From the NCBI RefSeq assembly GCF_003258315.1, contig NZ_CP030032.1, forward strand, positions 1,874,001 to 1,938,000: 64,000 bases of DNA, in the 5' to 3' direction. Origin of the DNA: Bradymonas sediminis. Its GTDB lineage: Bacteria > Myxococcota_A > Bradymonadia > Bradymonadales > Bradymonadaceae. Below the pieces are notes generated by a model. That model saw only the letters and a program-made list of their open reading frames with translations, did no database searches and had not been told where the DNA came from. Below are positions 1-64,000 of this stretch, piece by piece (position 1 is the stretch's first letter; each line of letters begins with the position of its first letter). The position numbers and the translations under genes were made by a program.

Positions 1-221
1 TCGGTGTTCACCGAGATGCTCGTGCGCTTGGCGACCTCGAAGAGCAGGCGGCGAATCCCCGAGGGCCGCGGGTCCCAGCCCTGCGCGGCGTATTTGAACT
101 TGGCGATGCTGAAGTTCGTGCTCTCACCCATCGCCTGCGCCTCCGAAGACAGCAGGGCGTTGGGCAGCAGTCCACCTAATCCGGCCAGGGCCAGCGCTTT
201 TAGGAAATCACGTCGGTTCAT
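1..221 (-). CDS. Tat-exported DUF4159-like protein, N-terminal fragment
   Basis: Only the first 73 or so codons lie in the window; the gene runs off the left edge. The start codon is the ATG complementary to 219-221. The protein opens with MNRRDFLKALALAGLGG, a twin-arginine signal (RRDFLK followed by a hydrophobic run). The mature part reads FSIAKFKYAAQGWDPRPSG and then RRLLFEVAKRTSISV, which resembles the beginning of DUF4159 proteins. I infer export in folded form to the periplasm. The function of DUF4159 proteins is not established, and the family call rests on a short stretch. Confidence 0.7.
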   Translation of the reverse strand, partial: MNRRDFLKALALAGLGGLLPNALLSSEAQAMGESTNFSIAKFKYAAQGWDPRPSGIRRLLFEVAKRTSISVNT

Positions 222-296
222 AGGATTCAGGTCTTCGCTAGGTTCAAAGGGCCTTCTAAAAAAGAGGTTCTCTTTAGGGATGTCTCCATCAGACAT

Positions 297-1018
297 TCAA
301 GAGAACCGTTCGTCTTCCTGCAGGAACATAGGTCGGATGCCTATCCATTCCAAGTCGCTCAAAAAGCCACCAGTATAGAGGCGCGACCCGGCGAGCGACC
401 TTGGAATCTCAGGGCATTCGCATCGTTTCGCCCGGGGCGAGGCTGTGGAAGCGCGTCGCGTCGCGTCGCGCTTCTGCTCGCTTATAAGGTTGCGCAATAC
501 TTCCACGCCGTGGTTTAGCGGTTTGTTGCTCAAATCAAAGGCCCCCCAATGCATCGGCACGAAATGGCGGGCGTCGAGGGTGTCGAAGACCTGCAGGGCT
601 TCGGCCGGGTTCATATGATTAAAACGCACAAACCAGCGCGGTTCATAGGCTCCGATGGGCAGTATCGCCACATCAATCTGGGGAATACCCGCGAAGCCGC
701 CTCGAATCCGCCGTAATAGCCGGAGTCCCCGATATGGTAAATGGTGTGTGTGTTGGATTGGAGCATCCATCCGCCCCAGAAAACGCAATCTATATCAAAA
801 AAAAAAAGACGCTTATGCCAGTGCTGGGAGGGCAAAAAGCTGAGCGCGAGTGAGTCGCTCCCAAGCTCGACCCGGTCCCACCAATCCTCCTCTCGAACCG
901 TTTTGAGTCCACTGGGTATCTTCGATGATAGTCCAAGCGGGCACAGAAGTGTGATATGCGCGCACTGGGCGGCGCCGGGATGCGCGGGTATCATGCGGGC
1001 ATCGTTGACATTTGTCAT
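297..1018 (-). pseudogene. Decayed metallo-beta-lactamase-fold hydrolase (UlaG/NAPE-PLD-like)
   Basis: Two overlapping minus-strand frames together read as the middle and C-terminal part of an MBL-fold hydrolase of the UlaG/NAPE-PLD type. The upstream frame (ATG at 1018) carries EEDWWDRVELG, SQHWHKR, FWGGWML and YHIGDSGYYGGF. The downstream frame carries IDVAILPIGAYEPRWFVRFNHMNPAEA and HFVPMHWGAFDLS. The switch between frames lies at about 685-710. The N-terminal part with the HxHxDH zinc motif is absent: nothing like it lies between 1018 and the DUF177 gene. A long A run on the plus strand near 797-807 also falls in the coding region. N-terminal loss plus a frameshift indicates a pseudogene. 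A sequencing error could explain the frameshift but not the missing N-terminus. Confidence 0.7.
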
Positions 1019-1052
1019 CTGTGTCGCTAGTGATTGCGGTTCGCTGCGGCTG

Positions 1053-1082
1053 TCGAAATTTTCGATCGCCGCAAGTTATATT
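1053..1082 (+). promoter_or_regulatory. Candidate sigma70 promoter for the DUF177-rpmF genes
   Basis: TCGAAA (1053-1058) and TATATT (1077-1082) lie 18 bases apart and match the -35 and -10 consensus at 4/6 and 5/6 positions. They sit about 70 bases before the DUF177 start, in an AT-rich pocket. A TTGACA at 1005-1010 lacks a convincing -10 partner. This is a reading by eye. Confidence 0.35.
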
Positions 1083-1149
1083 ATAGCAAGCCTTTGCCCC
1101 GGCAAGCGACGCTATTATTCGTTTCGAATCCCTAGAAGCAAGACCCGCT

Positions 1150-1758
1150 ATGGCTGCGTTTCAAATTGAGCTGAAACATCTGGAGAGGAATCCGGTCGAG
1201 AAGGATTTTCGCCCCAGCGCGGAAGCGCTTAAGGCGCTTTTCGACGATATCTCCGACGACTTTCGTCTGACAAATTTCGACGGATTTCAAGCCAAGGTTC
1301 GCGCGCAGATGAGCGACTCTACCGTTCATATTAACGGCGAGGCGAAGGCTCAGTTTGAGTATAAATGCGGACGATGCCTGGACGCGCAGCGATTCGATAT
1401 CGACACCGAGATCGATTTTGTCTTGATGTCTGAGGCAGTGTGGTCTAGTTCCTACGCCGGCCATGAAGAGATTGAATTGAGCGAGGCTGACCTCGACGTC
1501 AATTTCTACACCGGTGATTCCGTCGATATTGGCGAGTTGATTCGCGAGGCAATTCTGTTGCAATTGCCGGCTTTCCCGCGATGCCCGTCGGATATCAGCG
1601 ATAAATGCGATGCCCGTTATAATGAACGCATTGGAACGGAAGCGCTCGAAGTGCTTGAGCAGAACTCCTTAGACCTTCGCATGTCGGCGTTTCGCCAACT
1701 TGAGATTGCCGAAGACGGCAAACTCAGGAAGAAGGGCAACGGAAAAAAATCGGATTGA
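1150..1758 (+). CDS. DUF177 (YceD-family) protein
   Basis: This 202-residue protein has the DUF177/YceD layout, with cysteines C73 and C76 (YKCGRCLD) and later C145 and C153 (FPRCPSD, DKCDARY), probably a zinc site. The family is usually encoded directly upstream of the gene for ribosomal protein L32, as here, where rpmF follows after about 100 bases. In E. coli YceD has been linked to 23S rRNA or ribosome metabolism, so a ribosome-related role is inferred. The C-terminus is lysine rich (LRKKGNGKKSD). The ATG at 1150 is the only sensible start. Confidence 0.85.
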   Translation: MAAFQIELKHLERNPVEKDFRPSAEALKALFDDISDDFRLTNFDGFQAKVRAQMSDSTVHINGEAKAQFEYKCGRCLDAQRFDIDTEIDFVLMSEAVWSSSYAGHEEIELSEADLDVNFYTGDSVDIGELIREAILLQLPAFPRCPSDISDKCDARYNERIGTEALEVLEQNSLDLRMSAFRQLEIAEDGKLRKKGNGKKSD

Positions 1759-1781
1759 GGCCGTATATTTCGGTTCTTATA

Positions 1782-1787
1782 TATAAT
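1782..1787 (+). promoter_or_regulatory. Possible -10 box ahead of rpmF
   Basis: A perfect TATAAT sits 71 bases before the rpmF start in the gap after the DUF177 gene. The nearest -35-like hexamer (TTGAGG, 1755-1760) is 21 bases upstream, which is too far for a strong promoter. rpmF may therefore have its own weak promoter or simply be co-transcribed. Confidence 0.25.
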
Positions 1788-1857
1788 GACGGGTCGCCGC
1801 GCACGAAATGGATTTCGGCGAGGCGTCCCATTTAAATAACATACCAAGGAGACTCAA

Positions 1858-2043
1858 ATGGCAGTTCCAAAGAAACGTAAATCGCAAGCAAAAACCCGTT
1901 CGCGCCGCTCGGCCAACATGAAAATGGTCGCTCCGCAGTCGCAGCGCTGCCCCGATTGCTTCGCTCCGAAGCGTTCGCACCGTGTTTGCGGTGAGTGTGG
2001 CACCTATAAGGGTGAGCAGATCATCGAAGTTTGGGAATACTGA
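1858..2043 (+). CDS. rpmF: 50S ribosomal protein L32
   Basis: This 61-residue basic protein begins MAVPKKRKSQAKTRSRRS and has four zinc-ligand cysteines, C31, C34, C44 and C47 (CPDC and CGEC), the zinc-binding form of L32. It is part of the large ribosomal subunit near the peptidyl transferase region. A strong ribosome binding site (AAGGAG, 1846-1851) precedes the ATG. It follows the DUF177 gene in the usual arrangement, and rpiB begins 9 bases after its stop. Confidence 0.98.
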   Translation: MAVPKKRKSQAKTRSRRSANMKMVAPQSQRCPDCFAPKRSHRVCGECGTYKGEQIIEVWEY

Positions 2044-2052
2044 GTCAGTTTT

Positions 2053-2544
2053 ATGACGAAGGCACCCACAGGCCAGGACGCATGCGTGCAGGTCGCAATC
2101 GCCTCGGATCACGCGGGCGTTGAGCTCAAAGCAGCCTTGGCTGAGTGGCTCATCGCGCGCGGTGTTTCGTTGCGAGACCTGGGTCCGCAGGACGGCCAGT
2201 CGGTCGATTACCCCGATTATGCGAAACGCCTGGGCGACGAAGTCGTCCAAGGTCGGGCGCAGAAAGGGGTATTAATTTGTGGGTCTGGTGTGGGCGTTTC
2301 CATCGCGGTCAATAAGGTCGCGGGGGTTCGCGCGGCGCTTGTCAGCGAGCCGCTCTCGGCGAGCCTGGCGCGCCAGCACAACGACGCCAACGTCATTTGT
2401 CTTGGAGCGCGCATCGTCGGTGAGGCGATGGCGCGCGCCTGCGTGCAGGCATTTTTGGACGGTGAGTTTGACCCCGGCGATGACGGGCGCCACCAGCGCC
2501 GCGTGGATAAAATCGCGGCGGTTCGCGCATCTTCGACGCCCTGA
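2053..2544 (+). CDS. rpiB: Ribose-5-phosphate isomerase B
   Basis: This 163-residue cytosolic enzyme of the LacAB/RpiB family interconverts ribose 5-phosphate and ribulose 5-phosphate. It shows the N-terminal SDHAG motif (H20), DYPDYA, the catalytic cysteine C76 within LICGSGVG, and the conserved RHQRRVDKI-type tail (here GRHQRRVDKIAA). There are about 10 extra N-terminal residues compared with typical members, so a later start cannot be excluded. Its product feeds nucleotide and riboflavin precursors, which fits the rib genes downstream. Confidence 0.95.
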   Translation: MTKAPTGQDACVQVAIASDHAGVELKAALAEWLIARGVSLRDLGPQDGQSVDYPDYAKRLGDEVVQGRAQKGVLICGSGVGVSIAVNKVAGVRAALVSEPLSASLARQHNDANVICLGARIVGEAMARACVQAFLDGEFDPGDDGRHQRRVDKIAAVRASSTP

Positions 2545-2662
2545 ATCCAGCCATCATCCTCCGCATGCCCCTGCCGCGACGCTTCGACAACGCATCTATG
2601 CCCGCGCAAATTCGACCCCACGCCCATGTGGGTTTCTTTCGTTCAATCTGAGATAGATTATC

Positions 2663-3190
2663 ATGCGTTGCCCGTTTTGTGCCCACCAGGAGGACCGCGT
2701 TGTTGACTCCCGCGCTTCCCGGGAGGCGGATTCAATTCGGCGCCGGCGCGAATGCTTGAATTGCGAGCGGCGTTTCACGACGTATGAGCGCGTCGAAGAA
2801 GCCTTTCCTCAGATCATCAAATCCGACAAATCTCGCGAAGACTATGACCGGGCGAAGCTGCGCCGGGGACTGCGTATCGCGTGCATCAAGCGGCCGATTT
2901 CGATCGAGCAGATCGACGCGGTGGTCGACGCCGTCGAGTGCCAGATGGTCGCGTTGCCCGGGCGAGAAGTCTCCAGTGATTGGATTGGCTCGGCGGTGAC
3001 GAGCGAGCTGCGCGACCTTGACCCGGTTGCTTATATCCGCTTTGCGAGCGTCTATCGGGCGTTTAGCGACATTCACGCGTTTCTTGAGGAATTACGCGGC
3101 ATGGATGTGGGTTCGTCGCATGCAGGCGGCGCAGGTGACCAGGATGCGCGCGCGGCCGACGATAATAATCTAGATAATAAATCGAGTTGA
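2663..3190 (+). CDS. nrdR: Transcriptional repressor NrdR
   Basis: NrdR represses ribonucleotide reductase genes in response to the dATP/ATP ratio. The 175-residue protein has the N-terminal zinc ribbon (C3, C6, C31, C34: MRCPFC and CLNC), the RRRRECLNCERRFTTYER signature, and an ATP-cone domain from about residue 50 to 140 (KSDKSREDYDRAKL onward). The last 25 residues are a low-complexity tail (GGAGDQDARAADDNN) beyond the usual 150-160 residues. nrdR next to ribD is a common arrangement in bacteria. No NrdR box was identified here, so its targets lie elsewhere. Confidence 0.97.
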   Translation: MRCPFCAHQEDRVVDSRASREADSIRRRRECLNCERRFTTYERVEEAFPQIIKSDKSREDYDRAKLRRGLRIACIKRPISIEQIDAVVDAVECQMVALPGREVSSDWIGSAVTSELRDLDPVAYIRFASVYRAFSDIHAFLEELRGMDVGSSHAGGAGDQDARAADDNNLDNKSS

Positions 3191-3197
3191 GAAAGCG

Positions 3198-4358
3198 ATG
3201 ACTTCTGCCGACAAACTCACGGCTGCGGAGCGCAGCGCGGCTGAGCGCCTGATGGCCGAGGCGCTGCGCGAGGCGGCGCGCGCCAGCGGGCGAACGCATC
3301 CCAATCCGCTGGTCGGGTGCGTGCTGGTGCGCGACGGTGAGATTGTGTCGCGCGGCTATCATAGGCGCGCGGGGACGGCCCACGCTGAGGTCGCCGCACT
3401 CCAGGCCCTCGACGGCTCCGCCGAGGGGTGCGACGCCTATATTAATCTCGAGCCTTGCTGCCATGTCGGGCGCACCGGGCCGTGCACCGGCGCGCTGATT
3501 GAAGCCGGAATTGCGCGCGTCTTTGTGGGCACCCTCGACCCTGATCCGCGCGTGAGCGGCCAGGGCGTTGAGATCCTGCGCAAGGCCGGCATCGAGGTCT
3601 TCTGCGGCGTGCTCGAAGCTGAGTCTCGTCGGCTCAATCGCGCTTATTTTAAGCGCATCACCACCGGGTTTCCCTGGGTGACGGTGAAATATGCGATGAC
3701 CCTCGATGGGAAAATCGCCAGCAAGACGGGGGACTCCGCCTGGATCTCGAGCGAAGCCTCACGCGAGCGCGTTCATCAATTGCGCGACACACACGACGCA
3801 ATCCTGGTCGGCACAAAGACCTTGATTCACGATAATCCACGACTTAACTGCCGCGTCGAGGGTGGGCGAGACCCGCTGCGCGTGGTGCTCGACACGCGCC
3901 TCGAAGCGCCGCTGGAGTCGACGGTTTTTGACCCGGACTACTCATCGGCGACCACGCTCGTCGCGGTTGGCCCGGGCGCGCCCGGCGCAAAGCGCGAGGC
4001 GCTTGAGGCGCGGGGCGTTGAGGTCGTCGAGGTGGCCGTTGACGCCAACGGGCATCTTGAGTTTAGCGAGTTATTCGCCGAGCTGAGTCGCCGCGGCATT
4101 ATGAGCATCCTCATCGAAGGCGGCAGCCAGGTGCTCGGCAGTCTTTTCGACCAGCAGTGGGTCGACGAGGTCTACGCCTTTGTCTGCCCGAAGATCGTCG
4201 GCGGCGCCCAGGCGCATACCGCGGTGGCAGGCGAGGGCGTCTCGGGCATGCGCGACGCGATGGCGCTTGAGTCGCTCGAGATCGAGGTCATCGACGGCCA
4301 TGACGTGCTGATTCGGGGGGAAGTCCCCGCCGATAAGCGCGCCCACGTCGGGACCTGA
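3198..4358 (+). CDS. ribD: Bifunctional pyrimidine deaminase/reductase RibD
   Basis: RibD performs the second and third steps of riboflavin synthesis: deamination of the diaminopyrimidine, then NADPH-dependent reduction of the ribosyl side chain. The N-terminal deaminase domain (about 15-150) has the zinc ligands H62 (TAHAEV), C87 and C96 (LEPCCHVGRTGPC). The C-terminal reductase domain starts around residue 155 (WVTVKYAMTLDGKIAS) and contains GDSAWISSEASR, LVGTKTL and IEGGSQVLGS. At 386 residues it is full length. It starts 7 bases after nrdR. Confidence 0.97.
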   Translation: MTSADKLTAAERSAAERLMAEALREAARASGRTHPNPLVGCVLVRDGEIVSRGYHRRAGTAHAEVAALQALDGSAEGCDAYINLEPCCHVGRTGPCTGALIEAGIARVFVGTLDPDPRVSGQGVEILRKAGIEVFCGVLEAESRRLNRAYFKRITTGFPWVTVKYAMTLDGKIASKTGDSAWISSEASRERVHQLRDTHDAILVGTKTLIHDNPRLNCRVEGGRDPLRVVLDTRLEAPLESTVFDPDYSSATTLVAVGPGAPGAKREALEARGVEVVEVAVDANGHLEFSELFAELSRRGIMSILIEGGSQVLGSLFDQQWVDEVYAFVCPKIVGGAQAHTAVAGEGVSGMRDAMALESLEIEVIDGHDVLIRGEVPADKRAHVGT

Positions 4359-4412
4359 GGCGTCGCGCCCGAAGTTGCGTATATTCCCCTCCATTCTATG
4401 AGGTCAGACTGC

Positions 4413-5090
4413 ATGTTTACCGGACTTGTTACAGACGTCGGCACGATTAATTCGATCACCCAGGGATCTGAGAATTGTACGATCGTTTTGCGCACCGCCT
4501 ACGACACCGACGATCTCGAGCTTGGCGAGAGTATCGCCGTGGACGGCGCGTGTTTGACGGTCACGAAGATCGGCAATGACCACTTTTTCGTCGAGGTAAG
4601 CCCCGAGACCCTGAGTCGCACGACCCTGGGGGAGCGGCGCGCCGGCGACAGGGTTCACCTGGAGCGGGCGCTGCGCGTCGGCGACCGGCTCGGCGGGCAT
4701 ATGATGCAGGGGCATGTCGATGGCGTGGGGAAACTCGTGGGGCGCCAGCGCGATAAGAACGCCTGGCTGCTCGACTTTGAGGCCCCCGAGAGCATCGCGC
4801 GCTACCTGATCGAAAAGGGCTCCATCGCCATCGACGGGGTCAGCTTGACCGTGAATTCTGTGACGAATACTCGGTTTGGGGTTGCCATCATCCCGCATAC
4901 CACCGATAAGACCAACCTTGGCGGGTACCGGGTCGGGCGCAGCGTAAATTTAGAGGCCGATATGATCGGCAAATATGTCGAAAAGCTGGCCGCCGGCGCC
5001 CGGGATGATTCGCAGGACGGGCAGAATAATCGGTCGCAGACTCCACCAACGCGTCTTACGACGGCGCGGCTCAAAGATATGGGATTTTGA
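4413..5090 (+). CDS. ribE: Riboflavin synthase, alpha chain
   Basis: This enzyme dismutates two molecules of 6,7-dimethyl-8-ribityllumazine into riboflavin and the diaminopyrimidine. It has the two repeated lumazine-binding domains: MFTGLVTDVG, DGACLTV and GGHMMQGHVDGVG in the first half, and GSIAIDGVSLTVN with IIPHTTDKTNLG in the second. The ATG at 4413 is chosen because MFTGL is the universal N-terminus; the ATG at 4398 would add five residues. The C-terminus carries about 25 extra polar residues. The stop lies just before the ribBA start, indicating translational coupling. Confidence 0.96.
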   Translation: MFTGLVTDVGTINSITQGSENCTIVLRTAYDTDDLELGESIAVDGACLTVTKIGNDHFFVEVSPETLSRTTLGERRAGDRVHLERALRVGDRLGGHMMQGHVDGVGKLVGRQRDKNAWLLDFEAPESIARYLIEKGSIAIDGVSLTVNSVTNTRFGVAIIPHTTDKTNLGGYRVGRSVNLEADMIGKYVEKLAAGARDDSQDGQNNRSQTPPTRLTTARLKDMGF

Positions 5091-5092
5091 TC

Positions 5093-6238
5093 ATGAATGA
5101 GGCATTAAAACGAGTTGAACTTGCTATCAAGGCGATCCGTGCCGGTAAAATGGTCATCTTAGTGGATGATGAAGACCGGGAGAACGAGGGCGACCTGGTG
5201 ATGGCGGCTGAGAAAGTCACGCCGGAGGCCATCAACTTCATGGCAACGTACGGCCGCGGCCTGATCTGTTTGACCATGACGGGCAGCGCGCTCGACGCGC
5301 TTGAGATTCCGATGATGGTCGACGGGCGGCGCAACGACAGCCAATTTGGCACCGCGTTCACGGTGAGCATCGAGGCGCGCGAGGGCATTTCGACCGGTAT
5401 CTCGGCGGCCGACCGCGCGCGCACCATTCAGGTCGCGGTCGCCGACGGCACCAAGGCCTCGGATTTGGTCACGCCCGGGCATATCTTCCCGCTTCGCGCC
5501 CGCGAAGGCGGCGTCCTGGTGCGCACCGGACAGACCGAAGGCAGCGTCGACCTGGCGCGCATCGCAGGCCTTAAGTCCGCCGGCGTCATCTGCGAGATCA
5601 TGAACGCCGATGGTACGATGGCGCGGCGCCCCGAGTTGGAGGTCTTCTCTAAAGAGCACGACGTGCCGATCCTGTCGGTCGCCGATATCATCGACTACCG
5701 CCTGCGCCGCGAGAGCCTGATCGAGGTGCTCCAAGACGCGGAATTCCCGACGAAATACGCCGGTGACTGGCGGGTAAAAGTGGTGCGTAGCCAGTTGGAC
5801 GGCGCGGAGCATTTTGTGTTCGTCTGCGGAAACCCGACGCCTGACCAGGCCACGCTCGTTCGCGTGCAGCACCGCTCGAGCTCGCTTGATGTTTTCCTGA
5901 AAGAGGATGATTCCAAGTCGAAGACGCTGGCCGACTCGATGGCGATGATCAGCCGTGAGGGCCTCGGGGTAATCGTATACCTCGACAAGGAGCCGAGTAG
6001 CGCGCTTGATGTCCTGCGCAGCCACGGCATCGCCGAGGCCGACCCGCATCTTGACGGAGACACCGGCGATATCAACCAGCCCGCCGCATATATCAGTGAG
6101 ATCGGCATCGGCGCCCAGATCCTCGCCTATGTGGGCGTGGGCAAGATGCGGGTGCTCACCAATAATCCGAAAAAGCTGGTCGGCCTCGACGGCTATGGCC
6201 TGGAAGTGCTTGAGCAGGTTGCGATTTCTAAAGATTGA
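5093..6238 (+). CDS. ribBA: RibBA-type protein: DHBP synthase with degenerate GTP cyclohydrolase II half
   Basis: The N-terminal domain (about 1-200) is a full 3,4-dihydroxy-2-butanone-4-phosphate synthase: VDDEDRENEGDL, TYGRGLICLT, ARTIQ, TPGHIFPLRA, and TGQTEGSVDLARIAGL. The C-terminal half aligns with GTP cyclohydrolase II, with SREGLGVIVYL, IGIGAQIL and TNNPKKLVGLDGYGL. However, the zinc motif expected after LVRV (C-x10-CxC) is replaced by QHRSSSLDVFLKEDD, and the GQEGRG segment is DKEPSSAL. The second activity is therefore probably lost, as known for proteobacterial RibBX-type hybrids. The start is the ATG at 5093; a TTG at 5087 is possible. The gene sits between ribE and ribH. Confidence 0.92.
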   Translation: MNEALKRVELAIKAIRAGKMVILVDDEDRENEGDLVMAAEKVTPEAINFMATYGRGLICLTMTGSALDALEIPMMVDGRRNDSQFGTAFTVSIEAREGISTGISAADRARTIQVAVADGTKASDLVTPGHIFPLRAREGGVLVRTGQTEGSVDLARIAGLKSAGVICEIMNADGTMARRPELEVFSKEHDVPILSVADIIDYRLRRESLIEVLQDAEFPTKYAGDWRVKVVRSQLDGAEHFVFVCGNPTPDQATLVRVQHRSSSLDVFLKEDDSKSKTLADSMAMISREGLGVIVYLDKEPSSALDVLRSHGIAEADPHLDGDTGDINQPAAYISEIGIGAQILAYVGVGKMRVLTNNPKKLVGLDGYGLEVLEQVAISKD

Positions 6239-6271
6239 TAAAATACTAGCCCCCGGCGCGCGAGCCCCTAA

Positions 6272-6310
6272 AGGTTCGCTTTAACCTCTCCCTTAAGTAG
6301 CACTTTAAGG
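6272..6310 (+). promoter_or_regulatory. Two small dyads in the ribH leader
   Basis: The 129-base gap between ribBA and ribH holds AGGTT/AACCT arms (6272-6287) and CCTTAA/TTAAGG arms (6291-6310). They could form small hairpins in the mRNA or bind a protein. The gap lacks the conserved blocks of an FMN riboswitch. Confidence 0.25.
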
Positions 6311-6367
6311 TGCGGTTGGAAGACTTGGGCGCGTGCCACCGAATATACCGACTTCGAGGAAAAGAAG

Positions 6368-6844
6368 ATGCCGAATATTGTAGAAGGAAATTTAGTTGCT
6401 GTAGGCAAACGCTTTGCCATCGTCGCTGCGCGTTGGAATGATATCTTTTCCGACAAGCTTGTCTCCGGCGCGTGCGATGCTTTGGTGCGCCACGGGGTCG
6501 ATGATGATGATATCACGATTTTCCGCTGCCCCGGTTGCTTCGAACTGCCGCAGGTCGCCGCGCGCGCTGCCGAGAGCGGAAAATACGACGCGATTATCTG
6601 CCTGGGCGTGTTGATCCGCGGTGGAACACCGCATTTCGATTATATCGCATCGCAGGCGACCCGAGGAATCGGCACGGTCGCACAGGATTACCCGATCCCG
6701 GTCAGCTACGGCGTTTTAACCTGCGACAATCTCGAGCAAGCGATTGAGCGTAGTGGCTCGAAAGCGGGCAATAAGGGTGTCGAGGCCGCGTTGGCCGCCC
6801 TTGAAATGGCAAATCTTTTTGAGCAAATGGAAACCTCCGAATGA
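6368..6844 (+). CDS. ribH: 6,7-dimethyl-8-ribityllumazine synthase
   Basis: RibH condenses the ribityl-aminopyrimidine with dihydroxybutanone phosphate, the penultimate step to riboflavin. The 158-residue protein shows RFAIVAARWND, the substrate loop CPGCFELP, ICLGVLIRGGTPHFDYI, and PVSYGVLTCDNLEQA. In the VIRG-TPHFDY motif (LIRGGTPHFDYI) the catalytic histidine is kept. The stop overlaps the nusB start (ATGA at 6841), indicating translational coupling. The 3' order ribH-nusB is a widely conserved arrangement. Confidence 0.97.
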   Translation: MPNIVEGNLVAVGKRFAIVAARWNDIFSDKLVSGACDALVRHGVDDDDITIFRCPGCFELPQVAARAAESGKYDAIICLGVLIRGGTPHFDYIASQATRGIGTVAQDYPIPVSYGVLTCDNLEQAIERSGSKAGNKGVEAALAALEMANLFEQMETSE

Positions 6845-7293
6845 CTTCATTGCCGAGCGAAAAATTAAGAAAGGCCCGAGAGGCCGCCCTCTGGGCGTTG
6901 TACGGCATGGACCTCGCCCAGGTATTCTGGGCGGGTGAGCTCGACGAGTTCTTCCCGATCGCGGTCGACCAGGACGCCGAGCTTCATGAGGTGCGCAAGG
7001 ACGTCCAGGCGCGCGTCAGCGGCGTGGTTGTCAAGCGTGCCGAGCTCGACGACGAGATTCGTCGTCTGAGCCCGCGTTGGCGCATCGAGCGCATGGCGAT
7101 CATCGACCGTAACCTGCTGCGCCTGGGGATCTGGGAGCTGCTGGAGCGCAAGACTTCCCCCATCATCGTCATCAACGCATGCGTCGAGCTCGCCAAAGAT
7201 TATGGTGAGAAGAACACCCCGGCGTTCATCAACGGCCTGCTGGATCAGCTATGCAAAGACCACGGCATCGAAATCTCGCAGCAACCTTCCTGA
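6841..7293 (+). CDS. nusB: Transcription antitermination factor NusB
   Basis: NusB binds boxA RNA together with ribosomal protein S10 and promotes antitermination in rRNA operons. The 150-residue all-alpha protein shows RKAREAALWALYGMD at the N-terminus and, in the C-terminal half, RWRIERMAIIDRNLLRLGIWELL, ACVELAKDYGEKNTPAFINGLLDQL, all typical of the family. It overlaps ribH by four bases. Confidence 0.96.
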   Translation: MTSLPSEKLRKAREAALWALYGMDLAQVFWAGELDEFFPIAVDQDAELHEVRKDVQARVSGVVVKRAELDDEIRRLSPRWRIERMAIIDRNLLRLGIWELLERKTSPIIVINACVELAKDYGEKNTPAFINGLLDQLCKDHGIEISQQPS

Positions 7294-7298
7294 CGCCG

Positions 7299-8054
7299 GT
7301 GGCGCGTGGGAGGGCTTTAGCCTTTCTTTTGCTCCTCGCCCTGGTCTCCGTGACCGGGTGTCGCGATGATTCGGGCCGGGAGAACGCGCGCCAGGCGGCC
7401 GAATATCGCCGCGCCCTGGACTCCAGTGGCAAGCGTGTGCTGATCGTGGACGCCGATGGCGAGCGTGTGGCGAAATTGCGCAAGCGCCGCGGCCAGATCA
7501 AGGTCTATGGCGACGATCTCAAGGCCCTTGGTTATGTGCGGTGGGATCGTCCTAAGCCTGCTGCGCCGACCTCGGCCAGCAATGGCCCGTTTGGTGTTCG
7601 CGTCAAAGCCCTCGGCTCAGAGGATATTCTTGAGATCATCGCGGTGGATGGGTCGAGCGAGGCGCCGCGAGTCTTCGAACTTCCGGGGCGCTTTCGCATC
7701 GTTATGCAACCGCCAGCTGCCGGTTCCGAGGCTCATCGCTCTTGGAAAATCCTGGGCCCCGAAGGCGAGTTACTCGGAATATTTAACAGATCCGGGGACG
7801 CCGAGTGGCAATTATTAACGGATCTCATACAGGGCGGGGCAGGCGAGGGGGTGGCGGAATTTGAGGCGGATTATCGCGTCAAAGAGGTCGACTCTGGCGC
7901 CGAGCGTTTAGAATTGCGCCGTGACGGGAAAGTCGTCGCCTCCATTCGTTTTGGGGAACTCTCCGCGCTCGAATTCTTAGCGCTTAAGCTCGATAAGTTG
8001 CCTGCGCTTGAGCGTGTTTCGGTGGGCGTGTGGTTGGCCAATAACGCCTCCTGA
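7299..8054 (+). CDS. Predicted lipoprotein of unknown function
   Basis: The GTG at 7299, five bases after nusB, gives a clean lipoprotein signal: VARGRALAFLLLLALVSVTGC, with lipobox VTGC. An in-frame ATG at 7251 would overlap nusB by 43 bases and bury the signal, so it is rejected. The 251-residue product continues with a basic, charged domain (KRVLIVDADGERVAKLRKRRGQ) and a second half containing FRIVMQPP and a repeated pattern ILGPEGELLGIF. This resembles beta-strand sequences that cover membrane-associated ligands. No family was recognised. It is likely the last gene of the rib-nusB transcript. Confidence 0.75.
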   Translation: MARGRALAFLLLLALVSVTGCRDDSGRENARQAAEYRRALDSSGKRVLIVDADGERVAKLRKRRGQIKVYGDDLKALGYVRWDRPKPAAPTSASNGPFGVRVKALGSEDILEIIAVDGSSEAPRVFELPGRFRIVMQPPAAGSEAHRSWKILGPEGELLGIFNRSGDAEWQLLTDLIQGGAGEGVAEFEADYRVKEVDSGAERLELRRDGKVVASIRFGELSALEFLALKLDKLPALERVSVGVWLANNAS

Positions 8055-8136
8055 GCGGTGGCACGTGGTGAAATTTCGCGTTAACGCGCCATCTTAGCTT
8101 GATCTTGACGCATACGCGCATAGTTTTGTGCCGCAT

Positions 8137-8158
8137 GTCGAAAGGCTAAAATTTCGAC
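8137..8158. promoter_or_regulatory. Inverted repeat upstream of the J-protein gene
   Basis: GTCGAAA and TTTCGAC arms of seven bases are separated by eight bases, 51 bases before the GTG start. It may be an operator or a leader hairpin. It does not match the CIRCE element (TTAGCACTC-N9-GAGTGCTAA). Confidence 0.35.
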
Positions 8159-8208
8159 CTATTCGCTCATTATTTTGATTTTCTGTAGTCCGCAGCGAGG
8201 CCTAAATC

Positions 8209-9231
8209 GTGTCCGTAGAATTTGAGGATTATTATAAGGTTTTAAACGTCGACCGCGGCGCATCTCAGGACGAGATCCAGAAGGCGTATCGCAAACTTGC
8301 GCGCAAATATCACCCGGACGTGAGCAAGGAAGCCGACGCGGAAGAGAAGTTTAAGAAGGTCAACGAGGCCCATGAGGTGCTCAAGGACCCGGAGTCGCGC
8401 AAGAAGTACGACCAGCTTGGCAAGGATTGGAAGAAATATCAGAGCGCCGACGGCTTTCGTCCGCCCCCCGGCTGGGGCGGCGGCGCGGGGGTGCACGGCT
8501 TCGAGGATATTTTTGGCGGGCAGGGTGGCGGCCAGCCCGATTTCAGCGACTTCTTCAATACATTCTTCGGCGGTGGGCGCCCGGGCGGCGCCTCGGCGGG
8601 GCCCGGGCCGGGGTTCAACTTCGAAGGCTTCGGCGGGCACGGTGGCCAGCGCCGGGTGCGCCCGCAAAAGGGGCGCTCGGTCGAGGCGGTCGTGCATGTC
8701 ACGCTCGAAGAAGTCGCCAGCGGCGCGGAGCGCGAGATCGTGCTGCCCATGCGCGAGCGACTCCCCGACGGGCGCGTGGTGGAGCAGAATAAAAGCTACA
8801 AGGTAAAGATCCCCGCAGGCACCACCGACGGTACGGTGATCCGCCTGGCCGGGCAGGGCGAGGAAGGCGTGGGAGGCGGCAAGGCCGGGGATCTTCGGCT
8901 GCGCGTGGAGCTCACCAAGCACCCGCTTTTTGAGGTCGACGAGCATGACCTGACCACCGATATTTATCTGACGCCCTGGGAAGCAGCACTGGGCGCGCGC
9001 GTGAGCGTGAGGACGCTTGATGGCGCGGGCACGGTCTCGATTCCGCCCGGGTCCCAGAGCGGCTCGAAGCTTCGGTTGCGCGGCAAGGGTTTGCCGCGGC
9101 GCAAGGGCAAGAAGAATGGCGACCTCTTCGCCCGACTGCAAATCCGGGTGCCCGAGGAGCTCAGCGACCGAGAGCGCGAACTCTTCGAGTTGCTCCAGGC
9201 GGAGTCGAGCTTCAACCCCCGCGAAGACTAA
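8209..9231 (+). CDS. CbpA-type J-domain co-chaperone
   Basis: J proteins stimulate DnaK ATPase and deliver substrates to it. The 340-residue protein has an N-terminal J domain (about 7-70) with HPD at residues 35-37 (KYHPDVSK), a glycine/phenylalanine-rich linker (about 75-145), and two C-terminal beta domains (YKVKIPAGTTDGTVIRLAGQG). There is no CxxCxGxG zinc finger, so it is CbpA/DnaJ type II rather than DnaJ itself. Translation begins at a GTG (8209). It is a lone gene without adjacent dnaK or grpE. Confidence 0.93.
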   Translation: MSVEFEDYYKVLNVDRGASQDEIQKAYRKLARKYHPDVSKEADAEEKFKKVNEAHEVLKDPESRKKYDQLGKDWKKYQSADGFRPPPGWGGGAGVHGFEDIFGGQGGGQPDFSDFFNTFFGGGRPGGASAGPGPGFNFEGFGGHGGQRRVRPQKGRSVEAVVHVTLEEVASGAEREIVLPMRERLPDGRVVEQNKSYKVKIPAGTTDGTVIRLAGQGEEGVGGGKAGDLRLRVELTKHPLFEVDEHDLTTDIYLTPWEAALGARVSVRTLDGAGTVSIPPGSQSGSKLRLRGKGLPRRKGKKNGDLFARLQIRVPEELSDRERELFELLQAESSFNPRED

Positions 9232-9260
9232 GAGATGCTCCTAAATATCGGTGCGCGTTT

Positions 9261-9938
9261 ATGAAACCCATGGAGCTTCGGTATTTAGGACACGCCGCGC
9301 TGCGCCTGCGCGCCGCGGACCAGACCACGCTGATCATCGACCCTTATAATCCGGGCGGGTTCTCGGGGCGCATGGGCTACGCGCCGATCCCGTATCATGC
9401 GGACGCGGTCGTCTGCTCGCACGCGCATCTGGACCACGCGGCGATTGATGACCTCCCAAATCGGCCGCATGTTATGGAGGGCGATGCCTGTTTTGGTCCG
9501 TTTGCGGTCCAGCGCCATCGCGCCTTCCACGATGAATATGAGGGTAGGCGCCGGGGCGGGGCGGTCGATATTCTGGAGATTCAGGTCGATGGGCTGCGCG
9601 TGGTCCATCTGTCAGACGTCGGCCATAGCCCGACACCCGCGCTCATCGAAGCGCTGCGCGCCCCGGATATCCTATGCCTGCCGGTGGGGGGGAACTTCAC
9701 GATTGGGGCCGCTCAGGCCTACGAGTGGTTGCAGCGGCTCGCCCCCACGCGCTGCGTCCCGATTCACGCCAAAACCCCGCGTTGCCTCCTGGACCTGCTG
9801 GAGACGGGCGTCTTCGAGGCGTACATTCCCGCGACGCCATCCGACGCCATGGATCGGCAGATGGGCTCGTTTATTGAAGTCGATTCCGCTATGATTACCT
9901 TTGAGGAGTGGATCGCTGCTTTGGCTCCGGAGTGCTGA
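9261..9938 (+). CDS. MBL-fold metal-dependent hydrolase, UlaG-like
   Basis: The 225-residue protein has a metallo-beta-lactamase fold: LGHAALRL, the zinc motif HAHLDH (H54, H56, D58, H59), HLSDVGH, PVGG and VPIHAKTP. These match the UlaG-like family of small cytosolic hydrolases. The substrate cannot be read from the sequence. The ATG at 9270 (MELRYLG) is an alternative start. It is a different subfamily from the broken MBL gene at the left of the window. Confidence 0.88.
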   Translation: MKPMELRYLGHAALRLRAADQTTLIIDPYNPGGFSGRMGYAPIPYHADAVVCSHAHLDHAAIDDLPNRPHVMEGDACFGPFAVQRHRAFHDEYEGRRRGGAVDILEIQVDGLRVVHLSDVGHSPTPALIEALRAPDILCLPVGGNFTIGAAQAYEWLQRLAPTRCVPIHAKTPRCLLDLLETGVFEAYIPATPSDAMDRQMGSFIEVDSAMITFEEWIAALAPEC

Positions 9939-10070
9939 ATCAGCGTGTCGGTTGGGGGTTTTCGAGCGAATTAGGCCGTACGGGAACAAAATCCCACTCC
10001 CAGGTTGTTCTTCAGAGTGCTTAGTCGAGGCCTCTACGGATGAATGAGCGAGACCCGAGGGTGACGTCAT

Positions 10071-11162
10071 ATGGATGTTCCACAATTTGAACAGGCAATA
10101 TTGAAGCTGGCCTTTGAGACCGACGCGCGGATTACGACCGCATCGGTGGCCTATTATCTGGGCCTGCCGAGTCGGCGTTGCAATGAGCTATTAAATGCGT
10201 TGCTGGCCGAAGGGGTGTTGGAGTTGGACAGCGACGGCGAGGGCAACCTCTTCTACCGCGTCCCCAACAAACCCGCCGGCAGTGACGCCGTGATGGGCCA
10301 ATTGCGCCAAGAGCGAGAGAATCCGTTCGCCGCCTCGAATCGACTGCTTATTGGGACATCAAATCCGGAAGACCAGGCCGCGGCTCAGAGCACGGGCGCA
10401 TCGATGGTGCGCGCGCAAAACCAGCTCCCGTCGGGCGTTCGCTTTGTCTCGCCGGGCGATGACGAGGATAACTCCGAGCCGCTGCGCGTGCATGCTCACA
10501 CCCGTGCGCCCGAGCCGTCCCTCGACACGCAACCAGGCTCCGGGAGTTGGGGCAGCGCCGCGTCGCCGTCGGGGCGCGAGAGACAGGCGAGTCCGCGCCG
10601 AACCCTTGAACCCCTGGCGGGCGTCGCCCGTCGCCACGCGCGCCCCGACGCGACGATCAACCGCTGCGGCGCCAGCCCGCTGCTCGTCTCGGACTCGGTG
10701 CGCTGCGACCCCAAACCCGTGGCCGCGCGTCGTCCCGTGCTGACAAGCTGCGCCGAGCCCAAAGCCGTGCACGCGCGCAAGCGCTCCACTCAGGCTGATG
10801 ACTCGATCTGGGGGGCCAAGCCGGACCAGTGGCCTGTGGTGCACCCGTCTTCTCCACGGCGCGTCTTCGGGGAGTCCATCCCGAATCGTGCCACGATGCT
10901 TGCGTCGCGCCCCGGCGGCGGTGACCTGGCGATTCGCGATGACGCGCTCACCCAGCCCGAGCATCAGCCGGGCATGGCCCTGTTATTGAGTCTGATCCTC
11001 TGCGGAACCGGACAGATCTATAACGGAGAGGTCAGCAAGGGGATCATGATGATGGTGCTGTGCTTCCTGCTGTGGTTCGTGCTCTTGGGCTGGGTCGTTC
11101 ATATCTGGTCGATCGTCGACTCGGTGGTGGTGGCCGAGCGGGTCAATCGCAGCAACGGTTAG
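10071..11162 (+). CDS. Membrane protein with N-terminal winged-helix-like domain and C-terminal TM2 domain
   Basis: Residues 1-70 (FEQAILKLAFETDARITTAS through LFYRVPNKP) read as a winged helix: helix, ITTASVAYYLG recognition region, ELLNALLAEGVLEL and a beta hairpin. Residues 90-300 are low complexity and disordered, rich in S, P, A and R. The last 60 residues form a TM2-type hairpin (LLLSLILCGTGQIYNGEV, then MMMVLCFLLWFVLLGWVVHIW). The family is common in Myxococcota-like genomes, with no known function. A membrane-tethered regulator is one inference. A strong terminator follows. Confidence 0.75.
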   Translation: MDVPQFEQAILKLAFETDARITTASVAYYLGLPSRRCNELLNALLAEGVLELDSDGEGNLFYRVPNKPAGSDAVMGQLRQERENPFAASNRLLIGTSNPEDQAAAQSTGASMVRAQNQLPSGVRFVSPGDDEDNSEPLRVHAHTRAPEPSLDTQPGSGSWGSAASPSGRERQASPRRTLEPLAGVARRHARPDATINRCGASPLLVSDSVRCDPKPVAARRPVLTSCAEPKAVHARKRSTQADDSIWGAKPDQWPVVHPSSPRRVFGESIPNRATMLASRPGGGDLAIRDDALTQPEHQPGMALLLSLILCGTGQIYNGEVSKGIMMMVLCFLLWFVLLGWVVHIWSIVDSVVVAERVNRSNG

Positions 11163-11189
11163 GCCCACAGCAGTCCAGTGAGACCAATT

Positions 11190-11226
11190 GGCCGCCTGCC
11201 CGAAAGGGGCAGGCGGCCATTTTTTG
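11190..11226 (+). terminator. Rho-independent terminator after the TM2 gene
   Basis: A 12 base-pair GC stem (GGCCGCCTGCCC with its complement) around a short GAAA loop is followed by six T. It separates the wHTH-TM2 gene from rpsB. Confidence 0.9.
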
Positions 11227-11499
11227 TAGGCGCTCGCACTTTCTCGACGCATTCAACTTCATGTCTAGATTAGAGCATCCGTAGTATTTGCAATATGCGC
11301 TTGCGAGCACACTTTCTGCGTGGTACGCACAGCGCGCCAAATTTCGCCGGCGTGCACGGGACTCTGAGCCTGGTAAATACACGCCAAATACACACGCTTC
11401 TGGACTGCAGCCCCATGTGCCTCGAATGATCGAGGTGGGGATGGCGGAATGAAAGAGGCGGACGTTTTAACAAACCAACCGAGTAAAAGGAGAGTACCG

Positions 11500-12321
11500 A
11501 TGGCAGAAATCACGATGAGAGACTTGTTGGAGGCCGGTGTTCATTTCGGTCACCAGACCAACCGTTGGAACCCGAAAATGGGTCGCTATATTTTCGGCGC
11601 CCGCAACGGCGTGCATATTGTCGACCTGAGCCAGACCGTGCGTTTGTTCGCGCGCGCTCAAGAGTTCATCGCCCGTATGTCCGCTGCTGGCGAGAGCATC
11701 ATGTTCGTCGGCACCAAAAAGCAGGCTCAGGACGCGATTCGCGCCCAGGCCGAGCGCGCTGACCAATTCTACGTCGTCAACCGCTGGTTGGGTGGCACGT
11801 TGACGAACTGGAACACCATCTCGAAGTCCATCAACAAGCTCGAAGAGCTCGACAAGATGGCGCGCGACGGTTCCTACGGCAAATACACCAAAAAAGAAGT
11901 CCTTATGTTCGAGCGCGATCGTGAGCGTCTCGAGAATAACGTCGGCGGTATCCGCGGCATGAAGGGACTTCCGGGCGCGATGTTCGTCATCGACCCGCAC
12001 AAAGAAGAGATCGCCATTAAAGAGGCGAACAAGCTTGGAATCCCGGTCGTCGCCGTCTGCGATACCAACTGCAACCCGGACGGAATCGACTATGTCATTC
12101 CGGGCAACGATGACGCGATTCGCGCGATTCGTCTTTTCGCGGGTGCGATCGCGGATGCCTGCCTCGAAGGCGGCAAAGCTGCAAGCGCCCGTCGCGAAGA
12201 GAGCGCGCGTGAAGCCGCTCGCGCCGCCAAAGACTTCCACGCTGCCGAAGCGCCCGCCAAGGGCCCGGAAGTTCAGCGTATCGGCGAAGCTGCCGATGCT
12301 TCGAAGTCGGCTGAAGGCTAA
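11500..12321 (+). CDS. rpsB: 30S ribosomal protein S2
   Basis: The 273-residue product shows [49 protein letters not shown], and [26 protein letters not shown], all S2 signatures. The start at 11500 is chosen because AAGGAGA precedes it and MAEITM is the family N-terminus; an ATG at 11449 would add 17 unlikely residues. The tail (about 230-273) is Ala/Glu rich. S2 is a late-assembling 30S protein. The rpsB-tsf-pyrH-frr order is the standard one. Confidence 0.97.
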
Positions 12322-12414
12322 GTCCTCGCGAATCCGCGAGTAACGTAATTATATATAACTTTTGATGGACGCGCGCGGCCCGCTGACGGGCCGCGCCCAC
12401 CCAGGAGCATAAGA

Positions 12415-13317
12415 ATGGGAATCAGTGCCAAAGAGGTAAAAGCACTCCGTGAACGCACCGGCGCTGGCATGATGGATTGCAAGCGCGCGCTCGCTGACAA
12501 TGACGGCGATATGGAAGCCGCAATCAAATTCTTGGAGATGAAAGGCATCGCCGCCGCCAAGAAGAAGTCCAGCCGTGTCGCCGCCGAAGGTCTGGTTCGT
12601 ATCTGGGCCAACGAGGACGCCACCGAGGCGGTCCTGGTTGAGGTCAACAGCGAGACCGACTTCGTGTCGCGCAACGAGCAATTCCAAGAATTTGCAGACA
12701 AAGTCGCCGCCGCCATCGGCGCATCCGACATCACCTCCAACGAGGAGATCGGTAGCGTTGCGGTTGGAGACCAGACGATCGAAAGCTTCACCACCGATAC
12801 CATCGCCGCGCTTGGCGAGAATATCTCCGTGCGTCGCTTCGTTCGCGTGACCTCGCCGGAAGGCCTGGTCGGAACCTATATCCACGCTGGTGACCAGCTT
12901 GGTGTGTTGGTCGAGACGAAAGTCAACGGCGGCGCTGATCGTGGCGCGGTCGAGGATTTCGCCCGTGACGTCGCCATGCATATCGCTGCGATGAATCCTC
13001 CCTACCTCAACGCCAGCGACATTCCCGCCGCCGAGCGTGAAGAGCAGGAGGCGATCTTCGCCGCTCAGCTCGCCGAAGAAGGCAAGCCCGAGAATATCAT
13101 TCCGAAGATCATCACCGGAAAGATCAAAAAGTGGGAATCCGAGATTAGCCTGCTTGAGCAAGCTTTCGTTAAGGATACCGACAAGACGATCGCCGAATTC
13201 CAGAAGGGCGTTGACGGAGCCGAGTTGGTTGGCTTTGTTCGCTTCCAGGTGGGCGAAGGCATCGATAAGGGCGAAGTCGACTTTGCCGCAGAAGTCGCTG
13301 AACAGCTAAAAGGCTGA
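12415..13317 (+). CDS. tsf: Elongation factor Ts
   Basis: EF-Ts is the nucleotide exchange factor for EF-Tu. The 300-residue protein shows the N-terminal UBA-like domain (EVKALRERTGAGMMDCKRAL), the core motif NSETDFVSRN, and EEGKPENIIPKI near the C-terminal domain. It begins with a good upstream AGGAGC. It is followed by a terminator, so pyrH-frr may use a separate promoter. Confidence 0.98.
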   Translation: MGISAKEVKALRERTGAGMMDCKRALADNDGDMEAAIKFLEMKGIAAAKKKSSRVAAEGLVRIWANEDATEAVLVEVNSETDFVSRNEQFQEFADKVAAAIGASDITSNEEIGSVAVGDQTIESFTTDTIAALGENISVRRFVRVTSPEGLVGTYIHAGDQLGVLVETKVNGGADRGAVEDFARDVAMHIAAMNPPYLNASDIPAAEREEQEAIFAAQLAEEGKPENIIPKIITGKIKKWESEISLLEQAFVKDTDKTIAEFQKGVDGAELVGFVRFQVGEGIDKGEVDFAAEVAEQLKG

Positions 13318-13333
13318 TTCAGAATCGCTTAAT

Positions 13334-13359
13334 AAGCGCCCTTCGGGGCGCTTTTTTTT
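13334..13359 (+). terminator. Rho-independent terminator after tsf
   Basis: AAGCGCCC and GGGCGCTT form an eight base-pair stem with a TTCG tetraloop, followed by eight T. It starts 17 bases after the tsf stop. Confidence 0.92.
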
Positions 13360-13395
13360 GGAAACAAAAGGTGTCGCACCTTAGATTTTACCTGA

Positions 13396-14172
<777 letters not shown>

Positions 14173-14281
14173 TCAGCGTTGAGCCGTGGGTTTAGTATTA
14201 GCTCGCAGCGCGAATTTGACATAAAAACACCGACACTGCGCCCGACGTTGGAGCGCAGGCCGGATCTTCGGAGGAAAAATT

Positions 14282-14839
14282 ATGGATAATCTCGTATTAG
14301 ATGAATTGAAATCGGGCTACGAGGCGACAATCCGTGGTCTAAGAAATTCGTTGGCAAAGATTCGCACCGGTCGTGCAAATACGAGCATGCTCGACAGCAT
14401 CCGGGTCGATTATTATGGGCAGCCGACGCCGCTGGCGCAGGTCTGCACCCTGAAGGTCGCCGACCCGCGCCTCATCACGCTGAATCCCTGGGAGAAATCA
14501 GTGATTCCGGATATTGAGCGCGCGATCGCCTCATCGGACCTGGGCCTTAACCCGTCGAACGATGGCAATATTATTCGGATCCCGATTCCGGCGCTCACCG
14601 GTGAGCGTCGCCAGGATTTGGTGCGCATGGCCCGTCGCGAGGCCGAGGACCACAAGATCTCGCTGCGCAATGAGCGCCGTGACGCCAATGACCAGTTGAA
14701 GGCCCTGGAGAAGAACTCGGAGATTTCCGAGGACCAGCTGCACCGGGCGTTCTCCAAGGTCGACGCCTTGACCGAAAAATATACGAAGATGATTGACGAG
14801 ATCGTGGCCGAGAAAGAGACCGATATCTTGGAGATCTGA
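14282..14839 (+). CDS. frr: Ribosome recycling factor
   Basis: RRF, with EF-G, releases ribosomes from mRNA after termination. At 185 residues it has the standard length and motifs: LRTGRANTSMLDSIRVDYYG equivalent (here KIRTGRANTSML), PLAQVCTLKVADPR, INPWEKS equivalent (LNPWEKSVIPDIERAI) and GRRQDLVRMARR equivalent (ERRQDLVRMARREAED). A GGAGG box precedes the ATG. Confidence 0.97.
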   Translation: MDNLVLDELKSGYEATIRGLRNSLAKIRTGRANTSMLDSIRVDYYGQPTPLAQVCTLKVADPRLITLNPWEKSVIPDIERAIASSDLGLNPSNDGNIIRIPIPALTGERRQDLVRMARREAEDHKISLRNERRDANDQLKALEKNSEISEDQLHRAFSKVDALTEKYTKMIDEIVAEKETDILEI

Positions 14840-14892
14840 GTCGCTTCGGAAGTATCACGCGGCGGCTTCGGCCGGGCGGATTGATTTCGAAT

Positions 14893-14940
14893 AAAACGCG
14901 CCACCCCAGCCATCAGGGCTGGGGTTGCGCGTTTTATTTT
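14893..14940. terminator. Bidirectional terminator between frr and the repeat lipoprotein
   Basis: A long stem joins AAAACGCG..ACCCCAGCC to GGCTGGGGT..GCGCGTTTT around a four-base loop, with T-rich flanks on both strands. It lies between the convergent frr and the minus-strand lipoprotein gene, serving both. Confidence 0.88.
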
Positions 14941-14967
14941 GCCAGGGCGTCAATTGTCGGCTGAGGG

Positions 14968-15576
14968 TTATTCGGTCATGCAGGCCGCCGCGCTGGGGGT
15001 ACACGCGCCGTCGGGGTCGCAGGTTTTGAGGACCATGGTCTCGAAGCAGTCGGGGTCGCTCGGGTCGCAGATCGTGCAACTGTCGCCGCAGACCTTGCCG
15101 GCGCAGGGCTCGTAGTCGCCGGGGGGCTCGGTGCAGGCCGCCGCGCTGGGGGTACACGCGCCGTCGGGGTCGCAGGTTTTGAGGACCATGGTCTCGACGC
15201 AGTCGGGGTCGCTCGGGTCACAGATCGTGCAGCTGTCGCCGCAGACCTTGCCGGCGCAGGGCTCGTAGTCGCCGGGGGGCTCGGTGCAGGCCGCCGCGCT
15301 GGGGGTGCATGCGCCGTCGGAGTCGCAGGTTTTGAGGACCATGGTCTCGAAGCAGTCATCATCTCCGGGGGCACATAGGGTACAGGTGTCGCCGCAGACC
15401 TTGCCGGCGCAGGGCTCGTAGTCGCCGGGTTGCTGGGCGATCTCGCCCATATGCTGGCGCGAATCACCGTCGGCCGCCGCCCCGCCGCAGCCGACCAGCG
15501 CCAGCGCTAGCGCCAAAAAGGTGACCTTGAGCAACTGGCAAACCATCGACGTCGTTCTCGTCTTGCTGTCATTCAT
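14968..15576 (-). CDS. Lipoprotein with three near-identical cysteine-rich 51-residue repeats
   Basis: The 202-residue protein begins MNDSKTRTTSMVCQLLKVTF and has lipobox LVGC near residue 30. The rest is three copies of a 51-residue unit: PPGDYEPCAGKVCGDSC, TICDPSDPDC, ETMVLKTCDPDGACTPSAAAC. Each has about eight cysteines that probably pair. The start at 15576 is favoured over upstream in-frame starts because it begins just before the signal peptide. No function is known. Disulfide-stabilised surface lipoproteins of this kind are common in Myxococcota-type genomes. It diverges from the STAND gene. Confidence 0.8.
   Translation of the reverse strand: MNDSKTRTTSMVCQLLKVTFLALALALVGCGGAAADGDSRQHMGEIAQQPGDYEPCAGKVCGDTCTLCAPGDDDCFETMVLKTCDSDGACTPSAAACTEPPGDYEPCAGKVCGDSCTICDPSDPDCVETMVLKTCDPDGACTPSAAACTEPPGDYEPCAGKVCGDSCTICDPSDPDCFETMVLKTCDPDGACTPSAAACMTE
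14980..15438 (-). repeat. Three tandem 153-base repeats inside the lipoprotein gene
   Basis: Units begin at 14980, 15133 and 15286, giving an exact 153-base period (51 codons). The first two are nearly identical over their length; the third (protein-proximal) is more diverged, with TLCAPGDDDC in place of TICDPSDPDC. The near identity suggests recent amplification or gene conversion. Confidence 0.85.
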
Positions 15577-15628
15577 TTTCTTTCTCCAGATCAAAAAATT
15601 CATCGCATTGTCGAAACTTTCACGCTGC

Positions 15629-15661
15629 GAGATTGATAGTAGCCAGTGCCAATGCAATCTC
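15629..15661. promoter_or_regulatory. Inverted repeat in the divergent lipoprotein/STAND intergenic region
   Basis: GAGATTG (15629-15635) and CAATCTC (15655-15661) are perfect seven-base arms with a 19-base spacer. They lie in the 276-base gap between two divergent genes, so a shared operator is possible. No clear promoter hexamers were recognised in this gap. Confidence 0.25.
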
Positions 15662-15852
15662 AACGTAGACCTTCTGAACCGACCTGAGCGCATCTGAGAG
15701 CTTCTGAGTTTCTGCCCGAGGATGTAGGAGTCGCTGGAGTAGGGATCTTTTCGGTGGTAGGAAGGGCACACTAAAATCTGTACCGATGAGAGGCGCTGGC
15801 GGTTGAACCGCCGGTCGAGAATGTGTTGAAACTTTAGCGATCAGATACCGCA

Positions 15853-18852
15853 ATGGGAGAAGAAATTCAGGCAGATAATACCCGGGCGCCCCGAGCATGG
15901 GCGGGCGAATTCATCGGGCGGGTCGCGGAGTTGGAGGCGTTTCACCAACTCTCCGCGTCGGGGGCCTCGCTGATCACCGTGTGCGGCGCTCCCGGCGCGG
16001 GAAAGACCCGGTTTGTGTGTGAGATTCTAAGCCGCGGCCTTCTTCGAGAGCATCATAGCGCTCCGGTGTTTATCGACTTGAGCGATGCAGCCTCAGGGGC
16101 GGATGCGCTTGACCTGGTAGCGCGCACGCTCGCCGCCGGATCATCAGGTGGCCGGAGTGCCGCGCTCGAGCACCCGCTCGTCGGGGCCACCGCGCGATAT
16201 ATCATCTTGGATACGGTGGAACACCTCATCGAGCCGCTATCGGCGCTGCTCATTGAGTGGCGTGCGATCGCCCCCCAGGTTGGCTTCGTTCTGACCTCGC
16301 GCGAACCGCTGCACCTGGCCGCCGAGCGCATATTTCAGCTCGACCCGCTGACTCCTGCCGACGCTGCGGATCTGTTGATTGCGCGGGCATACCAGGGCGT
16401 CGACGGACCGGGGGAGTCCGAATTTGGCGATATAACCGCCAAGATTCGAGAGCTCGTGGCGCGGCTCGATTATTTGCCGCTGGCGATTGAGCTCGCCGCC
16501 GAACACGCAAGAACGCTGCCGATTTCGGAGATCATCGAGCGCCTCGGCGACTCTTTCGACCTCTTACGGAGTCGCCGAAGGGACGTTAAAGGGCGCCATA
16601 AATCCCTCCGAGCTGCGCTGCAATGGTCATGGGACACGCTTGGCGCTATCGAAAAACAGGTCCTCGCCCAATCCTCGGTATTTTGTGGCGGGTTTACGCT
16701 AAAGGCCGCCATGCGGGTGATCGAAGCGCGGGCCGGGGCGGGGCAATTGGACGTCGCGCAGGTATTGGATCGCCTGGTCGACAAGTCCCTGCTTCGGGTT
16801 GCCTCGGAGCCGGGCGCGCCGGCCGCCCGCTATCGGCATTTTCACTTTAGCCGGGCTTATTTTCGCGCCTTTTGGACCACCGGCCAGGGGTTTGAGGGGG
16901 CGGCATCCGAGCCGATCACTGAGGCCCGCGATGCCCTGCATCGACGTCACGCGAGCTTCTTTCTTAAGGAGGGCGAGGCCCACCTCGGGCTGGCAAAAAC
17001 CTGCGCCGCGATGACGTGCGGGGCTTGGCTCAATGCCGAGGCTGAGAATTTGCGCGTGCTCTTCGAGCGCGCATCCCGGTGGCCGGGACACGCCGAACGC
17101 CTGCAAGCTGCGCGTCTTTTGGATGAGCACCACCGATGTTCGGGGGCAGTCGAGCTGCACGAGGAATTGCTCGATGATGCCGTCGATATCGCCATCGCTG
17201 CGGGGGACGCGTCTTGGCAGGCTGAGTTCTTGCGCCGGCGCGGGCGCCTTCGGGGCCAACGCGGGCAATTCAGCAAGGCCAAGGTCGACTACGAGCAAGC
17301 GCTCGCCCTGGGCGACGCCGGCGAGGACGCCGAGTTCATCGCGTGGACCCGATTTGAGAGCGGCGAGCTTGCGCGCCAGCGCGGAGATATTGACCGCGCA
17401 CTCGCAGAGTTCGGTCGCGCCGAGGATTTAGCCGCGTCAACTGAGCAGTGGGGTCTGCTTCGCAGCGTGCTGGCACATCAGGCGAGTTGCGATGTGGACC
17501 GCGGGGATTTCGCCCGCGCGCGCCAGCGGATCAACCGGCTCCACGCGATCAGCGAAACCGACGATCTTCGCGCCGAGGCGGACCTCTATCGGCGGTTGGC
17601 CTACGTTCATTATTACCTCGGGGAGTTCGTGGAGCAGCAGCAGCTTAATGAGCATGCGCTTGAGCTGGCGCGCAGACTCGGCGACCGCCGCCAACTCGCG
17701 GCCTGCGCCCAGGGGTTGGCCGACAGCTATTTCGCCGACTCAAATTTTGACAAGGCGATCGCGTTATATCGTGACGCCTTGGAGATCCACCGGGAGTTAG
17801 GCGACGAGCATCTTGAAGGGATTTTGTTGGGTAATCTTGGGGGCGCCTACCACCGGCGAGAGGACTTTGACGCCGCCCAGGAGGCGTATCGCCGAAGTCT
17901 TCGAATTCACCGGGGCTCCCGCGCTACACCCTATCTGGCGGTGACGACTTCGGCGCTCGGGGTGCTTGAGCACGAGCAATCCCGGGTGGCCCAGGCGCGG
18001 GCGCATTATGCGCAGGCCTGCGAGCTATTTGAGCTGCTGGACCAGGCATCCGACGTCGCCTCCGTGCTGCTCTACCGAGGTTGGCTTTCGCTCGAAGTTG
18101 GCTCCCAGGCCAGCGCAGAGGGTTATTTTGAGCGGGCGCAGGAGCTCTTTGGCCGGCATGAAGCGGACGTGGGCTGGCAGGCAGTAGCGGGCGCATCGTT
18201 GGCGGTATTGCGCGCGATGCAAGCCAAGCCGCAGGCTTATACCGGGCTGCTTGAGCGCGCGCATCTTCGGGTGCGCGCGTTCCCCGACTCGCTTGAGCGC
18301 AGCCTGGTCAACGGCCTGACGCTTCTGGTGAGGGCGCTGGTCGCCCAGGATGGCGCGGGTTTTGGCGAGGACCTGTGCGCGGCGTGGGCGCAGGACAACT
18401 CGCTGCGCCTTCGCTCCCTTCACGCGCGGCTTATTCAGCGGTTGATGCGGCGGCTGCCCGAGGTCTTGGGGGCCGAGTCGGGGCTGCAGGAGATTTCGAG
18501 CGCGCACGCAACCGTCGCGCCGGCGCTGGCCGAAGCGGTGGCGACGATCCACGCCGATGGCAGCGGCTTTGAGGTCCCTGGCTTTGAGCCGGCGGACTTG
18601 CGCCGGCGTCGCTCGCTGCGCCTTATCCTGGCCGAACTCGCGCGGCGCCACCAGCGCGACGACACCGAGGGGTTCGGGGTCTTTGATGCCTTCGACGTGG
18701 GATGGCCAGGCGAGGCGGTGGAGCCGGAGGTCGCAGCCGGGCGGGTTTATTGGGCGATCCGCACGCTGCGCGGCCTTGGGCTTGAGGACTATCTTGTGAC
18801 CGTGGATGACGGCTATATGCTTGCTTCGTCGTCTCGGATTTTGATAAAATAA
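15853..18852 (+). CDS. STAND-type ATPase with TPRs and a probable C-terminal DNA-binding domain
   Basis: The 999-residue protein has an NB-ARC-like ATPase module: Walker A GAPGAGKT (45-52), Walker B-like YIILDTVEHL, and the sensor stretch VLTSREPLHL with LDYLPLAIELAAEHA. Its middle (about 440-780) is built of TPR-like helical pairs with repeated AxAxxxYxxAL patterns. The last 70 residues (GWPGEAVEPEVAAGRVYWAI, RTLRGLGLEDYL, DDGYML) resemble the end of a Trans_reg_C-type winged helix. This places the DNA-binding domain at the C-terminus, unlike AfsR/SARP regulators. Signalling ligand and targets are unknown. The domain assignment at the C-terminus is an inference. Confidence 0.8.
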   Translation: MGEEIQADNTRAPRAWAGEFIGRVAELEAFHQLSASGASLITVCGAPGAGKTRFVCEILSRGLLREHHSAPVFIDLSDAASGADALDLVARTLAAGSSGGRSAALEHPLVGATARYIILDTVEHLIEPLSALLIEWRAIAPQVGFVLTSREPLHLAAERIFQLDPLTPADAADLLIARAYQGVDGPGESEFGDITAKIRELVARLDYLPLAIELAAEHARTLPISEIIERLGDSFDLLRSRRRDVKGRHKSLRAALQWSWDTLGAIEKQVLAQSSVFCGGFTLKAAMRVIEARAGAGQLDVAQVLDRLVDKSLLRVASEPGAPAARYRHFHFSRAYFRAFWTTGQGFEGAASEPITEARDALHRRHASFFLKEGEAHLGLAKTCAAMTCGAWLNAEAENLRVLFERASRWPGHAERLQAARLLDEHHRCSGAVELHEELLDDAVDIAIAAGDASWQAEFLRRRGRLRGQRGQFSKAKVDYEQALALGDAGEDAEFIAWTRFESGELARQRGDIDRALAEFGRAEDLAASTEQWGLLRSVLAHQASCDVDRGDFARARQRINRLHAISETDDLRAEADLYRRLAYVHYYLGEFVEQQQLNEHALELARRLGDRRQLAACAQGLADSYFADSNFDKAIALYRDALEIHRELGDEHLEGILLGNLGGAYHRREDFDAAQEAYRRSLRIHRGSRATPYLAVTTSALGVLEHEQSRVAQARAHYAQACELFELLDQASDVASVLLYRGWLSLEVGSQASAEGYFERAQELFGRHEADVGWQAVAGASLAVLRAMQAKPQAYTGLLERAHLRVRAFPDSLERSLVNGLTLLVRALVAQDGAGFGEDLCAAWAQDNSLRLRSLHARLIQRLMRRLPEVLGAESGLQEISSAHATVAPALAEAVATIHADGSGFEVPGFEPADLRRRRSLRLILAELARRHQRDDTEGFGVFDAFDVGWPGEAVEPEVAAGRVYWAIRTLRGLGLEDYLVTVDDGYMLASSSRILIK

Positions 18853-18889
18853 TGGCATCTAAACACCGCAAGTCATGGTCGGAAATTCT

Positions 18890-19624
18890 ATGAAGACTCG
18901 CTGCTTTAACATCGTGCCGAAAGCGTTGACCCTCCTGGCGATTCTGTCGCTCGTGGCGCCGGGTTGCGTCGACTCGGAGCGGACGGACGAGCCGTCTTGG
19001 GCCGGCAGTGATCCGGGGGATGCGCTGGCGTGTGTTCAAAGCGACGCTGCTCGCTGCGCCGAGGCGCCGGGGTGCCGGTGGGTTGGGGGCGTGGGATGTC
19101 TGTCGAACGCGGAGCTCCCCGGCGCGCAACTTCCCCAGGGCTTTGTCTTTGACGGTGAGTATGATGGGACGCTGGTGCCCGGAGATGCCCTGGGCGGCGG
19201 AAAAAAGCAAAAGTCCAAGATGCAGGTGATGCACTACGGCGATGGAAAACAGGTCTGTGGTGAGTTCACCTTCGAGCTGAGTGTCGACGCAGAAAGCGCC
19301 GAGCTTTATTTTAGCGTCGAGGGGCGAGTGCTGCGCGATGAGATCGCGATCGCGCTGTCGAACCCGCGCTGCGTCCCCGCGGGGTCTGGTACGCTATGTG
19401 AGCGGGTCTTGGGCAGCGGGGAGAGCTCACCGGAGAAATATCTAACGCGCGCTTTTTTCCAGGACAACAGGCTCCTCTTCACCCCGGCGCTGCCCGCGCG
19501 CGAGGCGCTCGAGCACTCGAGGCCTCGGCTCGACGGCGGAGCGCTCTTTGATTTGACCTATATGCGCCCGCACGACGGCTTTAAACCCTCCGAGGTCTCC
19601 CCGATCAAGGGCTGCGGCGAATAG
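18890..19624 (+). CDS. Predicted lipoprotein of unknown function
   Basis: The product (244 residues from the ATG at 18890) begins MKTRCFNIVPKALTLLAI and ends its signal at lipobox VAPGC. Then follow an acidic linker and cysteine pairs (ALACVQSDAARCAEAPGCRW, GGVGCLS). The rest is beta rich and ends IKGCGE. No family was recognised. An upstream ATG at 18875 adds five residues. It lies 37 bases after the STAND gene, in the same direction, so it may be co-transcribed or regulated with it. Confidence 0.7.
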   Translation: MKTRCFNIVPKALTLLAILSLVAPGCVDSERTDEPSWAGSDPGDALACVQSDAARCAEAPGCRWVGGVGCLSNAELPGAQLPQGFVFDGEYDGTLVPGDALGGGKKQKSKMQVMHYGDGKQVCGEFTFELSVDAESAELYFSVEGRVLRDEIAIALSNPRCVPAGSGTLCERVLGSGESSPEKYLTRAFFQDNRLLFTPALPAREALEHSRPRLDGGALFDLTYMRPHDGFKPSEVSPIKGCGE

Positions 19625-19666
19625 ACAGTTCGGGTCGCGCCGAGCGGGTCTTTTTGCGCATCCGCT

Positions 19667-20632
19667 CTATCTAAGCATCAGGTAGAATAGATAGCCCACC
19701 GAGGCGATCATCATCGCGCTAAACGCAATCAGGAGCATCTCAATGAGCCCCCAGCTGCGCGCCAGTCCACGGGCTTCTGGGGCGTCGCGCTCAGGTTCGG
19801 GTGGTGGGGCGAGGAGCGACGCGTTGTCCTCAACGGCCTGGTTGGCCATGGTGGTGCCCTTGAGGTCGGCAGGTTCCTCCGGGGAGCGTGCCGTCGAACT
19901 CTGGGCGTCCAGCTCGACGAGCATCGCTTCGAGCGGGTCGAAGAAGCGCAAGACGCAGCGGCCGACTTCGATGCGGTCCTCGGAGGCCAGGTGATAGCTG
20001 CCCTCCAGCGGCTCGCCGTTGACCGTGACGCGGTGGCGTGAGGCACCCGGCGCGTCCAGGTCGTCGAGGGTCGTGATCGCGAAGCCGTCATCCTCGGGCC
20101 GAATCCTCAGCGGAACCGCGAGCTTTGGGATATAGAAGAGCGCGGTCGGCTCATCGGAGATGGTGATCGAGTCGAACTCATCGGGCAGAAAGATCGACTC
20201 TCCTTTTTTGGGCCCGCGCACCACCGTAATACACGCGCGCTCCGCGCTCGCGTCGCTCACGGTCTCCGAGAGCATCATTCGCACCAGGGTTCCGGTATGC
20301 GCGACCGGAAGGGCGTTGTCTTCCAGCGGGTTGGTGTTGATGTCGATACGCACGCCGCCCACCTTTACGCACGCGTTGGCCGTGAGCGTCTCGGGGGTTT
20401 GGGTGGCCAATAATTTCCCGTTGACCCGGGTGCCGTTGGTGCTCCCGTCATCCCGAATAAGGTAGCGCTGGCCGTCTTCGCTAAAGATGGTGCAATGGTA
20501 GCCAGAAACGGCGGGGAAGGGCAGGCGAAGGTCGCAGTCGGCCTCGCGCCCGATGCGGATGCTGGGCGTGTCGAACTCGATAAAGCGTGGGTCGGCGCCG
20601 TCGGCTGAAACTACGGAGAGTCTGATGGGCAT
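19667..20632 (-). CDS. Tail-anchored protein with FHA and second FHA-like domain
   Basis: The 321-residue protein has a clear N-terminal FHA domain (residues about 5-95): IRIGREADCDLRLP, SGYHCTI, STNGTRVNG, which bind phosphothreonine. Residues 135-240 look like a second, degenerate FHA-like beta domain (RVTVNGEPLEGSYHLASEDRIEVG). The C-terminus ends in one membrane helix (LLIAFSAMMIASVGYLFYLM), so the protein is anchored at its tail with the FHA domains in the cytoplasm. It may read phosphorylation by the Hanks-type kinases encoded elsewhere in this window; that link is inferred. Confidence 0.85.
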   Translation of the reverse strand: MPIRLSVVSADGADPRFIEFDTPSIRIGREADCDLRLPFPAVSGYHCTIFSEDGQRYLIRDDGSTNGTRVNGKLLATQTPETLTANACVKVGGVRIDINTNPLEDNALPVAHTGTLVRMMLSETVSDASAERACITVVRGPKKGESIFLPDEFDSITISDEPTALFYIPKLAVPLRIRPEDDGFAITTLDDLDAPGASRHRVTVNGEPLEGSYHLASEDRIEVGRCVLRFFDPLEAMLVELDAQSSTARSPEEPADLKGTTMANQAVEDNASLLAPPPEPERDAPEARGLARSWGLIEMLLIAFSAMMIASVGYLFYLMLR

Positions 20633-20730
20633 TTGGGCTCCCTATTCCTGATGGAGCGCCGCGCGAGGTTGGCCTGTTTATGCAGGTCACCACCGTCCAG
20701 CGCTTCAAATGAATGGGAACAAAATGGGCG

Positions 20731-21213
20731 TTAAATTATCCCAACAAAACCCAATATAATGATGGCAAAAAACACAACGACCGCGCCCCAGATACCAAAG
20801 GAGATATAACGATTGCTCGTCTTATCGGCGCGGTCCGTCTCGGTGATACGTAAATCCGGTATCGGTCCGCTCGGGTCGCGAAGGTATTTTTCGGCGGCCT
20901 GAGACTCCCGCAACCAGAATGAGCGCTCGACATCGGTCAGAATTTGCCCGGATACCTCGACCGAATACTCCAGGGCGATGCGGTCCGGGTGTTCCTGGAG
21001 CGTCAGGTGCGTGTGGAGCTCGGTCATATTCGAGCTCCACCAGCTATTCCAGCGCCTGCCGCGCACCAGGCGCGTCGTGTGAGCGTTGTCCTCACTCGAA
21101 TCGCCGGGTTCCAGTGCGTAGCCATTCTCCCGATAGAAATCGACGAGCAACCCGAGGGCATCATCGATCTCGGCGGTGTTCGAAATCTCACCGGTTTCTC
21201 GGAGGGTAGCCAT
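20731..21213 (-). CDS. Small tail-anchored membrane protein, unknown
   Basis: The 160-residue product has an N-terminal cytoplasmic domain (about 1-125), with YRENGYALEPGD, RRWNSWWSS and LTLQEHPDRIALEYSVEVSG, and a single C-terminal membrane helix (GIWGAVVVFFAIIILGFVGII). No family was recognised. It sits next to the other tail-anchored protein at 19667 and upstream of it on the same strand, so the two may act together. This pairing is an inference from position and topology. Confidence 0.7.
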   Translation of the reverse strand: MATLRETGEISNTAEIDDALGLLVDFYRENGYALEPGDSSEDNAHTTRLVRGRRWNSWWSSNMTELHTHLTLQEHPDRIALEYSVEVSGQILTDVERSFWLRESQAAEKYLRDPSGPIPDLRITETDRADKTSNRYISFGIWGAVVVFFAIIILGFVGII

Positions 21214-21280
21214 AGATCCTTAAGCGCGCGATAGCGTTTGGTATATAAATTGTATTGTACGTGAATCTATCCCGCTGACA

Positions 21281-21304
21281 ACACTCCCGGCGTGGCGGGA
21301 GTGT
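21281..21304 (-). terminator. Hairpin downstream of the Mce/MlaD gene
   Basis: ACACTCCCG and CGGGAGTGT pair as a nine-base stem with a six-base loop, four bases beyond the Mce stop. The T tract that follows is short (TTGTC), so termination may be weak. Confidence 0.5.
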
Positions 21305-21307
21305 AGA

Positions 21308-22363
21308 CTATTCCTTCCAGAGGATCTTCCAGGGCTGGCGCTTGATCGTCCGCAAGATCTCCTTGACGTCGTCGTACATCTCGCGGTCTGCCAGGACCCG
21401 GCCGACCGTGCCTTCGCCTTCTTCGATGCGCGCGATGATGGAGTTTGCGCTGCCCGAGGCGGCCTCGATATTCTCAGTGCTCGCGTGAACATTGTCGACG
21501 GAGTCCTGAATCTTCTGCTCATTATCGGCGAGCAAGCGCTTGGCCGAGTCGCTGATCACGCGGGCGTTCTCGGCGGTGACCGTCGCGTCGTCGAGCAGCG
21601 GGGCGATCTTGCCGTCGACCTTGGTCGAGATGCTGCGCGCACGCGAGGCGGTGGTCTGCGCGTCCCGAAGCATTTGCTGCACGCCTTTCCCGTCGTCGAC
21701 CGCGAAGTTCAGCGCGGCCAGCAATTTGGCGGCCTCTTCGGTGGTCATGCGGGTATTATTGACGGTCTCGTCGATATTCTCGCGGTTGTCGACGATGAGC
21801 TCATCGAGGTGGCCCATCAGCGACGCCGCGTTCCCCAGCAGATCTTTGGTGGGCATCGACGGGTCGGTCAGCAGGTCTTGGACCGTGTCGAGCAACCCGG
21901 AGGCCTTGCGCACGATGACGTCGAGGCGGGGCGGCTGGGTGCCCTGGACGACCGCGCCTTCCTCAAGCAGAGCCGTGTCCAACGAGACCGTTTCGATCTC
22001 GATATACGGCTCGCCGAGCACGCCGCGGGTGCTGATGAAGAAGTTATTGTCCACCCGCAGGGAGTCGGCATATTCCTTGTCGATGCGCAGCGTCGCGCGC
22101 ACGCCGACCGCCGGCTTGCTGGGATCTTCCTTCTTCTCGGTGGGCTGGAATTTGAGCTCCTGCACGTTGCCGACGCTGATGCCAGCGATCGCGACTTCGG
22201 CGCCGGGTTTGAGGCCGCCGGCATTATCGAAGTCGACGTGGAGCGTAAAACCGTCGGAGAACGAGAAGTCTCCCAAAATCAGTACAAAACCGACCAAGAG
22301 GGTGAGGGAGAAGAGCACCAGGGCTCCAACCTTGACTTCAATAGAGGTTTCTTTTTTCTGCAT
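21308..22363 (-). CDS. Mce/MlaD family protein
   Basis: MlaD-like proteins sit in the inner membrane with a periplasmic MCE domain and belong to lipid-trafficking ABC systems. The 351-residue product from the ATG at 22363 has one TM helix (about 11-31, VGALVLFSLTLLVGFVLIL) and an MCE domain (about 38-125: VDFDNAGGLKPGAEVAIAGISVGNV). A long alpha/coiled region follows (about 150-345), as in MCE proteins of Gram-negative bacteria. No MlaE/MlaF genes are adjacent. The upstream in-frame start at 22429 would add 22 residues lacking a signal. Confidence 0.85.
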   Translation of the reverse strand: MQKKETSIEVKVGALVLFSLTLLVGFVLILGDFSFSDGFTLHVDFDNAGGLKPGAEVAIAGISVGNVQELKFQPTEKKEDPSKPAVGVRATLRIDKEYADSLRVDNNFFISTRGVLGEPYIEIETVSLDTALLEEGAVVQGTQPPRLDVIVRKASGLLDTVQDLLTDPSMPTKDLLGNAASLMGHLDELIVDNRENIDETVNNTRMTTEEAAKLLAALNFAVDDGKGVQQMLRDAQTTASRARSISTKVDGKIAPLLDDATVTAENARVISDSAKRLLADNEQKIQDSVDNVHASTENIEAASGSANSIIARIEEGEGTVGRVLADREMYDDVKEILRTIKRQPWKILWKE

Positions 22364-22457
22364 CACTACCTGACGGCTATACGGAAATTCACCAACTAAT
22401 CGTCCACTATATTCAACCAGAACGCTCAAACCCGCAACAGGCGTTTGAGTTCAAGCT

Positions 22458-22493
22458 TCGCCCCCGCAGGCTTTTGATGGCCTGCGGGGGCGA
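22458..22493 (-). terminator. Strong GC hairpin between leuS and the Mce gene
   Basis: TCGCCCCCGCAGGC and GCCTGCGGGGGCGA form a 14 base-pair stem with an eight-base loop, 16 bases past the leuS stop. There is no T tract, so it may be a Rho-type or processing structure rather than a classical terminator. Confidence 0.45.
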
Positions 22494-22508
22494 TTTACCC
22501 TGCGATCA

Positions 22509-25151
22509 TTATTTGCTGATGACGAAGTTCAGGATTCGTCCCGGCACATAAATGATTTTGCGGATCTGCTGGCCGTCGAGGTAACGCGCGATATTCTCAT
22601 CGGCGTGCGCCGCGGCGACCACGGTGTCCTGGTCTGCGTCCACCGGCACCTCGATGGTGCCGCGGACCTTGCCCATGATCTGAACGGCCATCTCGACCGA
22701 GTCTTCGCGCGTCAGGGACTCATCGTAGTCGGGCCACTCGGCGAGGCTGATCGAGGCGTCGTGGCCCAGGATCGACCAGATCTCCTCGGCGATATGCGGG
22801 GCGAAGGGCGATAGCATGATGACCAGCGACTCAACGCTCTGGCGGGAGACGTCGTCGAGCTTATAGAGGAAATTCACGAACGCCATCATCTGGGCGATCG
22901 CGGTGTTGAAGCGCAGCGCCTCGGTGTGCTCGCTCACCTGCATGATGGTCTTGTGCAACTCCTTAAGCTCGTCGCCGGTCGGCTCGAAGTCGAGGATATG
23001 AGACGAGAGCTTCGGCTCGGCCTGGGCGGCGTCTTCGGCCTCGCTCATGTCTTTTTCGACGACCAATCGCCAGATGCGCGACAGGAAGCGGTGCACGCCG
23101 TTGACGCCGCGCGGGTCCCAGGGCTTGGTCTGCTCCAGCGGTCCCAGGAACATCTCATAGAGGCGCAAGGAATCGGCCCCGTATTCCTGGATGACGTCGT
23201 CCGGGTTGACCACGTTTCCGCGGGATTTCGACATCTTCTCGGAGAGCTGGTCGAGCACGATATCGTGCTCCGGGTGCATCGGCGCGTCATCGGCCCAGCG
23301 CACATCTGCCGGGGCGATCACGACTTCTTTGAGGGAGTCCTGTTCGTCATCGCTCAACGCGTCCGCGCCGGCTTTATCGAGGACGGTTCCGTCCGCTTTT
23401 TCCCAGTAACGATACGTGCGCCCAAGGATCATCCCCTGGTTCACGACGCGCTCAAACGGCTCTTTGGTCGAGACCACGCCGATATCATAGAGCACCTTGT
23501 GCCAGAAGCGCGCGTAGAGCAGATGCAGCACCGCGTGCTCGGCGCCGCCGACGTAGAGGTCGACCGGCATCCAATACTTTTCTTTGTCCTGCGCCCAGGG
23601 CTCCTCGTCGTTCTTCGGGTCCAAATAGCGCAGATAATACCAGCAGGAGCCGGCCCACTGCGGCATGGTGTTGGTCTCGCGGCGCGCGGCGATGCCGGTG
23701 TCCGCGTCGACCGTGTTGACCCAATCCTCAATCGTGGCCAGCGGGGACTCCCCGGTGCCGCTGGGGTGGTAGGCCTCGACCTCCGGAAGTCGCAGCGGAA
23801 GCTGCTCTTCGGGCAGCGCCACGGTCTCGCCGTCTTCGCGGTGGATGATGGGGAAGGGCTCGCCCCAGTAGCGCTGGCGGCTGAAGAGCCAGTCGCGCAA
23901 TTTATAGTTGATGGTCGCCGCGCCTTTGCCTTCGGCTTCCAGCCACGCGGTGATCTTCTCTTTGGCCTCGGCCACCGACAACCCGTTGAGCTGCCCGGAG
24001 TTCACCAACTCGCCGTCGCCGCTATAGGCTTCTTCGGCGATGTCGCCGCCGGAGATGACCTGGCGAATCGCGATGTCGTATTTGGTCGCGAACTCAAAAT
24101 CGCGCTGGTCGTGGGCCGGGACCGCCATGATGGCGCCGGTGCCGTAGCTGATCAGCACGTAGTCAGCCACCCAGATCGGGATCTTCTCGTCGTTGACCGG
24201 GTTGATGGCGTAGGCGCCGGTGAAGACACCGGTCTTATCTTTTTGAAGCTCACTTCGCTCCAGCTCGCTCTTGGTCGCGGCGGCCGTGCAATACGCCTGA
24301 ACTTCGGCTTTGCGCGCGTCGGCGGTGATCGTGTCGACCAGCGGGTGCTCCGGCGACAGCACCATATAGGTCGCGCCGAAGAGGGTGTCCGGGCGCGTGG
24401 TGAAGACACGCACATTGGCGTCAAGGCCGCCGGTGCTGTCGGGGTCCACCTTGAAATCAACCTCGGCGCCGCGCGACTTCCCAATCCAGTGGCGCTGCAT
24501 GTCGCTGAGGTGGTCGGGCCAGTTGAGATCATCGAGGTCATCGAGCAGACGATCCGCGTATTTGGTGATCGCCAGCATCCACTGGCGCATCGGCTTGCGC
24601 ACCACCGGGTGCCCGCCGCGCTCGCTCTTGCCGTCGATCACTTCTTCGTTGGCCAGCACCGTGCCGAGCGCGGGGCACCAGTTGACCGGAACCTCGGCCA
24701 CGTAGGCCAGACCCTTCTTATAGAGCTGCAAGAAGATCCACTGGGTCCACTTATAATAGCCGGGATCGGTGGTGTTGATCTCGCGGCTCCAATCGTAGCT
24801 AAACCCGAGGGCCTTGAGTTGGCGCTTAAAGGTCGCGATATTCTCGGCCGTCTTCACGCTCGGGTGCGTCCCGGTCTGGATCGCGTATTGCTCGGCCGGC
24901 AGGCCAAACGCATCCCAGCCCATCGGATGAAGCACATTGAAGCCGCGGGCGCGCTTAAAACGCGCGACGATATCGGTGGCCGTATAGCCCTCGACGTGGC
25001 CGACGTGCAGACCCGAGCCCGAGGGATAGGGGAACATGTCCAGGACATAGTATTTGGGCTTGCCGGGCTGCGCCTCGACCCGGAAGGTTTCGTTATTCTC
25101 CCAGTATGCTTGCCATTTCGATTCGATTTGATTGGGGCGGTAGTCAGTCAT
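22509..25151 (-). CDS. leuS: Leucyl-tRNA synthetase
   Basis: The 880-residue class I synthetase attaches leucine to tRNA-Leu and proofreads it. The HIGH-type motif is HVGH at 49-52 ([15 protein letters not shown]) and KMSKS lies at 639-643 ([16 protein letters not shown]). The editing (CP1) domain lies between, with [17 protein letters not shown] and [33 protein letters not shown] and the anticodon-binding domain towards the C-terminus are intact. Length and motif order are normal for the bacterial form. The gene appears monocistronic with the GC hairpin downstream. Confidence 0.98.
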
Positions 25152-25409
25152 AGTAGAGTCGCTTTAATAAAAGGGTTTCAGCCAGATGTAGTCCCGGCAG
25201 ATGTAATTCATGCGGGCGAGGTGTTCAAGCGATGACTTGCTTTAAATAACGCGTCGAGCGGAGGGGGGCGCCGGGAATCTTGGGCGGCGGGGTCAATTCG
25301 GCGGGGCAAAGCGCAACTTCGGCCCGGTAGTCCGGGGGGATATCGCTCTTTCGGGGCGCACAAATTCTGCCTGGCCGCTGGGGCGCGGGGGGGCATCGGT
25401 TTGCGGCAT

Positions 25410-26288
25410 CTATTTAAGGCGCGGCCCGATTTCGGGCGACAAGCTCCGGCTTCGCGGGGGCGGGGCGGGGAGATTGAGCAGCGCCTCGGTCGCCGCCTGG
25501 GCGCTGGCGAAGCGGTCGGCTGGGTCCTTGCGCATCAATTGATGGAGCCAGGATTGGAGCGTGGCGGGCACTTCGAAGTCCGGGCAAAACGGCCCCGCAG
25601 GGGTGTTGAGGTGGGCCTGGGTGAGCGGGATAAATCCATCGCTGCCGAAGGGCGGGCGCCCGGTGGCGACCGCGTAGATGGTGCAGCCCAGGGCGTATAG
25701 ATCGGTCCACGGGCCGATATTCTCGGTTTCGCCGCGGATCTGCTCCGGGGCGGAGTATTCGGGGGAGCCGCGATATTCGCGGGGGCAGGCGCCCGCGGTG
25801 CGCGGCGTGGCGGCGGTCAATTGGGCGATCCCAAAGTCGATCAACTTGTACGCAGGCGCGCTCGCGGGGCTAGAAAATCGCAGGATATTTGCGGGCTTTA
25901 TATCGCAATGAATGATCTGCTTTGCGTGCAGATAATCCAGCGCGCCCAGGACCTGCAGGAGCAGCGCACGCACCGCGCCCCAGCTTGCCAGGCGCGGCGT
26001 GTCGGCGCAGGAGTTCTCGGCCATCTCCATCGCGAGGACCGGGGTTCCGTCGAGCGTTTCGGTGTCGTAGACGGTCACGATGCCCGGGTGAGACAGCGTT
26101 TTGAGCAGCGCGAGTTCGTATTCGAACTCGCGCCGCCTCCAGGCGACGTCTTTGGTGGCGTTGGAGAGTTTTTTGAGTGCAATCGGGTAGTGGTATACGC
26201 TATGGGTGCCGCGCCAGACCTCACCGATGCTGCCGTGTGCGATGATTTCCGAGAGTGATACGTCGCCAATGCGCAGAGTTATTTTCAT
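25410..26288 (-). CDS. Hanks-type Ser/Thr protein kinase
   Basis: The 292-residue protein is little more than a kinase domain. The Gly loop is IAHGSIGEVWRG (16-27), the ATP lysine is in IALKKL (K39 or K40), the catalytic loop is HCDIKPANIL (HCD at 127-129, N134), and the metal motif is DFG (151-153). The APE-type segment is YSAPEQI. The arginine before the catalytic aspartate is replaced by cysteine (HCD instead of HRD), which usually loosens dependence on activation-loop phosphorylation. No membrane segment is visible. Its substrate is unknown. Confidence 0.9.
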   Translation of the reverse strand: MKITLRIGDVSLSEIIAHGSIGEVWRGTHSVYHYPIALKKLSNATKDVAWRRREFEYELALLKTLSHPGIVTVYDTETLDGTPVLAMEMAENSCADTPRLASWGAVRALLLQVLGALDYLHAKQIIHCDIKPANILRFSSPASAPAYKLIDFGIAQLTAATPRTAGACPREYRGSPEYSAPEQIRGETENIGPWTDLYALGCTIYAVATGRPPFGSDGFIPLTQAHLNTPAGPFCPDFEVPATLQSWLHQLMRKDPADRFASAQAATEALLNLPAPPPRSRSLSPEIGPRLK

Positions 26289-26492
26289 AATTTGACTTTA
26301 ATGGGTCGCGTTAGTTGTCGTATCGTAGAACGCGAGCCGGATGGATGAGCCAAGCCATATCGGTCGGTACCAATAATAAACGCATTTGCGCGCGCGAAAA
26401 CGGCGGCGCAGCATGGAGGTCAGCATCTTCTGTGTTAAAGTGCCGGCGCAGTTGATTGAACGCGCTGAGTCTAATTTTCGATAGGAAAGCAT

Positions 26493-27878
26493 ATGATAGA
26501 AGTTCGCAGGGTATCCATTTTTCGCGCGCTGCTTTGTTGCGTCTTTTCGCTGGGCGTCATGGCAGGGTGTGCAGAGGGGGATTCGGGTGATTGGGAGACC
26601 GAGGAGGTCGACAAAGGCCAGGATGAAGAGCAGGGCGAGTATTGCGAGGACCAGGATGGCGATGGCTTTCTGGGGATCACCGCGCGATGCCCCCGCGGCA
26701 CCGATTGCAACGACCTCGACGCCAATATTAACACGAAGGCCACCGAGATCTGTGGCGATGGAATCGACAATGACTGCCGAAACGGCGACGCCCCGTGCGA
26801 GCGGGAGTGTGTTGACGCCGATGGCGACGGCTACGGCGATGGCCCCGGGTGTTTAGGGCTCGATTGCGACGACACCAACGCCGCGATCAACCCCGGCGCG
26901 CGCGAGATTTGTGGCAACGAGATCGATGAAAATTGCGACGGAGCCGACGAAGCGTGCCCGGTCAATTGCACCGACCTCGACGGCGATGGATACGGCCCGG
27001 CCGGGCAGAACTCGGATTGCCCGTTGCAGGGCGATGACTGTGACGACTCGGACGCGTCGCGAAACCCGGGCGCCCAGGAAGTCTGCAACGGCGTCGACGA
27101 CAATTGTGACGGCCAGGTTGACGAGTGTGAGCAGACCGGCGCGGAGTGCTCCGGGACCTCGGCCTCCGACGCCTGTGTGGTCCAGATCGGCGCGAGCTGC
27201 AGCACGAACGCGGAGTGCGAGAGCCCGGCGCGCTGCGACTCCCAGGTCTGGGAGTGCCGTCTTCCGGTCGGCGAGAGCTGCACGATCACGGATGACTGCC
27301 TGGCCGGATATGTCTGCAATGGCGGCGTGTGCAGCGGTGAGTTTTGTGACCTTAATACCTGCTCGGGGGACTTCGGCTATTGCTCTTCGGAAGCCGAGCG
27401 CTGCGTCGAGTGTAACCCGGATGCGGCCGGCGACGGCGGATGCCCGGGCACCCAGACCTGCTCCTTTCAGGGGTTTTGCGCCGACGCGCTGTTGATCGCG
27501 GACGCGGATCCGGTCCCCGGTCATCCCGCAGTGCGCAACGACATCTACGCGCTGTCATTGGCCGTGGCGGATTGCTGGATCGATTATCGACACGCAGACC
27601 GCGATGAGCTCTGCCAGATCTTGTACCTGGGCGACGACGTCGGCCCCATCACCGAGGAGGATATGAAGAGCGCGTTTGTCGATGGGCACCTGAATTTCAT
27701 CGACGCGGATCGCCACGAGGCGCTCGACGACCTCTGGGGAGAGGGCTTCTGGAATGTGAAGAATATTCACTGGCGCAGCGAGCCACAGCCGGGCAGCTTT
27801 TTGGAGTATTGCGTCTGGTATGACACCAAGAATCGCGACGAGGTGATCGTCGAGAATTGCTCGGAGTTCTCGCCCTGA
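26493..27878 (+). CDS. MopE-like lipoprotein with metal-binding-type repeats
   Basis: The 461-residue protein has a signal with lipobox VMAGC. Residues about 50-200 contain three repeats of the MopE-type pattern DxDGDGxxxx...DCDDxxxxxxPGAxExCxxxxDxxCDG, e.g. DQDGDGF, DADGDGYGDG, DDNCDGQVD. These are acidic and cysteine-rich repeats with likely calcium or other metal binding. A second cysteine-rich part (about 210-330) and a C-terminal domain without known homologues (VADCWIDYRHADRDELCQIL) follow. It is probably a surface lipoprotein. The repeat-family call is seen directly; its role is unknown. Confidence 0.85.
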   Translation: MIEVRRVSIFRALLCCVFSLGVMAGCAEGDSGDWETEEVDKGQDEEQGEYCEDQDGDGFLGITARCPRGTDCNDLDANINTKATEICGDGIDNDCRNGDAPCERECVDADGDGYGDGPGCLGLDCDDTNAAINPGAREICGNEIDENCDGADEACPVNCTDLDGDGYGPAGQNSDCPLQGDDCDDSDASRNPGAQEVCNGVDDNCDGQVDECEQTGAECSGTSASDACVVQIGASCSTNAECESPARCDSQVWECRLPVGESCTITDDCLAGYVCNGGVCSGEFCDLNTCSGDFGYCSSEAERCVECNPDAAGDGGCPGTQTCSFQGFCADALLIADADPVPGHPAVRNDIYALSLAVADCWIDYRHADRDELCQILYLGDDVGPITEEDMKSAFVDGHLNFIDADRHEALDDLWGEGFWNVKNIHWRSEPQPGSFLEYCVWYDTKNRDEVIVENCSEFSP

Positions 27879-27904
27879 TCGCGGTGAGCAACGCGAGTTA
27901 GAAG

Positions 27905-27956
27905 AAAGCCGCAGGGCGCGTATTCTCGACGAATATCGCGCCCTGCGGCTTTTTTG
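27905..27956 (+). terminator. Rho-independent terminator after the MopE-like gene
   Basis: AAGCCGCAGGGCGCG pairs with CGCGCCCTGCGGCTT around an inner TATTC/GAATA stem, followed by T5-6. It ends 34 bases before the minus-strand TerB-like gene. Confidence 0.9.
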
Positions 27957-27989
27957 TGGTGTTGCGCTCTGGCGGCTCCCCACACGCCT

Positions 27990-28574
27990 TCAGGGGCGTG
28001 GCGAGTCGATGGAGTCGGTCGAGAGCTTCGCGGTGCTGCGCATCTCACGATGCGGCGCTAGGGGACCGGGTTGCTCGGCGCTTCGCTTCGGCGGCGCCGT
28101 GTTCAGCGAGGCGCGCATGCGGGTGAAGAGCTCGTCAATGCGCCCAGTCGACACGTTGAGCTTATGGCCGATGCGATAGACCAGGTCGGTCTGCTCCTGA
28201 TTTGCGCCGCTGCAGAATGTGGTCACGATGGCCAGGCAGAGCGCGTGAAATTGAGTGGTCGGCGCTCTGAGCCGGCTGCAGGCCGACACCAGCAGGATGC
28301 CGAAGGCGCGCGGGTGGGCAAAGAGGCGACGGATGCGGAATTCGCAGCCGTCGAGGTGGGCCGCAAAGGAGGCGTGCGCGACCCAATCCGCCTCGCAAAA
28401 TAGCTCCATCCACGCCACTTTTAGCTCCGCGTAGGCGCTAGGCTCCGCGTCCACACCCCCCACCAGCGCCAGCGCGACGATGAGCTCCGCGATGGCCTCG
28501 ACTTCGCTCTCCTCCAGCGCACGTAGAGCCGTCCAATCAGGCAAAATCTTCTGATAAATCTCCACCGATGACAT
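27990..28574 (-). CDS. TerB-like alpha-helical protein, unknown
   Basis: The 194-residue product (ATG at 28574, chosen over the in-frame GTG at 28583) has two similar helical segments, AIAELIVALALVGGVDAEPS and ALCLAIVTTFCSGANQEQTD, with following basic helices (IGHKLNVSTGRIDELF). This repeated pattern resembles tellurite-resistance TerB-like folds, which end in helices after an acidic loop. No catalytic residues were seen. The C-terminal 40 residues are disordered. The TerB link is tentative. Confidence 0.55.
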   Translation of the reverse strand: MSSVEIYQKILPDWTALRALEESEVEAIAELIVALALVGGVDAEPSAYAELKVAWMELFCEADWVAHASFAAHLDGCEFRIRRLFAHPRAFGILLVSACSRLRAPTTQFHALCLAIVTTFCSGANQEQTDLVYRIGHKLNVSTGRIDELFTRMRASLNTAPPKRSAEQPGPLAPHREMRSTAKLSTDSIDSPRP

Positions 28575-28738
28575 AAGGCGCACCCCCCAATAATCACATT
28601 GTCAGGTCGACCGGCTTGCGTTTCCTGGCGTCGACGTAAATGAGCTATACGTAGAAACTAGACACATCGATTGGGCTTGCGATGGGCGCGCCGAGTTTCG
28701 TGCATTGGCGGGTGTGACGGCGGCGAGTCAACCACAAG

Positions 28739-28786
28739 AAAGATACCCGCGCCCTCGATCGTCGGGGGCGCGGGTATCTTCGTTTT
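28739..28786 (-). terminator. Terminator downstream of the OmpA-like lipoprotein
   Basis: AAGATACCCGCGCCC pairs with GGGCGCGGGTATCTT over a ten-base loop. On the minus strand it is followed by TTTCTTG. It lies about 60 bases after the OmpA stop. A T-rich run also lies on the plus strand, but no plus-strand gene needs it. Confidence 0.8.
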
Positions 28787-28846
28787 GAGCATTCGCGCCG
28801 GCGAGCACATCGCGAGTGACGCGGCCGCTCAGGTTAGGCCATTGTG

Positions 28847-30133
28847 TCAGGGCATCGGGCCATCCTGGATGATCCCCGGCCAGTCATCCTGCCCCTCGAT
28901 ATAGTCTCCTTCTTCGCCCTCGGGTTGCATCTCCTCATCGTCGGCGCTCTGCTCCGGGGCGAGGTAATCCTCACCCGGGGCCGCCGGGTTCGCGGCATCG
29001 CCGGGGCCGGGCTCATCGCTCGGGATGATCTGATCGACCGGCGGCAGCGGGCTGTTTAGCCGGTCGCCGGTATTGTCGAGATAATCGTCTTCCGGCAGCT
29101 CCTGCTCCTGGGCGTCCTCGGGACCACCGCCGATGGCCTCTGCGTTGTCGAGGATAATCTCGACACGACGGTTCATCGCGCGGCCCTCCGGGGTTTCATT
29201 GGAGGCGATGGGGCGGTCCTGGCCGTAGCCCACGGTGTCAATGCGCTCGCCCGGTATGCCGCGCGAGACCAGGTAGTCTTTGACCGACTCGGCCCGGTTT
29301 TGCGACAGGGTCTGGTTGAACTCTTCGGAGCCGGTCGAGCTGGTGAACCCGGCGACCGTCAGGGTGACCTCGGGTTGCATTTTTAGCGCCTCGGCCACGC
29401 GTTGCAGGTTCTGGCGCGCGATGGGCAAGAGGTCGTATTTGCCGTTCTCAAAGAGCGTCGCGCTGTCCAGGCTGATGATCGTCGCGCCGCCGGCGTCCTG
29501 GCGAACTTCGGCCACGTTCGCCAGCTTTTGCGTGACCTCTTCGAGCTGGGCTTCGGCGGCTTCTCGCCGCTCAATCTCGGCGTCGAGTTGGGCCATCGCG
29601 TCCTGGTATTGGGTCTGCAGCGACTGCATATCCGCCTGGGTCATCTGCTGCTCATCAAGCTTGTCCAGGGCGTCCTGGAGCTGGCGGCGCTGCTCCTGAA
29701 GTTGTTGCTCGTTGAGCTGACGGGTGGCCGCGGCGCTCTGTTTTTGGACGGCGAGGCGGCGCTGATAGTGCATGCGCGCGGCGTCGGTGCGCGCGAGCAA
29801 TTCGTTCTCGCGGGCCTTGCGCGTGGTCGCCATATAGTTGAGCTCCGCGCTGGCCATCGCCTGCTGAGCCCGGCGAAGCGCCAGGTACGCCATGGTATGC
29901 GTGGTGTTGCTGTCGGCGCTGTCCTGATAGGCCTTCTCGGCGCGGGCCAGGCTTTGCTTGGCCTGCTGAAGCTCGGTGGGCGCGTATTGGGCTGCGTGGC
30001 TGTGGTTGGCGGCCTGATTATAGGTGCTGCGCGCCTCTTGGAGATGTTTAGGGGGCGTGCTCGCGCATGCGCTCAATGTTAGCGCAAGCGCCGCGCAACA
30101 CCCCACGAATATGACCGAATTGGATCGATTCAA
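28847..30133 (-). CDS. OmpA-family lipoprotein with DUF4398-like N-terminus
   Basis: The 428-residue lipoprotein has lipobox SAC at the end of the signal (ALTLSACAS). Residues 30-100 show alternating helices rich in A and Q (TYNQAANHSHAAQYAPTELQQAKQSL), as in DUF4398 proteins. A coiled coil runs to about 210, and an OmpA peptidoglycan-binding domain follows (about 225-330: VTLTVAGFTSSTGS, NRAESVKDYLVSRGIPGERI, GRAMNRRVEI). The last 95 residues are acidic and proline rich. It probably links outer membrane and peptidoglycan. A second DUF4398 lipoprotein lies directly upstream on the same strand. Confidence 0.88.
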   Translation of the reverse strand: MNRSNSVIFVGCCAALALTLSACASTPPKHLQEARSTYNQAANHSHAAQYAPTELQQAKQSLARAEKAYQDSADSNTTHTMAYLALRRAQQAMASAELNYMATTRKARENELLARTDAARMHYQRRLAVQKQSAAATRQLNEQQLQEQRRQLQDALDKLDEQQMTQADMQSLQTQYQDAMAQLDAEIERREAAEAQLEEVTQKLANVAEVRQDAGGATIISLDSATLFENGKYDLLPIARQNLQRVAEALKMQPEVTLTVAGFTSSTGSEEFNQTLSQNRAESVKDYLVSRGIPGERIDTVGYGQDRPIASNETPEGRAMNRRVEIILDNAEAIGGGPEDAQEQELPEDDYLDNTGDRLNSPLPPVDQIIPSDEPGPGDAANPAAPGEDYLAPEQSADDEEMQPEGEEGDYIEGQDDWPGIIQDGPMP

Positions 30134-30251
30134 AACTTCCTCCTCGCGAAAAAATTAAGACGGAACAACGTCATCATCACCGCCGCGATGCCCCGCGGGG
30201 GGCGCGCCGAAGGGGCGCGCGCCCTGGGGCGCGGGCCAGGCGGGGTGGGGG

Positions 30252-30635
30252 TTAGTTTTTGAGTTGCTCATCGAGTTGCCGGATTTCCTGGTTAATGTCG
30301 CGCACCTGCATCGCCATTTTCTGCTGTTTACTCATGGTCAGCGCCAAGTTGGCGTCGGCCTGGGCGCGGGCCAGCGCGAGCTTCGCGGCAGGGTTATTGC
30401 CGGCCTGAATGGCCTTATTTGCTTGGGCCACGCCGTCGCGCGCGTAGCTTAGGTAGAGCTTGGCCGTCGGCATGCTCTCTGCGCCAAGCGCCCGCGCGGC
30501 GCTGATCGTTTTTTGCGGGCGGGCGTAATCTCGGGCGCTGATCTGGGCATCGGACCCGGTCGAACAGCCAAAGCCGAAGCCGGGAATAAGGACCAGGGCG
30601 AGGATGAGCGAGGGCATCGCGAGTCGAGTCTTCAT
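30252..30635 (-). CDS. DUF4398 lipoprotein
   Basis: The 127-residue product begins with a lipoprotein signal ending GFGCS. Its mature part is a helical hairpin rich in alanine (SARDYARPQKTISAARALGAES, AARAQADANLALTMSKQQKM), typical of DUF4398. It lies 118 bases upstream of the OmpA lipoprotein on the same strand; that gap contains a GC-rich self-complementary stretch (about 30189-30215). The proteins may form one envelope unit. Function of DUF4398 is unknown. Confidence 0.8.
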   Translation of the reverse strand: MKTRLAMPSLILALVLIPGFGFGCSTGSDAQISARDYARPQKTISAARALGAESMPTAKLYLSYARDGVAQANKAIQAGNNPAAKLALARAQADANLALTMSKQQKMAMQVRDINQEIRQLDEQLKN

Positions 30636-30845
30636 TGCTACTCCTCCTATCGATGATTCGGCGAGCCACTTAAACCTGACTTCTACGCCGGAGCGGCCGC
30701 AACGCTAAGGTATTGGATTTGCCTTAAAGCAGGTTGGGCGCAGTCATAATAGTGAAGTTAAACACCGGCGGCATTCAGCAAGTGCTTGTATTCTATCGGG
30801 AATTTGCGCGACTGGCGCCGCGCGGCCCCAAAGGGAGAGCCAGAT

Positions 30846-32309
30846 ATGCTCGAGTCCATCGCTCGCTTCTTTGAGGTGTTGGCGTTCAATATGCGCGCCG
30901 CGGATATCCTCGACGTGCTTTTGACGACGGTGTTCCTTTACGCAATTTTCGTCTGGATTCGGGACCGAATCTCGCGGGTGGTGGGGTTTGGCATCGCGCT
31001 GATTGGGGTGATCTACGGGTTGGCGCACTATCTTGGGCTCTACTTGATGTTGATGGTCTTTCGCGTCGGCGCGGTGGTGATTGCGCTGGCGGTGGTCGTG
31101 GTTTTTCAGGACGATATCCGCCGGCTCTTCGAGAAAATTCGGGTGATGAACCCCTGGAAGGCGAGCGACCCCAAATTCGACCAGCATCAGCTCGAGGTCC
31201 TCGTGGAGGCGGTCGAGCGGATGGCCAGGGGCCGGGTCGGCGCGCTGATCGTATTGCCCGGGCGCGAGGCGCTGGGCGTGCATCTACATGGGGGAATCGA
31301 GGCGCGCGCGACCCTGAGCGTGCCGCTTTTAGAGAGCATCTTTCATCCCAAAACCCCCGGTCATGACGGCGCCGTTATCATCGAGGATGGGCGCATCGAC
31401 CGCATCGCGGTCCATCTGCCCCTGTCGACGCGCCACGCCAAGCTCAACCAGGGCGGCACGCGCCACGCCGCGGGCCTTGGGCTCGCCGAGCGCAGTGACG
31501 CCCTGGTCATCGTTGTGTCCGAAGAGCGCGGCACGGTCAGCGTTGCTCAGGAGCACGAGCTCGTCGTGCTTGATTCGGCGGCTGACCTAGGTCCACGAAT
31601 TGAGGCGTTTCATGCGTCTTCGCGCGAACACCCCGAGGAGGTCCGCTGGCTTCCCCATTGGCTCACCCGAAACTTTCGCCTGAAGATACTCGCGTTATTG
31701 GTCGCCTCGACCCTCTGGCTATTCTTTGCCCACCGCGTCGAGAACGTGCGGCGCACCTATGAGGTCCCGATCGAATACCGCGGTCTGGCCGAGCAGTGGT
31801 ACGTCGAGGAGCCCAAGCCCATCAACGCCCGCGTCGAATTCACCGGCTCCGAGCGCGCCTTCGACAACGTCGACCCCGCTCGCCTAAAGCTGTCGGTGGA
31901 CCTGAGCGCGCTGAGCAAGGGCTCCCAGCGCATCGCCCTGGAGGACGCGCAGCTCGACGCCCCCGCGGGCATCAGCGTCGCCGAGATCAACCCGCCGGTG
32001 CTTAACCTGACCGCCAGCGAAATGGTGAAGACCAAGGTCGCGGTGCGCGCCCAGATAAACGGAAAACCCCTGCCGGGATACGAGGTCAAGAAGGTGGTCA
32101 CCGAGCCGGGGCGCGTCCAGGTGCGCGTGCCCAAGGCGATGGCGTCGACGATTCGAGAGCTTCAAACCGAGCCGATCTCTTTGGAGGGGTTGGACACGTC
32201 GAAGAGCCTGAAGGTGCAGCTCTTACCCGGCAAGGATATCCGGTTCCCGGGCGACGCGCCCCCGGTCGTGAGCGTGCGCCTTGAGATTGAGAAAGCCGCC
32301 GAGCATTAG
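30846..32309 (+). CDS. Fused CdaA-type diadenylate cyclase and YbbR-domain protein
   Basis: Diadenylate cyclases make c-di-AMP. The 487-residue protein has three N-terminal TM helices (about 17-95), a DAC domain (about 110-255) with DGAVII (174-179) and GTRHAAG (204-210), VVSEERGTV, then a fourth TM (about 280-300) and a C-terminal YbbR-type region of about 185 residues (LDAPAGISVAEINPP, IRELQTEPISLEGLD). In many Firmicutes the two activities are separate genes. The second arginine of the usual RHR motif is alanine here. The start ATG (30846) follows GGGAGAGCC; an ORF start at 30786 lacks this. Confidence 0.88.
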   Translation: MLESIARFFEVLAFNMRAADILDVLLTTVFLYAIFVWIRDRISRVVGFGIALIGVIYGLAHYLGLYLMLMVFRVGAVVIALAVVVVFQDDIRRLFEKIRVMNPWKASDPKFDQHQLEVLVEAVERMARGRVGALIVLPGREALGVHLHGGIEARATLSVPLLESIFHPKTPGHDGAVIIEDGRIDRIAVHLPLSTRHAKLNQGGTRHAAGLGLAERSDALVIVVSEERGTVSVAQEHELVVLDSAADLGPRIEAFHASSREHPEEVRWLPHWLTRNFRLKILALLVASTLWLFFAHRVENVRRTYEVPIEYRGLAEQWYVEEPKPINARVEFTGSERAFDNVDPARLKLSVDLSALSKGSQRIALEDAQLDAPAGISVAEINPPVLNLTASEMVKTKVAVRAQINGKPLPGYEVKKVVTEPGRVQVRVPKAMASTIRELQTEPISLEGLDTSKSLKVQLLPGKDIRFPGDAPPVVSVRLEIEKAAEH

Positions 32310-32319
32310 GGGGCGCCGC

Positions 32320-33003
32320 TCAGGTGAACGCCGACAGGTCGAGCGCGCCTCCGCGCGCCTCGGCGCGCTCATAAGCCGGGCGCGCCTGGAGTCGTCGCAA
32401 CAGCGCGCGGGCACGGCTGGTCTTGGCCGCGGACGCCTCGCCGGCCACCGCCCCGTGCAGCACAAAGCTCATCTGGATGTCGGCTGCGCTGAAGGCGTCG
32501 CCGGCAAAATAGGCGCGCTCGGCGAGCTCTTCTTCCCAGAAGGCGAGGTGTCGCCGGAGCTGCGGGTTGATAAATTGCGTCTTCGCGGCGCTCGCAACGG
32601 CCGCCAGCAGCGGGCGCGCCAGCCAGGGGCCCTGGGCCGGGAGCTGGTCAAACACCATCCTGAGCATCAGCGCGGGCATCGCGGAGCCCTCGGCGTAGTG
32701 CATCCAATAGCGGTACCTTAAGAATTCGGGGGTGTCGGGCGCCGGGCGCAGTTGGGTCGGGGCGTCCTGGCCGAAGGTGTCGACCAGGTATTCGAGGATC
32801 GCCCCGGACTCCGCGATGGTATGTCCGGCATGGGTGATCACCGGGGATTTACCCAGCGGGTGGACATCGCGCAGGGATTTGGGGGCGAGCATCGTCTGCG
32901 GGTCGCGCTCGTAGGTCTTAATCTGGTACTCCACGCCGAGCTCTTCGAGCAGCCAGAGGACACGGTGAGAGCGCGAATTATTGAGGTGGTGAACAGTCAG
33001 CAT
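32320..33003 (-). CDS. Glutathione S-transferase
   Basis: The 227-residue cytosolic protein has the thioredoxin-like N-terminal domain (about 1-80: MLTVHHLNNSRSHRVLWLLEELGVEYQ, KSLRDVHPLGKSPVI, IAESGAILEYLVDTF) and the all-alpha C-terminal domain ending in FSAADIQMSFVL, the usual GST N-capping box region. The ATG at 33003 gives the family N-terminus; an upstream start at 33054 adds 17 residues. The GST class cannot be resolved by eye. Catalytic residue is likely a serine near position 10-12. Confidence 0.9.
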   Translation of the reverse strand: MLTVHHLNNSRSHRVLWLLEELGVEYQIKTYERDPQTMLAPKSLRDVHPLGKSPVITHAGHTIAESGAILEYLVDTFGQDAPTQLRPAPDTPEFLRYRYWMHYAEGSAMPALMLRMVFDQLPAQGPWLARPLLAAVASAAKTQFINPQLRRHLAFWEEELAERAYFAGDAFSAADIQMSFVLHGAVAGEASAAKTSRARALLRRLQARPAYERAEARGGALDLSAFT

Positions 33004-33205
33004 CAGCAGATCCCAGGGAAATAAATTGTGATCGCGAAAACAACCAACGCCCAAGTCTCTAGCGGTCTGATCGTTGGCAAAACGATACTATATATGTCGC
33101 GCCAGGTTGGGTATCGTGGCCGAAGTTAGAACACATGGAGCTGTCGTCAAGCGCGGGGTTGTCCATTGGGCGACGTTTTCCGGTGCGTTCGCTAAGGAGG
33201 TAATA

Positions 33206-34828
33206 GTGCAACAGTCAAGAGAAGCGCGCGCTGAGCGTCAGCCGCTTGCGGGCGGCGAGGAGCCCGAGGACACCGGAGTGCTCGAGGTTCTAAACGAGCG
33301 CTTCGCGTTGTTGCGCGAGATCGGCCAGGGGAGCCAGGGCCAGGCGTATGTCGCGCGCGACTTGAGCACCGACGCGCAGGTGCTCGTCAAAGAGTTGCGC
33401 ATGAAGCAGGTCCAGGCGTGGAAAGCCGTCGAGCTTTTTGACCGCGAAGGGGCGGTGCTAAAGGGCATCTCACACGAGGCCATCCCTAACTTTATCGACG
33501 GCTTTCATCTTGAGGGCGTCGGCGATGGCGTGCGGTTTTTTCTCGTCCAGGAGTTTATCGAGGGCGAAGACCTGCAGCAGCTAATCGACGCCGGCTTGAC
33601 CGTGGATGAGTCAGGCGCGCGCGCCTTCTTGCGCGAGATGCTCAGCGTCCTAAATTTTTTGCACACTCGCCCGACCCCGGTCATTCACCGCGATATTAAG
33701 CCCGCCAATATCATGCGCCGACAGGACGCGCGCCTGGCGCTGATCGACTTCGGCGCGGTGCAGTCCACCCTGGCGGACTCGAGCGCGAAGACGGTGGTCG
33801 GCACCAGCGGGTTTATGCCCATGGAGCAATTGATGGGACGGGCGGTGCCGGCAAGCGACCTGTACGCGCTGGCGGCCACGACGGTGCATCTGCTCAGCCG
33901 GCGCCACCCCGCCGAGCTTCCCATGGTCGATTTGGAGCTGCAATTTCGAGACTATATCAATGTCTCCGACCGCTTCGAAAAGATCCTCGCGAAGATGCTC
34001 GCCGCGCACGTGGAGGACCGGTTTCAGTCCGCCCGTGAGGTCATCGATTTGCTGGACGCGGCGCCTGAATTGGCCGATGCCAGGGCACCCACGCGAGCCG
34101 GCGCCGCGGGTAGCCAGCTGGCCCGCAGCGTCGACTTTCAGCGACCCAACGAGGGCGACACGGAGTTTTTTGAGGCGTGGGCTGCATCGGCCGCACCAGA
34201 GACGCTTATACCGCAGGGAATATGGGGTTTATCACCCAATCGCGCAAAAGGAGAGGAAGGGGTCTTTCAACTGCCCGAGTGGGTCGAGAAACCGCGTCGA
34301 TTTCGCAGTCAATGGGAGGCGCGCGAAGATGGGTTTCGGCTCGTCACGCCGATGGAGAAGTGGTGGAAGTTTGTGTTGGTTATGATGCTACTGAGCGCCT
34401 TCTCGGGGTTTGGTGTTCTGGTAGCCAGAGGTTTTGTAGCGGCCGAATTGACCGCCTTTAGGCTTATCGCGAGCGTGATCATGGGCGGCGGCTTCTGGCT
34501 GTTTTTCCCACTTGTTTTGAAATCCTATACCCTCCGCACGGTGCTCGAATTAAAAGACGGGCATTTGTCTATCCTGACAAAAGATTGCTTTACGGCGCGT
34601 AACCGCAGGAGCATCGACGTCGCGCCCGCGACGCGCGTTGAGTGCCGGGCGGTGCGAAATGAAGGAGGGCAAATACGGCATCGTCTGGTGGTCGCAGGGC
34701 CGCCAGGCAGGCAAACCGACTGGCAAATTGGCGAGCATATCCCGCAGGCTGAGCAGCTCTATCTGTGCAAAGAGATGAACCGTTATATAAAGGCGCACGC
34801 GCCCCTAAAATTCGTCGGTGAAGCATGA
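33206..34828 (+). CDS. Membrane-linked Hanks-type Ser/Thr kinase, first of a pair
   Basis: The GTG at 33206 follows a perfect AAGGAGG and gives 540 residues. The kinase domain (about 35-320) has Gly loop GQGSQGQAY, ATP lysine K62 (VLVKELR), HRDIKPANI (HRD 161-163), DFGAV (181-183) and the GTSGFMPMEQL activation segment. From about residue 390 to 450 lie two membrane helices (FVLVMMLLSAFSGFGVLVA and FRLIASVIMGGGFWLFFPLV), followed by a beta-rich domain of about 120 residues (LELKDGHLSI, ARNRRSIDV, RHRLVVAGP). The kinase domain is therefore cytoplasmic and held close to the membrane. The next gene encodes a paralogue. Confidence 0.9.
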   Translation: MQQSREARAERQPLAGGEEPEDTGVLEVLNERFALLREIGQGSQGQAYVARDLSTDAQVLVKELRMKQVQAWKAVELFDREGAVLKGISHEAIPNFIDGFHLEGVGDGVRFFLVQEFIEGEDLQQLIDAGLTVDESGARAFLREMLSVLNFLHTRPTPVIHRDIKPANIMRRQDARLALIDFGAVQSTLADSSAKTVVGTSGFMPMEQLMGRAVPASDLYALAATTVHLLSRRHPAELPMVDLELQFRDYINVSDRFEKILAKMLAAHVEDRFQSAREVIDLLDAAPELADARAPTRAGAAGSQLARSVDFQRPNEGDTEFFEAWAASAAPETLIPQGIWGLSPNRAKGEEGVFQLPEWVEKPRRFRSQWEAREDGFRLVTPMEKWWKFVLVMMLLSAFSGFGVLVARGFVAAELTAFRLIASVIMGGGFWLFFPLVLKSYTLRTVLELKDGHLSILTKDCFTARNRRSIDVAPATRVECRAVRNEGGQIRHRLVVAGPPGRQTDWQIGEHIPQAEQLYLCKEMNRYIKAHAPLKFVGEA

Positions 34829-34871
34829 GGGCGAGGCTGCGGGGCAGGTCGAAACCGAACGAGACATTAAG

Positions 34872-36431
34872 ATGGCTGAAATCATAAATGACCGCTTTGA
34901 GGTGATTCGCATCTTGGGTGAAGGCGGTCAGGCGCGCGCGACTCTTGCCCGTGATCTGCGCGACGGCAAGGAGGTCGTCGTCAAAGAATTACATTTGGCT
35001 CGGGCGGCGGATTGGAAGTCGCTGGAGCTCTTTGAGCGCGAGAGCTCGGTGCTGCGAAACCTCGACCACCCGGCCATACCCAGCTACGTCGACGGTTTTC
35101 ACCAGGAGGACGGCGCTCGGGTCTTTCTGGTTCAAGAGTATGTCAGTGGGGACAGCCTCAACGCCCTGGTCGAGCGCGAAGGGTTATTCGACGACGACAA
35201 ATTGCGTGACTTTCTGGCGCAGATGCTCGACATATTGGCCTATTTGCAGCGCTTCAGCCCGCCGGTGGTTCATCGAGATATTAAGCCGTCGAATATCCTG
35301 CGCGACGCGCTGGGCAAATATCATCTGGTTGATTTTGGGGCGGTACAGCTGATCGTGTCGGACGAGATTGGCGGGTCGACCATCGTCGGCACCAGTGGGT
35401 TTATGCCGCCTGAGCAGCTCATTGGGCAGGCAAACCCGGCCAGCGATATCTATGCGCTCGGGGCAACTTGCGTGCAATTGGCCTGCGGCATGGAGCCGGG
35501 GGATCTGCCGATGGAGCGGATGAAGCTGCAATTTCGCGATATTGTCGGGCTCTCGGACTTCTTATGCGACCTGCTTGAGCGGATGCTTGAGCCGCATATC
35601 AGCGCGCGCTTTGGCGACGCCGCGGCGGTCATCACCGCGCTTCGGATGGGGAAGATGGACCCGCCCGCGGCCGACCCGCGTCGCGGGGCTTCGGCGCCGG
35701 CGAGCAGTGTTTTGGCCCATGAAATGGCCTCCCTTGTGCCGGTGCGTCAGGCGATCGGAAAAGCTCCCGTGAGTTCGCCAAAAAGCACGATATACCTGGG
35801 GGATGATGGGACGTTGAGCATTGAGACCGTGTCCACTCACCGCGTCCCCTATCTTCTCTGCGCCGCCGCATTTGGCGCGGGCTTGCTGCTGGTATTCGTG
35901 TCGATGAGCGGCGGTCCCGAGAGCGTGTGTTGCATCGGACTGCCGCTGTTGGCGTGGAGCGTCGGTTTTTTGGGGTATCGCGTTATCAAGAGCTATCGAC
36001 AATATGTTGACCGACTCGAGGTGTCCCCGGCGGGGATTTCGCTGGAATCAGGCCACCGGATTGGGGCGGCGGCGCCGCTGCTTGTCACCGGGCAGGTCGC
36101 GTTTTCGCTGCCGGAGCTGCGCAATTGTTATCTGCATATCTATCAACCCGCCGGGCGTGCGCGTGCGTCGCAGCAGCAGCGTACCGGGGGCCGCAAACGC
36201 TCGGGGATCTGTTTTGTGGACCACGGCGGGCGCGAGCACGCCTTCGAGTTGGATGGGGTGCTGACGCGCGGGGTGCGCCGATCGAGGGCACAAGAGCGGC
36301 TGGCGGCTGAGTCCGAGGCGCGCTGGCTCTTCCAGGTGACGCAGGCTCATTTGGAGGCGCTCACTTCGCCGGGCGCCGGGGATTCGGCGCAAGTCGCCCC
36401 GCGCACGGTGCCCGATGAGATCGGCGCGTGA
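34872..36431 (+). CDS. Membrane-linked Hanks-type Ser/Thr kinase, second of a pair
   Basis: This 519-residue protein is a paralogue of the kinase ending at 34828, with the same architecture. The kinase domain has ILGEGGQARA (the last glycine of the loop is alanine), K38 (VVVKELH), HRDIKPSNI (HRD 134-136), DFG (154-156) and GTSGFMPPEQL. Two membrane helices follow (about 325-390: YLLCAAAFGAGLLLVFVSM and LPLLAWSVGFLGYRVI), then a beta-rich domain with a KRSGICFVDHGG segment. The start is uncertain: the ATG at 34872 is used; a GTG at 34818 would overlap the first kinase by 11 bases. They likely form a transcription unit. Confidence 0.9.
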   Translation: MAEIINDRFEVIRILGEGGQARATLARDLRDGKEVVVKELHLARAADWKSLELFERESSVLRNLDHPAIPSYVDGFHQEDGARVFLVQEYVSGDSLNALVEREGLFDDDKLRDFLAQMLDILAYLQRFSPPVVHRDIKPSNILRDALGKYHLVDFGAVQLIVSDEIGGSTIVGTSGFMPPEQLIGQANPASDIYALGATCVQLACGMEPGDLPMERMKLQFRDIVGLSDFLCDLLERMLEPHISARFGDAAAVITALRMGKMDPPAADPRRGASAPASSVLAHEMASLVPVRQAIGKAPVSSPKSTIYLGDDGTLSIETVSTHRVPYLLCAAAFGAGLLLVFVSMSGGPESVCCIGLPLLAWSVGFLGYRVIKSYRQYVDRLEVSPAGISLESGHRIGAAAPLLVTGQVAFSLPELRNCYLHIYQPAGRARASQQQRTGGRKRSGICFVDHGGREHAFELDGVLTRGVRRSRAQERLAAESEARWLFQVTQAHLEALTSPGAGDSAQVAPRTVPDEIGA

Positions 36432-36469
36432 GCACGAGGCGGTCGATGTCTTGTCGGCCCGGCGCGGTC

Positions 36470-36982
36470 TCAGAGAAGTCGAATCTCCTGACCATCCACT
36501 TCGGCCCAGATCGCGTCGCCGCGCTCCACGAAACACTCCGAAATGGCATAATACGCCGGCTTCTTAAAACGCGCCCGAAACTCGCCGCCTTTGACGGTGC
36601 AATAGAGGCGGCCTTCGGGCTCGTAGCGCAGCGTGCTCAGGTCGAAGTCCTCGCGGGTTTCGTCCGACAGGTAGACCTGCGCGGGGGTCACGCTCAGGTC
36701 TACCTGTTCGACGAAGAAGCCGGTGTCTTCGACGCGAATGGGATAGGTATAGGGCGGAACTTCGAGCACCCAGGTGCCGCCGGCGGTGCGTGAGACGCTG
36801 CGGTTAAAGAGCGCGATGATCTTCTGGTTCTCGAAGGGGTCGCCCTGGTGGGTCCAGCGGCCGCGGGCGTTGAGGAAGATATCCTCGAGCTGGTAGCCCT
36901 TGCGCAGGAATCCCTTGACGACTTCGGGGAGCGTCTCGTCGATCTCGATGGGCGAGTTTTCGGGGGTTTCTTTGGCGGTCAT
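36470..36982 (-). CDS. DUF1285-like protein
   Basis: The 170-residue protein shows FLNARGRWTHQGDPFENQKIIALF and WVLEVPPYTYPIRVEDTGFFV, close to the DUF1285 pattern (residues with a GRWxHxGxPxxxxxL core). The C-terminal half (YLSDETREDFDLSTL, EGRLYCTVKGGEFRARF) is also beta rich. No catalytic site is visible. Three bases separate it from the downstream end of the next gene. The role is unknown, and the family call is tentative but good. Confidence 0.7.
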   Translation of the reverse strand: MTAKETPENSPIEIDETLPEVVKGFLRKGYQLEDIFLNARGRWTHQGDPFENQKIIALFNRSVSRTAGGTWVLEVPPYTYPIRVEDTGFFVEQVDLSVTPAQVYLSDETREDFDLSTLRYEPEGRLYCTVKGGEFRARFKKPAYYAISECFVERGDAIWAEVDGQEIRLL

Positions 36983-36984
36983 GG

Positions 36985-37806
36985 TCAGTCGCCTTCGGTC
37001 GAGTTGAGCTCGGAGTCGAGGATCGGCTGGCCGCGCTCGAAGGTATAAACCGCGCGCGAGAGCGGGTAGTCCGCGGCCTCAAATTGGACGTCGGTCGCGG
37101 CGCGCAGCGCGGCGATTTGCTCGGGCGCGTTGCCCTTTACATAGAGCAGGGCGTCCTGCGACGGCATCGTAAACCTGAAGCTATCCTTGAAGTCGCCAAA
37201 GAAGAGGTCGACCACGACGATGCTTCGGATGGCGTCGTATTCGTCGCCGACGTGGATAACCTCAACGCCGTCGAATCCCTCAACGGGTTTTGGCGAGGCG
37301 TCGCGCGAGCGGTGATAGAGCATGCTGCGTGCGGCAGCGGTGACGCGCGAGGCGGTCGCCGGCCACTGGTCGAATTGGGCCTGAGTGAGAACACGTCGAC
37401 CGATATTAAGCTCAAAGAAATAGGCGACGATAAGGTCCCCCTCGAAGTCGAGGGTCCACGGCGCGCCGCCAGCGGCCTCGGCGCCCAGGCGGAAGGTGAA
37501 GACCTCGACGTTGGGAAATAGCGTCCCCGCAGCTTCTTCGTAGGTCCAATCCTTTGCCTTGCTGCGCTTGGGTTCAAGTAAAACATTATGAACGCCGCTG
37601 GCAAAGCCCTGCATCAGACGCTCGTGCTCGGCCTGGGGCGCGCATTCGAGCACCGGCCACAGCGCGCTCGGGTTGATATTGGCCTCGGCGGCGGTCAGGC
37701 TTCGGCCGAAGCGCACATGCAACTGCTCCCCGTCGCGGGTCACGGTTCCCCGGCGCGCCGCGAGGATATCTTCGAGTCGATCCAACCAAATATTGATATC
37801 TGACAT
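36985..37806 (-). CDS. Unknown protein, DUF1444-like; paralogue of the next gene
   Basis: The 273-residue product contains EEAAGTLFPNVEVFTFRLGA, FEGDLIVAYFFELNIGRRVLT, WPATASRVTAAARSMLYH, VIHVGDEYDAI and FRFTMPSQDALLY. The layout (strand-loop-DLIVAYFF...ALxNL) resembles DUF1444/YtpQ proteins, whose role is unknown. The C-terminal third aligns by eye with the paralogue upstream (see 37861): IRFTMPSQDALLYVKG against CFAIPSRDTMIIGRP, and ADYPLSRAVYTF against APYPLSTTVFDM. No catalytic residues were recognised. It is the second gene of the four-gene cluster. Confidence 0.65.
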   Translation of the reverse strand: MSDINIWLDRLEDILAARRGTVTRDGEQLHVRFGRSLTAAEANINPSALWPVLECAPQAEHERLMQGFASGVHNVLLEPKRSKAKDWTYEEAAGTLFPNVEVFTFRLGAEAAGGAPWTLDFEGDLIVAYFFELNIGRRVLTQAQFDQWPATASRVTAAARSMLYHRSRDASPKPVEGFDGVEVIHVGDEYDAIRSIVVVDLFFGDFKDSFRFTMPSQDALLYVKGNAPEQIAALRAATDVQFEAADYPLSRAVYTFERGQPILDSELNSTEGD

Positions 37807-37860
37807 ATATTTTGCGTCCTGATGAAGACGAATCTTAAGGAGTGTCCGCGGGCGAAAGCA

Positions 37861-38787
37861 TCAGCCCATATTACTTGAATAAATATGCACGCCTGCGGGC
37901 GCCTGCACAGCCTTAACGCCATCCTTATAGGACGGCAAGTCGTGCAAAAGCGGCGCCGCCAGCGCTGCGTTCAGCGCCGGGTTGGGGCCGGCGAATGCGG
38001 TCTTTGGGGTCATATCAAAGACTGTCGTGCTGAGCGGGTAGGGCGCGTCGCGATACATTTGCGCGGCGAGCGCGTCGACTTTTTGGCGCAGCGCCGGCGC
38101 GCCTTCGCATTCCCGGGGCCGCCCGATAATCATCGTATCGCGTGAGGGAATGGCAAAACATCCGCCCTCGCGCGCGGCGTCGTAGTCGAAGTCGGGGAGC
38201 AGCAGCGCGCGGGTGGCGCCCAGTCCTTCGCTGCTAGTGAAGACCCGGATAAGCCCCTCCGGCTCGGTGATTTTTTGCACGGGCTTTCGCTTAAATGAAT
38301 CGTAAAAAAGCGCGTGTCGCCCGTCCTTCGCGATCTTCTCGGCGCTGATTGGCATCTGACCGATATCGCCCAGGCTCAACGCGTGGACAACCTTGCCGCT
38401 CTCATAGAGGTAGGCGAGTTTAAGCGAATCGAACAGCCAATCGGAGGTAAAAAGGGGCGCGCCGCTGAGCGCCTCAAACCAGGACATCGTCACGGTGTTG
38501 ACCAGGCGGGGCAGGCGTCCGCCGTAGAGGGCCTCTGCGCCCTGGCGCTCCTCGGCCGGGTCGAAGTCATGATTCTGATGGTCGATGGCCAGCCGAATCC
38601 CAAAAAACACCCCCCAGGCGAGGTGGCGCCCGAGCGGGGTCGAGGGGTCGAGGTGCGCCGCGATGTCGGCCGCCACGTCGACCGCGCATCCGTGGCGGCG
38701 AAGGGACAACGTCGACGCCTCGTCGGTCCCGGCGCAGTCGAGGCCCAGGCGCGACGCCAACTGGGGCAAGCTAAATTCAGATCCCAC
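37861..38787 (-). CDS. Unknown protein, DUF1444-like paralogue
   Basis: The 308-residue product (GTG at 38787, preceded by GAGGAG at suitable spacing) shares the patterns of its neighbour: RHALFYDSFKRKPV, GCFAIPSRDTMIIGRP and PYPLSTTVFDM. It begins one base after the phosphoesterase stop, so the genes are coupled. An in-frame ATG at 38850 would overlap that gene by 62 bases and is less likely. The two paralogues appear to be a local duplication. They differ strongly in their N-terminal halves. Function is unknown. Confidence 0.6.
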   Translation of the reverse strand: MGSEFSLPQLASRLGLDCAGTDEASTLSLRRHGCAVDVAADIAAHLDPSTPLGRHLAWGVFFGIRLAIDHQNHDFDPAEERQGAEALYGGRLPRLVNTVTMSWFEALSGAPLFTSDWLFDSLKLAYLYESGKVVHALSLGDIGQMPISAEKIAKDGRHALFYDSFKRKPVQKITEPEGLIRVFTSSEGLGATRALLLPDFDYDAAREGGCFAIPSRDTMIIGRPRECEGAPALRQKVDALAAQMYRDAPYPLSTTVFDMTPKTAFAGPNPALNAALAAPLLHDLPSYKDGVKAVQAPAGVHIYSSNMG

Positions 38788-38788
38788 G

Positions 38789-39715
38789 TCAGATTTTCTC
38801 CTCGAAGACCCGCTCTCGCCATTTCGTGAAGCCGGCATCGTTGCTCTCAAAAAGATGCGTCTCGATGCTCTTTAAGCGCCCGTCTTCGATATCGTAGACG
38901 TTGAATTTACCGCCGAAATACGGGTTCGAATAACTCCCGACCGACGTGCTGCCGGCCTCGCAAATGCGAAGGGTGCCGCTGCCGCGAAGGTGCGGAATCT
39001 CGATGGTCGAGAAGTGATGATTATGCCCGTGAATCGCCAGGTCGACGTCGTGGCGACGCAGGGTCTCGAGCACCTCGCTGGCGTTGATAAGTCGGCGGGT
39101 AAACTCGACCTTGCTATGCTCAAACGGCAGCAGGTGATGGTGAATCATCACCACCTTAAAGCGGTCGCGCACCTTCGGGTCGTCGAGCATCGCGGCCAGG
39201 GTCTTGAGCTGCTCTTCCTCGACCCGACCGGTCGCGAAGAACCATGGCGTCGGGATGGCCGAGTTCATGCCGATAATCGCCACATCATCGCCACGCAGGT
39301 GGCAATAGGGATAGGCCGAGTCATTGCGATAGCCGGGCAGGTCGGTCTGAATATAGGGCGCGAAATAATGCTCGAAGCGCTGCTCGCGCGCCGCCGCATG
39401 GGTATAATAATCGTGATTCCCGGGGATTACGCTGACGCGTTGCGCGGCGTCGGGGATGCTCGAGAGAATGCGCGCCGACTCGTAAAACTCCGAGTCCAGG
39501 GCGAGGTTAGAAAGGTCGCCGGTGATGGCAATATGGTCGACGTTGCAGTGGTTTTGCAGGCGATCCAACGCGCGAACGACCACAGAACTCGAGTGGCTTT
39601 TGGAGCGTTTCAGAAGCAAATTCGTCCCGCCCACGATGCGCTTATTGAGATAATGCCAGGGGCGGGGATGCTCGATTTTGAGGACGTGCAGGTCCGAGAG
39701 ATGTCCGAGTTTCAT
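38789..39715 (-). CDS. Calcineurin-like metallophosphoesterase
   Basis: The 308-residue protein has the full five-block phosphoesterase signature: DLH (D8, H10), GDLSN (66-70), GNHD (99-102), an HHHLLP block and GHNHH. These bind two metals and cleave phosphoester bonds. The family includes cyclic nucleotide and nucleotide hydrolases; the substrate is not visible. It is the first gene of the unknown cluster and overlaps or abuts the next gene, indicating co-transcription. It was annotated mainly on the metal-binding blocks. Confidence 0.92.
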   Translation of the reverse strand: MKLGHLSDLHVLKIEHPRPWHYLNKRIVGGTNLLLKRSKSHSSSVVVRALDRLQNHCNVDHIAITGDLSNLALDSEFYESARILSSIPDAAQRVSVIPGNHDYYTHAAAREQRFEHYFAPYIQTDLPGYRNDSAYPYCHLRGDDVAIIGMNSAIPTPWFFATGRVEEEQLKTLAAMLDDPKVRDRFKVVMIHHHLLPFEHSKVEFTRRLINASEVLETLRRHDVDLAIHGHNHHFSTIEIPHLRGSGTLRICEAGSTSVGSYSNPYFGGKFNVYDIEDGRLKSIETHLFESNDAGFTKWRERVFEEKI

Positions 39716-39722
39716 AAATATA

Positions 39723-42700
39723 TCAATTGGTGGACAGGGTAATGGGAATGAATGTCTGGTTATTGGCCGGGTTCATATCGGTCTGGGCGATAGTGCTCAC
39801 CACGATATGCAGATACCCCGTTCCGTCCCACAGGCCGCCGACCGGCAGGTCGAAACGCGTGGTGACCGCGCGGCTGACGCCGGCGCCGAAGTCCTGGGTG
39901 AGGCTGACCGACGTGAGTTCGATATCGGCGCCGCTATCGTGTGCGCTATTCTGGCCCAGATAGACCTTATAGGAGGGCGCGTCGGCGGTCTGATTGCCGA
40001 GGTTGGCCAGGGTGAAGCCGAGGCGAACCTCATCGCCCGGGCCGTAGCTGCCAGGGCCAATCATCGAGTTGGACGCGGCGAGGTCAACCCCACCAAGCGC
40101 GCCCAGCCCGTCGGCTTCGAGGCGGTAGGTTGCTCGCCGCTGGGTTCCGTCGATGGTCACCTGCAGATAATAGGTGCCGGCCGCGGGAGCCTCGAAATCC
40201 GCGATCTCGGCCACCGGTGAGCCTGGCGCCGTCTCGTGGTTGCGCCCGGCGCTACCGTTGGGATGATAGAGTTGGATGCGCAGCGTCCCAGCCTGTGCTC
40301 CCGGGTCTAAGATGCCGCGCAAGGAGACCTTCTGTTCGCGCTGCAGGTCGACATAATAATAGTCGGTGTCGCCCTGGGGGCAGCGGTCGAGCGTGGTGCT
40401 GTGGTTGAGCGCGGCGAGCAGGCTGGAGGCGCTGTCGAGCGAATCATTGGATTCGAAGACCGCGTCGCATTGCAGCGAAGGGTCGACGTCCTGCACCGCC
40501 ACGGTCATCGTATAGTTGGTCTGTAAAACCTGCTCGGTGGTGAGCAATGCCACCTTGGCGAAATAGCATTGCGACCCGTTTACATAATCCACGGAGACCT
40601 GCTCGAAGTCGGTGTTAATGGTCGCGGAGTTATCGATCTCGCGGAAGGTCTGGTCGAAGAGGCTCAGGTCGATATCACCCTGGCTCTCGTCGAACTCGAC
40701 GCGCACCGACATCTTTTTTCCGTTTTGGACACAGATTTTATAATAATCCGGGGCCGCGGTGCAGGAGACCAGGTTGCTATAAGAACCCGGGGTCACCGTC
40801 GTCGCCTCGCCGAAGGAATTATTGGGCTCAAGCGGGTCGTAGCACTGGGTTTCGATGGTGATTTGCTTGGACGCAACCTGGTTATTGCCGGGGTTGGAAT
40901 CGGCCAGGTCAAGGTCGACGCCGAGATAATAGGTGCCGTTATCAATGGAGGTCGGGATGGTGACCTCGGCCTCGATATTTTGGCTCGAACCGGCGGCAAC
41001 CTGAGGAATCGTCAGGGTCGCCGGGCTCAACGCGATATCGTCGCCGTCGCCGATGATGGGGTTCGGGCTGATGACGAGCTTCGCGTTAAAGTCGGCGGGC
41101 GTAGCGTCTTCGCCGAGGTTATAGACGCGAAAGGAGATGCCGAGTTGGGAGCCGATAGAGAACGTGTCGCGCGTCGGCACACGCAGGTCGCGCGGGAGCA
41201 CGTCGTAGCCGGCAGCAGGGCTAATGACCTCGACGTCGAGGTCATAGAGATTCTGAGTCGTCGAGGTCGCGCCGCACACCGACACGATATAGTCGCCGCC
41301 GCTGGGGACGAGGAAGGTCGCGACTTCCTGGTAATCATCGTTGGCGTTCGCGTCGAGCTCGTTGAGGCCGTTTGTGTCGAAGAGCCTCGTCTGAAGTTTG
41401 CCGCGCGCCGCGTCGAAGGTGGTCTTCACGAAGAGGCTGTCGCCGGGCGTCAGGTTGACGCCGTAGAAGTCACATCGCTCCGGCTGGCAGAGAGCCTGGG
41501 AAGATACGCCGGGGCTGAGCGGATGGGCGTTGACGGAGTCGTCGTTGCCGCGACCGTCGGGAACGCATGCGCAATATTCACCGCTGACGTTGAGGCGTCC
41601 GGCGCCGCTGGCACGGTTGTTGGACTCATTGGACTCGGGCAGGGTGTTATCGCTGTCGACCTCGATGGCGTAAAAATAGTGCGGCGAAAAGTCGACGCAT
41701 TCGGCCTCGGTCTCGATGACAATGTCCTCGCACTCGCCCGGGTTAATACTCGGGATATCGAACTCGAGCAGGGCGTCGGGGCTATAGTCGGGGGTGCCAG
41801 AAGTGCTTCGCCACAATTTGCCGCGGGTATGCCCGGTCGCGTTCGAGCCGCCGGCGCAGATTGTGGCGACGAGCCCGACCGTATCGCCCGAGGCGGCCGA
41901 TTGCGGCACCGTCAGGGTGTCGGCGTAGAGGTCGACGTCGGCCTCATCGGTGATCCGGATAGGGGTGTCGAAGATCGCCTGGTTATTGCTTCGATAGGCG
42001 TCTGAGAGCGCGCCTTGCGGGTCACAAACCACGTAAAAATAATAGTTGCCCGGGTCCAGGAGCCCGGGGACGATGATATCCCGGTCGATAAGCTCCTCGG
42101 CGCCCGCCGCAAGGTTGCTGATATTGATATTGGTCAGGCGCGGGTCGGCGTTGGTATTTACCGCCGCCTGCTCGGAGGTGTAGATGCCGCAGAAGAACGA
42201 GCCCGCCGCCAGCGTGCCCTCGTTTTTCACGCGCATCGAGACGTTCAACGTGCCGTCCAAATAGGTGCTGTCCGGGGTGACCGCGAAGTCGCTGACCGCG
42301 ATATCGATGCCTTCGCTGCGCTCGTCCGAGACAAGCGTCGGCGTTTGAGATGCGCCGATATTATTGGCGAGGTTGACCTCTGGGGAGTCGCCCTGGATGG
42401 CGACCTCGACCAGGAGATAGACCTCGATCTCTTCGCCGCTCGGGGGGACAATCGCGTCGTCGAGCACCAATGTTTTCAGGTTAAAGAGCTTCTCGGAGGC
42501 AGCGGCGACCGAAAAAGTCCCGCTTTCCTCGATCAGCTGGTCTTCGCCCGGCTCAAGGGTGGTGTTGCCAACCGAGAGCCATACCTTGGCGACGACATCG
42601 AAGGCGTCGATATTGCCGGCGTTGGTGACGGTGAAGGTGCGGCTGAGTTGACTGAGGGTCGGGAAGGCGCGGCTCGGGGTCATGGCGATATCGCGAACGC

Positions 42701-43490
42701 CAAGGTCCGGGACCAGTGATGCAGTGTTCTCGACGCGAATCGGGCCCCCGGAGACGGCCCGATTATTCGCGGCGTCGAGGTCGGAGAATTGCCCCTCTGG
42801 GTTCGCCCAGACCACGACATGGTAGTTGCCGGTGAGCGCGTCCTGGGGAATCTGGACCTTGAACCCGGGCGCCACGCTTGCGCCGGCGTCGATCACGGGG
42901 GCTTCGCTATTCTCGGCGCTGACGGTGGTCTGGCCCAGATGAATCAAATCATCGGTGTCAGCCGCATTCACATTTGCGCTCGCCGAAAGATAGGCGTCTA
43001 CCTTAAAGGGCGACTCGACCGCGCCGGCCAAGACGTTTTTGGCGATAAATGAGATGCTCAGCTCACCGCCCACCTGCACATTGGCGGGCGCGCCGCGCAC
43101 GTCGCTCAGGGCCAGGTCAATGGGCTCGAGGACCTTGAGTTGGGTCGAGTCGGAGGCGACCTCGCGCTCGGCGGTCATCGCCAATACCTCGACGGTATAG
43201 ATCCCCGAAGACGCGTAGGTGTGGCTCACGCTCGCCGTTGACGCGCTGCCCGAGGCGCTCGCCCCATCGCCAAACCGCACGACCCACGACAGTTCGTCGG
43301 CCGAGGTGCCGTCGCCAGGCAAGACCTCGAAGTTGATGTCGGTGCTCACGCCCGGGTACGAAGTCTCGGGCTGAATCGATACGATCTTTATGCTGGCCGA
43401 CTTCGACGCGCCGTCGTCTTCGCCGCAGCCGACAAAGAGCAGAGCCAACATCAGCAAACACGCCAGTCTATATACCCGTAAAATCGCCAT
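39723..43490 (-). CDS. 1255-residue lipoprotein with CARDB and PPC-type domains
   Basis: The ATG at 43490 gives MAILRVYRLACLLMLALLFVGC, a lipoprotein signal; upstream in-frame starts lack it. Next is a PKD-like domain (about 25-110: WVVRFGDGASASGSAS, SHTYASSGIYTVEV), then about six CARDB-like Ig modules (DLALSDV, DLGVRDI, DIAVSDF and others) and three PPC-type domains with aspartate-rich ends (e.g. DYQEVATFLVPSGGDYIVSV, DYYKICVQNGKKMSVRVEF). Such repeats are found in secreted adhesins and peptidases of Myxococcota-type bacteria. No catalytic domain is visible, so it is probably a surface scaffold protein. Confidence 0.85.
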   Translation of the reverse strand: MAILRVYRLACLLMLALLFVGCGEDDGASKSASIKIVSIQPETSYPGVSTDINFEVLPGDGTSADELSWVVRFGDGASASGSASTASVSHTYASSGIYTVEVLAMTAEREVASDSTQLKVLEPIDLALSDVRGAPANVQVGGELSISFIAKNVLAGAVESPFKVDAYLSASANVNAADTDDLIHLGQTTVSAENSEAPVIDAGASVAPGFKVQIPQDALTGNYHVVVWANPEGQFSDLDAANNRAVSGGPIRVENTASLVPDLGVRDIAMTPSRAFPTLSQLSRTFTVTNAGNIDAFDVVAKVWLSVGNTTLEPGEDQLIEESGTFSVAAASEKLFNLKTLVLDDAIVPPSGEEIEVYLLVEVAIQGDSPEVNLANNIGASQTPTLVSDERSEGIDIAVSDFAVTPDSTYLDGTLNVSMRVKNEGTLAAGSFFCGIYTSEQAAVNTNADPRLTNINISNLAAGAEELIDRDIIVPGLLDPGNYYFYVVCDPQGALSDAYRSNNQAIFDTPIRITDEADVDLYADTLTVPQSAASGDTVGLVATICAGGSNATGHTRGKLWRSTSGTPDYSPDALLEFDIPSINPGECEDIVIETEAECVDFSPHYFYAIEVDSDNTLPESNESNNRASGAGRLNVSGEYCACVPDGRGNDDSVNAHPLSPGVSSQALCQPERCDFYGVNLTPGDSLFVKTTFDAARGKLQTRLFDTNGLNELDANANDDYQEVATFLVPSGGDYIVSVCGATSTTQNLYDLDVEVISPAAGYDVLPRDLRVPTRDTFSIGSQLGISFRVYNLGEDATPADFNAKLVISPNPIIGDGDDIALSPATLTIPQVAAGSSQNIEAEVTIPTSIDNGTYYLGVDLDLADSNPGNNQVASKQITIETQCYDPLEPNNSFGEATTVTPGSYSNLVSCTAAPDYYKICVQNGKKMSVRVEFDESQGDIDLSLFDQTFREIDNSATINTDFEQVSVDYVNGSQCYFAKVALLTTEQVLQTNYTMTVAVQDVDPSLQCDAVFESNDSLDSASSLLAALNHSTTLDRCPQGDTDYYYVDLQREQKVSLRGILDPGAQAGTLRIQLYHPNGSAGRNHETAPGSPVAEIADFEAPAAGTYYLQVTIDGTQRRATYRLEADGLGALGGVDLAASNSMIGPGSYGPGDEVRLGFTLANLGNQTADAPSYKVYLGQNSAHDSGADIELTSVSLTQDFGAGVSRAVTTRFDLPVGGLWDGTGYLHIVVSTIAQTDMNPANNQTFIPITLSTN

Positions 43491-43708
43491 AAATGGTCTC
43501 GGTTCTCGGTCCGTCCGAATTCGCCCTGAACGGTGATTGCGCTGCTTCGGGATAGCTGAGATAAATCGCCGACATGACACGCACCATTAAATGCGTGGAA
43601 ATACCGGGCAATTGTTGAGTTGGGATAGTTACGAATGCGACTCACGAATGCAAGCCGGGCCGCTGAAATCCCGGTGGCGCGACCGATGGAGGCGGCGTCG
43701 ATGAACGC

Positions 43709-43736
43709 TTGACGCCTTCGCGCGTGCTGGGATAGT
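43709..43736 (+). promoter_or_regulatory. Candidate sigma70 promoter for the Pro/Ala-rich membrane gene
   Basis: TTGACG (43709-43714) and GATAGT (43731-43736) lie 16 bases apart, matching consensus at 5/6 and 4/6. The start codon is about 100 bases downstream, with the two dyads between. Confidence 0.4.
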
Positions 43737-43770
43737 TTGTAGTGGACATTCTTGGTAGAAACAACCACGA

Positions 43771-43787
43771 TTCGTGAGCTTCACGAA
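43771..43787. promoter_or_regulatory. 17-base perfect dyad, possible operator
   Basis: TTCGTGA and TCACGAA flank a three-base centre. It lies 35 bases downstream of the candidate -10 box, and 51 bases before the start codon, a good place for a repressor. Confidence 0.4.
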
Positions 43788-43797
43788 CGTCTCAATG

Positions 43798-43811
43798 CAC
43801 CAATTTTGGTG
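43798..43811. promoter_or_regulatory. 14-base perfect dyad
   Basis: CACCAA and TTGGTG surround two T. It ends 15 bases before the AGGAGG box, so it could bind a regulator or form a leader hairpin. Confidence 0.35.
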
Positions 43812-43837
43812 TGACCAAATGGCTTCAGGAGGATTTG

Positions 43838-45043
43838 TTGTCACAGGGTACAAATAAGCCGGATCTCTCTGATTTAAAGGCACGTTTGGGTTTGAAAAAG
43901 CCGAGCGCTGCGAAACCAACACAAGGATCGCAAGATTCGGCACAGGCTGTCGTTGATCGCGCCGCGCCTGCCGGTGCGCCGCGCGCGGCAGCACCTCCGG
44001 GAGGCGCTCCTGCGGGGCCGCCGACCAGTGGGCCTGCTTTCGGTGGACCGGCTGGTCCGCCCACCGGCGCGGCTCCCACGCGACCGCCAGCCGCAGCCGC
44101 CCCCGCGGCGAGCCGGCCACCGGCCGCGGCGGCGCCGGCTCCCCGGCCTGCGCCCCAGAAGAGCGCGCCGGCCGCCGAACCGGCGAAGCCGCGCGTGCCT
44201 CAGGCGAATATTCAGCTCGACGACGAGGACCTCAAAGCCGCCGGTAACGCGACGTTTTCGCCGATGGTGATGGGTCTTTTGGGCGCCGTTCTTTTGGTCG
44301 GCGTTGGCTTCGGTTGGGCCGCGTCGACCTCCCTTGCCAATAGCGAAATCTACAATACGCAGACCGCCGACGGCGCGCGTATTCATGGAGCGCTGGAGCC
44401 CAAGGTCGCCGAGTTCCAGAAGGCCAAGGGCATGGTCGCGAAATTGTCGGCCACCGAGCCGGACTTCGAGAGCGCGAAGGCGCTCGCGGCGCTGGACTTC
44501 ACCGCCGATGGCAACCTGATGGGCGGCGGTCGCCTGCTCTTAGGCTCCAAGCTTATCTCCGATTTGACCGGTTATAGCGTCGACGCGGCCATGCTCACCG
44601 AGCTGCTCGCCGACCACGATAATATGACCAATAACGTCGACAAGCAGGAGCTTGAGGCGATTAGTCAGAATAACGAATTGCTCGATAAGGACCGCTTCGC
44701 GGTGCTCTTCGACTTCAATTATCTGGCCAAGAACAACACCAGCGACACCTACTCCCCGCGCCCCGGCCGCCTCGTCAACGTCTTGTCGATGGAGAAGGAC
44801 GAAGAGGGCAAGGTTGAGGTCAGCTATCTCAACAGCAGCAAGACCTCGAAGACGCTCCTGCAGGGACTCGTCCCGCTGGAGAAGGGTGAACTGCTCAAGA
44901 GCGACGGCCCGAACGCGCTGCAGCGTTATCAGAAACGCGTTGACCGCATTAAGAAGATGTCCGACCGCCTCGATAATCGCGTGAATCCTCTGATGTCGAG
45001 CTTGAAGACATTGGGCGAGCGCGACAAAGCCGGACTCTTTTGA
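43838..45043 (+). CDS. Pro/Ala-rich single-pass membrane protein of unknown function
   Basis: The start is taken as the TTG at 43838, five bases after a perfect AGGAGG; the in-frame GTG at 43811 lacks one. The 401-residue product begins LSQGTNKPDLSDLKARLGL, then has a disordered region rich in P, A and G (about 30-125), a TM helix (about 145-165: MGLLGAVLLVGVGFGWAAS) and a 235-residue periplasmic helical domain (NTQTADGARIHGALEPKVAEF, ITAISQNNELLDKDRFAVLF-like). The family is known from Myxococcota-type genomes but has no function. It is followed by a terminator. Confidence 0.75.
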   Translation: MSQGTNKPDLSDLKARLGLKKPSAAKPTQGSQDSAQAVVDRAAPAGAPRAAAPPGGAPAGPPTSGPAFGGPAGPPTGAAPTRPPAAAAPAASRPPAAAAPAPRPAPQKSAPAAEPAKPRVPQANIQLDDEDLKAAGNATFSPMVMGLLGAVLLVGVGFGWAASTSLANSEIYNTQTADGARIHGALEPKVAEFQKAKGMVAKLSATEPDFESAKALAALDFTADGNLMGGGRLLLGSKLISDLTGYSVDAAMLTELLADHDNMTNNVDKQELEAISQNNELLDKDRFAVLFDFNYLAKNNTSDTYSPRPGRLVNVLSMEKDEEGKVEVSYLNSSKTSKTLLQGLVPLEKGELLKSDGPNALQRYQKRVDRIKKMSDRLDNRVNPLMSSLKTLGERDKAGLF

Positions 45044-45088
45044 TTTGGCTTTCGGATGAATGAGCGCGCATGACGCGCAAAGTATAAG

Positions 45089-45120
45089 GAACCCACGCCG
45101 CTTTTGCGGCGTGGGTTTTT
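45089..45120 (+). terminator. Rho-independent terminator after the Pro/Ala-rich gene
   Basis: AACCCACGCCGC pairs with GCGGCGTGGGTT around a TTTT-containing loop and is followed by T5. It ends about 125 bases before the next start. Confidence 0.9.
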
Positions 45121-45245
45121 GCGTTCTCGGGCGCTTTATTTGCGGGCAATGGTTGAATCGTGGGCGCCCGGATCTACATTTTGCGCATCATAATTTTTGA
45201 GGGCATCTGCCCGGGTGAAGTGCAATCTTCGAAGCGGGATTGAGA

Positions 45246-47183
45246 ATGAAGCACACGATCGTGGATATTTTCAACCGGCGGGTCAACGCTTTCGGCCCAC
45301 GGCCGGCGCTCGCCTGTCGCCAGGGCGAAGGGTGGGCTGAGGTGTCGTGGAGGGAGTGGTGGGAGCGGGCCGAGTGCGTCGCCGCGGGACTTATGGCCCG
45401 AGGGCTCGAGCGCGGTGAGCGGGTTTGCATCCTCGCGGACACCCGGGTCGAGTGGGCCTGGTTGGAGCTGGGGATCATGATGGCGGGCGGCGTCTCGGTG
45501 CCGATCTATCCGACGAGCACCGCTGATGCATGCGCGCAGGTTCTTAAGGAAGTTGGCGCGCGATTCGTGGTCGTGGGGGACGCAACGCAACTCATGAAGC
45601 TCGTCGAGATTCCCCGGGAGTTGGGCGCGGTCGACGACATCGTCTGTATCGAAGCGGGCGAATTCGCTGACTTGAATGACGCGCTGCCCGAGCGCCTGAC
45701 TTGTGGTGATTTCGAGGCCCTTTTGGCCCAGGGGCGACGGTATCTGAGCGCACACCCGGGCCGCGTGGCGGTGAGGCGGCGCCAGGTCGCGCCGGGCGAC
45801 CCGGCGATGGTGATCTATACCAGCGGGAGTCTGGGCGAGGCGCGCGGCGTTGTGCATCGCCACGAGGGTTTGGTCGCCGAGATTCAGGCCTGGTCGGCGC
45901 TGAAGTTGTTGGGGAGCGCAGACCGGCAATTGCTCTTTTTGCCCATGGCTCAACTCTTCAGCCAGATTCTATTCTTTGGCGCCCTTGATGCCGGCGCCCA
46001 GACCTTCTTTGGCCACGGACTCGCCCATATCATTTCGGATATGCGCGCGTGTAAGCCGACGTTTATCGGCGGCGTGCCGCGCATCTTCGAGGCGATTTAT
46101 GCGCGGGTGGTAAACCCGGAGCAGCGCTCGATCGGCGTGCGTCCGGGTCGCTTTCGAATGAAGGGCGGTGGTGGCCTGGAGTTCGACGGACCGCTCTTTG
46201 AGTGGGTGCTAAAGCGCGGCGTTCAATTGAGCCGCATTCGCCAGCAGTCGCGCCCGTTTACCCGGCTCCAGAAGATCGAAGCGTGGACCTATAAGCGGCT
46301 CTTTCTTGAGCAGGTGAAGTCGCTGTTTGGCGGCGAGATTCGCTTTGCTTTTTGTATCGGCGCGCCACTTCGCGTCGAGGTCGCCGAGTTCTTTCATGCT
46401 GCAGGAGTGCATATTCTGGAGGGCTACGGGTTATGCGAGGCGGCGGGTATCTCGGCGGTTAACCTACCCCAGGAGTATCGATTTGGCAGCGTCGGAAAGC
46501 CGCTGCCCGATGTGGAGATCACCATCGCCGAAGACGGCGAGGTGCTCGTGCGCGGGGCGATGTTGACGCGCGGCGATGATGTCTCAAGTGGAAGGCAAAC
46601 ACAGGAACCGCCTGCACACGAGACAGGCGCTCGCGTGGCCAAACGCTGGCTCTATACCGGTGATCTGGGCGAGTTTGACGGCGATGGCTTCCTCTATATC
46701 CGCGGACGAAAGAAGCATCTTATCCGGACAACCCCGTCGGGCTCGGCGGAGCCGGGCGACCGTGAGCGGTCCCAGGCGCGCGTCGTATTTCCGGAGATGA
46801 TCGAAGAGCGCCTGGTTCAGACGCGTCTGATCTCACACGCGGTGGTCTACGGCGGCGACCTGGAGGAGCAGACGCCCCTTCGCGCGTTGGTCACCCTTCA
46901 CGAGGGGGCCAAAACATGGGCGATTCAAAAGGGGATTCCCTTCGACGATCACTCCCACCTCGCCACATCGCCCGAGATTCAGAAGGAGGTTGATCGCATC
47001 GTCTGCGAGGTGAACGAGACTCTGCCCGAATACGCGCGTATCGCGAGCTTCAAGATATTGGCCCGCCCGTTTAGCCTGGCCGCGCGGGAGCTAACGGTCA
47101 GCGGAAAATTGCGTCGCGATATTGTGCTTGCGCAACATTGCGAGTGGCGTCGCCCCGAGAGCACTCAGCAGGCAACACGCTGA
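45246..47183 (+). CDS. Long-chain acyl-CoA synthetase-like enzyme of the AMP-forming superfamily
   Basis: The 645-residue protein resembles FadD15-type acyl-CoA synthetases: KHTIVDIFNRRV, GLERGERVCILADTR, PIYPTSTADACAQ, GYGLCEAAGISAVNLP, LYTGDLGEFDGDGFLYIRGR and the A10 lysine SGKLRRD. The P-loop reads YTSGSLGEARGVVH where the family has YTSGTTGxPKG, so the lysine is arginine. An insertion (SSGRQTQEPPAHETGARVA) lies just before the TGD motif. The ATG (45246) is used; a TTG lies two codons before. It may be active with altered kinetics. Substrate chain length cannot be read. Confidence 0.85.
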   Translation: MKHTIVDIFNRRVNAFGPRPALACRQGEGWAEVSWREWWERAECVAAGLMARGLERGERVCILADTRVEWAWLELGIMMAGGVSVPIYPTSTADACAQVLKEVGARFVVVGDATQLMKLVEIPRELGAVDDIVCIEAGEFADLNDALPERLTCGDFEALLAQGRRYLSAHPGRVAVRRRQVAPGDPAMVIYTSGSLGEARGVVHRHEGLVAEIQAWSALKLLGSADRQLLFLPMAQLFSQILFFGALDAGAQTFFGHGLAHIISDMRACKPTFIGGVPRIFEAIYARVVNPEQRSIGVRPGRFRMKGGGGLEFDGPLFEWVLKRGVQLSRIRQQSRPFTRLQKIEAWTYKRLFLEQVKSLFGGEIRFAFCIGAPLRVEVAEFFHAAGVHILEGYGLCEAAGISAVNLPQEYRFGSVGKPLPDVEITIAEDGEVLVRGAMLTRGDDVSSGRQTQEPPAHETGARVAKRWLYTGDLGEFDGDGFLYIRGRKKHLIRTTPSGSAEPGDRERSQARVVFPEMIEERLVQTRLISHAVVYGGDLEEQTPLRALVTLHEGAKTWAIQKGIPFDDHSHLATSPEIQKEVDRIVCEVNETLPEYARIASFKILARPFSLAARELTVSGKLRRDIVLAQHCEWRRPESTQQATR

Positions 47184-47435
47184 GGGATTCCCGCGATGCG
47201 CGGCCTCGTGGCGTTGCAAGCCCTCGGGCGCAGGAGGCTTGCGTTTCACGCTTATTTGGCGCAGAGACCCTAATTGCAAGGTTGCATCAATTGCGCTTAT
47301 TATCCCGGCGTTCGCAGATGCCTTCGGTTTTCTGTCGGAGCCACATGCGCGTTTTCCCGACGCAATACCCCATCGAATCCGCGCGCTCGTTCTTTTTCTA
47401 CCTCGCCGATTCTCGCGAAAAACCAACACGTTATT

Positions 47436-48029
47436 ATGAAAGTTAAAAAAGCTGAATTCATCAAGAGCGCGACCAAAGCCTCTCAGTTTCCGCCCGCTGA
47501 CCGTCCCGAAGTTGCCTTCGCGGGGCGCAGTAATGTTGGCAAGTCCAGCCTTATTAACACTCTGGTCAATCGCAAAGACCTGGTGAAGGTGAGTGGACGC
47601 CCGGGGCGCACTCAATTGCTCAACTTCTTTAACGTCAACGACGTGCTGAACTTTGTTGACCTGCCGGGTTACGGCTTCGCGAAGGTTCCGCTCGAAGTCA
47701 AACGCCAGTGGCAGCCGATGATCGAGGGGTATTTGGCGAATCGGCCGAACCTGATCGCGATGGTGTGCATCATGGATTTTCGCCGAGGTGTGCAGGACGA
47801 CGACCTGGCGCTGATCCACGCCGCGCCGCATTTTAAGGTGCAGCCCATCCTCGTTTTCACCAAGGCCGACAAGCTCAAGAAGCAGGAGACGGTGCGAAAG
47901 CGCGCCGAGCTCGCCAAGCAATTTGGCGTCAAAGCCGAAGAAATCTTGCTCTTCTCGAGCCTGAAGAAGACCGGCATCCCGGAGCTGTGGCAGCGCATCG
48001 AAGAGTTGACGGGATTGACCGAGCAATGA
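47436..48029 (+). CDS. engB: Ribosome biogenesis GTP-binding protein EngB/YsxC
   Basis: The 197-residue GTPase acts in large ribosomal subunit assembly. The G1 motif is GRSNVGKS (30-37), G2 region GRPGRTQLLNFF, G3 DLPGYGFA (75-82), G4 TKAD and G5 FSSLKKTG. The ATG at 47436 is the family N-terminus (MKVKKAEFIKSA); an in-frame ATG at 47274 adds 54 unrelated residues. The stop overlaps the rimI start (ATGA at 48026), showing coupling. Confidence 0.95.
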   Translation: MKVKKAEFIKSATKASQFPPADRPEVAFAGRSNVGKSSLINTLVNRKDLVKVSGRPGRTQLLNFFNVNDVLNFVDLPGYGFAKVPLEVKRQWQPMIEGYLANRPNLIAMVCIMDFRRGVQDDDLALIHAAPHFKVQPILVFTKADKLKKQETVRKRAELAKQFGVKAEEILLFSSLKKTGIPELWQRIEELTGLTEQ

Positions 48030-48550
48030 GCTGGCAGATCGGACCGAAACTTGGGATTCGTGCGCAGGCCGACGCCCCGGCGTTCGTGCGCGCGCGCAAA
48101 GCCACGACCTCGGATATCGACGCCATCTTGCAGATCGAAGAGGCCGCGCATCCGACCGCCTGGCCGCGAAAAATTTTCGAGGGTGAACTCGAGCTCGATT
48201 GCTCATCGGTCTGGGTCTTTGAGCGCGCGACGCCCGCTGGAGACGAGCAGGGGGCGCGCGAGATTGTCGGCTTTTTGGTCTATTGGCTGATCCACGACGA
48301 GGTTCATATCCTCAACGTCGCGGTAGCTCCTCGCGCGCGTCGCCAGGGCATCGCCTCGGCGGTAATCGGCGAGTTAATCCGGGTTTCGCACCAGAATCTG
48401 GCCAGTTTCGTGACCCTTGAGGTGCGAATCAATAACCAGGCGGCTATTTCGCTTTACGAATCACTAGGTTTTGTGATTATAGGCCAGCGTCCGGGCTATT
48501 ACGCCGACACCGGCGAAGATGCGCTTATAATGAGTCATCTGCTGGGTTGA
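48026..48550 (+). CDS. rimI: RimI-like ribosomal protein S18 alanine N-acetyltransferase
   Basis: The 174-residue GNAT-fold enzyme has the acetyl-CoA motif VAPRARRQGIASAVIGEL, LEVRINNQAAISLYESLGF, and GYYADTGEDALIMSH at the end, typical of RimI. It may acetylate the N-terminal alanine of ribosomal protein S18. The first 30 residues (WQIGPKLGIRAQAD) lack similarity and are longer than E. coli RimI. The start codon overlaps the engB stop. Other GNAT substrates remain possible. Confidence 0.85.
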   Translation: MSWQIGPKLGIRAQADAPAFVRARKATTSDIDAILQIEEAAHPTAWPRKIFEGELELDCSSVWVFERATPAGDEQGAREIVGFLVYWLIHDEVHILNVAVAPRARRQGIASAVIGELIRVSHQNLASFVTLEVRINNQAAISLYESLGFVIIGQRPGYYADTGEDALIMSHLLG

Positions 48551-48668
48551 GTGTTTAAATCGTATAAAAAATTTGTGTTTATCGATCAGACTGCGTAGTA
48601 GTCACAACGAATTTTGAATTCATCTCTTCGCGATTTCAACGAATTCTTTTCATCGAAGCGAGCGACTT

Positions 48669-49643
48669 ATGAAGATTTTTTCGGGAAGCAGTCACCCAGT
48701 ATTCGCCAACGCGATATGCGACTATCTCGGCCTCGAGCTCGCTAAGAGCCACACGGTGACGTTCAGCAACGAGAACTTGCTGGTCCAAATCGACGAGAAT
48801 GTGCGCGGCGGGGATGTCTTCGTCGTGCAGACCTCGTGTCCGCCGGTGCATACGCACCTGGTCGAGACGCTGATCATGATCGACGCCTTGCGTTCGGCGT
48901 CGGCCAGTCGAATCACGGCCGTGATTCCCTACTTCCCCTATATCCGAAGCGACAAAAAAGACCGCCCGCGCATCAGTATTGCGGCGCGGCTGATGGCGGA
49001 TCTGTTTGAGACCGCCGGCGCCGACCGCGTGCTGACGATGGACCTGCACACCGCGCAATCCCAGGGCTTCTTCCGCATGCCGTGTGACCAATTGCAGGGC
49101 GCCGGGCCGCTGTCGGAGCGGCTGCGCGAGGAGCGCGAGGACAACTGGGTCCTGGTCGCCGCCGACGCCGGTGAGGCGAAGGACGTGGGGCGTTTTGCCA
49201 ACCTGCTCGACCTGCCGATGGCCATTATCGACAAGCGCCGCGATGGCGATGACGATCGGGCTCGCGCGGTCAACCTGATCGGCGACGTGAAGGGACGCGT
49301 GGCGGTTGTCATCGACGACGAAATCGCCAGCGGCGGCACGCTCATCGAAGCGGCGACTTTCCTGAAGCAGCACGGCGCAACCAAAGTGATGGCGGCGGCG
49401 ACCCACCCGGTATTTAGCTCCAACGCGGTTCAGCGCATCAACAACGCGCCCATCGACAAGGTCCTGGTCACCGATACGATTCCGCTGCCGACCGACGTCA
49501 CCAGCGATAAGATCGAAGTGGTCTCGGTCGCGCCGATGTTCGCCGAGGCGATCGCGCGCATCCGCACCGGCACCTCCATCAGCGGTATCTTTGAGCCGGA
49601 TATCGTGCGTGAGATTCTTAAAAAGGGTCATATCGCAGATTGA
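48669..49643 (+). CDS. Ribose-phosphate pyrophosphokinase-like protein, divergent
   Basis: The 324-residue protein is a PRPP synthetase homologue with two phosphoribosyltransferase-like domains: PYFPYIRSDKKDRPRIS (equivalent of YxRQDRKxxPREP), TMDLHTAQSQGFF, and VIDDEIASGGTLIEAA, matching the PRPP loop (VDDxIDTGGT in standard enzymes). The flexible-loop and KFxNGE signatures are altered (FSNENLLVQID). It may be a PRPP synthase of a distinct class or a paralogue; no other prs gene is in the window. It is monocistronic with a terminator after it. Confidence 0.8.
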   Translation: MKIFSGSSHPVFANAICDYLGLELAKSHTVTFSNENLLVQIDENVRGGDVFVVQTSCPPVHTHLVETLIMIDALRSASASRITAVIPYFPYIRSDKKDRPRISIAARLMADLFETAGADRVLTMDLHTAQSQGFFRMPCDQLQGAGPLSERLREEREDNWVLVAADAGEAKDVGRFANLLDLPMAIIDKRRDGDDDRARAVNLIGDVKGRVAVVIDDEIASGGTLIEAATFLKQHGATKVMAAATHPVFSSNAVQRINNAPIDKVLVTDTIPLPTDVTSDKIEVVSVAPMFAEAIARIRTGTSISGIFEPDIVREILKKGHIAD

Positions 49644-49693
49644 GCAGCGCGCGAGCGCTGAGATAAAGACGCCAGGGCGAAAGCCCCGGATGG

Positions 49694-49734
49694 AAGCCGC
49701 GATTGGATCTTTTTTAGATCCGATCGCGGCTTTT
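49694..49734 (+). terminator. Rho-independent terminator after the PRPP-synthetase-like gene
   Basis: AAGCCGCGAT with GGATCT pairs with AGATCC and ATCGCGGCTT around a T5 loop, followed by TTTTG. It lies about 50 bases after the stop. Confidence 0.85.
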
Positions 49735-49808
49735 GTCGTTTCTATTTTCGAGGAGTTGATTGACGCGATCGCTTCTTTGTTGTCAAACTTACGCGCAGGC
49801 CCTCACAG

Positions 49809-49814
49809 TATAAT
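49809..49814 (+). promoter_or_regulatory. Perfect -10 box upstream of the 1498-residue membrane gene
   Basis: TATAAT lies 27 bases before the ATG. No matching -35 hexamer is well placed (TTGTCA at 49780-49785 is 23 bases away), so the promoter call is tentative. Confidence 0.35.
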
Positions 49815-49840
49815 ATTTTAACAATTTTGAGCGAGTCGTG

Positions 49841-52800
49841 ATGCCTTTGATCCAATCGATGAATTCTAAGCGTATCGGTGTGTTTTCTCGTCGCTGGGCG
49901 GCAATGGCGCTGAGCGCCGCGCTCCTCTTGCTGGCGTTCAACGTGCATGCCCAGCAGGGCGCGTCGCAAGCGGCGCCCGCGATTCCCGACGCCCTGAATT
50001 CATGGGTTGGCTGGGCCACCCACGGGGAGAACGACCTTAATTGCCCACGTGGGACCTCGGGCGAGAGGACCTGTGTGTGGCCTGGGGATCTTTCGCTCGA
50101 TGCCAACCCACGAGGCGCTCAATTCTCGATGCGCGTCTGGCTTGCTGCGCCCGCGTTGGTTCGACTTCCGGGGGACGCGAGCCGCTGGCCGCAAGATGTC
50201 CAGGTGGGGGGAGGCCTGGCGATGGTCCAGGAGCAGGGCGGTTATCCGGCTATTCGACTCCCCGCCGGTGAGCACCGGATTGCGGGCGATTTTGAGTGGC
50301 GAGCGCTGCCCGAATTGATGCCTATTCCGGCCGAAGTTGGCCAGATTTCGCTGTCCATCGACGGGACTTCGGTCCCGCGCCCGCAGCTCGACGCCCAGGG
50401 GCGCCTCTGGATGAATCGCAACGCCAGCGCCGCCGGTGTCGCCGAGACCGATAGCGCCCGGGCGTCGATCTATCGGCGCATCGACGACGGCGTGCCGCTC
50501 ACCATCACCACGCGCATTTCGCTCAATGTGTCGGGTAAGGCGCGAAAGATTCAGCTCGGCAAGATATTACTGCCGCAGAGCCGCGCCACCGACATCAAAA
50601 GCGCGTTGCCGGTTCAGCTCGACTCCACCGGCAATGCTTCGGTGTATAGTCGGCCGGGCACCCAAGAGATCATCGTGACCGCCGTGATTAGTGCCGATGT
50701 CGCCGAACTCTCCGCGCCCACGCCGGGGCCCGATTTTTACGACCCCCAGGAAGTCTGGATATGGATTCCCAATGAGGTCTCGCGCTCGGTTGAGCTCGAC
50801 GGCCTGAGCCTGGTCGACCCGAACCGCACCTCCTTGCCCGCCGACTGGCACGGCCATCGCACCTTCCTTGCCGAACCGGGGCAGAAGCTCAGCCTTCAGG
50901 TCGTGCGTCGCGGCGTGGTCGAAACACCGAACTCGATTCATCTTCACCGGCGCATCTGGCTGGACACCGACGGGCAGGGGCTCAGCATTCGCGACGACCT
51001 CTCGGGCACCCTCTCGCAGGATTGGCGCCTCGACTACGCCGGCAGCGCGAAGCTCGGGCATCTTCAGAGCAGCGACGGAACCGGCGGAGTGTTGATCACC
51101 GAGAACCCCGACAACGGCTTGCGCGGCGTCGAGATCCGCCAGGCCAAATTTGATATCCAGGCAGACCTTCGCCAGGAAGACTTCTCGGCCACGATGCCCG
51201 CGCTTGGTTGGAATCATGATGTTCAGCGGCTCAGCGCCGAGCTATTTTTACCCCCGGGCTGGACGCTCGTAAGCGCCCAGGGGGTCGACGATGTCTCGGG
51301 GACCTGGTGGGACTCCTGGACGCTGTGGGACTTCTTTTTTGTGCTGATGGTGGCCCTGAGCATCGGAAAGTTGCTGGGGTGGCGCTGGGTCCCGCTGGTG
51401 ATCCTGGCGCTTGTGTTGAGCCACGGTCACTCCGGCGCGCCGACCTGGCTTTGGTTCCATCTGATCGCCACGCTCGCCCTGATGCGCGTGCTCCCCGATG
51501 GGTGGTGGCGCCGAGGCGTCTATATCTGGCGCGCGGTCGCGCTGTTGGCGCTATTCGGGGTCCTCGCGAGCTTCGTTCACCGCCAGGTGCGCGCCGGGCT
51601 CTACCCGCAAATCGACCCGGATGCCTTTCGGACGGGGACGGCGACTTCCTTCGCTCCGATGGGAGGGATGAGCGCCCCTTCGTCGGCGATCTCCGAAAAG
51701 GCGGCCTTTGATTATGTCGAGGAAATGGCGCCGGTCGAAGATGAGGATGGGTCGGCGGGCTCCGCCGGCCTGGTCAAAAAGAGGGGGAAAGCGGACGTAT
51801 CGAACCTCTCAAAACTTGGCTCTTATTCGGACTATCGCCAGTTGAATCAGGTGGACCCGAAGGCGGTCGTGCAAACCGGGCCAGGGCTGCCGACCTGGAC
51901 ATGGAATCAATGGTCACTTCAGTGGAGCGGACCGGTGCACAAGGACCATGAGATGCGCCTGTGGTTGCTGTCGCCGACCGTGAATCGTGGGCTGACTTTC
52001 GTGCGAAGTTTGCTGCTCATCCTGCTGGCGCTGCTGATGTTGCGCGGCGCCGAGACTACCTGGCGAAAGCACGATGATGGCGATGCAAAAGAGCCGGGGG
52101 AGGGCGATATGAAGAAGCCCAGTTTTTGGAAGCCGCTAATGAATAGTTCGCTGGTGCTCCTGGCGCTCGGCGCGGCGCTCGGGGTGCCCTCTCCCGCGCA
52201 TGCGCAGGTCACTTCAGAGGCCTCAAACGCGTCAGCGACGCCGGGCTCGACCATTCCCAGCGATGCGCTACTCGAGGAGCTGCGCGAGCGGGTGCTCGCC
52301 GCAAATAATTGCGATGGGCAATGCGTCGTCGTCAGCCGGGCTGATTTCGAAGTCAACGGTCTGGCGGTCAAAATCAGCGCTGAGGTACACGCCCAAAAAG
52401 ACGCGGCCTGGCACCTGCCGGGGCCGGCCGACATGCTGCAAATCGAGTCCGTGCTGCTTAATGGAAAGTTGACGCATCAACTTCGGCGAAGCGCCGACGG
52501 CCTAACCCTGCTGCGCATCCCACAGGGAACACATCGGGTCGAGGTCAACGCGACGTTGCCGAATGTGAACGTCGCGACCATTCAATTTAGCCCGCAGACC
52601 CGCCCTAAATTCGTGAAATTTGCCAGTACGGATTGGACGGTCGACGGCGTCAACGCAAACGGTGTGCCCGAAAATTCGCTTCAATGGACCCGGAGCCGGG
52701 ACTCTGATGCCGCCGAGGAGAACACGAGCGCCGCGGCGGAGAGCACCACCGCGCCGCCCTGGTATCAGGTCGACCGGCGCATCGCGCTTGGGTTACCCTG

Positions 52801-54337
52801 GAAAGTTTACACATCAGTGACGCGCCGAGACACCACGCGCCCCCAGATGGTGAGCATCCCGCTGCTGACCGGCGAAAAGGTGATAAGCGACGGGTTTCGC
52901 GTCGATAAGGGCGAGATTCTGGTGAATTTTGAGCGTGGCGTGGCGAATATCGTCTTCACCAGCGAATTGCCGATTCAGGAGAAGATTGAGCTGGTCGCGC
53001 CTGTCGAGAAACCCTGGACTGAAACCTGGATGCTTCAATGCAGCCGCATCTGGGCCTGCGAGACCTCGGGATTGCCGCCGGTGTCGCTGGTCAGCGAGGG
53101 CGGTGACGCCGAGGGCGCCAGCATCGCCCAGCCCACCTGGAAGCCGTGGCCGGGCGAGACGCTGAGCATCCAGGTCACCCGGCCGGTGGGCGCCGACGGG
53201 CAATCTTCGACCGTCGAGAATGTCGACTATACCGTGACCCCCGGGCAGCGCCTGATGGAGGCGACCCTGAGCCTCACGATTCGCGCCTCACAGGGCGGAT
53301 GGCAGGTCGTAACGTTGCCCGAGGGCGCGACCCTGCAGACCGCGAGCATCGACGGCGAGGAGCAGAGCCTGCGCTTGAGCGAGCAAAAGGTGAGCCTGCC
53401 GCTTCGCCCCGGCAAGCATGTCTATCTTCTGGAGTGGCAACAGCCCTGGGAGCGCGGATTCGCCGAGCGCGTGCCGCAGATCGACATCGGCAGCGAGGCG
53501 GTCAACGTGAATATCAATATCCAGCGCGGCCAGCAGCGCTGGCTCCTCTGGGCGACAGGACCCGCCTGGGGGCCCGCTATCATGTTCTGGACACACCTGG
53601 TCATCCTGCTGATTCTCGGGTTCTTATTGAGCCGATTGCGCGGCTTGCCGCTCAAGACCCCGGAGTGGTTTCTCTTGCTCCTTGGCCTATCGCAACTTCC
53701 CTATATCGCGTTGATACCGATCGTTTCGTGGTTTGTGTTTTTGACGCTGCGCGAGAAGAAGCCGGAGGAGAATTGGGGGCTGTTTAACCTCACTCAGCTT
53801 GCCCTGATCTTTTTGACCCTGATCGCCACGGGCACCCTATACGGAGCGATTCATATCAACCTCTTGCTCGACATCGATATGCAGGTGCGCGGGGCAGATT
53901 CGACCGATTATCTGCTCAAATGGTATGTCGACCGAAGCGGCGCCAAGCTCGCGACGCCCGCTATTTTCTCGCTCCCAATTCTAGTCTGGCGGGTGCTGAT
54001 GTTGGTGTGGGCGCTGTGGCTGGTGAGTCGCCTGCTGAGCTGGATTCCCTGGGGATGGCGCGCGTATAGCTCCGGCGGGCTGTGGCGCTCGAACCCGAAC
54101 CCGCGTCGCGGACCGAAAGGTCCGGGCCCGGTCGATGCTGCGCCGCCCGTTGCTCAGGCCAGCAATGCTCAGCCGCCTGCCGGCGCGCCCGACGCTGGCG
54201 AAGCCGAGGAAGAGAATGATCGCGGCGAGAATGGCGTCGTGTCTTCGGCCAAGGTTGAGGCCCGCGACACAGGCGTGCCGGGAGAGTCGCAAGAGGCGGG
54301 AAAGGTTGAACCCCCAAAGGATAATAAAGAGAGCTAG
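49841..54337 (+). CDS. 1498-residue membrane protein with an internal tandem duplication
   Basis: The protein begins with a signal peptide (WAAMALSAALLLLAFNVHAQQ). A periplasmic beta-rich region (about 30-490) is followed by a membrane bundle (about 490-580) and a further TM near 710-740. At about 758 an ATG and MKKPSFWKPLMNSS open an internal signal-like segment (SLVLLALGAALGVPSPAHAQ), and the arrangement repeats to the C-terminus with TM bundles at about 1250-1420. The two halves align: DRRIALGLPW against YRRIDDGVPL; RIPQGTHRVEVNATLP against RLPAGEHRIAGDFE; the MQVRGADSTDYLLKWYVDRSG region against SLQWSGPVHKDHEMRLWLLS. The C-terminal tail is acidic. The fold and function are unrecognised. 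Start: the ATG at 49841 (GTG at 49838). Confidence 0.8.
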   Translation: MPLIQSMNSKRIGVFSRRWAAMALSAALLLLAFNVHAQQGASQAAPAIPDALNSWVGWATHGENDLNCPRGTSGERTCVWPGDLSLDANPRGAQFSMRVWLAAPALVRLPGDASRWPQDVQVGGGLAMVQEQGGYPAIRLPAGEHRIAGDFEWRALPELMPIPAEVGQISLSIDGTSVPRPQLDAQGRLWMNRNASAAGVAETDSARASIYRRIDDGVPLTITTRISLNVSGKARKIQLGKILLPQSRATDIKSALPVQLDSTGNASVYSRPGTQEIIVTAVISADVAELSAPTPGPDFYDPQEVWIWIPNEVSRSVELDGLSLVDPNRTSLPADWHGHRTFLAEPGQKLSLQVVRRGVVETPNSIHLHRRIWLDTDGQGLSIRDDLSGTLSQDWRLDYAGSAKLGHLQSSDGTGGVLITENPDNGLRGVEIRQAKFDIQADLRQEDFSATMPALGWNHDVQRLSAELFLPPGWTLVSAQGVDDVSGTWWDSWTLWDFFFVLMVALSIGKLLGWRWVPLVILALVLSHGHSGAPTWLWFHLIATLALMRVLPDGWWRRGVYIWRAVALLALFGVLASFVHRQVRAGLYPQIDPDAFRTGTATSFAPMGGMSAPSSAISEKAAFDYVEEMAPVEDEDGSAGSAGLVKKRGKADVSNLSKLGSYSDYRQLNQVDPKAVVQTGPGLPTWTWNQWSLQWSGPVHKDHEMRLWLLSPTVNRGLTFVRSLLLILLALLMLRGAETTWRKHDDGDAKEPGEGDMKKPSFWKPLMNSSLVLLALGAALGVPSPAHAQVTSEASNASATPGSTIPSDALLEELRERVLAANNCDGQCVVVSRADFEVNGLAVKISAEVHAQKDAAWHLPGPADMLQIESVLLNGKLTHQLRRSADGLTLLRIPQGTHRVEVNATLPNVNVATIQFSPQTRPKFVKFASTDWTVDGVNANGVPENSLQWTRSRDSDAAEENTSAAAESTTAPPWYQVDRRIALGLPWKVYTSVTRRDTTRPQMVSIPLLTGEKVISDGFRVDKGEILVNFERGVANIVFTSELPIQEKIELVAPVEKPWTETWMLQCSRIWACETSGLPPVSLVSEGGDAEGASIAQPTWKPWPGETLSIQVTRPVGADGQSSTVENVDYTVTPGQRLMEATLSLTIRASQGGWQVVTLPEGATLQTASIDGEEQSLRLSEQKVSLPLRPGKHVYLLEWQQPWERGFAERVPQIDIGSEAVNVNINIQRGQQRWLLWATGPAWGPAIMFWTHLVILLILGFLLSRLRGLPLKTPEWFLLLLGLSQLPYIALIPIVSWFVFLTLREKKPEENWGLFNLTQLALIFLTLIATGTLYGAIHINLLLDIDMQVRGADSTDYLLKWYVDRSGAKLATPAIFSLPILVWRVLMLVWALWLVSRLLSWIPWGWRAYSSGGLWRSNPNPRRGPKGPGPVDAAPPVAQASNAQPPAGAPDAGEAEEENDRGENGVVSSAKVEARDTGVPGESQEAGKVEPPKDNKES

Positions 54338-54362
54338 GATAAGCGCTGCGTCCGAGGCGTGC

Positions 54363-55217
54363 TCAGCGCCGCGCGCCTCGGGCGATCCATCCTTCGATTG
54401 TGAGCAAATCTTCGCGTGAGAGTTGCTCGGCGTCCGCGGACCAGGGCGGCGGTTGCGGCGTGTACTTCAGGTCCGGATAATCCCAAAGAATCTTTCGCAT
54501 CAGATAGGACCCGGCGGGGTTGCCCGGCTGGACCAGGTAGAGGTCGGTCTGCGTGGAGCTTGCGCCGCGAAGGGACTCGTAGGTGAGCGGGTTTAGGCGC
54601 CAGGCGGGGTCGCGATGGCAGCTCGCGCAGGAGGCGTCAAAGATGGCGTTGACCGCCGGCCACTCGGCGTCTGGCAGCGCGCGCGTCTGCTCCGCATCGA
54701 CCTCCGAGGCATGGTCGCTCGCCGGGACGAACACCCGCTTATCGGCGTCGCCGCCCGCCCGTTGCAAAAACGGCGCGCCGGTCGCGCTCTTGAGTGAATC
54801 GTTGATCGTTAGTCGGTAGATAAGCCCGCGCTCAAGGGTCGAATTTGGCCGCCAGACCACCGTCTTATCGCTCATGCGATAGAAGGCGCGCCCGCCGGTC
54901 CGAATCCCCCCGGAGCTGAGCGTCGCGAAGTTATAGGACTTGAAAGAGTCCTCATCCAGATAGTCATTGAAGGTGAAGGCGAAGGTGGGGCGCGCGTCTA
55001 CGGTTCCATAATCTGGAGAGGTGCCCACGACTTGAAGCCAGCGGTCGGCCGGCCCGGGCACTTCGATCGGCTCGCCCTCGGAGTCAACGAGCGCTTCCGG
55101 CTCGATCGGGACACACGCGCCGGCAAGGCTCAGCAACGCGATGAGGGCTAACCCTCCGCGCAGCGAGCGCTGGGATTGCTTCGAGGGGTTAGCCGACATC
55201 GCGCGCAATAAACTCAT
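54363..55217 (-). CDS. Lipoprotein with Ig-like domain and single CxxCH haem motif
   Basis: The 284-residue protein has lipobox LAGAC (signal RSLRGGLALIALLSLAGAC). Residues about 50-150 form an SbsA-like Ig domain (TSPDYGTVDARPTFAFTFND, VVWRPNSTLERGLIYRLTIN). The second half carries a c-type haem motif CASCH (in IFDASCASCHRDPAW), a distant methionine in NPAGSYLMRKILW and IEGWIARGA, matching short planctomycete-type cytochrome domains. It may be an extracytoplasmic cytochrome lipoprotein. The ATG at 55217 is used, but another ATG at 55199 or a TTG at 55232 are possible. Confidence 0.75.
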   Translation of the reverse strand: MSLLRAMSANPSKQSQRSLRGGLALIALLSLAGACVPIEPEALVDSEGEPIEVPGPADRWLQVVGTSPDYGTVDARPTFAFTFNDYLDEDSFKSYNFATLSSGGIRTGGRAFYRMSDKTVVWRPNSTLERGLIYRLTINDSLKSATGAPFLQRAGGDADKRVFVPASDHASEVDAEQTRALPDAEWPAVNAIFDASCASCHRDPAWRLNPLTYESLRGASSTQTDLYLVQPGNPAGSYLMRKILWDYPDLKYTPQPPPWSADAEQLSREDLLTIEGWIARGARR

Positions 55218-55232
55218 GAAAGATAGTCCCAA

Positions 55233-56750
55233 TTAGACGACGATTTTCTTCCACTTAGCTTCCCAGAATTTCCAGGCCATCGCCACTCCCAATAGCACCA
55301 CATATGCGGTGGCCGACAGCCAGACGCCGATAAACCCGAGGTCCAAGACCACCGAGAAGAGGTAGGCGAGCGGGACCAGACACACGGCGTGGAGCACGAG
55401 CTCGGCGACCATGACGAATTTTGTATTGCCCGCGCCAAAGAGCGCTTGCATCAGGATAAGCGCCATCGCGATGAACATCTCGAGCGAGGCCATGATGCGC
55501 ATGCCGGGGACCGCCGCTTCGATGACGATCGGGTCGTTGCTCAGAAGGCCAAGCAGCGCCTCGGGGAAGATGAGGATGATGGCCCCGAGCGCCCCGAAGA
55601 AATACATGCCCAACTTCACCGAGTCCCACCCGTAGGCTTCGGCCTCGTCGAAGTCTCGCTTGCCCATCGACTTCGACACCAGCGTCGCGGTGGCCTGGCC
55701 GAAGGCGATGCAGGTCACGAACCCGATGCTCAACAGGTCGATAATAAGCTTCGCCGCGGTGGAGTAGATGGGAGGGCGGCTTCCAAGCAGCGGGTTCGCC
55801 CAATTCACCGAGAAGATGCGCCCGGCATAATTGCTCGAGTGCGTGATCGAATTATGCACCGAAGCGGCGACTTGCCCGACCTCGCCGGCGTAGAATGTGC
55901 TGTGGTTGAGCGCCTCCATCACCGCGCGCTCGTCGAGCAGGGCGATGATTTTGAGGAACATCATGACGCCGAGCATCACGAAGATCTGGGCGATGCCGCT
56001 GGGGAGGCTGAGCTTGAGCAACTGCCAGATAAGCGACGGGCGGAAGTTGGAGAGGCGGTAGGCGCGGAATTTGCCGCGGAATTCGCCGTGGAAGGTCCAG
56101 CCGATCATGATAGCCAGGCCGACGCCGGTGGCCAGCACACTCGAGATGGCCGCGCCGGTGACATACATCGCGGGGACGGGGCCCGCGCCGTAGACGAAGA
56201 TAAAGTTCAGGCCAATATTGACCGCGTTCATGATCAGGCAGGCGTACATATGCACGCGCGTGCGCCCAAGGCCGTCGAACATTCCCTTATAAGTTGTGGT
56301 GACGACCATGCCGACGATGCCCAGGATTCGAATCTGGGCGTAGGGAATGCCCAGGGCGAGCACCGACTCGTTGGAGGTGAGAAACGCGAAGAGTGAGGGG
56401 ACTGTGTACCAGCCAATGACGGTGAAGAGCAGGGATGAAACGATCGCTAAAATGACGCCATTTGCCAGCACCGTGCCGACTTGTTCGGGGCGATTCTCGC
56501 CGGCACGCCGGGCGACCATGGCCTGGGTTCCCACGCCAATGGCGGCCAAGAAACCGCCGATACACCAGAAGATGGGGAGGCTAAACCCGAGGGCTGCCTG
56601 GCCGGGAATCGAATAGCTCGGGTCAAGATTACCCACGAAGACGGTGTCAATGACGTTGACGCCGGTCTGGGTGAGCATCGCGATCATGATCGGGGCTGCG
56701 AGCGCGACGATTTGTCGGGACCGCTTTATATTGATGCCGAAGGCGCTCAT
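55233..56750 (-). CDS. MATE-family multidrug/solute efflux transporter
   Basis: The 505-residue integral membrane protein has the MATE layout of 12 TM helices: IVALAAPIMIAMLTQTGVNV, DTVFVGNLDP, LGFSLPIFWCIGGFLAAIGVGTQAMVARRAGE, and a second half with ATATLVSKSMGKRDFDEAEAYGW. It exports organic cations or other solutes by antiport. Its stop lies one base before the start of the lipoprotein gene, so they may be co-transcribed. The substrate cannot be read from the sequence. Confidence 0.95.
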   Translation of the reverse strand: MSAFGINIKRSRQIVALAAPIMIAMLTQTGVNVIDTVFVGNLDPSYSIPGQAALGFSLPIFWCIGGFLAAIGVGTQAMVARRAGENRPEQVGTVLANGVILAIVSSLLFTVIGWYTVPSLFAFLTSNESVLALGIPYAQIRILGIVGMVVTTTYKGMFDGLGRTRVHMYACLIMNAVNIGLNFIFVYGAGPVPAMYVTGAAISSVLATGVGLAIMIGWTFHGEFRGKFRAYRLSNFRPSLIWQLLKLSLPSGIAQIFVMLGVMMFLKIIALLDERAVMEALNHSTFYAGEVGQVAASVHNSITHSSNYAGRIFSVNWANPLLGSRPPIYSTAAKLIIDLLSIGFVTCIAFGQATATLVSKSMGKRDFDEAEAYGWDSVKLGMYFFGALGAIILIFPEALLGLLSNDPIVIEAAVPGMRIMASLEMFIAMALILMQALFGAGNTKFVMVAELVLHAVCLVPLAYLFSVVLDLGFIGVWLSATAYVVLLGVAMAWKFWEAKWKKIVV

Positions 56751-57046
56751 ATATCTTACCAGCTTTTGTTCTGAGTTTTACCACGTGAGTCGTGGTGTCG
56801 GCGCGGGCGAATGTCGCGAGACGCGAAACTTCGCCGCCTCAAAGGCTCTGGGTTCTAGGTGAGGGCAACACTTTGTGCAACGCCATTTTTGATTTAGATT
56901 GCATCCCCAACTTTTATGCATCATAGTTCGCCGCCACAAATGGACGATGCCTTGACGTTATGCAATCCGTTAAACTAACGTCCATCCCGTCAAACGTCCG
57001 ATTTAGTTGGTTTTTTTTAAGTTTCTTTATAGAGGCGAGACTAGTG

Positions 57047-57841
57047 ATGAAATTGAAACAATCCGTGTTGAAATATGGCTTCCTCCTTCTGACCGCACTT
57101 CTTTTCCTTCAGATCGGTTGCGGCCCGGATTATCCTAAATGTGAAACCGATGACCATTGCATCGACAGTGAGCAAGGACAATCGGAAGACCGACTTTATT
57201 GCGTCAACGGCCTGTGCCAGCAGTGCCGCACCGACGAGAGCTGCGGTGATCCGTCGCTGGAATGTAACGCCGGTGTCTGCGAGCAGATCATCGGATATTG
57301 CGCCTCGGTGAGCGATTGCCCCGGCAACCAAAAATGCCGCGATAACCGCTGTGGTTCGGAGTGTCTGTCCAACGACGAGTGCTCGGGAGACCAGATCTGT
57401 GACGGCGGAAACTGCGTCGCCAAGCCGGAATGCTCCAGCAACGGCGACTGCGCCGACGGCCAGAACTGCGACAACGGTCAGTGTGTCGCGGCTCCCGTGG
57501 CGACCTGCCAGTTGGAGACCGTTTATTTCGACTATGACGCCTCGGCGATCAAATCGAACGAGCGCAACACCCTCAACGCCAACGCGCAGTGCATCAAAGA
57601 CGAGAACCTCTCGGTCGAAGTCGTCGGGAACGCCGACGAGCGTGGCACCACCGAGTATAATATCGCCCTGGGCGAGCGTCGCGCCAACAGCGTCAAAGCC
57701 TATCTGAAGCGCCTCGGGGTCAACAGCAACTCCGTGGACACCATCTCCTACGGTGACCAGCGTCTCGTGCGCCAGTGCGGCGAGCAGGGCGCAGAGAGCT
57801 GCCACCAGCAGAACCGCCGCGTTGAGTTCAACGTGCGATAA
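57047..57841 (+). CDS. Pal-like OmpA-domain lipoprotein with cysteine-rich insert
   Basis: The 264-residue lipoprotein (ATG at 57047; the in-frame start at 56960 is before the signal) has lipobox LQIGC. Between the lipid anchor and the OmpA domain lie about 100 residues of cysteine repeats of the form CxxxxxCxxxxxCxxGxC (CRTDESCGDPSLECNAGVC, CASVSDCPGNQKCRDNRC, CLSNDECSGDQICDGGNC). The C-terminal OmpA domain is complete: VYFDYDASAIK, VEVVGNADERGTTEYNIALGERRA, RRVEF. Pal links outer membrane to peptidoglycan with the Tol system. It is followed by a CpoB-like gene, the usual Tol-Pal partner, but no tol genes are present. Confidence 0.88.
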   Translation: MKLKQSVLKYGFLLLTALLFLQIGCGPDYPKCETDDHCIDSEQGQSEDRLYCVNGLCQQCRTDESCGDPSLECNAGVCEQIIGYCASVSDCPGNQKCRDNRCGSECLSNDECSGDQICDGGNCVAKPECSSNGDCADGQNCDNGQCVAAPVATCQLETVYFDYDASAIKSNERNTLNANAQCIKDENLSVEVVGNADERGTTEYNIALGERRANSVKAYLKRLGVNSNSVDTISYGDQRLVRQCGEQGAESCHQQNRRVEFNVR

Positions 57842-57876
57842 GTTTGACGGATAAGGCGTTTTCGCGCTAACACCGG

Positions 57877-57908
57877 GCCCGGCGCAATCTTCTGCGCCGG
57901 GCTTTTTT
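57877..57908 (+). terminator. Rho-independent terminator after the Pal-like gene
   Basis: GCCCGGCGCA pairs with TGCGCCGGGC over a six-base loop and is followed by T6. It separates pal from the CpoB-like gene. Confidence 0.9.
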
Positions 57909-57968
57909 GCGCGTATATTAGTGCAATGCTTCTTTCCATCCCCAATTAAATGTCGCGTTCAGGCGAAG

Positions 57969-58799
57969 ATGATGAAAAACAAAAGTGTCGCATCACGGTA
58001 TGGATCGCTGATTTTGCTCACGGTTTCGCTGGTGCTGTCGGGCTGTGTGCCGATGTGGACCGGCGATGAGATGCGCGAGGATATCGCGGCCATTCAGGCC
58101 GAGCAGCAGGCCAGCAAAGAGAGCTTTGGCGCTGAGCGAGAGCGCATGACCGAGATGATCGCCTCGGCCCGCAAAGACGTCAGCGAGCTCAAGGAGATTC
58201 TGGGCGAGGCGCGGGCGCTCTTGCAGCGAAATAACGCCGACCTTGGCGTCGAAGTTCAGAATAACCGCCAGGACCTCAGCAAGCTTAACGGCACGATTGA
58301 GGAGCTTGAGTTCAAGATTAAACGGCTTGAGCAAGATCTGGAGCTCTTCAAAGAGGACGTCGATATTCGCTTTGAAGACGGCGGCGCAGGCTCGAGCTTG
58401 CCGACCGAGGCCGAGCCGCTCTTTCAGCATGGCCAGAAGGCCTACGACGCGAATCGGTTTCGCGACGCGCGCAACGCCTTCGAGCAATATCTGAAGTCCT
58501 ACGCCTCGGGCAAACACGCCGCCGACGCCCAATATCTGCTTGGCATGAGCTATTATCGCGAGAGCCAGTGGGTGACCTCGGTCTTCGAATTCCAAAAAGT
58601 CGTCAAGAATCACGAGCGCTCCGCGCGGGTTGCGGACGCCTCCTATCATATCGGGGTCGCGCTGATGAAGATGGGGCGCTGCAAGCAGGCAGGGGCCTGG
58701 TTCGATCTGTTGGTCGATGAATACGCTAGCTCCAAATGGGTGGGTCAGGCGCGCCAGCACAAGGCCGACATCAAAGCCGGCAAGTGTAGCGAGTCCTAA
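57969..58799 (+). CDS. CpoB/YbgF-like TPR lipoprotein
   Basis: The 276-residue protein starts MMKNKSVASRYGSLILLTVSLVLSGC with lipobox LSGC. It has an N-terminal coiled coil (about 40-145: IAAIQAEQQASKESFG, KLNGTIEELEFKIKRLEQDLEL) and C-terminal TPRs (about 155-275: PLFQHGQKAYDANRFRDARNAF, YLLGMSYYRESQW). This is the CpoB/YbgF layout, though CpoB itself is usually secreted, not lipid modified. CpoB coordinates outer-membrane constriction with peptidoglycan synthesis. The start codon could also be the next ATG (57972). Confidence 0.85.
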   Translation: MMKNKSVASRYGSLILLTVSLVLSGCVPMWTGDEMREDIAAIQAEQQASKESFGAERERMTEMIASARKDVSELKEILGEARALLQRNNADLGVEVQNNRQDLSKLNGTIEELEFKIKRLEQDLELFKEDVDIRFEDGGAGSSLPTEAEPLFQHGQKAYDANRFRDARNAFEQYLKSYASGKHAADAQYLLGMSYYRESQWVTSVFEFQKVVKNHERSARVADASYHIGVALMKMGRCKQAGAWFDLLVDEYASSKWVGQARQHKADIKAGKCSES

Positions 58800-58848
58800 A
58801 CCTGGGCCTCGCCGCCCGCTATCTGAGCATTTCGCAGGGAATACGCGC

Positions 58849-59139
58849 ATGGCAGTAGAAGATTTTGAGGTTAAAAAGAGTCATATTTTGATGGTGGTCG
58901 TCCTGGGTGTTCTATTCGGCATCGGCCAATACGAATGCAATGATTGGAAGGCACGGACCGCCCACGAGGCCGAAGAAGCCCAGGCCATCGAAGCAGCACA
59001 GGAAGCCGAAGAAGATCGGCTGGAGGAAGAGCAGAGAAGGCGCGAGGCGGCCGATGAAGCGCAGCCGTCAAGCGACGCAGGCAGCGCAAAGAGCGCGCCG
59101 GACGCCGGCGAGGCTGCGGCGGATGCCTCGGCCGAATAA
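58849..59139 (+). CDS. Small single-pass membrane protein with charged coiled-coil tail
   Basis: The 96-residue product begins MAVEDFEVKKSHILMVVVLG, with one TM helix (about 13-29). It continues with an E/A/R-rich coiled coil (EAEEAQAIEAAQEAEEDRL) and an Asp/Ala/Ser-rich acidic tail. It follows the CpoB-like gene by 49 bases in the same direction. No family was recognised. The start at 58849 is chosen over an in-frame ATG at 58717, which is inside the previous gene. A terminator follows at 59197. Confidence 0.65.
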   Translation: MAVEDFEVKKSHILMVVVLGVLFGIGQYECNDWKARTAHEAEEAQAIEAAQEAEEDRLEEEQRRREAADEAQPSSDAGSAKSAPDAGEAAADASAE

Positions 59140-59144
59140 ATGAT

Positions 59145-59190
59145 CAAAAAAGGCCCGTCGCGCGGCATCAATGCCGGCGCGACGGGCCTT
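59145..59190 (-). terminator. Minus-strand terminator for the TPR gene
   Basis: AAGGCCCGTCGCGC pairs with GCGCGACGGGCCTT over a 13-base spacer. On the minus strand it is followed by six T (complement of 59145-59150). It lies about 45 bases beyond the TPR gene's stop. Confidence 0.8.
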
Positions 59191-59196
59191 AAAGGC

Positions 59197-59233
59197 GCCA
59201 CCCTCAGGCAAATTTGCCCAGGGTGGCTTTTTT
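59197..59233 (+). terminator. Plus-strand terminator for the small membrane gene
   Basis: GCCACCCT pairs with AGGGTGGC around an internal GGCAAATTTGCC palindrome and is followed by T6. It ends just before the TPR gene stop. Confidence 0.8.
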
Positions 59234-59237
59234 GTGC

Positions 59238-60254
59238 TTAGTTTGCGGCCGGAGCGGGTGCGGGCTCGGGCAAGCCGCCCATCTTCTCGATGATGGCGAG
59301 CAGGTCGTTGCGTCCCTCTTCGACCTCTTCGCGCGGAAGGTTGCCTTCGGCGAGGCGCTCGTCAGCCTGCTTGCGCACGCTGTCGTAGAATCCGAGGCCG
59401 CGGCGCAGGATATCGACGTGGTTCGAGCTGACCTCGAGGCCTTTCCAGAGCGCGTCTTCGGCGTCGGCGAAGTAGCCAAGCTGCTCGTTGTACGAGATCA
59501 GGTTGATCTGGCTGACGACATAGATGGGGAGGACGTCTTTGCCGAGTCCCTCGTAGGCGGCTTCGGCCAGCTTCTCGGCCTTCTTTCCCCACTCAAGCGC
59601 CAGCTCGTGCTGACCGGCTTCGAATTGCATCACGCTGAGGCGCTGTGCGGTCTGGGCAGCCTGCGGAAGGCCGCGCTGCTCGCCGCCTTCGGCGAGTTCG
59701 TTGACCAGGTCGATGGACTTCTCCATCTGCGCGGCCGAGGCTTCGAAGTCTTCGCCGCGCGCGTAAAGCAGCGACATATTCTGGTACGCACCGAGCGCCA
59801 GGGCGTCGATGGTCTTCTCGCCTTCGCCGCGCAGCTCTTCGATGAGGGCGACGGATTTGCGTCCCAGCTCAAGCGCCTCCTCGATCTCGTCGGCGGCGGC
59901 GAGCACGCTGGAGAGGTTGAGGTGGGTCGCGGCGGAGTTGGCGCGGAATTCGACGCCGGCTTCGCGCAGTTGCTCGCAGATCTCAATCGAGCGCTCGTGG
60001 TATTCGCGCGATTTGGCGACGTCATTCTTGCGCTGATTAAGCACGCCGAGCTCGTTATAGAGCTGCGCGCGCAATCGCAGCGCGCCTTCTTGCTCTTCTT
60101 CGGTGCGCACGGCGTCGGGCGACATGTCGAGCAATGCTTCGACCTCGCCGAATACCTGCTCAGCCGCGGCAGTATTTCCTTGTCGAAGCGCTTCGCTCCC
60201 GCGTTTGGCGAGTTCTTGGGCGCTGGCGAGTTCACGGTTTTGCCATTCAGTCAT
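59238..60254 (-). CDS. Cytoplasmic TPR protein of unknown function
   Basis: The 338-residue protein is built of tetratricopeptide-like helices: REYHERSIEICEQLREAG, ATHLNLSSVLAAADEIEEAL, AYQNMSLLYARGEDFEAS, LALEWGKKAEKLAEAAYEGL. No signal peptide, TM segment or catalytic domain is visible, so it is probably a cytoplasmic scaffold. The tail is Pro/Ala rich. It faces the small membrane protein gene in opposite direction, with the two terminators between. Confidence 0.8.
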   Translation of the reverse strand: MTEWQNRELASAQELAKRGSEALRQGNTAAAEQVFGEVEALLDMSPDAVRTEEEQEGALRLRAQLYNELGVLNQRKNDVAKSREYHERSIEICEQLREAGVEFRANSAATHLNLSSVLAAADEIEEALELGRKSVALIEELRGEGEKTIDALALGAYQNMSLLYARGEDFEASAAQMEKSIDLVNELAEGGEQRGLPQAAQTAQRLSVMQFEAGQHELALEWGKKAEKLAEAAYEGLGKDVLPIYVVSQINLISYNEQLGYFADAEDALWKGLEVSSNHVDILRRGLGFYDSVRKQADERLAEGNLPREEVEEGRNDLLAIIEKMGGLPEPAPAPAAN

Positions 60255-60335
60255 AATTCGTTCGTATGAGGTAAGGGTATGATAAAGTTAAAGAAAATGG
60301 AGTGTATAAGTTTAGCGGTTGACGCGATTTTGCTC

Positions 60336-60914
60336 TCAGCGAAAGCGGGCCTTTAGCCAGACATGAAACTCGACATTGCCGAAGCGCACCGAGTCACCGT
60401 TTTGCAGTTGGTGCGGTCGGTCAATGCGGGTGTGATTCACGAAAGTGCCGTTGGTGCTCGCCGAGTCCTGCAGAAAAACCTTCGCGTTTCGGCAGATGAC
60501 CAGGGCGTGATTCCAAGAAATCGCGGCGCGCTCGATGACGATATCATTATTGTGGCCGGCGCCAAGGGTATTATCGCCCTGGTGCAAGCCGAAGCGACGC
60601 GAGGGCGATTCGGGGTCGTAGAGATAGCCAAAAAGCGTGTCATCGGTGACCTCGGGCTTGGCCGGCAACATAAACGTCGGGTTGCCTTCTTCCGGGCTGC
60701 GCCCAGGGCGCCCGGGGGAGGTCTGGAAGACGGCGTTGGAGCGCTCAAAGATCGGCTCAACCTTGGTGGCTAATCCGCTTCCGCAACCACCGCAAAACGC
60801 GACGTCCTTGCCGAAGGCCAGATCGCAGGGCGCGCAGCGGCGAATCGGATCTCCGCAGAACGCGCAAAAATGCGCGTCATCTGGGATCTCAAGTGTGCAA
60901 TTTGGACACTTCAT
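60336..60914 (-). CDS. Zinc-ribbon and FHA-domain protein
   Basis: The 192-residue protein has an N-terminal double zinc ribbon (CPNC, CAFCGDP, CAPC and CGGCG at about 3-45), a linker, and a C-terminal FHA domain (about 105-190: LGAGHNNDIVIERAAIS, SASTNGTFVNHTRI, DSVRFGNVEFHV). FHA binds phosphothreonine, so it may act downstream of Ser/Thr kinases. It is the third FHA/kinase-related protein in the window. The gene runs on the minus strand with the following lipoprotein immediately upstream. Confidence 0.88.
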   Translation of the reverse strand: MKCPNCTLEIPDDAHFCAFCGDPIRRCAPCDLAFGKDVAFCGGCGSGLATKVEPIFERSNAVFQTSPGRPGRSPEEGNPTFMLPAKPEVTDDTLFGYLYDPESPSRRFGLHQGDNTLGAGHNNDIVIERAAISWNHALVICRNAKVFLQDSASTNGTFVNHTRIDRPHQLQNGDSVRFGNVEFHVWLKARFR

Positions 60915-60920
60915 CGCGAA

Positions 60921-61673
60921 TCATTCGCAGTTGGGAAGGGCATCAAAGCCAAGCGCCTTCAAATTGAAAGGGGCTGACTGGCCCGGGGTTTCCTTTGAGC
61001 CGTTCACGGAGATGCGGGCGATAATTTCATCGTCGACCCCCACCGTTGTCCGCACGGGTTTGGCTCCCTCGCCGTCGACCCCTGTGAATCTGCCACATCC
61101 GACGTTCCAATTAAAGACGTGGAGCACACATTGGCCTCCAGGGGTGGTGGAGATGCCGCTGGCGCCCCCGCCGCCGATGCCGGCGATCGCGACGCCGCAG
61201 TCGGTCGCGGCGCTTCCATCCCAGCCGCAGATCTCGACTTTGATGGATTGAGTATCCCCCTCGCGGTCGATGATCAGATAGGGGATGGCGAGGCTGTCGC
61301 CGTCGCGCTCGAGCTCTGCGCGACCCGACTGTGTGGGCTCGTCGTTGCCGGCGTCATCGCCAGCATCGGCGCCGGCGTCCGAAGCGCCCGCGTCTAGCGA
61401 GTCACCCGCGTCGCCGGGCTCACCGGCGTCGACCTCTCCGGAGTCAGCTTCGAGCACGTCTTCGGAGAGCGCCTGCGACGTCGTAGTGCGAAAGTCGCAG
61501 CGGTCGTCGGCGTTGCTAAGACCGCCCACGAGCACGATGCGGGCGTCCTGATTGCCGACTTCGCGGTCGTCCGCGCAGCCCGAGACGCTCAAAGCCGCGC
61601 AGGCCAGGGCGAGCGCGCAGAGGGAAGCGGTGGTGCGAATGATTGTCTTCGAATCGCCTGCAGAATGGCTCAT
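60921..61673 (-). CDS. Lipoprotein with Asp-Ala-Gly-rich linker
   Basis: The 250-residue lipoprotein has lipobox VSGC. A strongly biased linker (about 75-110) is built of Asp-Ala-Gly-type repeats (EPGDAGDSLDAGASDAGADA). The remainder is a beta-rich domain (AIPYLIIDREGDTQSIKVEIC, VAIAGIGGGGASGIS) ending GFDALPNCE. Such DAG-rich linkers are common in surface lipoproteins of Myxococcota-like bacteria and separate anchor and domain. No known family was recognised. Its start overlaps the suhB-like gene by four bases (61670-61673). Confidence 0.75.
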   Translation of the reverse strand: MSHSAGDSKTIIRTTASLCALALACAALSVSGCADDREVGNQDARIVLVGGLSNADDRCDFRTTTSQALSEDVLEADSGEVDAGEPGDAGDSLDAGASDAGADAGDDAGNDEPTQSGRAELERDGDSLAIPYLIIDREGDTQSIKVEICGWDGSAATDCGVAIAGIGGGGASGISTTPGGQCVLHVFNWNVGCGRFTGVDGEGAKPVRTTVGVDDEIIARISVNGSKETPGQSAPFNLKALGFDALPNCE

Positions 61674-62452
61674 ATATTTAATCGCTTGCTCATAGATTCG
61701 TGGATATGTGCGTTGGTGGCCAAAATGGTCGGCTCGAACGCGGTATACGGCTCCAGCTTGATCTCGCTGACGCGCCCGCCGGCCTCTTCAACCAGAAGAT
61801 AGCCCGCCCCGGTATCCCAGGGGCTCAGGCCGAACTCCCAAAAGCCGTCGAGGCGTCCGGCGGCGACATAGGCGAGGTCCAGGGCGGCGGAGCCAAAGCG
61901 GCGCACCGCGCGTGCTTCTCGGCTGAGGCGCACGAAATTATCGAGGTTATCGGACATGCCCTCGGGAGTCTTGGGGCGAAAGCCGGTGACCAGCACCGAG
62001 TCGTCGATGCGCGTGCGCCGGCTGACCTGCATCGTCTGCCCGTTGAGCAGCGCGCCCGCGCCGCGCTGTGCGCTGAATAACTCATCGCGATAGGGGTCGT
62101 AGACGACGCCGGCCTGGGTCTCGCCGTTTTCTTGCAGCGCGATGGACACACACGACATCGGCACTCCGCAGGTGAAGTTCAGGGTGCCGTCGATCGGGTC
62201 GACCAACCAGCGTCGCCCCTTCGAGAGTCCTTCAACACCCCCAAATTCCTCGCCGAGGATCTCGTCGGCGGGAAAGATGGTCTTCAACTCACCGGTGATA
62301 AAGACCTCAACGGCGCGGTCGATTTCGGTCACGACATCGGCGCCATTTTTGGCGAAGACCTCGATTTCGCCGCGGCTCGCGCGCAAGATCATTTTGCCGG
62401 CCTGGCGAGCCAGGGCCTCGGCGCAGCGTTGTTCGAGCGAATATTTAGCCAT
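61670..62452 (-). CDS. Inositol monophosphatase/SuhB-like phosphatase
   Basis: The 260-residue enzyme has the metal-dependent phosphatase motifs: DVVTEIDRAVE, EILGEEFGG, the WLVDPIDGTLNF signature, and WDTGAGYLLVEEAGG near the C-terminus. Members hydrolyse inositol-1-phosphate or related sugar phosphates, and SuhB also binds RNA polymerase or ribosomal antitermination complexes in E. coli. The substrate cannot be settled here. Its stop overlaps the lipoprotein start, so the two are likely co-transcribed. Confidence 0.93.
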   Translation of the reverse strand: MAKYSLEQRCAEALARQAGKMILRASRGEIEVFAKNGADVVTEIDRAVEVFITGELKTIFPADEILGEEFGGVEGLSKGRRWLVDPIDGTLNFTCGVPMSCVSIALQENGETQAGVVYDPYRDELFSAQRGAGALLNGQTMQVSRRTRIDDSVLVTGFRPKTPEGMSDNLDNFVRLSREARAVRRFGSAALDLAYVAAGRLDGFWEFGLSPWDTGAGYLLVEEAGGRVSEIKLEPYTAFEPTILATNAHIHESMSKRLNI

Positions 62453-62585
62453 GGAGCGCTCCCGAACACTTTTGATGATGGAGTGGGTGATATTTTAGCG
62501 CAACAAATTCAAAACGACGCGCCTGCATACATACGCCGAAGAGATAGTCGTGCGCGGCATTAAGCGTCAAGTGCGCAACGTATAT

Positions 62586-63785
62586 TCAACCCGGCAAGAT
62601 GGCCTCGTGAAACCCGACGCGCAAGGCTTTGATGCGCGGGTTTTCGCGGCTGGGATAGACCCGATTGGTGAGCAAGATGGCGATGAGACCGAGGTCGCGC
62701 TCGATCCAGATTGAGGTGCCCGTAAAGCCCAGGTGGCCGACCGTATTTCCGCGCCGAAAGCCCTCGCCGGCGCTGGTCTTCTCGCCGCTCGGCGTATCCC
62801 AGCCGCCCAGGTGGTGGCCGGGGGTGGCGGTCGCGCCGGCGCTGCGTGCTCGCTCCGAGAGACAAAAACGCAGGGTTTCGCGCCCGATGATTCCGGGGAC
62901 GTCAGTGATTCCCTGGTCGATTTCGAGCAGATGCCGGCAGAATTTGAGCAGGTCGCGCGCGGTGCTAAAGACGCCGGCGTGACCCGCGACGCCGCCAATG
63001 ATCTCGGTATTCTCGTCGTGCACCGTGCCGATGACCAGGCGCTCGCGCAGCGCGCAGTCCTCGGTGGCCGCTGCGTTTTGCAGGGGGCGGTCGCCGTCTT
63101 CGAGAGAAATATAGCGCGTATGCGTCATACCCAGGGGCGCAAAAATGCGCGTATTCGCCAGGGCATGAAGGCGCTGGCCGAAGATCTTCTCGAGGATATG
63201 GCCGAGCAATAGATAGCCGAGGTCCGAATAGCAATGACGGGTGCCCGGGGCGGCTTCGAGCGGCGTGTTGGCGATGCTCGCCATGATGGTGGCGCGGGTG
63301 TTTTGGGCGACCTCCGGGGTCGGGTCGAGCGGAAAGCGAAGATAAAATCGGTCCCAGGCCGGAAGCCCCGATGAGTGGCTTAGCAGGTGCAAGAGTGTCG
63401 CGGCTTCGCGAGCAGCGTCATGCTCCGAGGGCTCGGCCACGTGCGCCCATTCGGGCAGGTGGCGTGAGATGGGATCATCAAACGCGGCCAGCCCTGCGTC
63501 GACCGCCTGCATCAACAGGGTCGCGGTGACCAGGGGCTTGGTCAGGCTCGCGATATCCATCGGCGTGTCGAAATTCATCCGCGTATCTATTGTGCCGCCG
63601 GTCGCGGGAAGATATCGATGCCCCAGCGCCTCATCGAGCAGCAGTTCGCCATTTTGCCACGCGATGGCCTGGATGGCCGAGGCGACGCGGGTGTCGCCGA
63701 TGTCTGCGCGGCGCACGGCGACCGCGTCTTTGAGCGTCTGGCGCGCGCGCTCGATATTCGAGTTGTGGGTCTTCGGCTGGGTCAT
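62586..63785 (-). CDS. Serine hydrolase of the beta-lactamase/esterase (class C) family
   Basis: The 399-residue protein has the SxxK catalytic motif SLTK (in DIASLTKPLVTAT), the YxN-equivalent YSDLGYLLLG and a late HLGFTGTS segment in place of HxG/KTG. This is the layout of class C beta-lactamase-like esterases and D-alanyl peptidases. No signal peptide is visible, so a cytoplasmic role is likely. Substrate is unknown. It is the last gene in the window on the minus strand. No gene was seen from 63786 to 64000. Confidence 0.9.
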   Translation of the reverse strand: MTQPKTHNSNIERARQTLKDAVAVRRADIGDTRVASAIQAIAWQNGELLLDEALGHRYLPATGGTIDTRMNFDTPMDIASLTKPLVTATLLMQAVDAGLAAFDDPISRHLPEWAHVAEPSEHDAAREAATLLHLLSHSSGLPAWDRFYLRFPLDPTPEVAQNTRATIMASIANTPLEAAPGTRHCYSDLGYLLLGHILEKIFGQRLHALANTRIFAPLGMTHTRYISLEDGDRPLQNAAATEDCALRERLVIGTVHDENTEIIGGVAGHAGVFSTARDLLKFCRHLLEIDQGITDVPGIIGRETLRFCLSERARSAGATATPGHHLGGWDTPSGEKTSAGEGFRRGNTVGHLGFTGTSIWIERDLGLIAILLTNRVYPSRENPRIKALRVGFHEAILPG

Positions 63786-64000
63786 GGTCGAGGCATCGGC
63801 GTTTGGGTTGAGGTTGTGGGCCGGCGCGTGCGCGTCGGGTGGTGAACGCTCGGAATCGCGGCCCGAAGTCCGAATTATATAGCATAAAAGAAGCGCTTTT
63901 CATGTGCGGGTGGATTGCCATGTTTTTTACCTCTTGCTAAGACCCCATGCTGTGTCCTTTGGGGGCGATCTGGTTCGCCCCACCTGCCGATGATGATCTC
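63786..64000. other. Right-edge gap without a supported gene
   Basis: This 215-base stretch upstream of the serine hydrolase contains no convincing coding frame, tRNA or hairpin terminator. AT-rich pockets near 63875-63895 could belong to the hydrolase promoter on the minus strand. A neighbouring gene could begin beyond the window edge. Confidence 0.6.

Follow-up and report, generated by a model that had tools for sequence, protein, structure and literature searches.

In the window, by which we mean the whole stretch of 64,000 nucleotides of Bradymonas sediminis DNA that was analyzed, positions 49841 to 54337 of the plus strand form one open reading frame. It codes for 1498 amino acids counted from the ATG at 49841 (a GTG at 49838 is an alternative start), and its stop codon ends at 54337. 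The frame is a real gene, conserved at about 30 to 56% identity and without internal stops in most relatives. A ribose-phosphate pyrophosphokinase-like frame lies upstream on the same strand (48669–49643), and the frame downstream is convergent. Also downstream, positions 56960–58799 (+) hold what look like a Pal-like gene (a Cys-rich region followed by an OmpA-like C-terminus) and a gene for a YbgF/CpoB-like repeat protein. The 1498-residue protein has no match above the curated cut-off in Pfam, no match in NCBIfam, and no significant sequence match in the PDB, so that an earlier note on this DNA, in which no known family had been recognized, was borne out for these three collections.

A predicted layout that occurs twice in one protein

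The open reading frame and the survey of its relatives mark the entire frame (49841–54337) as the probable precursor of two halves, whose parts are all encoded on the plus strand. The N-half opens with a signal peptide (residues 1–37, 49841–49951), for which the sequence and the statistics of N-terminal sites make VHA|QQG the likely cleavage site. It is followed by a predicted periplasmic beta-rich region (residues 68–480, 50042–51280) of about three beta-sandwich-like domains with the conserved cysteines Cys68 and Cys78, delimited from the AlphaFold model, the alignment, and the similarity to the C-half. AlphaFold and hydropathy then place membrane helices 1 to 4 at residues 495–587 (51323–51601), and a conserved QTGPGLPxWxW hairpin precedes membrane helix 5 (residues 712–738, 51974–52054), as seen in the model and from conservation.

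A charged linker that varies among relatives and is predicted to be cytosolic (residues 739–768, 52055–52144) leads to the second half; it holds a nonconserved ATG at 52109 with GGGGGAGGG upstream. The next residues, 769–788 (52145–52204), form the h- and c-region of a putative internal signal peptide, SSLVLLALGAALGVPSPAHA, with a predicted signal peptidase I site after residue 788, as judged from site statistics and from a relative in which this segment is a free-standing N-terminal signal. The C-half continues with its own beta-rich region, also predicted to be periplasmic (residues 829–1239, 52325–53557; AlphaFold, alignment, and similarity to the N-half), again of about three beta-sandwich-like domains, with the conserved Cys824 and Cys828 just before it. 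Membrane helices 1 to 4 (residues 1249–1342, 53585–53866; AlphaFold and hydropathy) and a beta hairpin with an LxWYxDR motif plus membrane helix 5 (residues 1358–1409, 53912–54067; AlphaFold and conservation) complete the bundle. By sequence and alignment, the C-terminal tail (54068–54334) is Pro- and acid-rich, poorly conserved, and predicted to be cytosolic. We observed that this tail (+) is rich in Pro, Ala, and Glu and varies in length among relatives.

AlphaFold models of the halves reached a mean pLDDT of 83.4 (N-half) and 90.6 (C-half). Both begin with an N-terminal helix and continue with about 30 strands, at least four helices, a beta-hairpin, and a long last helix, arranged in each half as a beta-rich region, four membrane helices, the hairpin, and a fifth membrane helix. 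This agrees with the proposal in the earlier note that the halves share a layout, for which it had suggested structure prediction as a check. The N-half model alone contains an additional loop of low confidence (model residues 575–660). In the alignment, each half has a conserved cysteine pair near its mature N-terminus (68/78 and 824/828).

The two halves are homologous

To compare the halves, we used profiles of 81 rows (N-half) and 80 rows (C-half). HHalign aligned them over 445 collinear columns with a probability of 97.9, an E-value of 5.4e-13, a score of 116, and 18% identity (80-row profiles); an earlier profile comparison of the two halves had given a probability of 97.4. Decoys scored 23–28 when one profile was reversed and 21–31 in ten block shuffles, with probabilities of at most 3.2. 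The duplication is therefore real: the self-alignment found significant similarity, and the halves are homologous and collinear, as expected of the fused tandem paralogs that had been suggested from the letters alone.

The similarity sits in the beta-rich part, which alone gives a probability of 97.5. The membrane bundles have no sequence similarity detectable by HHalign (probability 1.1); their elements follow the same order in the AlphaFold models. Pairwise comparison of the beta domains, with borders set by eye from the models, matched them in order (N1–C1, 97.6; N2–C2, 87) and also out of order (N1–C3, 91.5; C1–C3, 92.4), and because of the latter matches some of the beta domains are repeats of one another. 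Of the three pairs of conserved blocks named in the earlier note, HHalign puts two in register (LPAGEHRIAG with IPQGTHRVEV, and YRRIDDGVPL with DRRIALGLPW). It does not do so for the third, VHKDHEMRLWLLS with STDYLLKWYVDRSG: both are hairpins before membrane helix 5 in their respective halves, but the strands picked out are not equivalent.

The fused form is widespread

Relatives with about 32 to 56% identity were found in 25 of 58 genomes (the organism itself and the relatives surveyed), and a genome scan found at least 532 loci in a collection of 84,980 species. They belong to Myxococcota, Gammaproteobacteria (Methylococcales, Thiotrichaceae, and Chromatiales), Desulfobacterota, an Acidobacteria MAG, and others; one betaproteobacterial relative lies on an Azoarcus plasmid and is annotated as a hypothetical protein. 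The best 80 of the at least 532 loci, a choice of best matches that favors fused forms, each hold a single open reading frame, usually of about 1350 to 1550 amino acids, except for truncated contigs and one frameshift. To offset this bias, we searched again in genomes drawn evenly, this time using only the C-half as query. Matches occurred in 37 of 274 genomes in the class of Methylobacter (two of the 37 weak), 19 of 297 in the phylum of a Desulfobacteraceae genome, 85 of 284 in the phylum of the window's organism, and 35 of 43 in the order of G095, a Thiotrichaceae genome described below. Nearly all frames uncut by contig ends were about 1330 to 1600 amino acids long; relatives are almost always one frame of about 1400 residues.

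Several further matches deserve mention in their own right. Three proteins of 1025–1124 amino acids (L120:250-3324 (-), G340:C159, and G043:C35) matched the C-half profile weakly (E 4e-9 to 5e-4). The L120 protein appears to have many beta domains and C-terminal membrane helices, and the three probably form a wider superfamily with the present family. A copy on a contig labeled Klebsiella pneumoniae (L083, a MAG) groups with Myxococcota in the tree and probably comes from a mislabeled bin. The C-half, whole or in fragments, occurs more than once in genome G372, which gave four matches (L134; G372:C166 and C278). A 2060-residue frame in G197 was considered as a fusion to an extra domain and rejected, as it has no Pfam match there and looks like an open frame running over the upstream gene.

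A conserved signal peptidase motif between the halves

In practically every relative, a variable linker after membrane helix 5 of the N-half is followed by a hydrophobic segment ending in small-x-Ala before the C-half begins. In B. sediminis this segment ends PAHA|Q at residue 788, which agrees with the internal signal-like segment described in the earlier note. When the best-scoring −3/−1 motif was taken in each of 95 distinct relatives, position −1 was Ala in 94 and position −3 was Ala in 61 and Ser, Val, or Thr in 28 more (89 of 95 together). Position +1 was Q, D, or E in about 70 of the 95. Pro is common at −6/−7, and −2, −4, and −5 vary freely; because these surrounding positions vary, the small-x-Ala site does not reflect mere overall conservation. 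The internal site and the N-terminal signal have the same median motif score (6.24 bits), and eight other membrane segments scored alike gave medians of −3.2 to 3.3. Picking the best motif per row flatters the 94 of 95, but it flatters the control segments alike, so the comparison is fair. B. sediminis itself carries two genes for signal peptidase I.

The segment might instead be an uncleaved signal-anchor, an eleventh membrane helix in one working chain of two fused paralogs. Its hydropathy allows this (19-residue median of 1.85, against 1.78–2.58 for the transmembrane helices), as does the finding that almost every relative is a single frame. A membrane anchor, however, needs no small residues at −3 and −1, and these are kept while their neighbors vary; most other membrane segments of the same proteins lack them, and where the halves are split, in G095, a normal signal peptide stands at this place. 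We judge the signal-anchor somewhat unlikely, though it is an alternative to be taken seriously.

The earlier note had raised another possibility, an internal start that makes a separate C-terminal protein. The ATG at 52109 is present with GGGGGAGGG upstream at a suitable spacing, and a normal n-region (MKKPSFWKP) follows, although the codon is that of residue 757 and not of about 758 as had been stated. Among the relatives, however, only 7 of 95 combine a start codon in the linker with a Shine-Dalgarno motif, 46 have a start codon without one, and 42 have no start codon there, and motifs of this kind arise by chance in G+C-rich DNA. As a general mechanism, an internal start thus lacks support, and we consider it improbable that B. 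sediminis uses this ATG to make an extra, separate C-half. Since the cleavage site is conserved and the start codons are not, selection appears to keep a cleavable signal rather than a translation start. This favors cleavage at the internal signal peptide, which the earlier note had not considered, over an internal start as the general mechanism. Finally, we give practically no credence to the fusion being an assembly or recent recombination artifact of two tandem genes, for which nothing speaks beyond the duplicated layout and which is refuted by the same single frame, in conserved order, in at least three phyla.

A natural split in one genome

A search for split homologs, as proposed in the earlier note, gave one clean case among about 170 genomes with a match. 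In G095 (Thiotrichaceae), the N-half is a 713-residue gene whose product ends ...LLFVSWRRTT right after membrane helix 5, and the gene after it is unrelated. The C-half lies on another contig as a 685-residue gene; its product starts with the signal MNFKRKFTYFHLCVWLVGNLFAALTYA|ESV, and GGAGAAAGTCC, containing a Shine-Dalgarno-like GGAG, stands upstream of the ATG. Both breaks lie well inside their contigs, and the cut falls in the linker. The halves can thus exist as separate polypeptides, as seen in this one case. In the tree, G095 nests among 11 Thiotrichaceae rows that form one group (SH-aLRT 100). The other sampled members of this group are fused, including G370, in which the gene is broken by a transposase; because of this nesting the split is probably derived. 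The C-half is probably the part that moved, because the N-half keeps the divergent coiled-coil neighbor seen at other Thiotrichaceae loci. Halves that can be parted in the linker fit a protein that is already processed into two.

Other candidate splits were rejected. G370 holds one gene interrupted by the transposase gene (L131:4259-5296 (-), IS630-like in appearance) near the first membrane helix of the N-half, and the G652 copy is fragmented by frameshifts or stops. Those in G057, G365, G369, G491, G894, G874, G027, G729, and G250 run out at a contig edge or close to one.

Gene neighborhood and fold comparisons

Comparison of the relatives' loci found no conserved gene neighbors, which leaves the label of an undescribed "system", used in the earlier note, unsupported. 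The recurrent neighbors (which by their sequences resemble a TrmN6-type methyltransferase, Mpl, and anthranilate synthase) are confined to few, mostly close relatives, and the divergent coiled-coil gene occurs only at Thiotrichaceae-like loci; a conserved operon was therefore rejected. Exosortase was tried as a functional partner through its co-occurrence with the family across the 274 gammaproteobacterial genomes mentioned above; the counts (19 of 37 against 73 of 237; Fisher p 0.02, with no correction for kinship) were not convincing. No conserved catalytic pattern was recognized in the family.

Foldseek searches of the PDB had ribophorin I/Ost1 as the top hit for the N-half (E 3.0e-7) and for the C-half (E 1.6e-10), with a probability of 1.0, TM-scores of only 0.14–0.29, and a large rmsd. 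Ost1 has a signal peptide, tandem M1-like beta-sandwiches outside, and a membrane anchor of one transmembrane helix. The present protein differs in having five helices per half and no conserved partner gene alongside, and the PDB sequence search found no homology to oligosaccharyltransferase chains. Because the TM-scores are low, we read the match as probably one of domain type, with tandem domains of the same kind in another arrangement, and not as a shared whole fold or membership. M1 aminopeptidase domains are among those that follow in the Foldseek lists. The likeness to their N-terminal beta-sandwich is local (probability 1.00 over about 160 aligned columns), and neither Pfam nor the element order of the models shows a peptidase domain here.

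Discussion

We consider it fairly probable that the 1498-residue chain is a precursor from which signal peptidase I, cutting at the predicted site 788|789, makes two paralogous envelope proteins; this estimate covers the cleaved two-product precursor and not a scaffold role. Its basis is computed: the duplication, the common predicted layout, the conserved internal signal with its cleavage motif, and the natural split. Actual cleavage, a complex, and a scaffold role are what we infer.

In such a precursor, the first signal peptide would start export of the N-half, whose beta domains would fold in the periplasm. The four membrane helices, the periplasmic hairpin, and membrane helix 5 would return the chain to the cytosol, where the short charged linker would lead into the internal signal peptide. 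By the element order of the AlphaFold models, this segment would lie N-in/C-out, as a signal peptide must, and on re-entering the translocon it would leave its C-terminus outside. Signal peptidase I would then cut at 788|789 and release a C-half of the same build, with beta domains, four membrane helices, a hairpin, and membrane helix 5. The two products would be made 1:1 from one message and could assemble into a membrane complex with about six periplasmic beta-sandwich domains and ten transmembrane helices. This complex might be a non-catalytic scaffold or client-binding assembly with a build like that of ribophorin I/Ost1, a role that we suggest only speculatively from the resemblance to non-catalytic scaffold domains.

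To our knowledge, very few bacterial polyproteins are processed at an internal signal peptide, and a search of a paper library for bacterial internal signal peptides or polyproteins found nothing relevant. In Bradyrhizobium, the cytochrome b/c1 precursor FbcH is reportedly cut at one. As in FbcH, the present frame holds two protein modules and an internal n-h-c signal peptide with a conserved −3/−1 site, and in both an internal signal peptide that carries a signal peptidase I site lies between the two membrane proteins of a single bacterial frame. The products of FbcH are said to be unrelated proteins of known function, whereas those predicted here are paralogs of one undescribed family and their cleavage is a prediction. 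The family is absent from Pfam, NCBIfam, and the PDB sequences, and its proposed processing strategy has at least one bacterial precedent.

Taken as a whole, our proposal is a tentative one: a large undescribed polyprotein family spread across phyla, in which a signal peptidase I cut may yield the paralogous pair of subunits for an envelope complex of ten helices. With ribophorin-like domains in the periplasm, this complex would be a scaffold akin in build to the eukaryotic oligosaccharyltransferase subunit. If this is true, the presence of the family, with its paralogous products, in at least three phyla would mean that processing at an internal signal is old and stable, and a testable assembly would be assigned to a widespread uncharacterized protein of about 1400 residues in Methylobacter, Thiomargarita, Nannocystis, and others.
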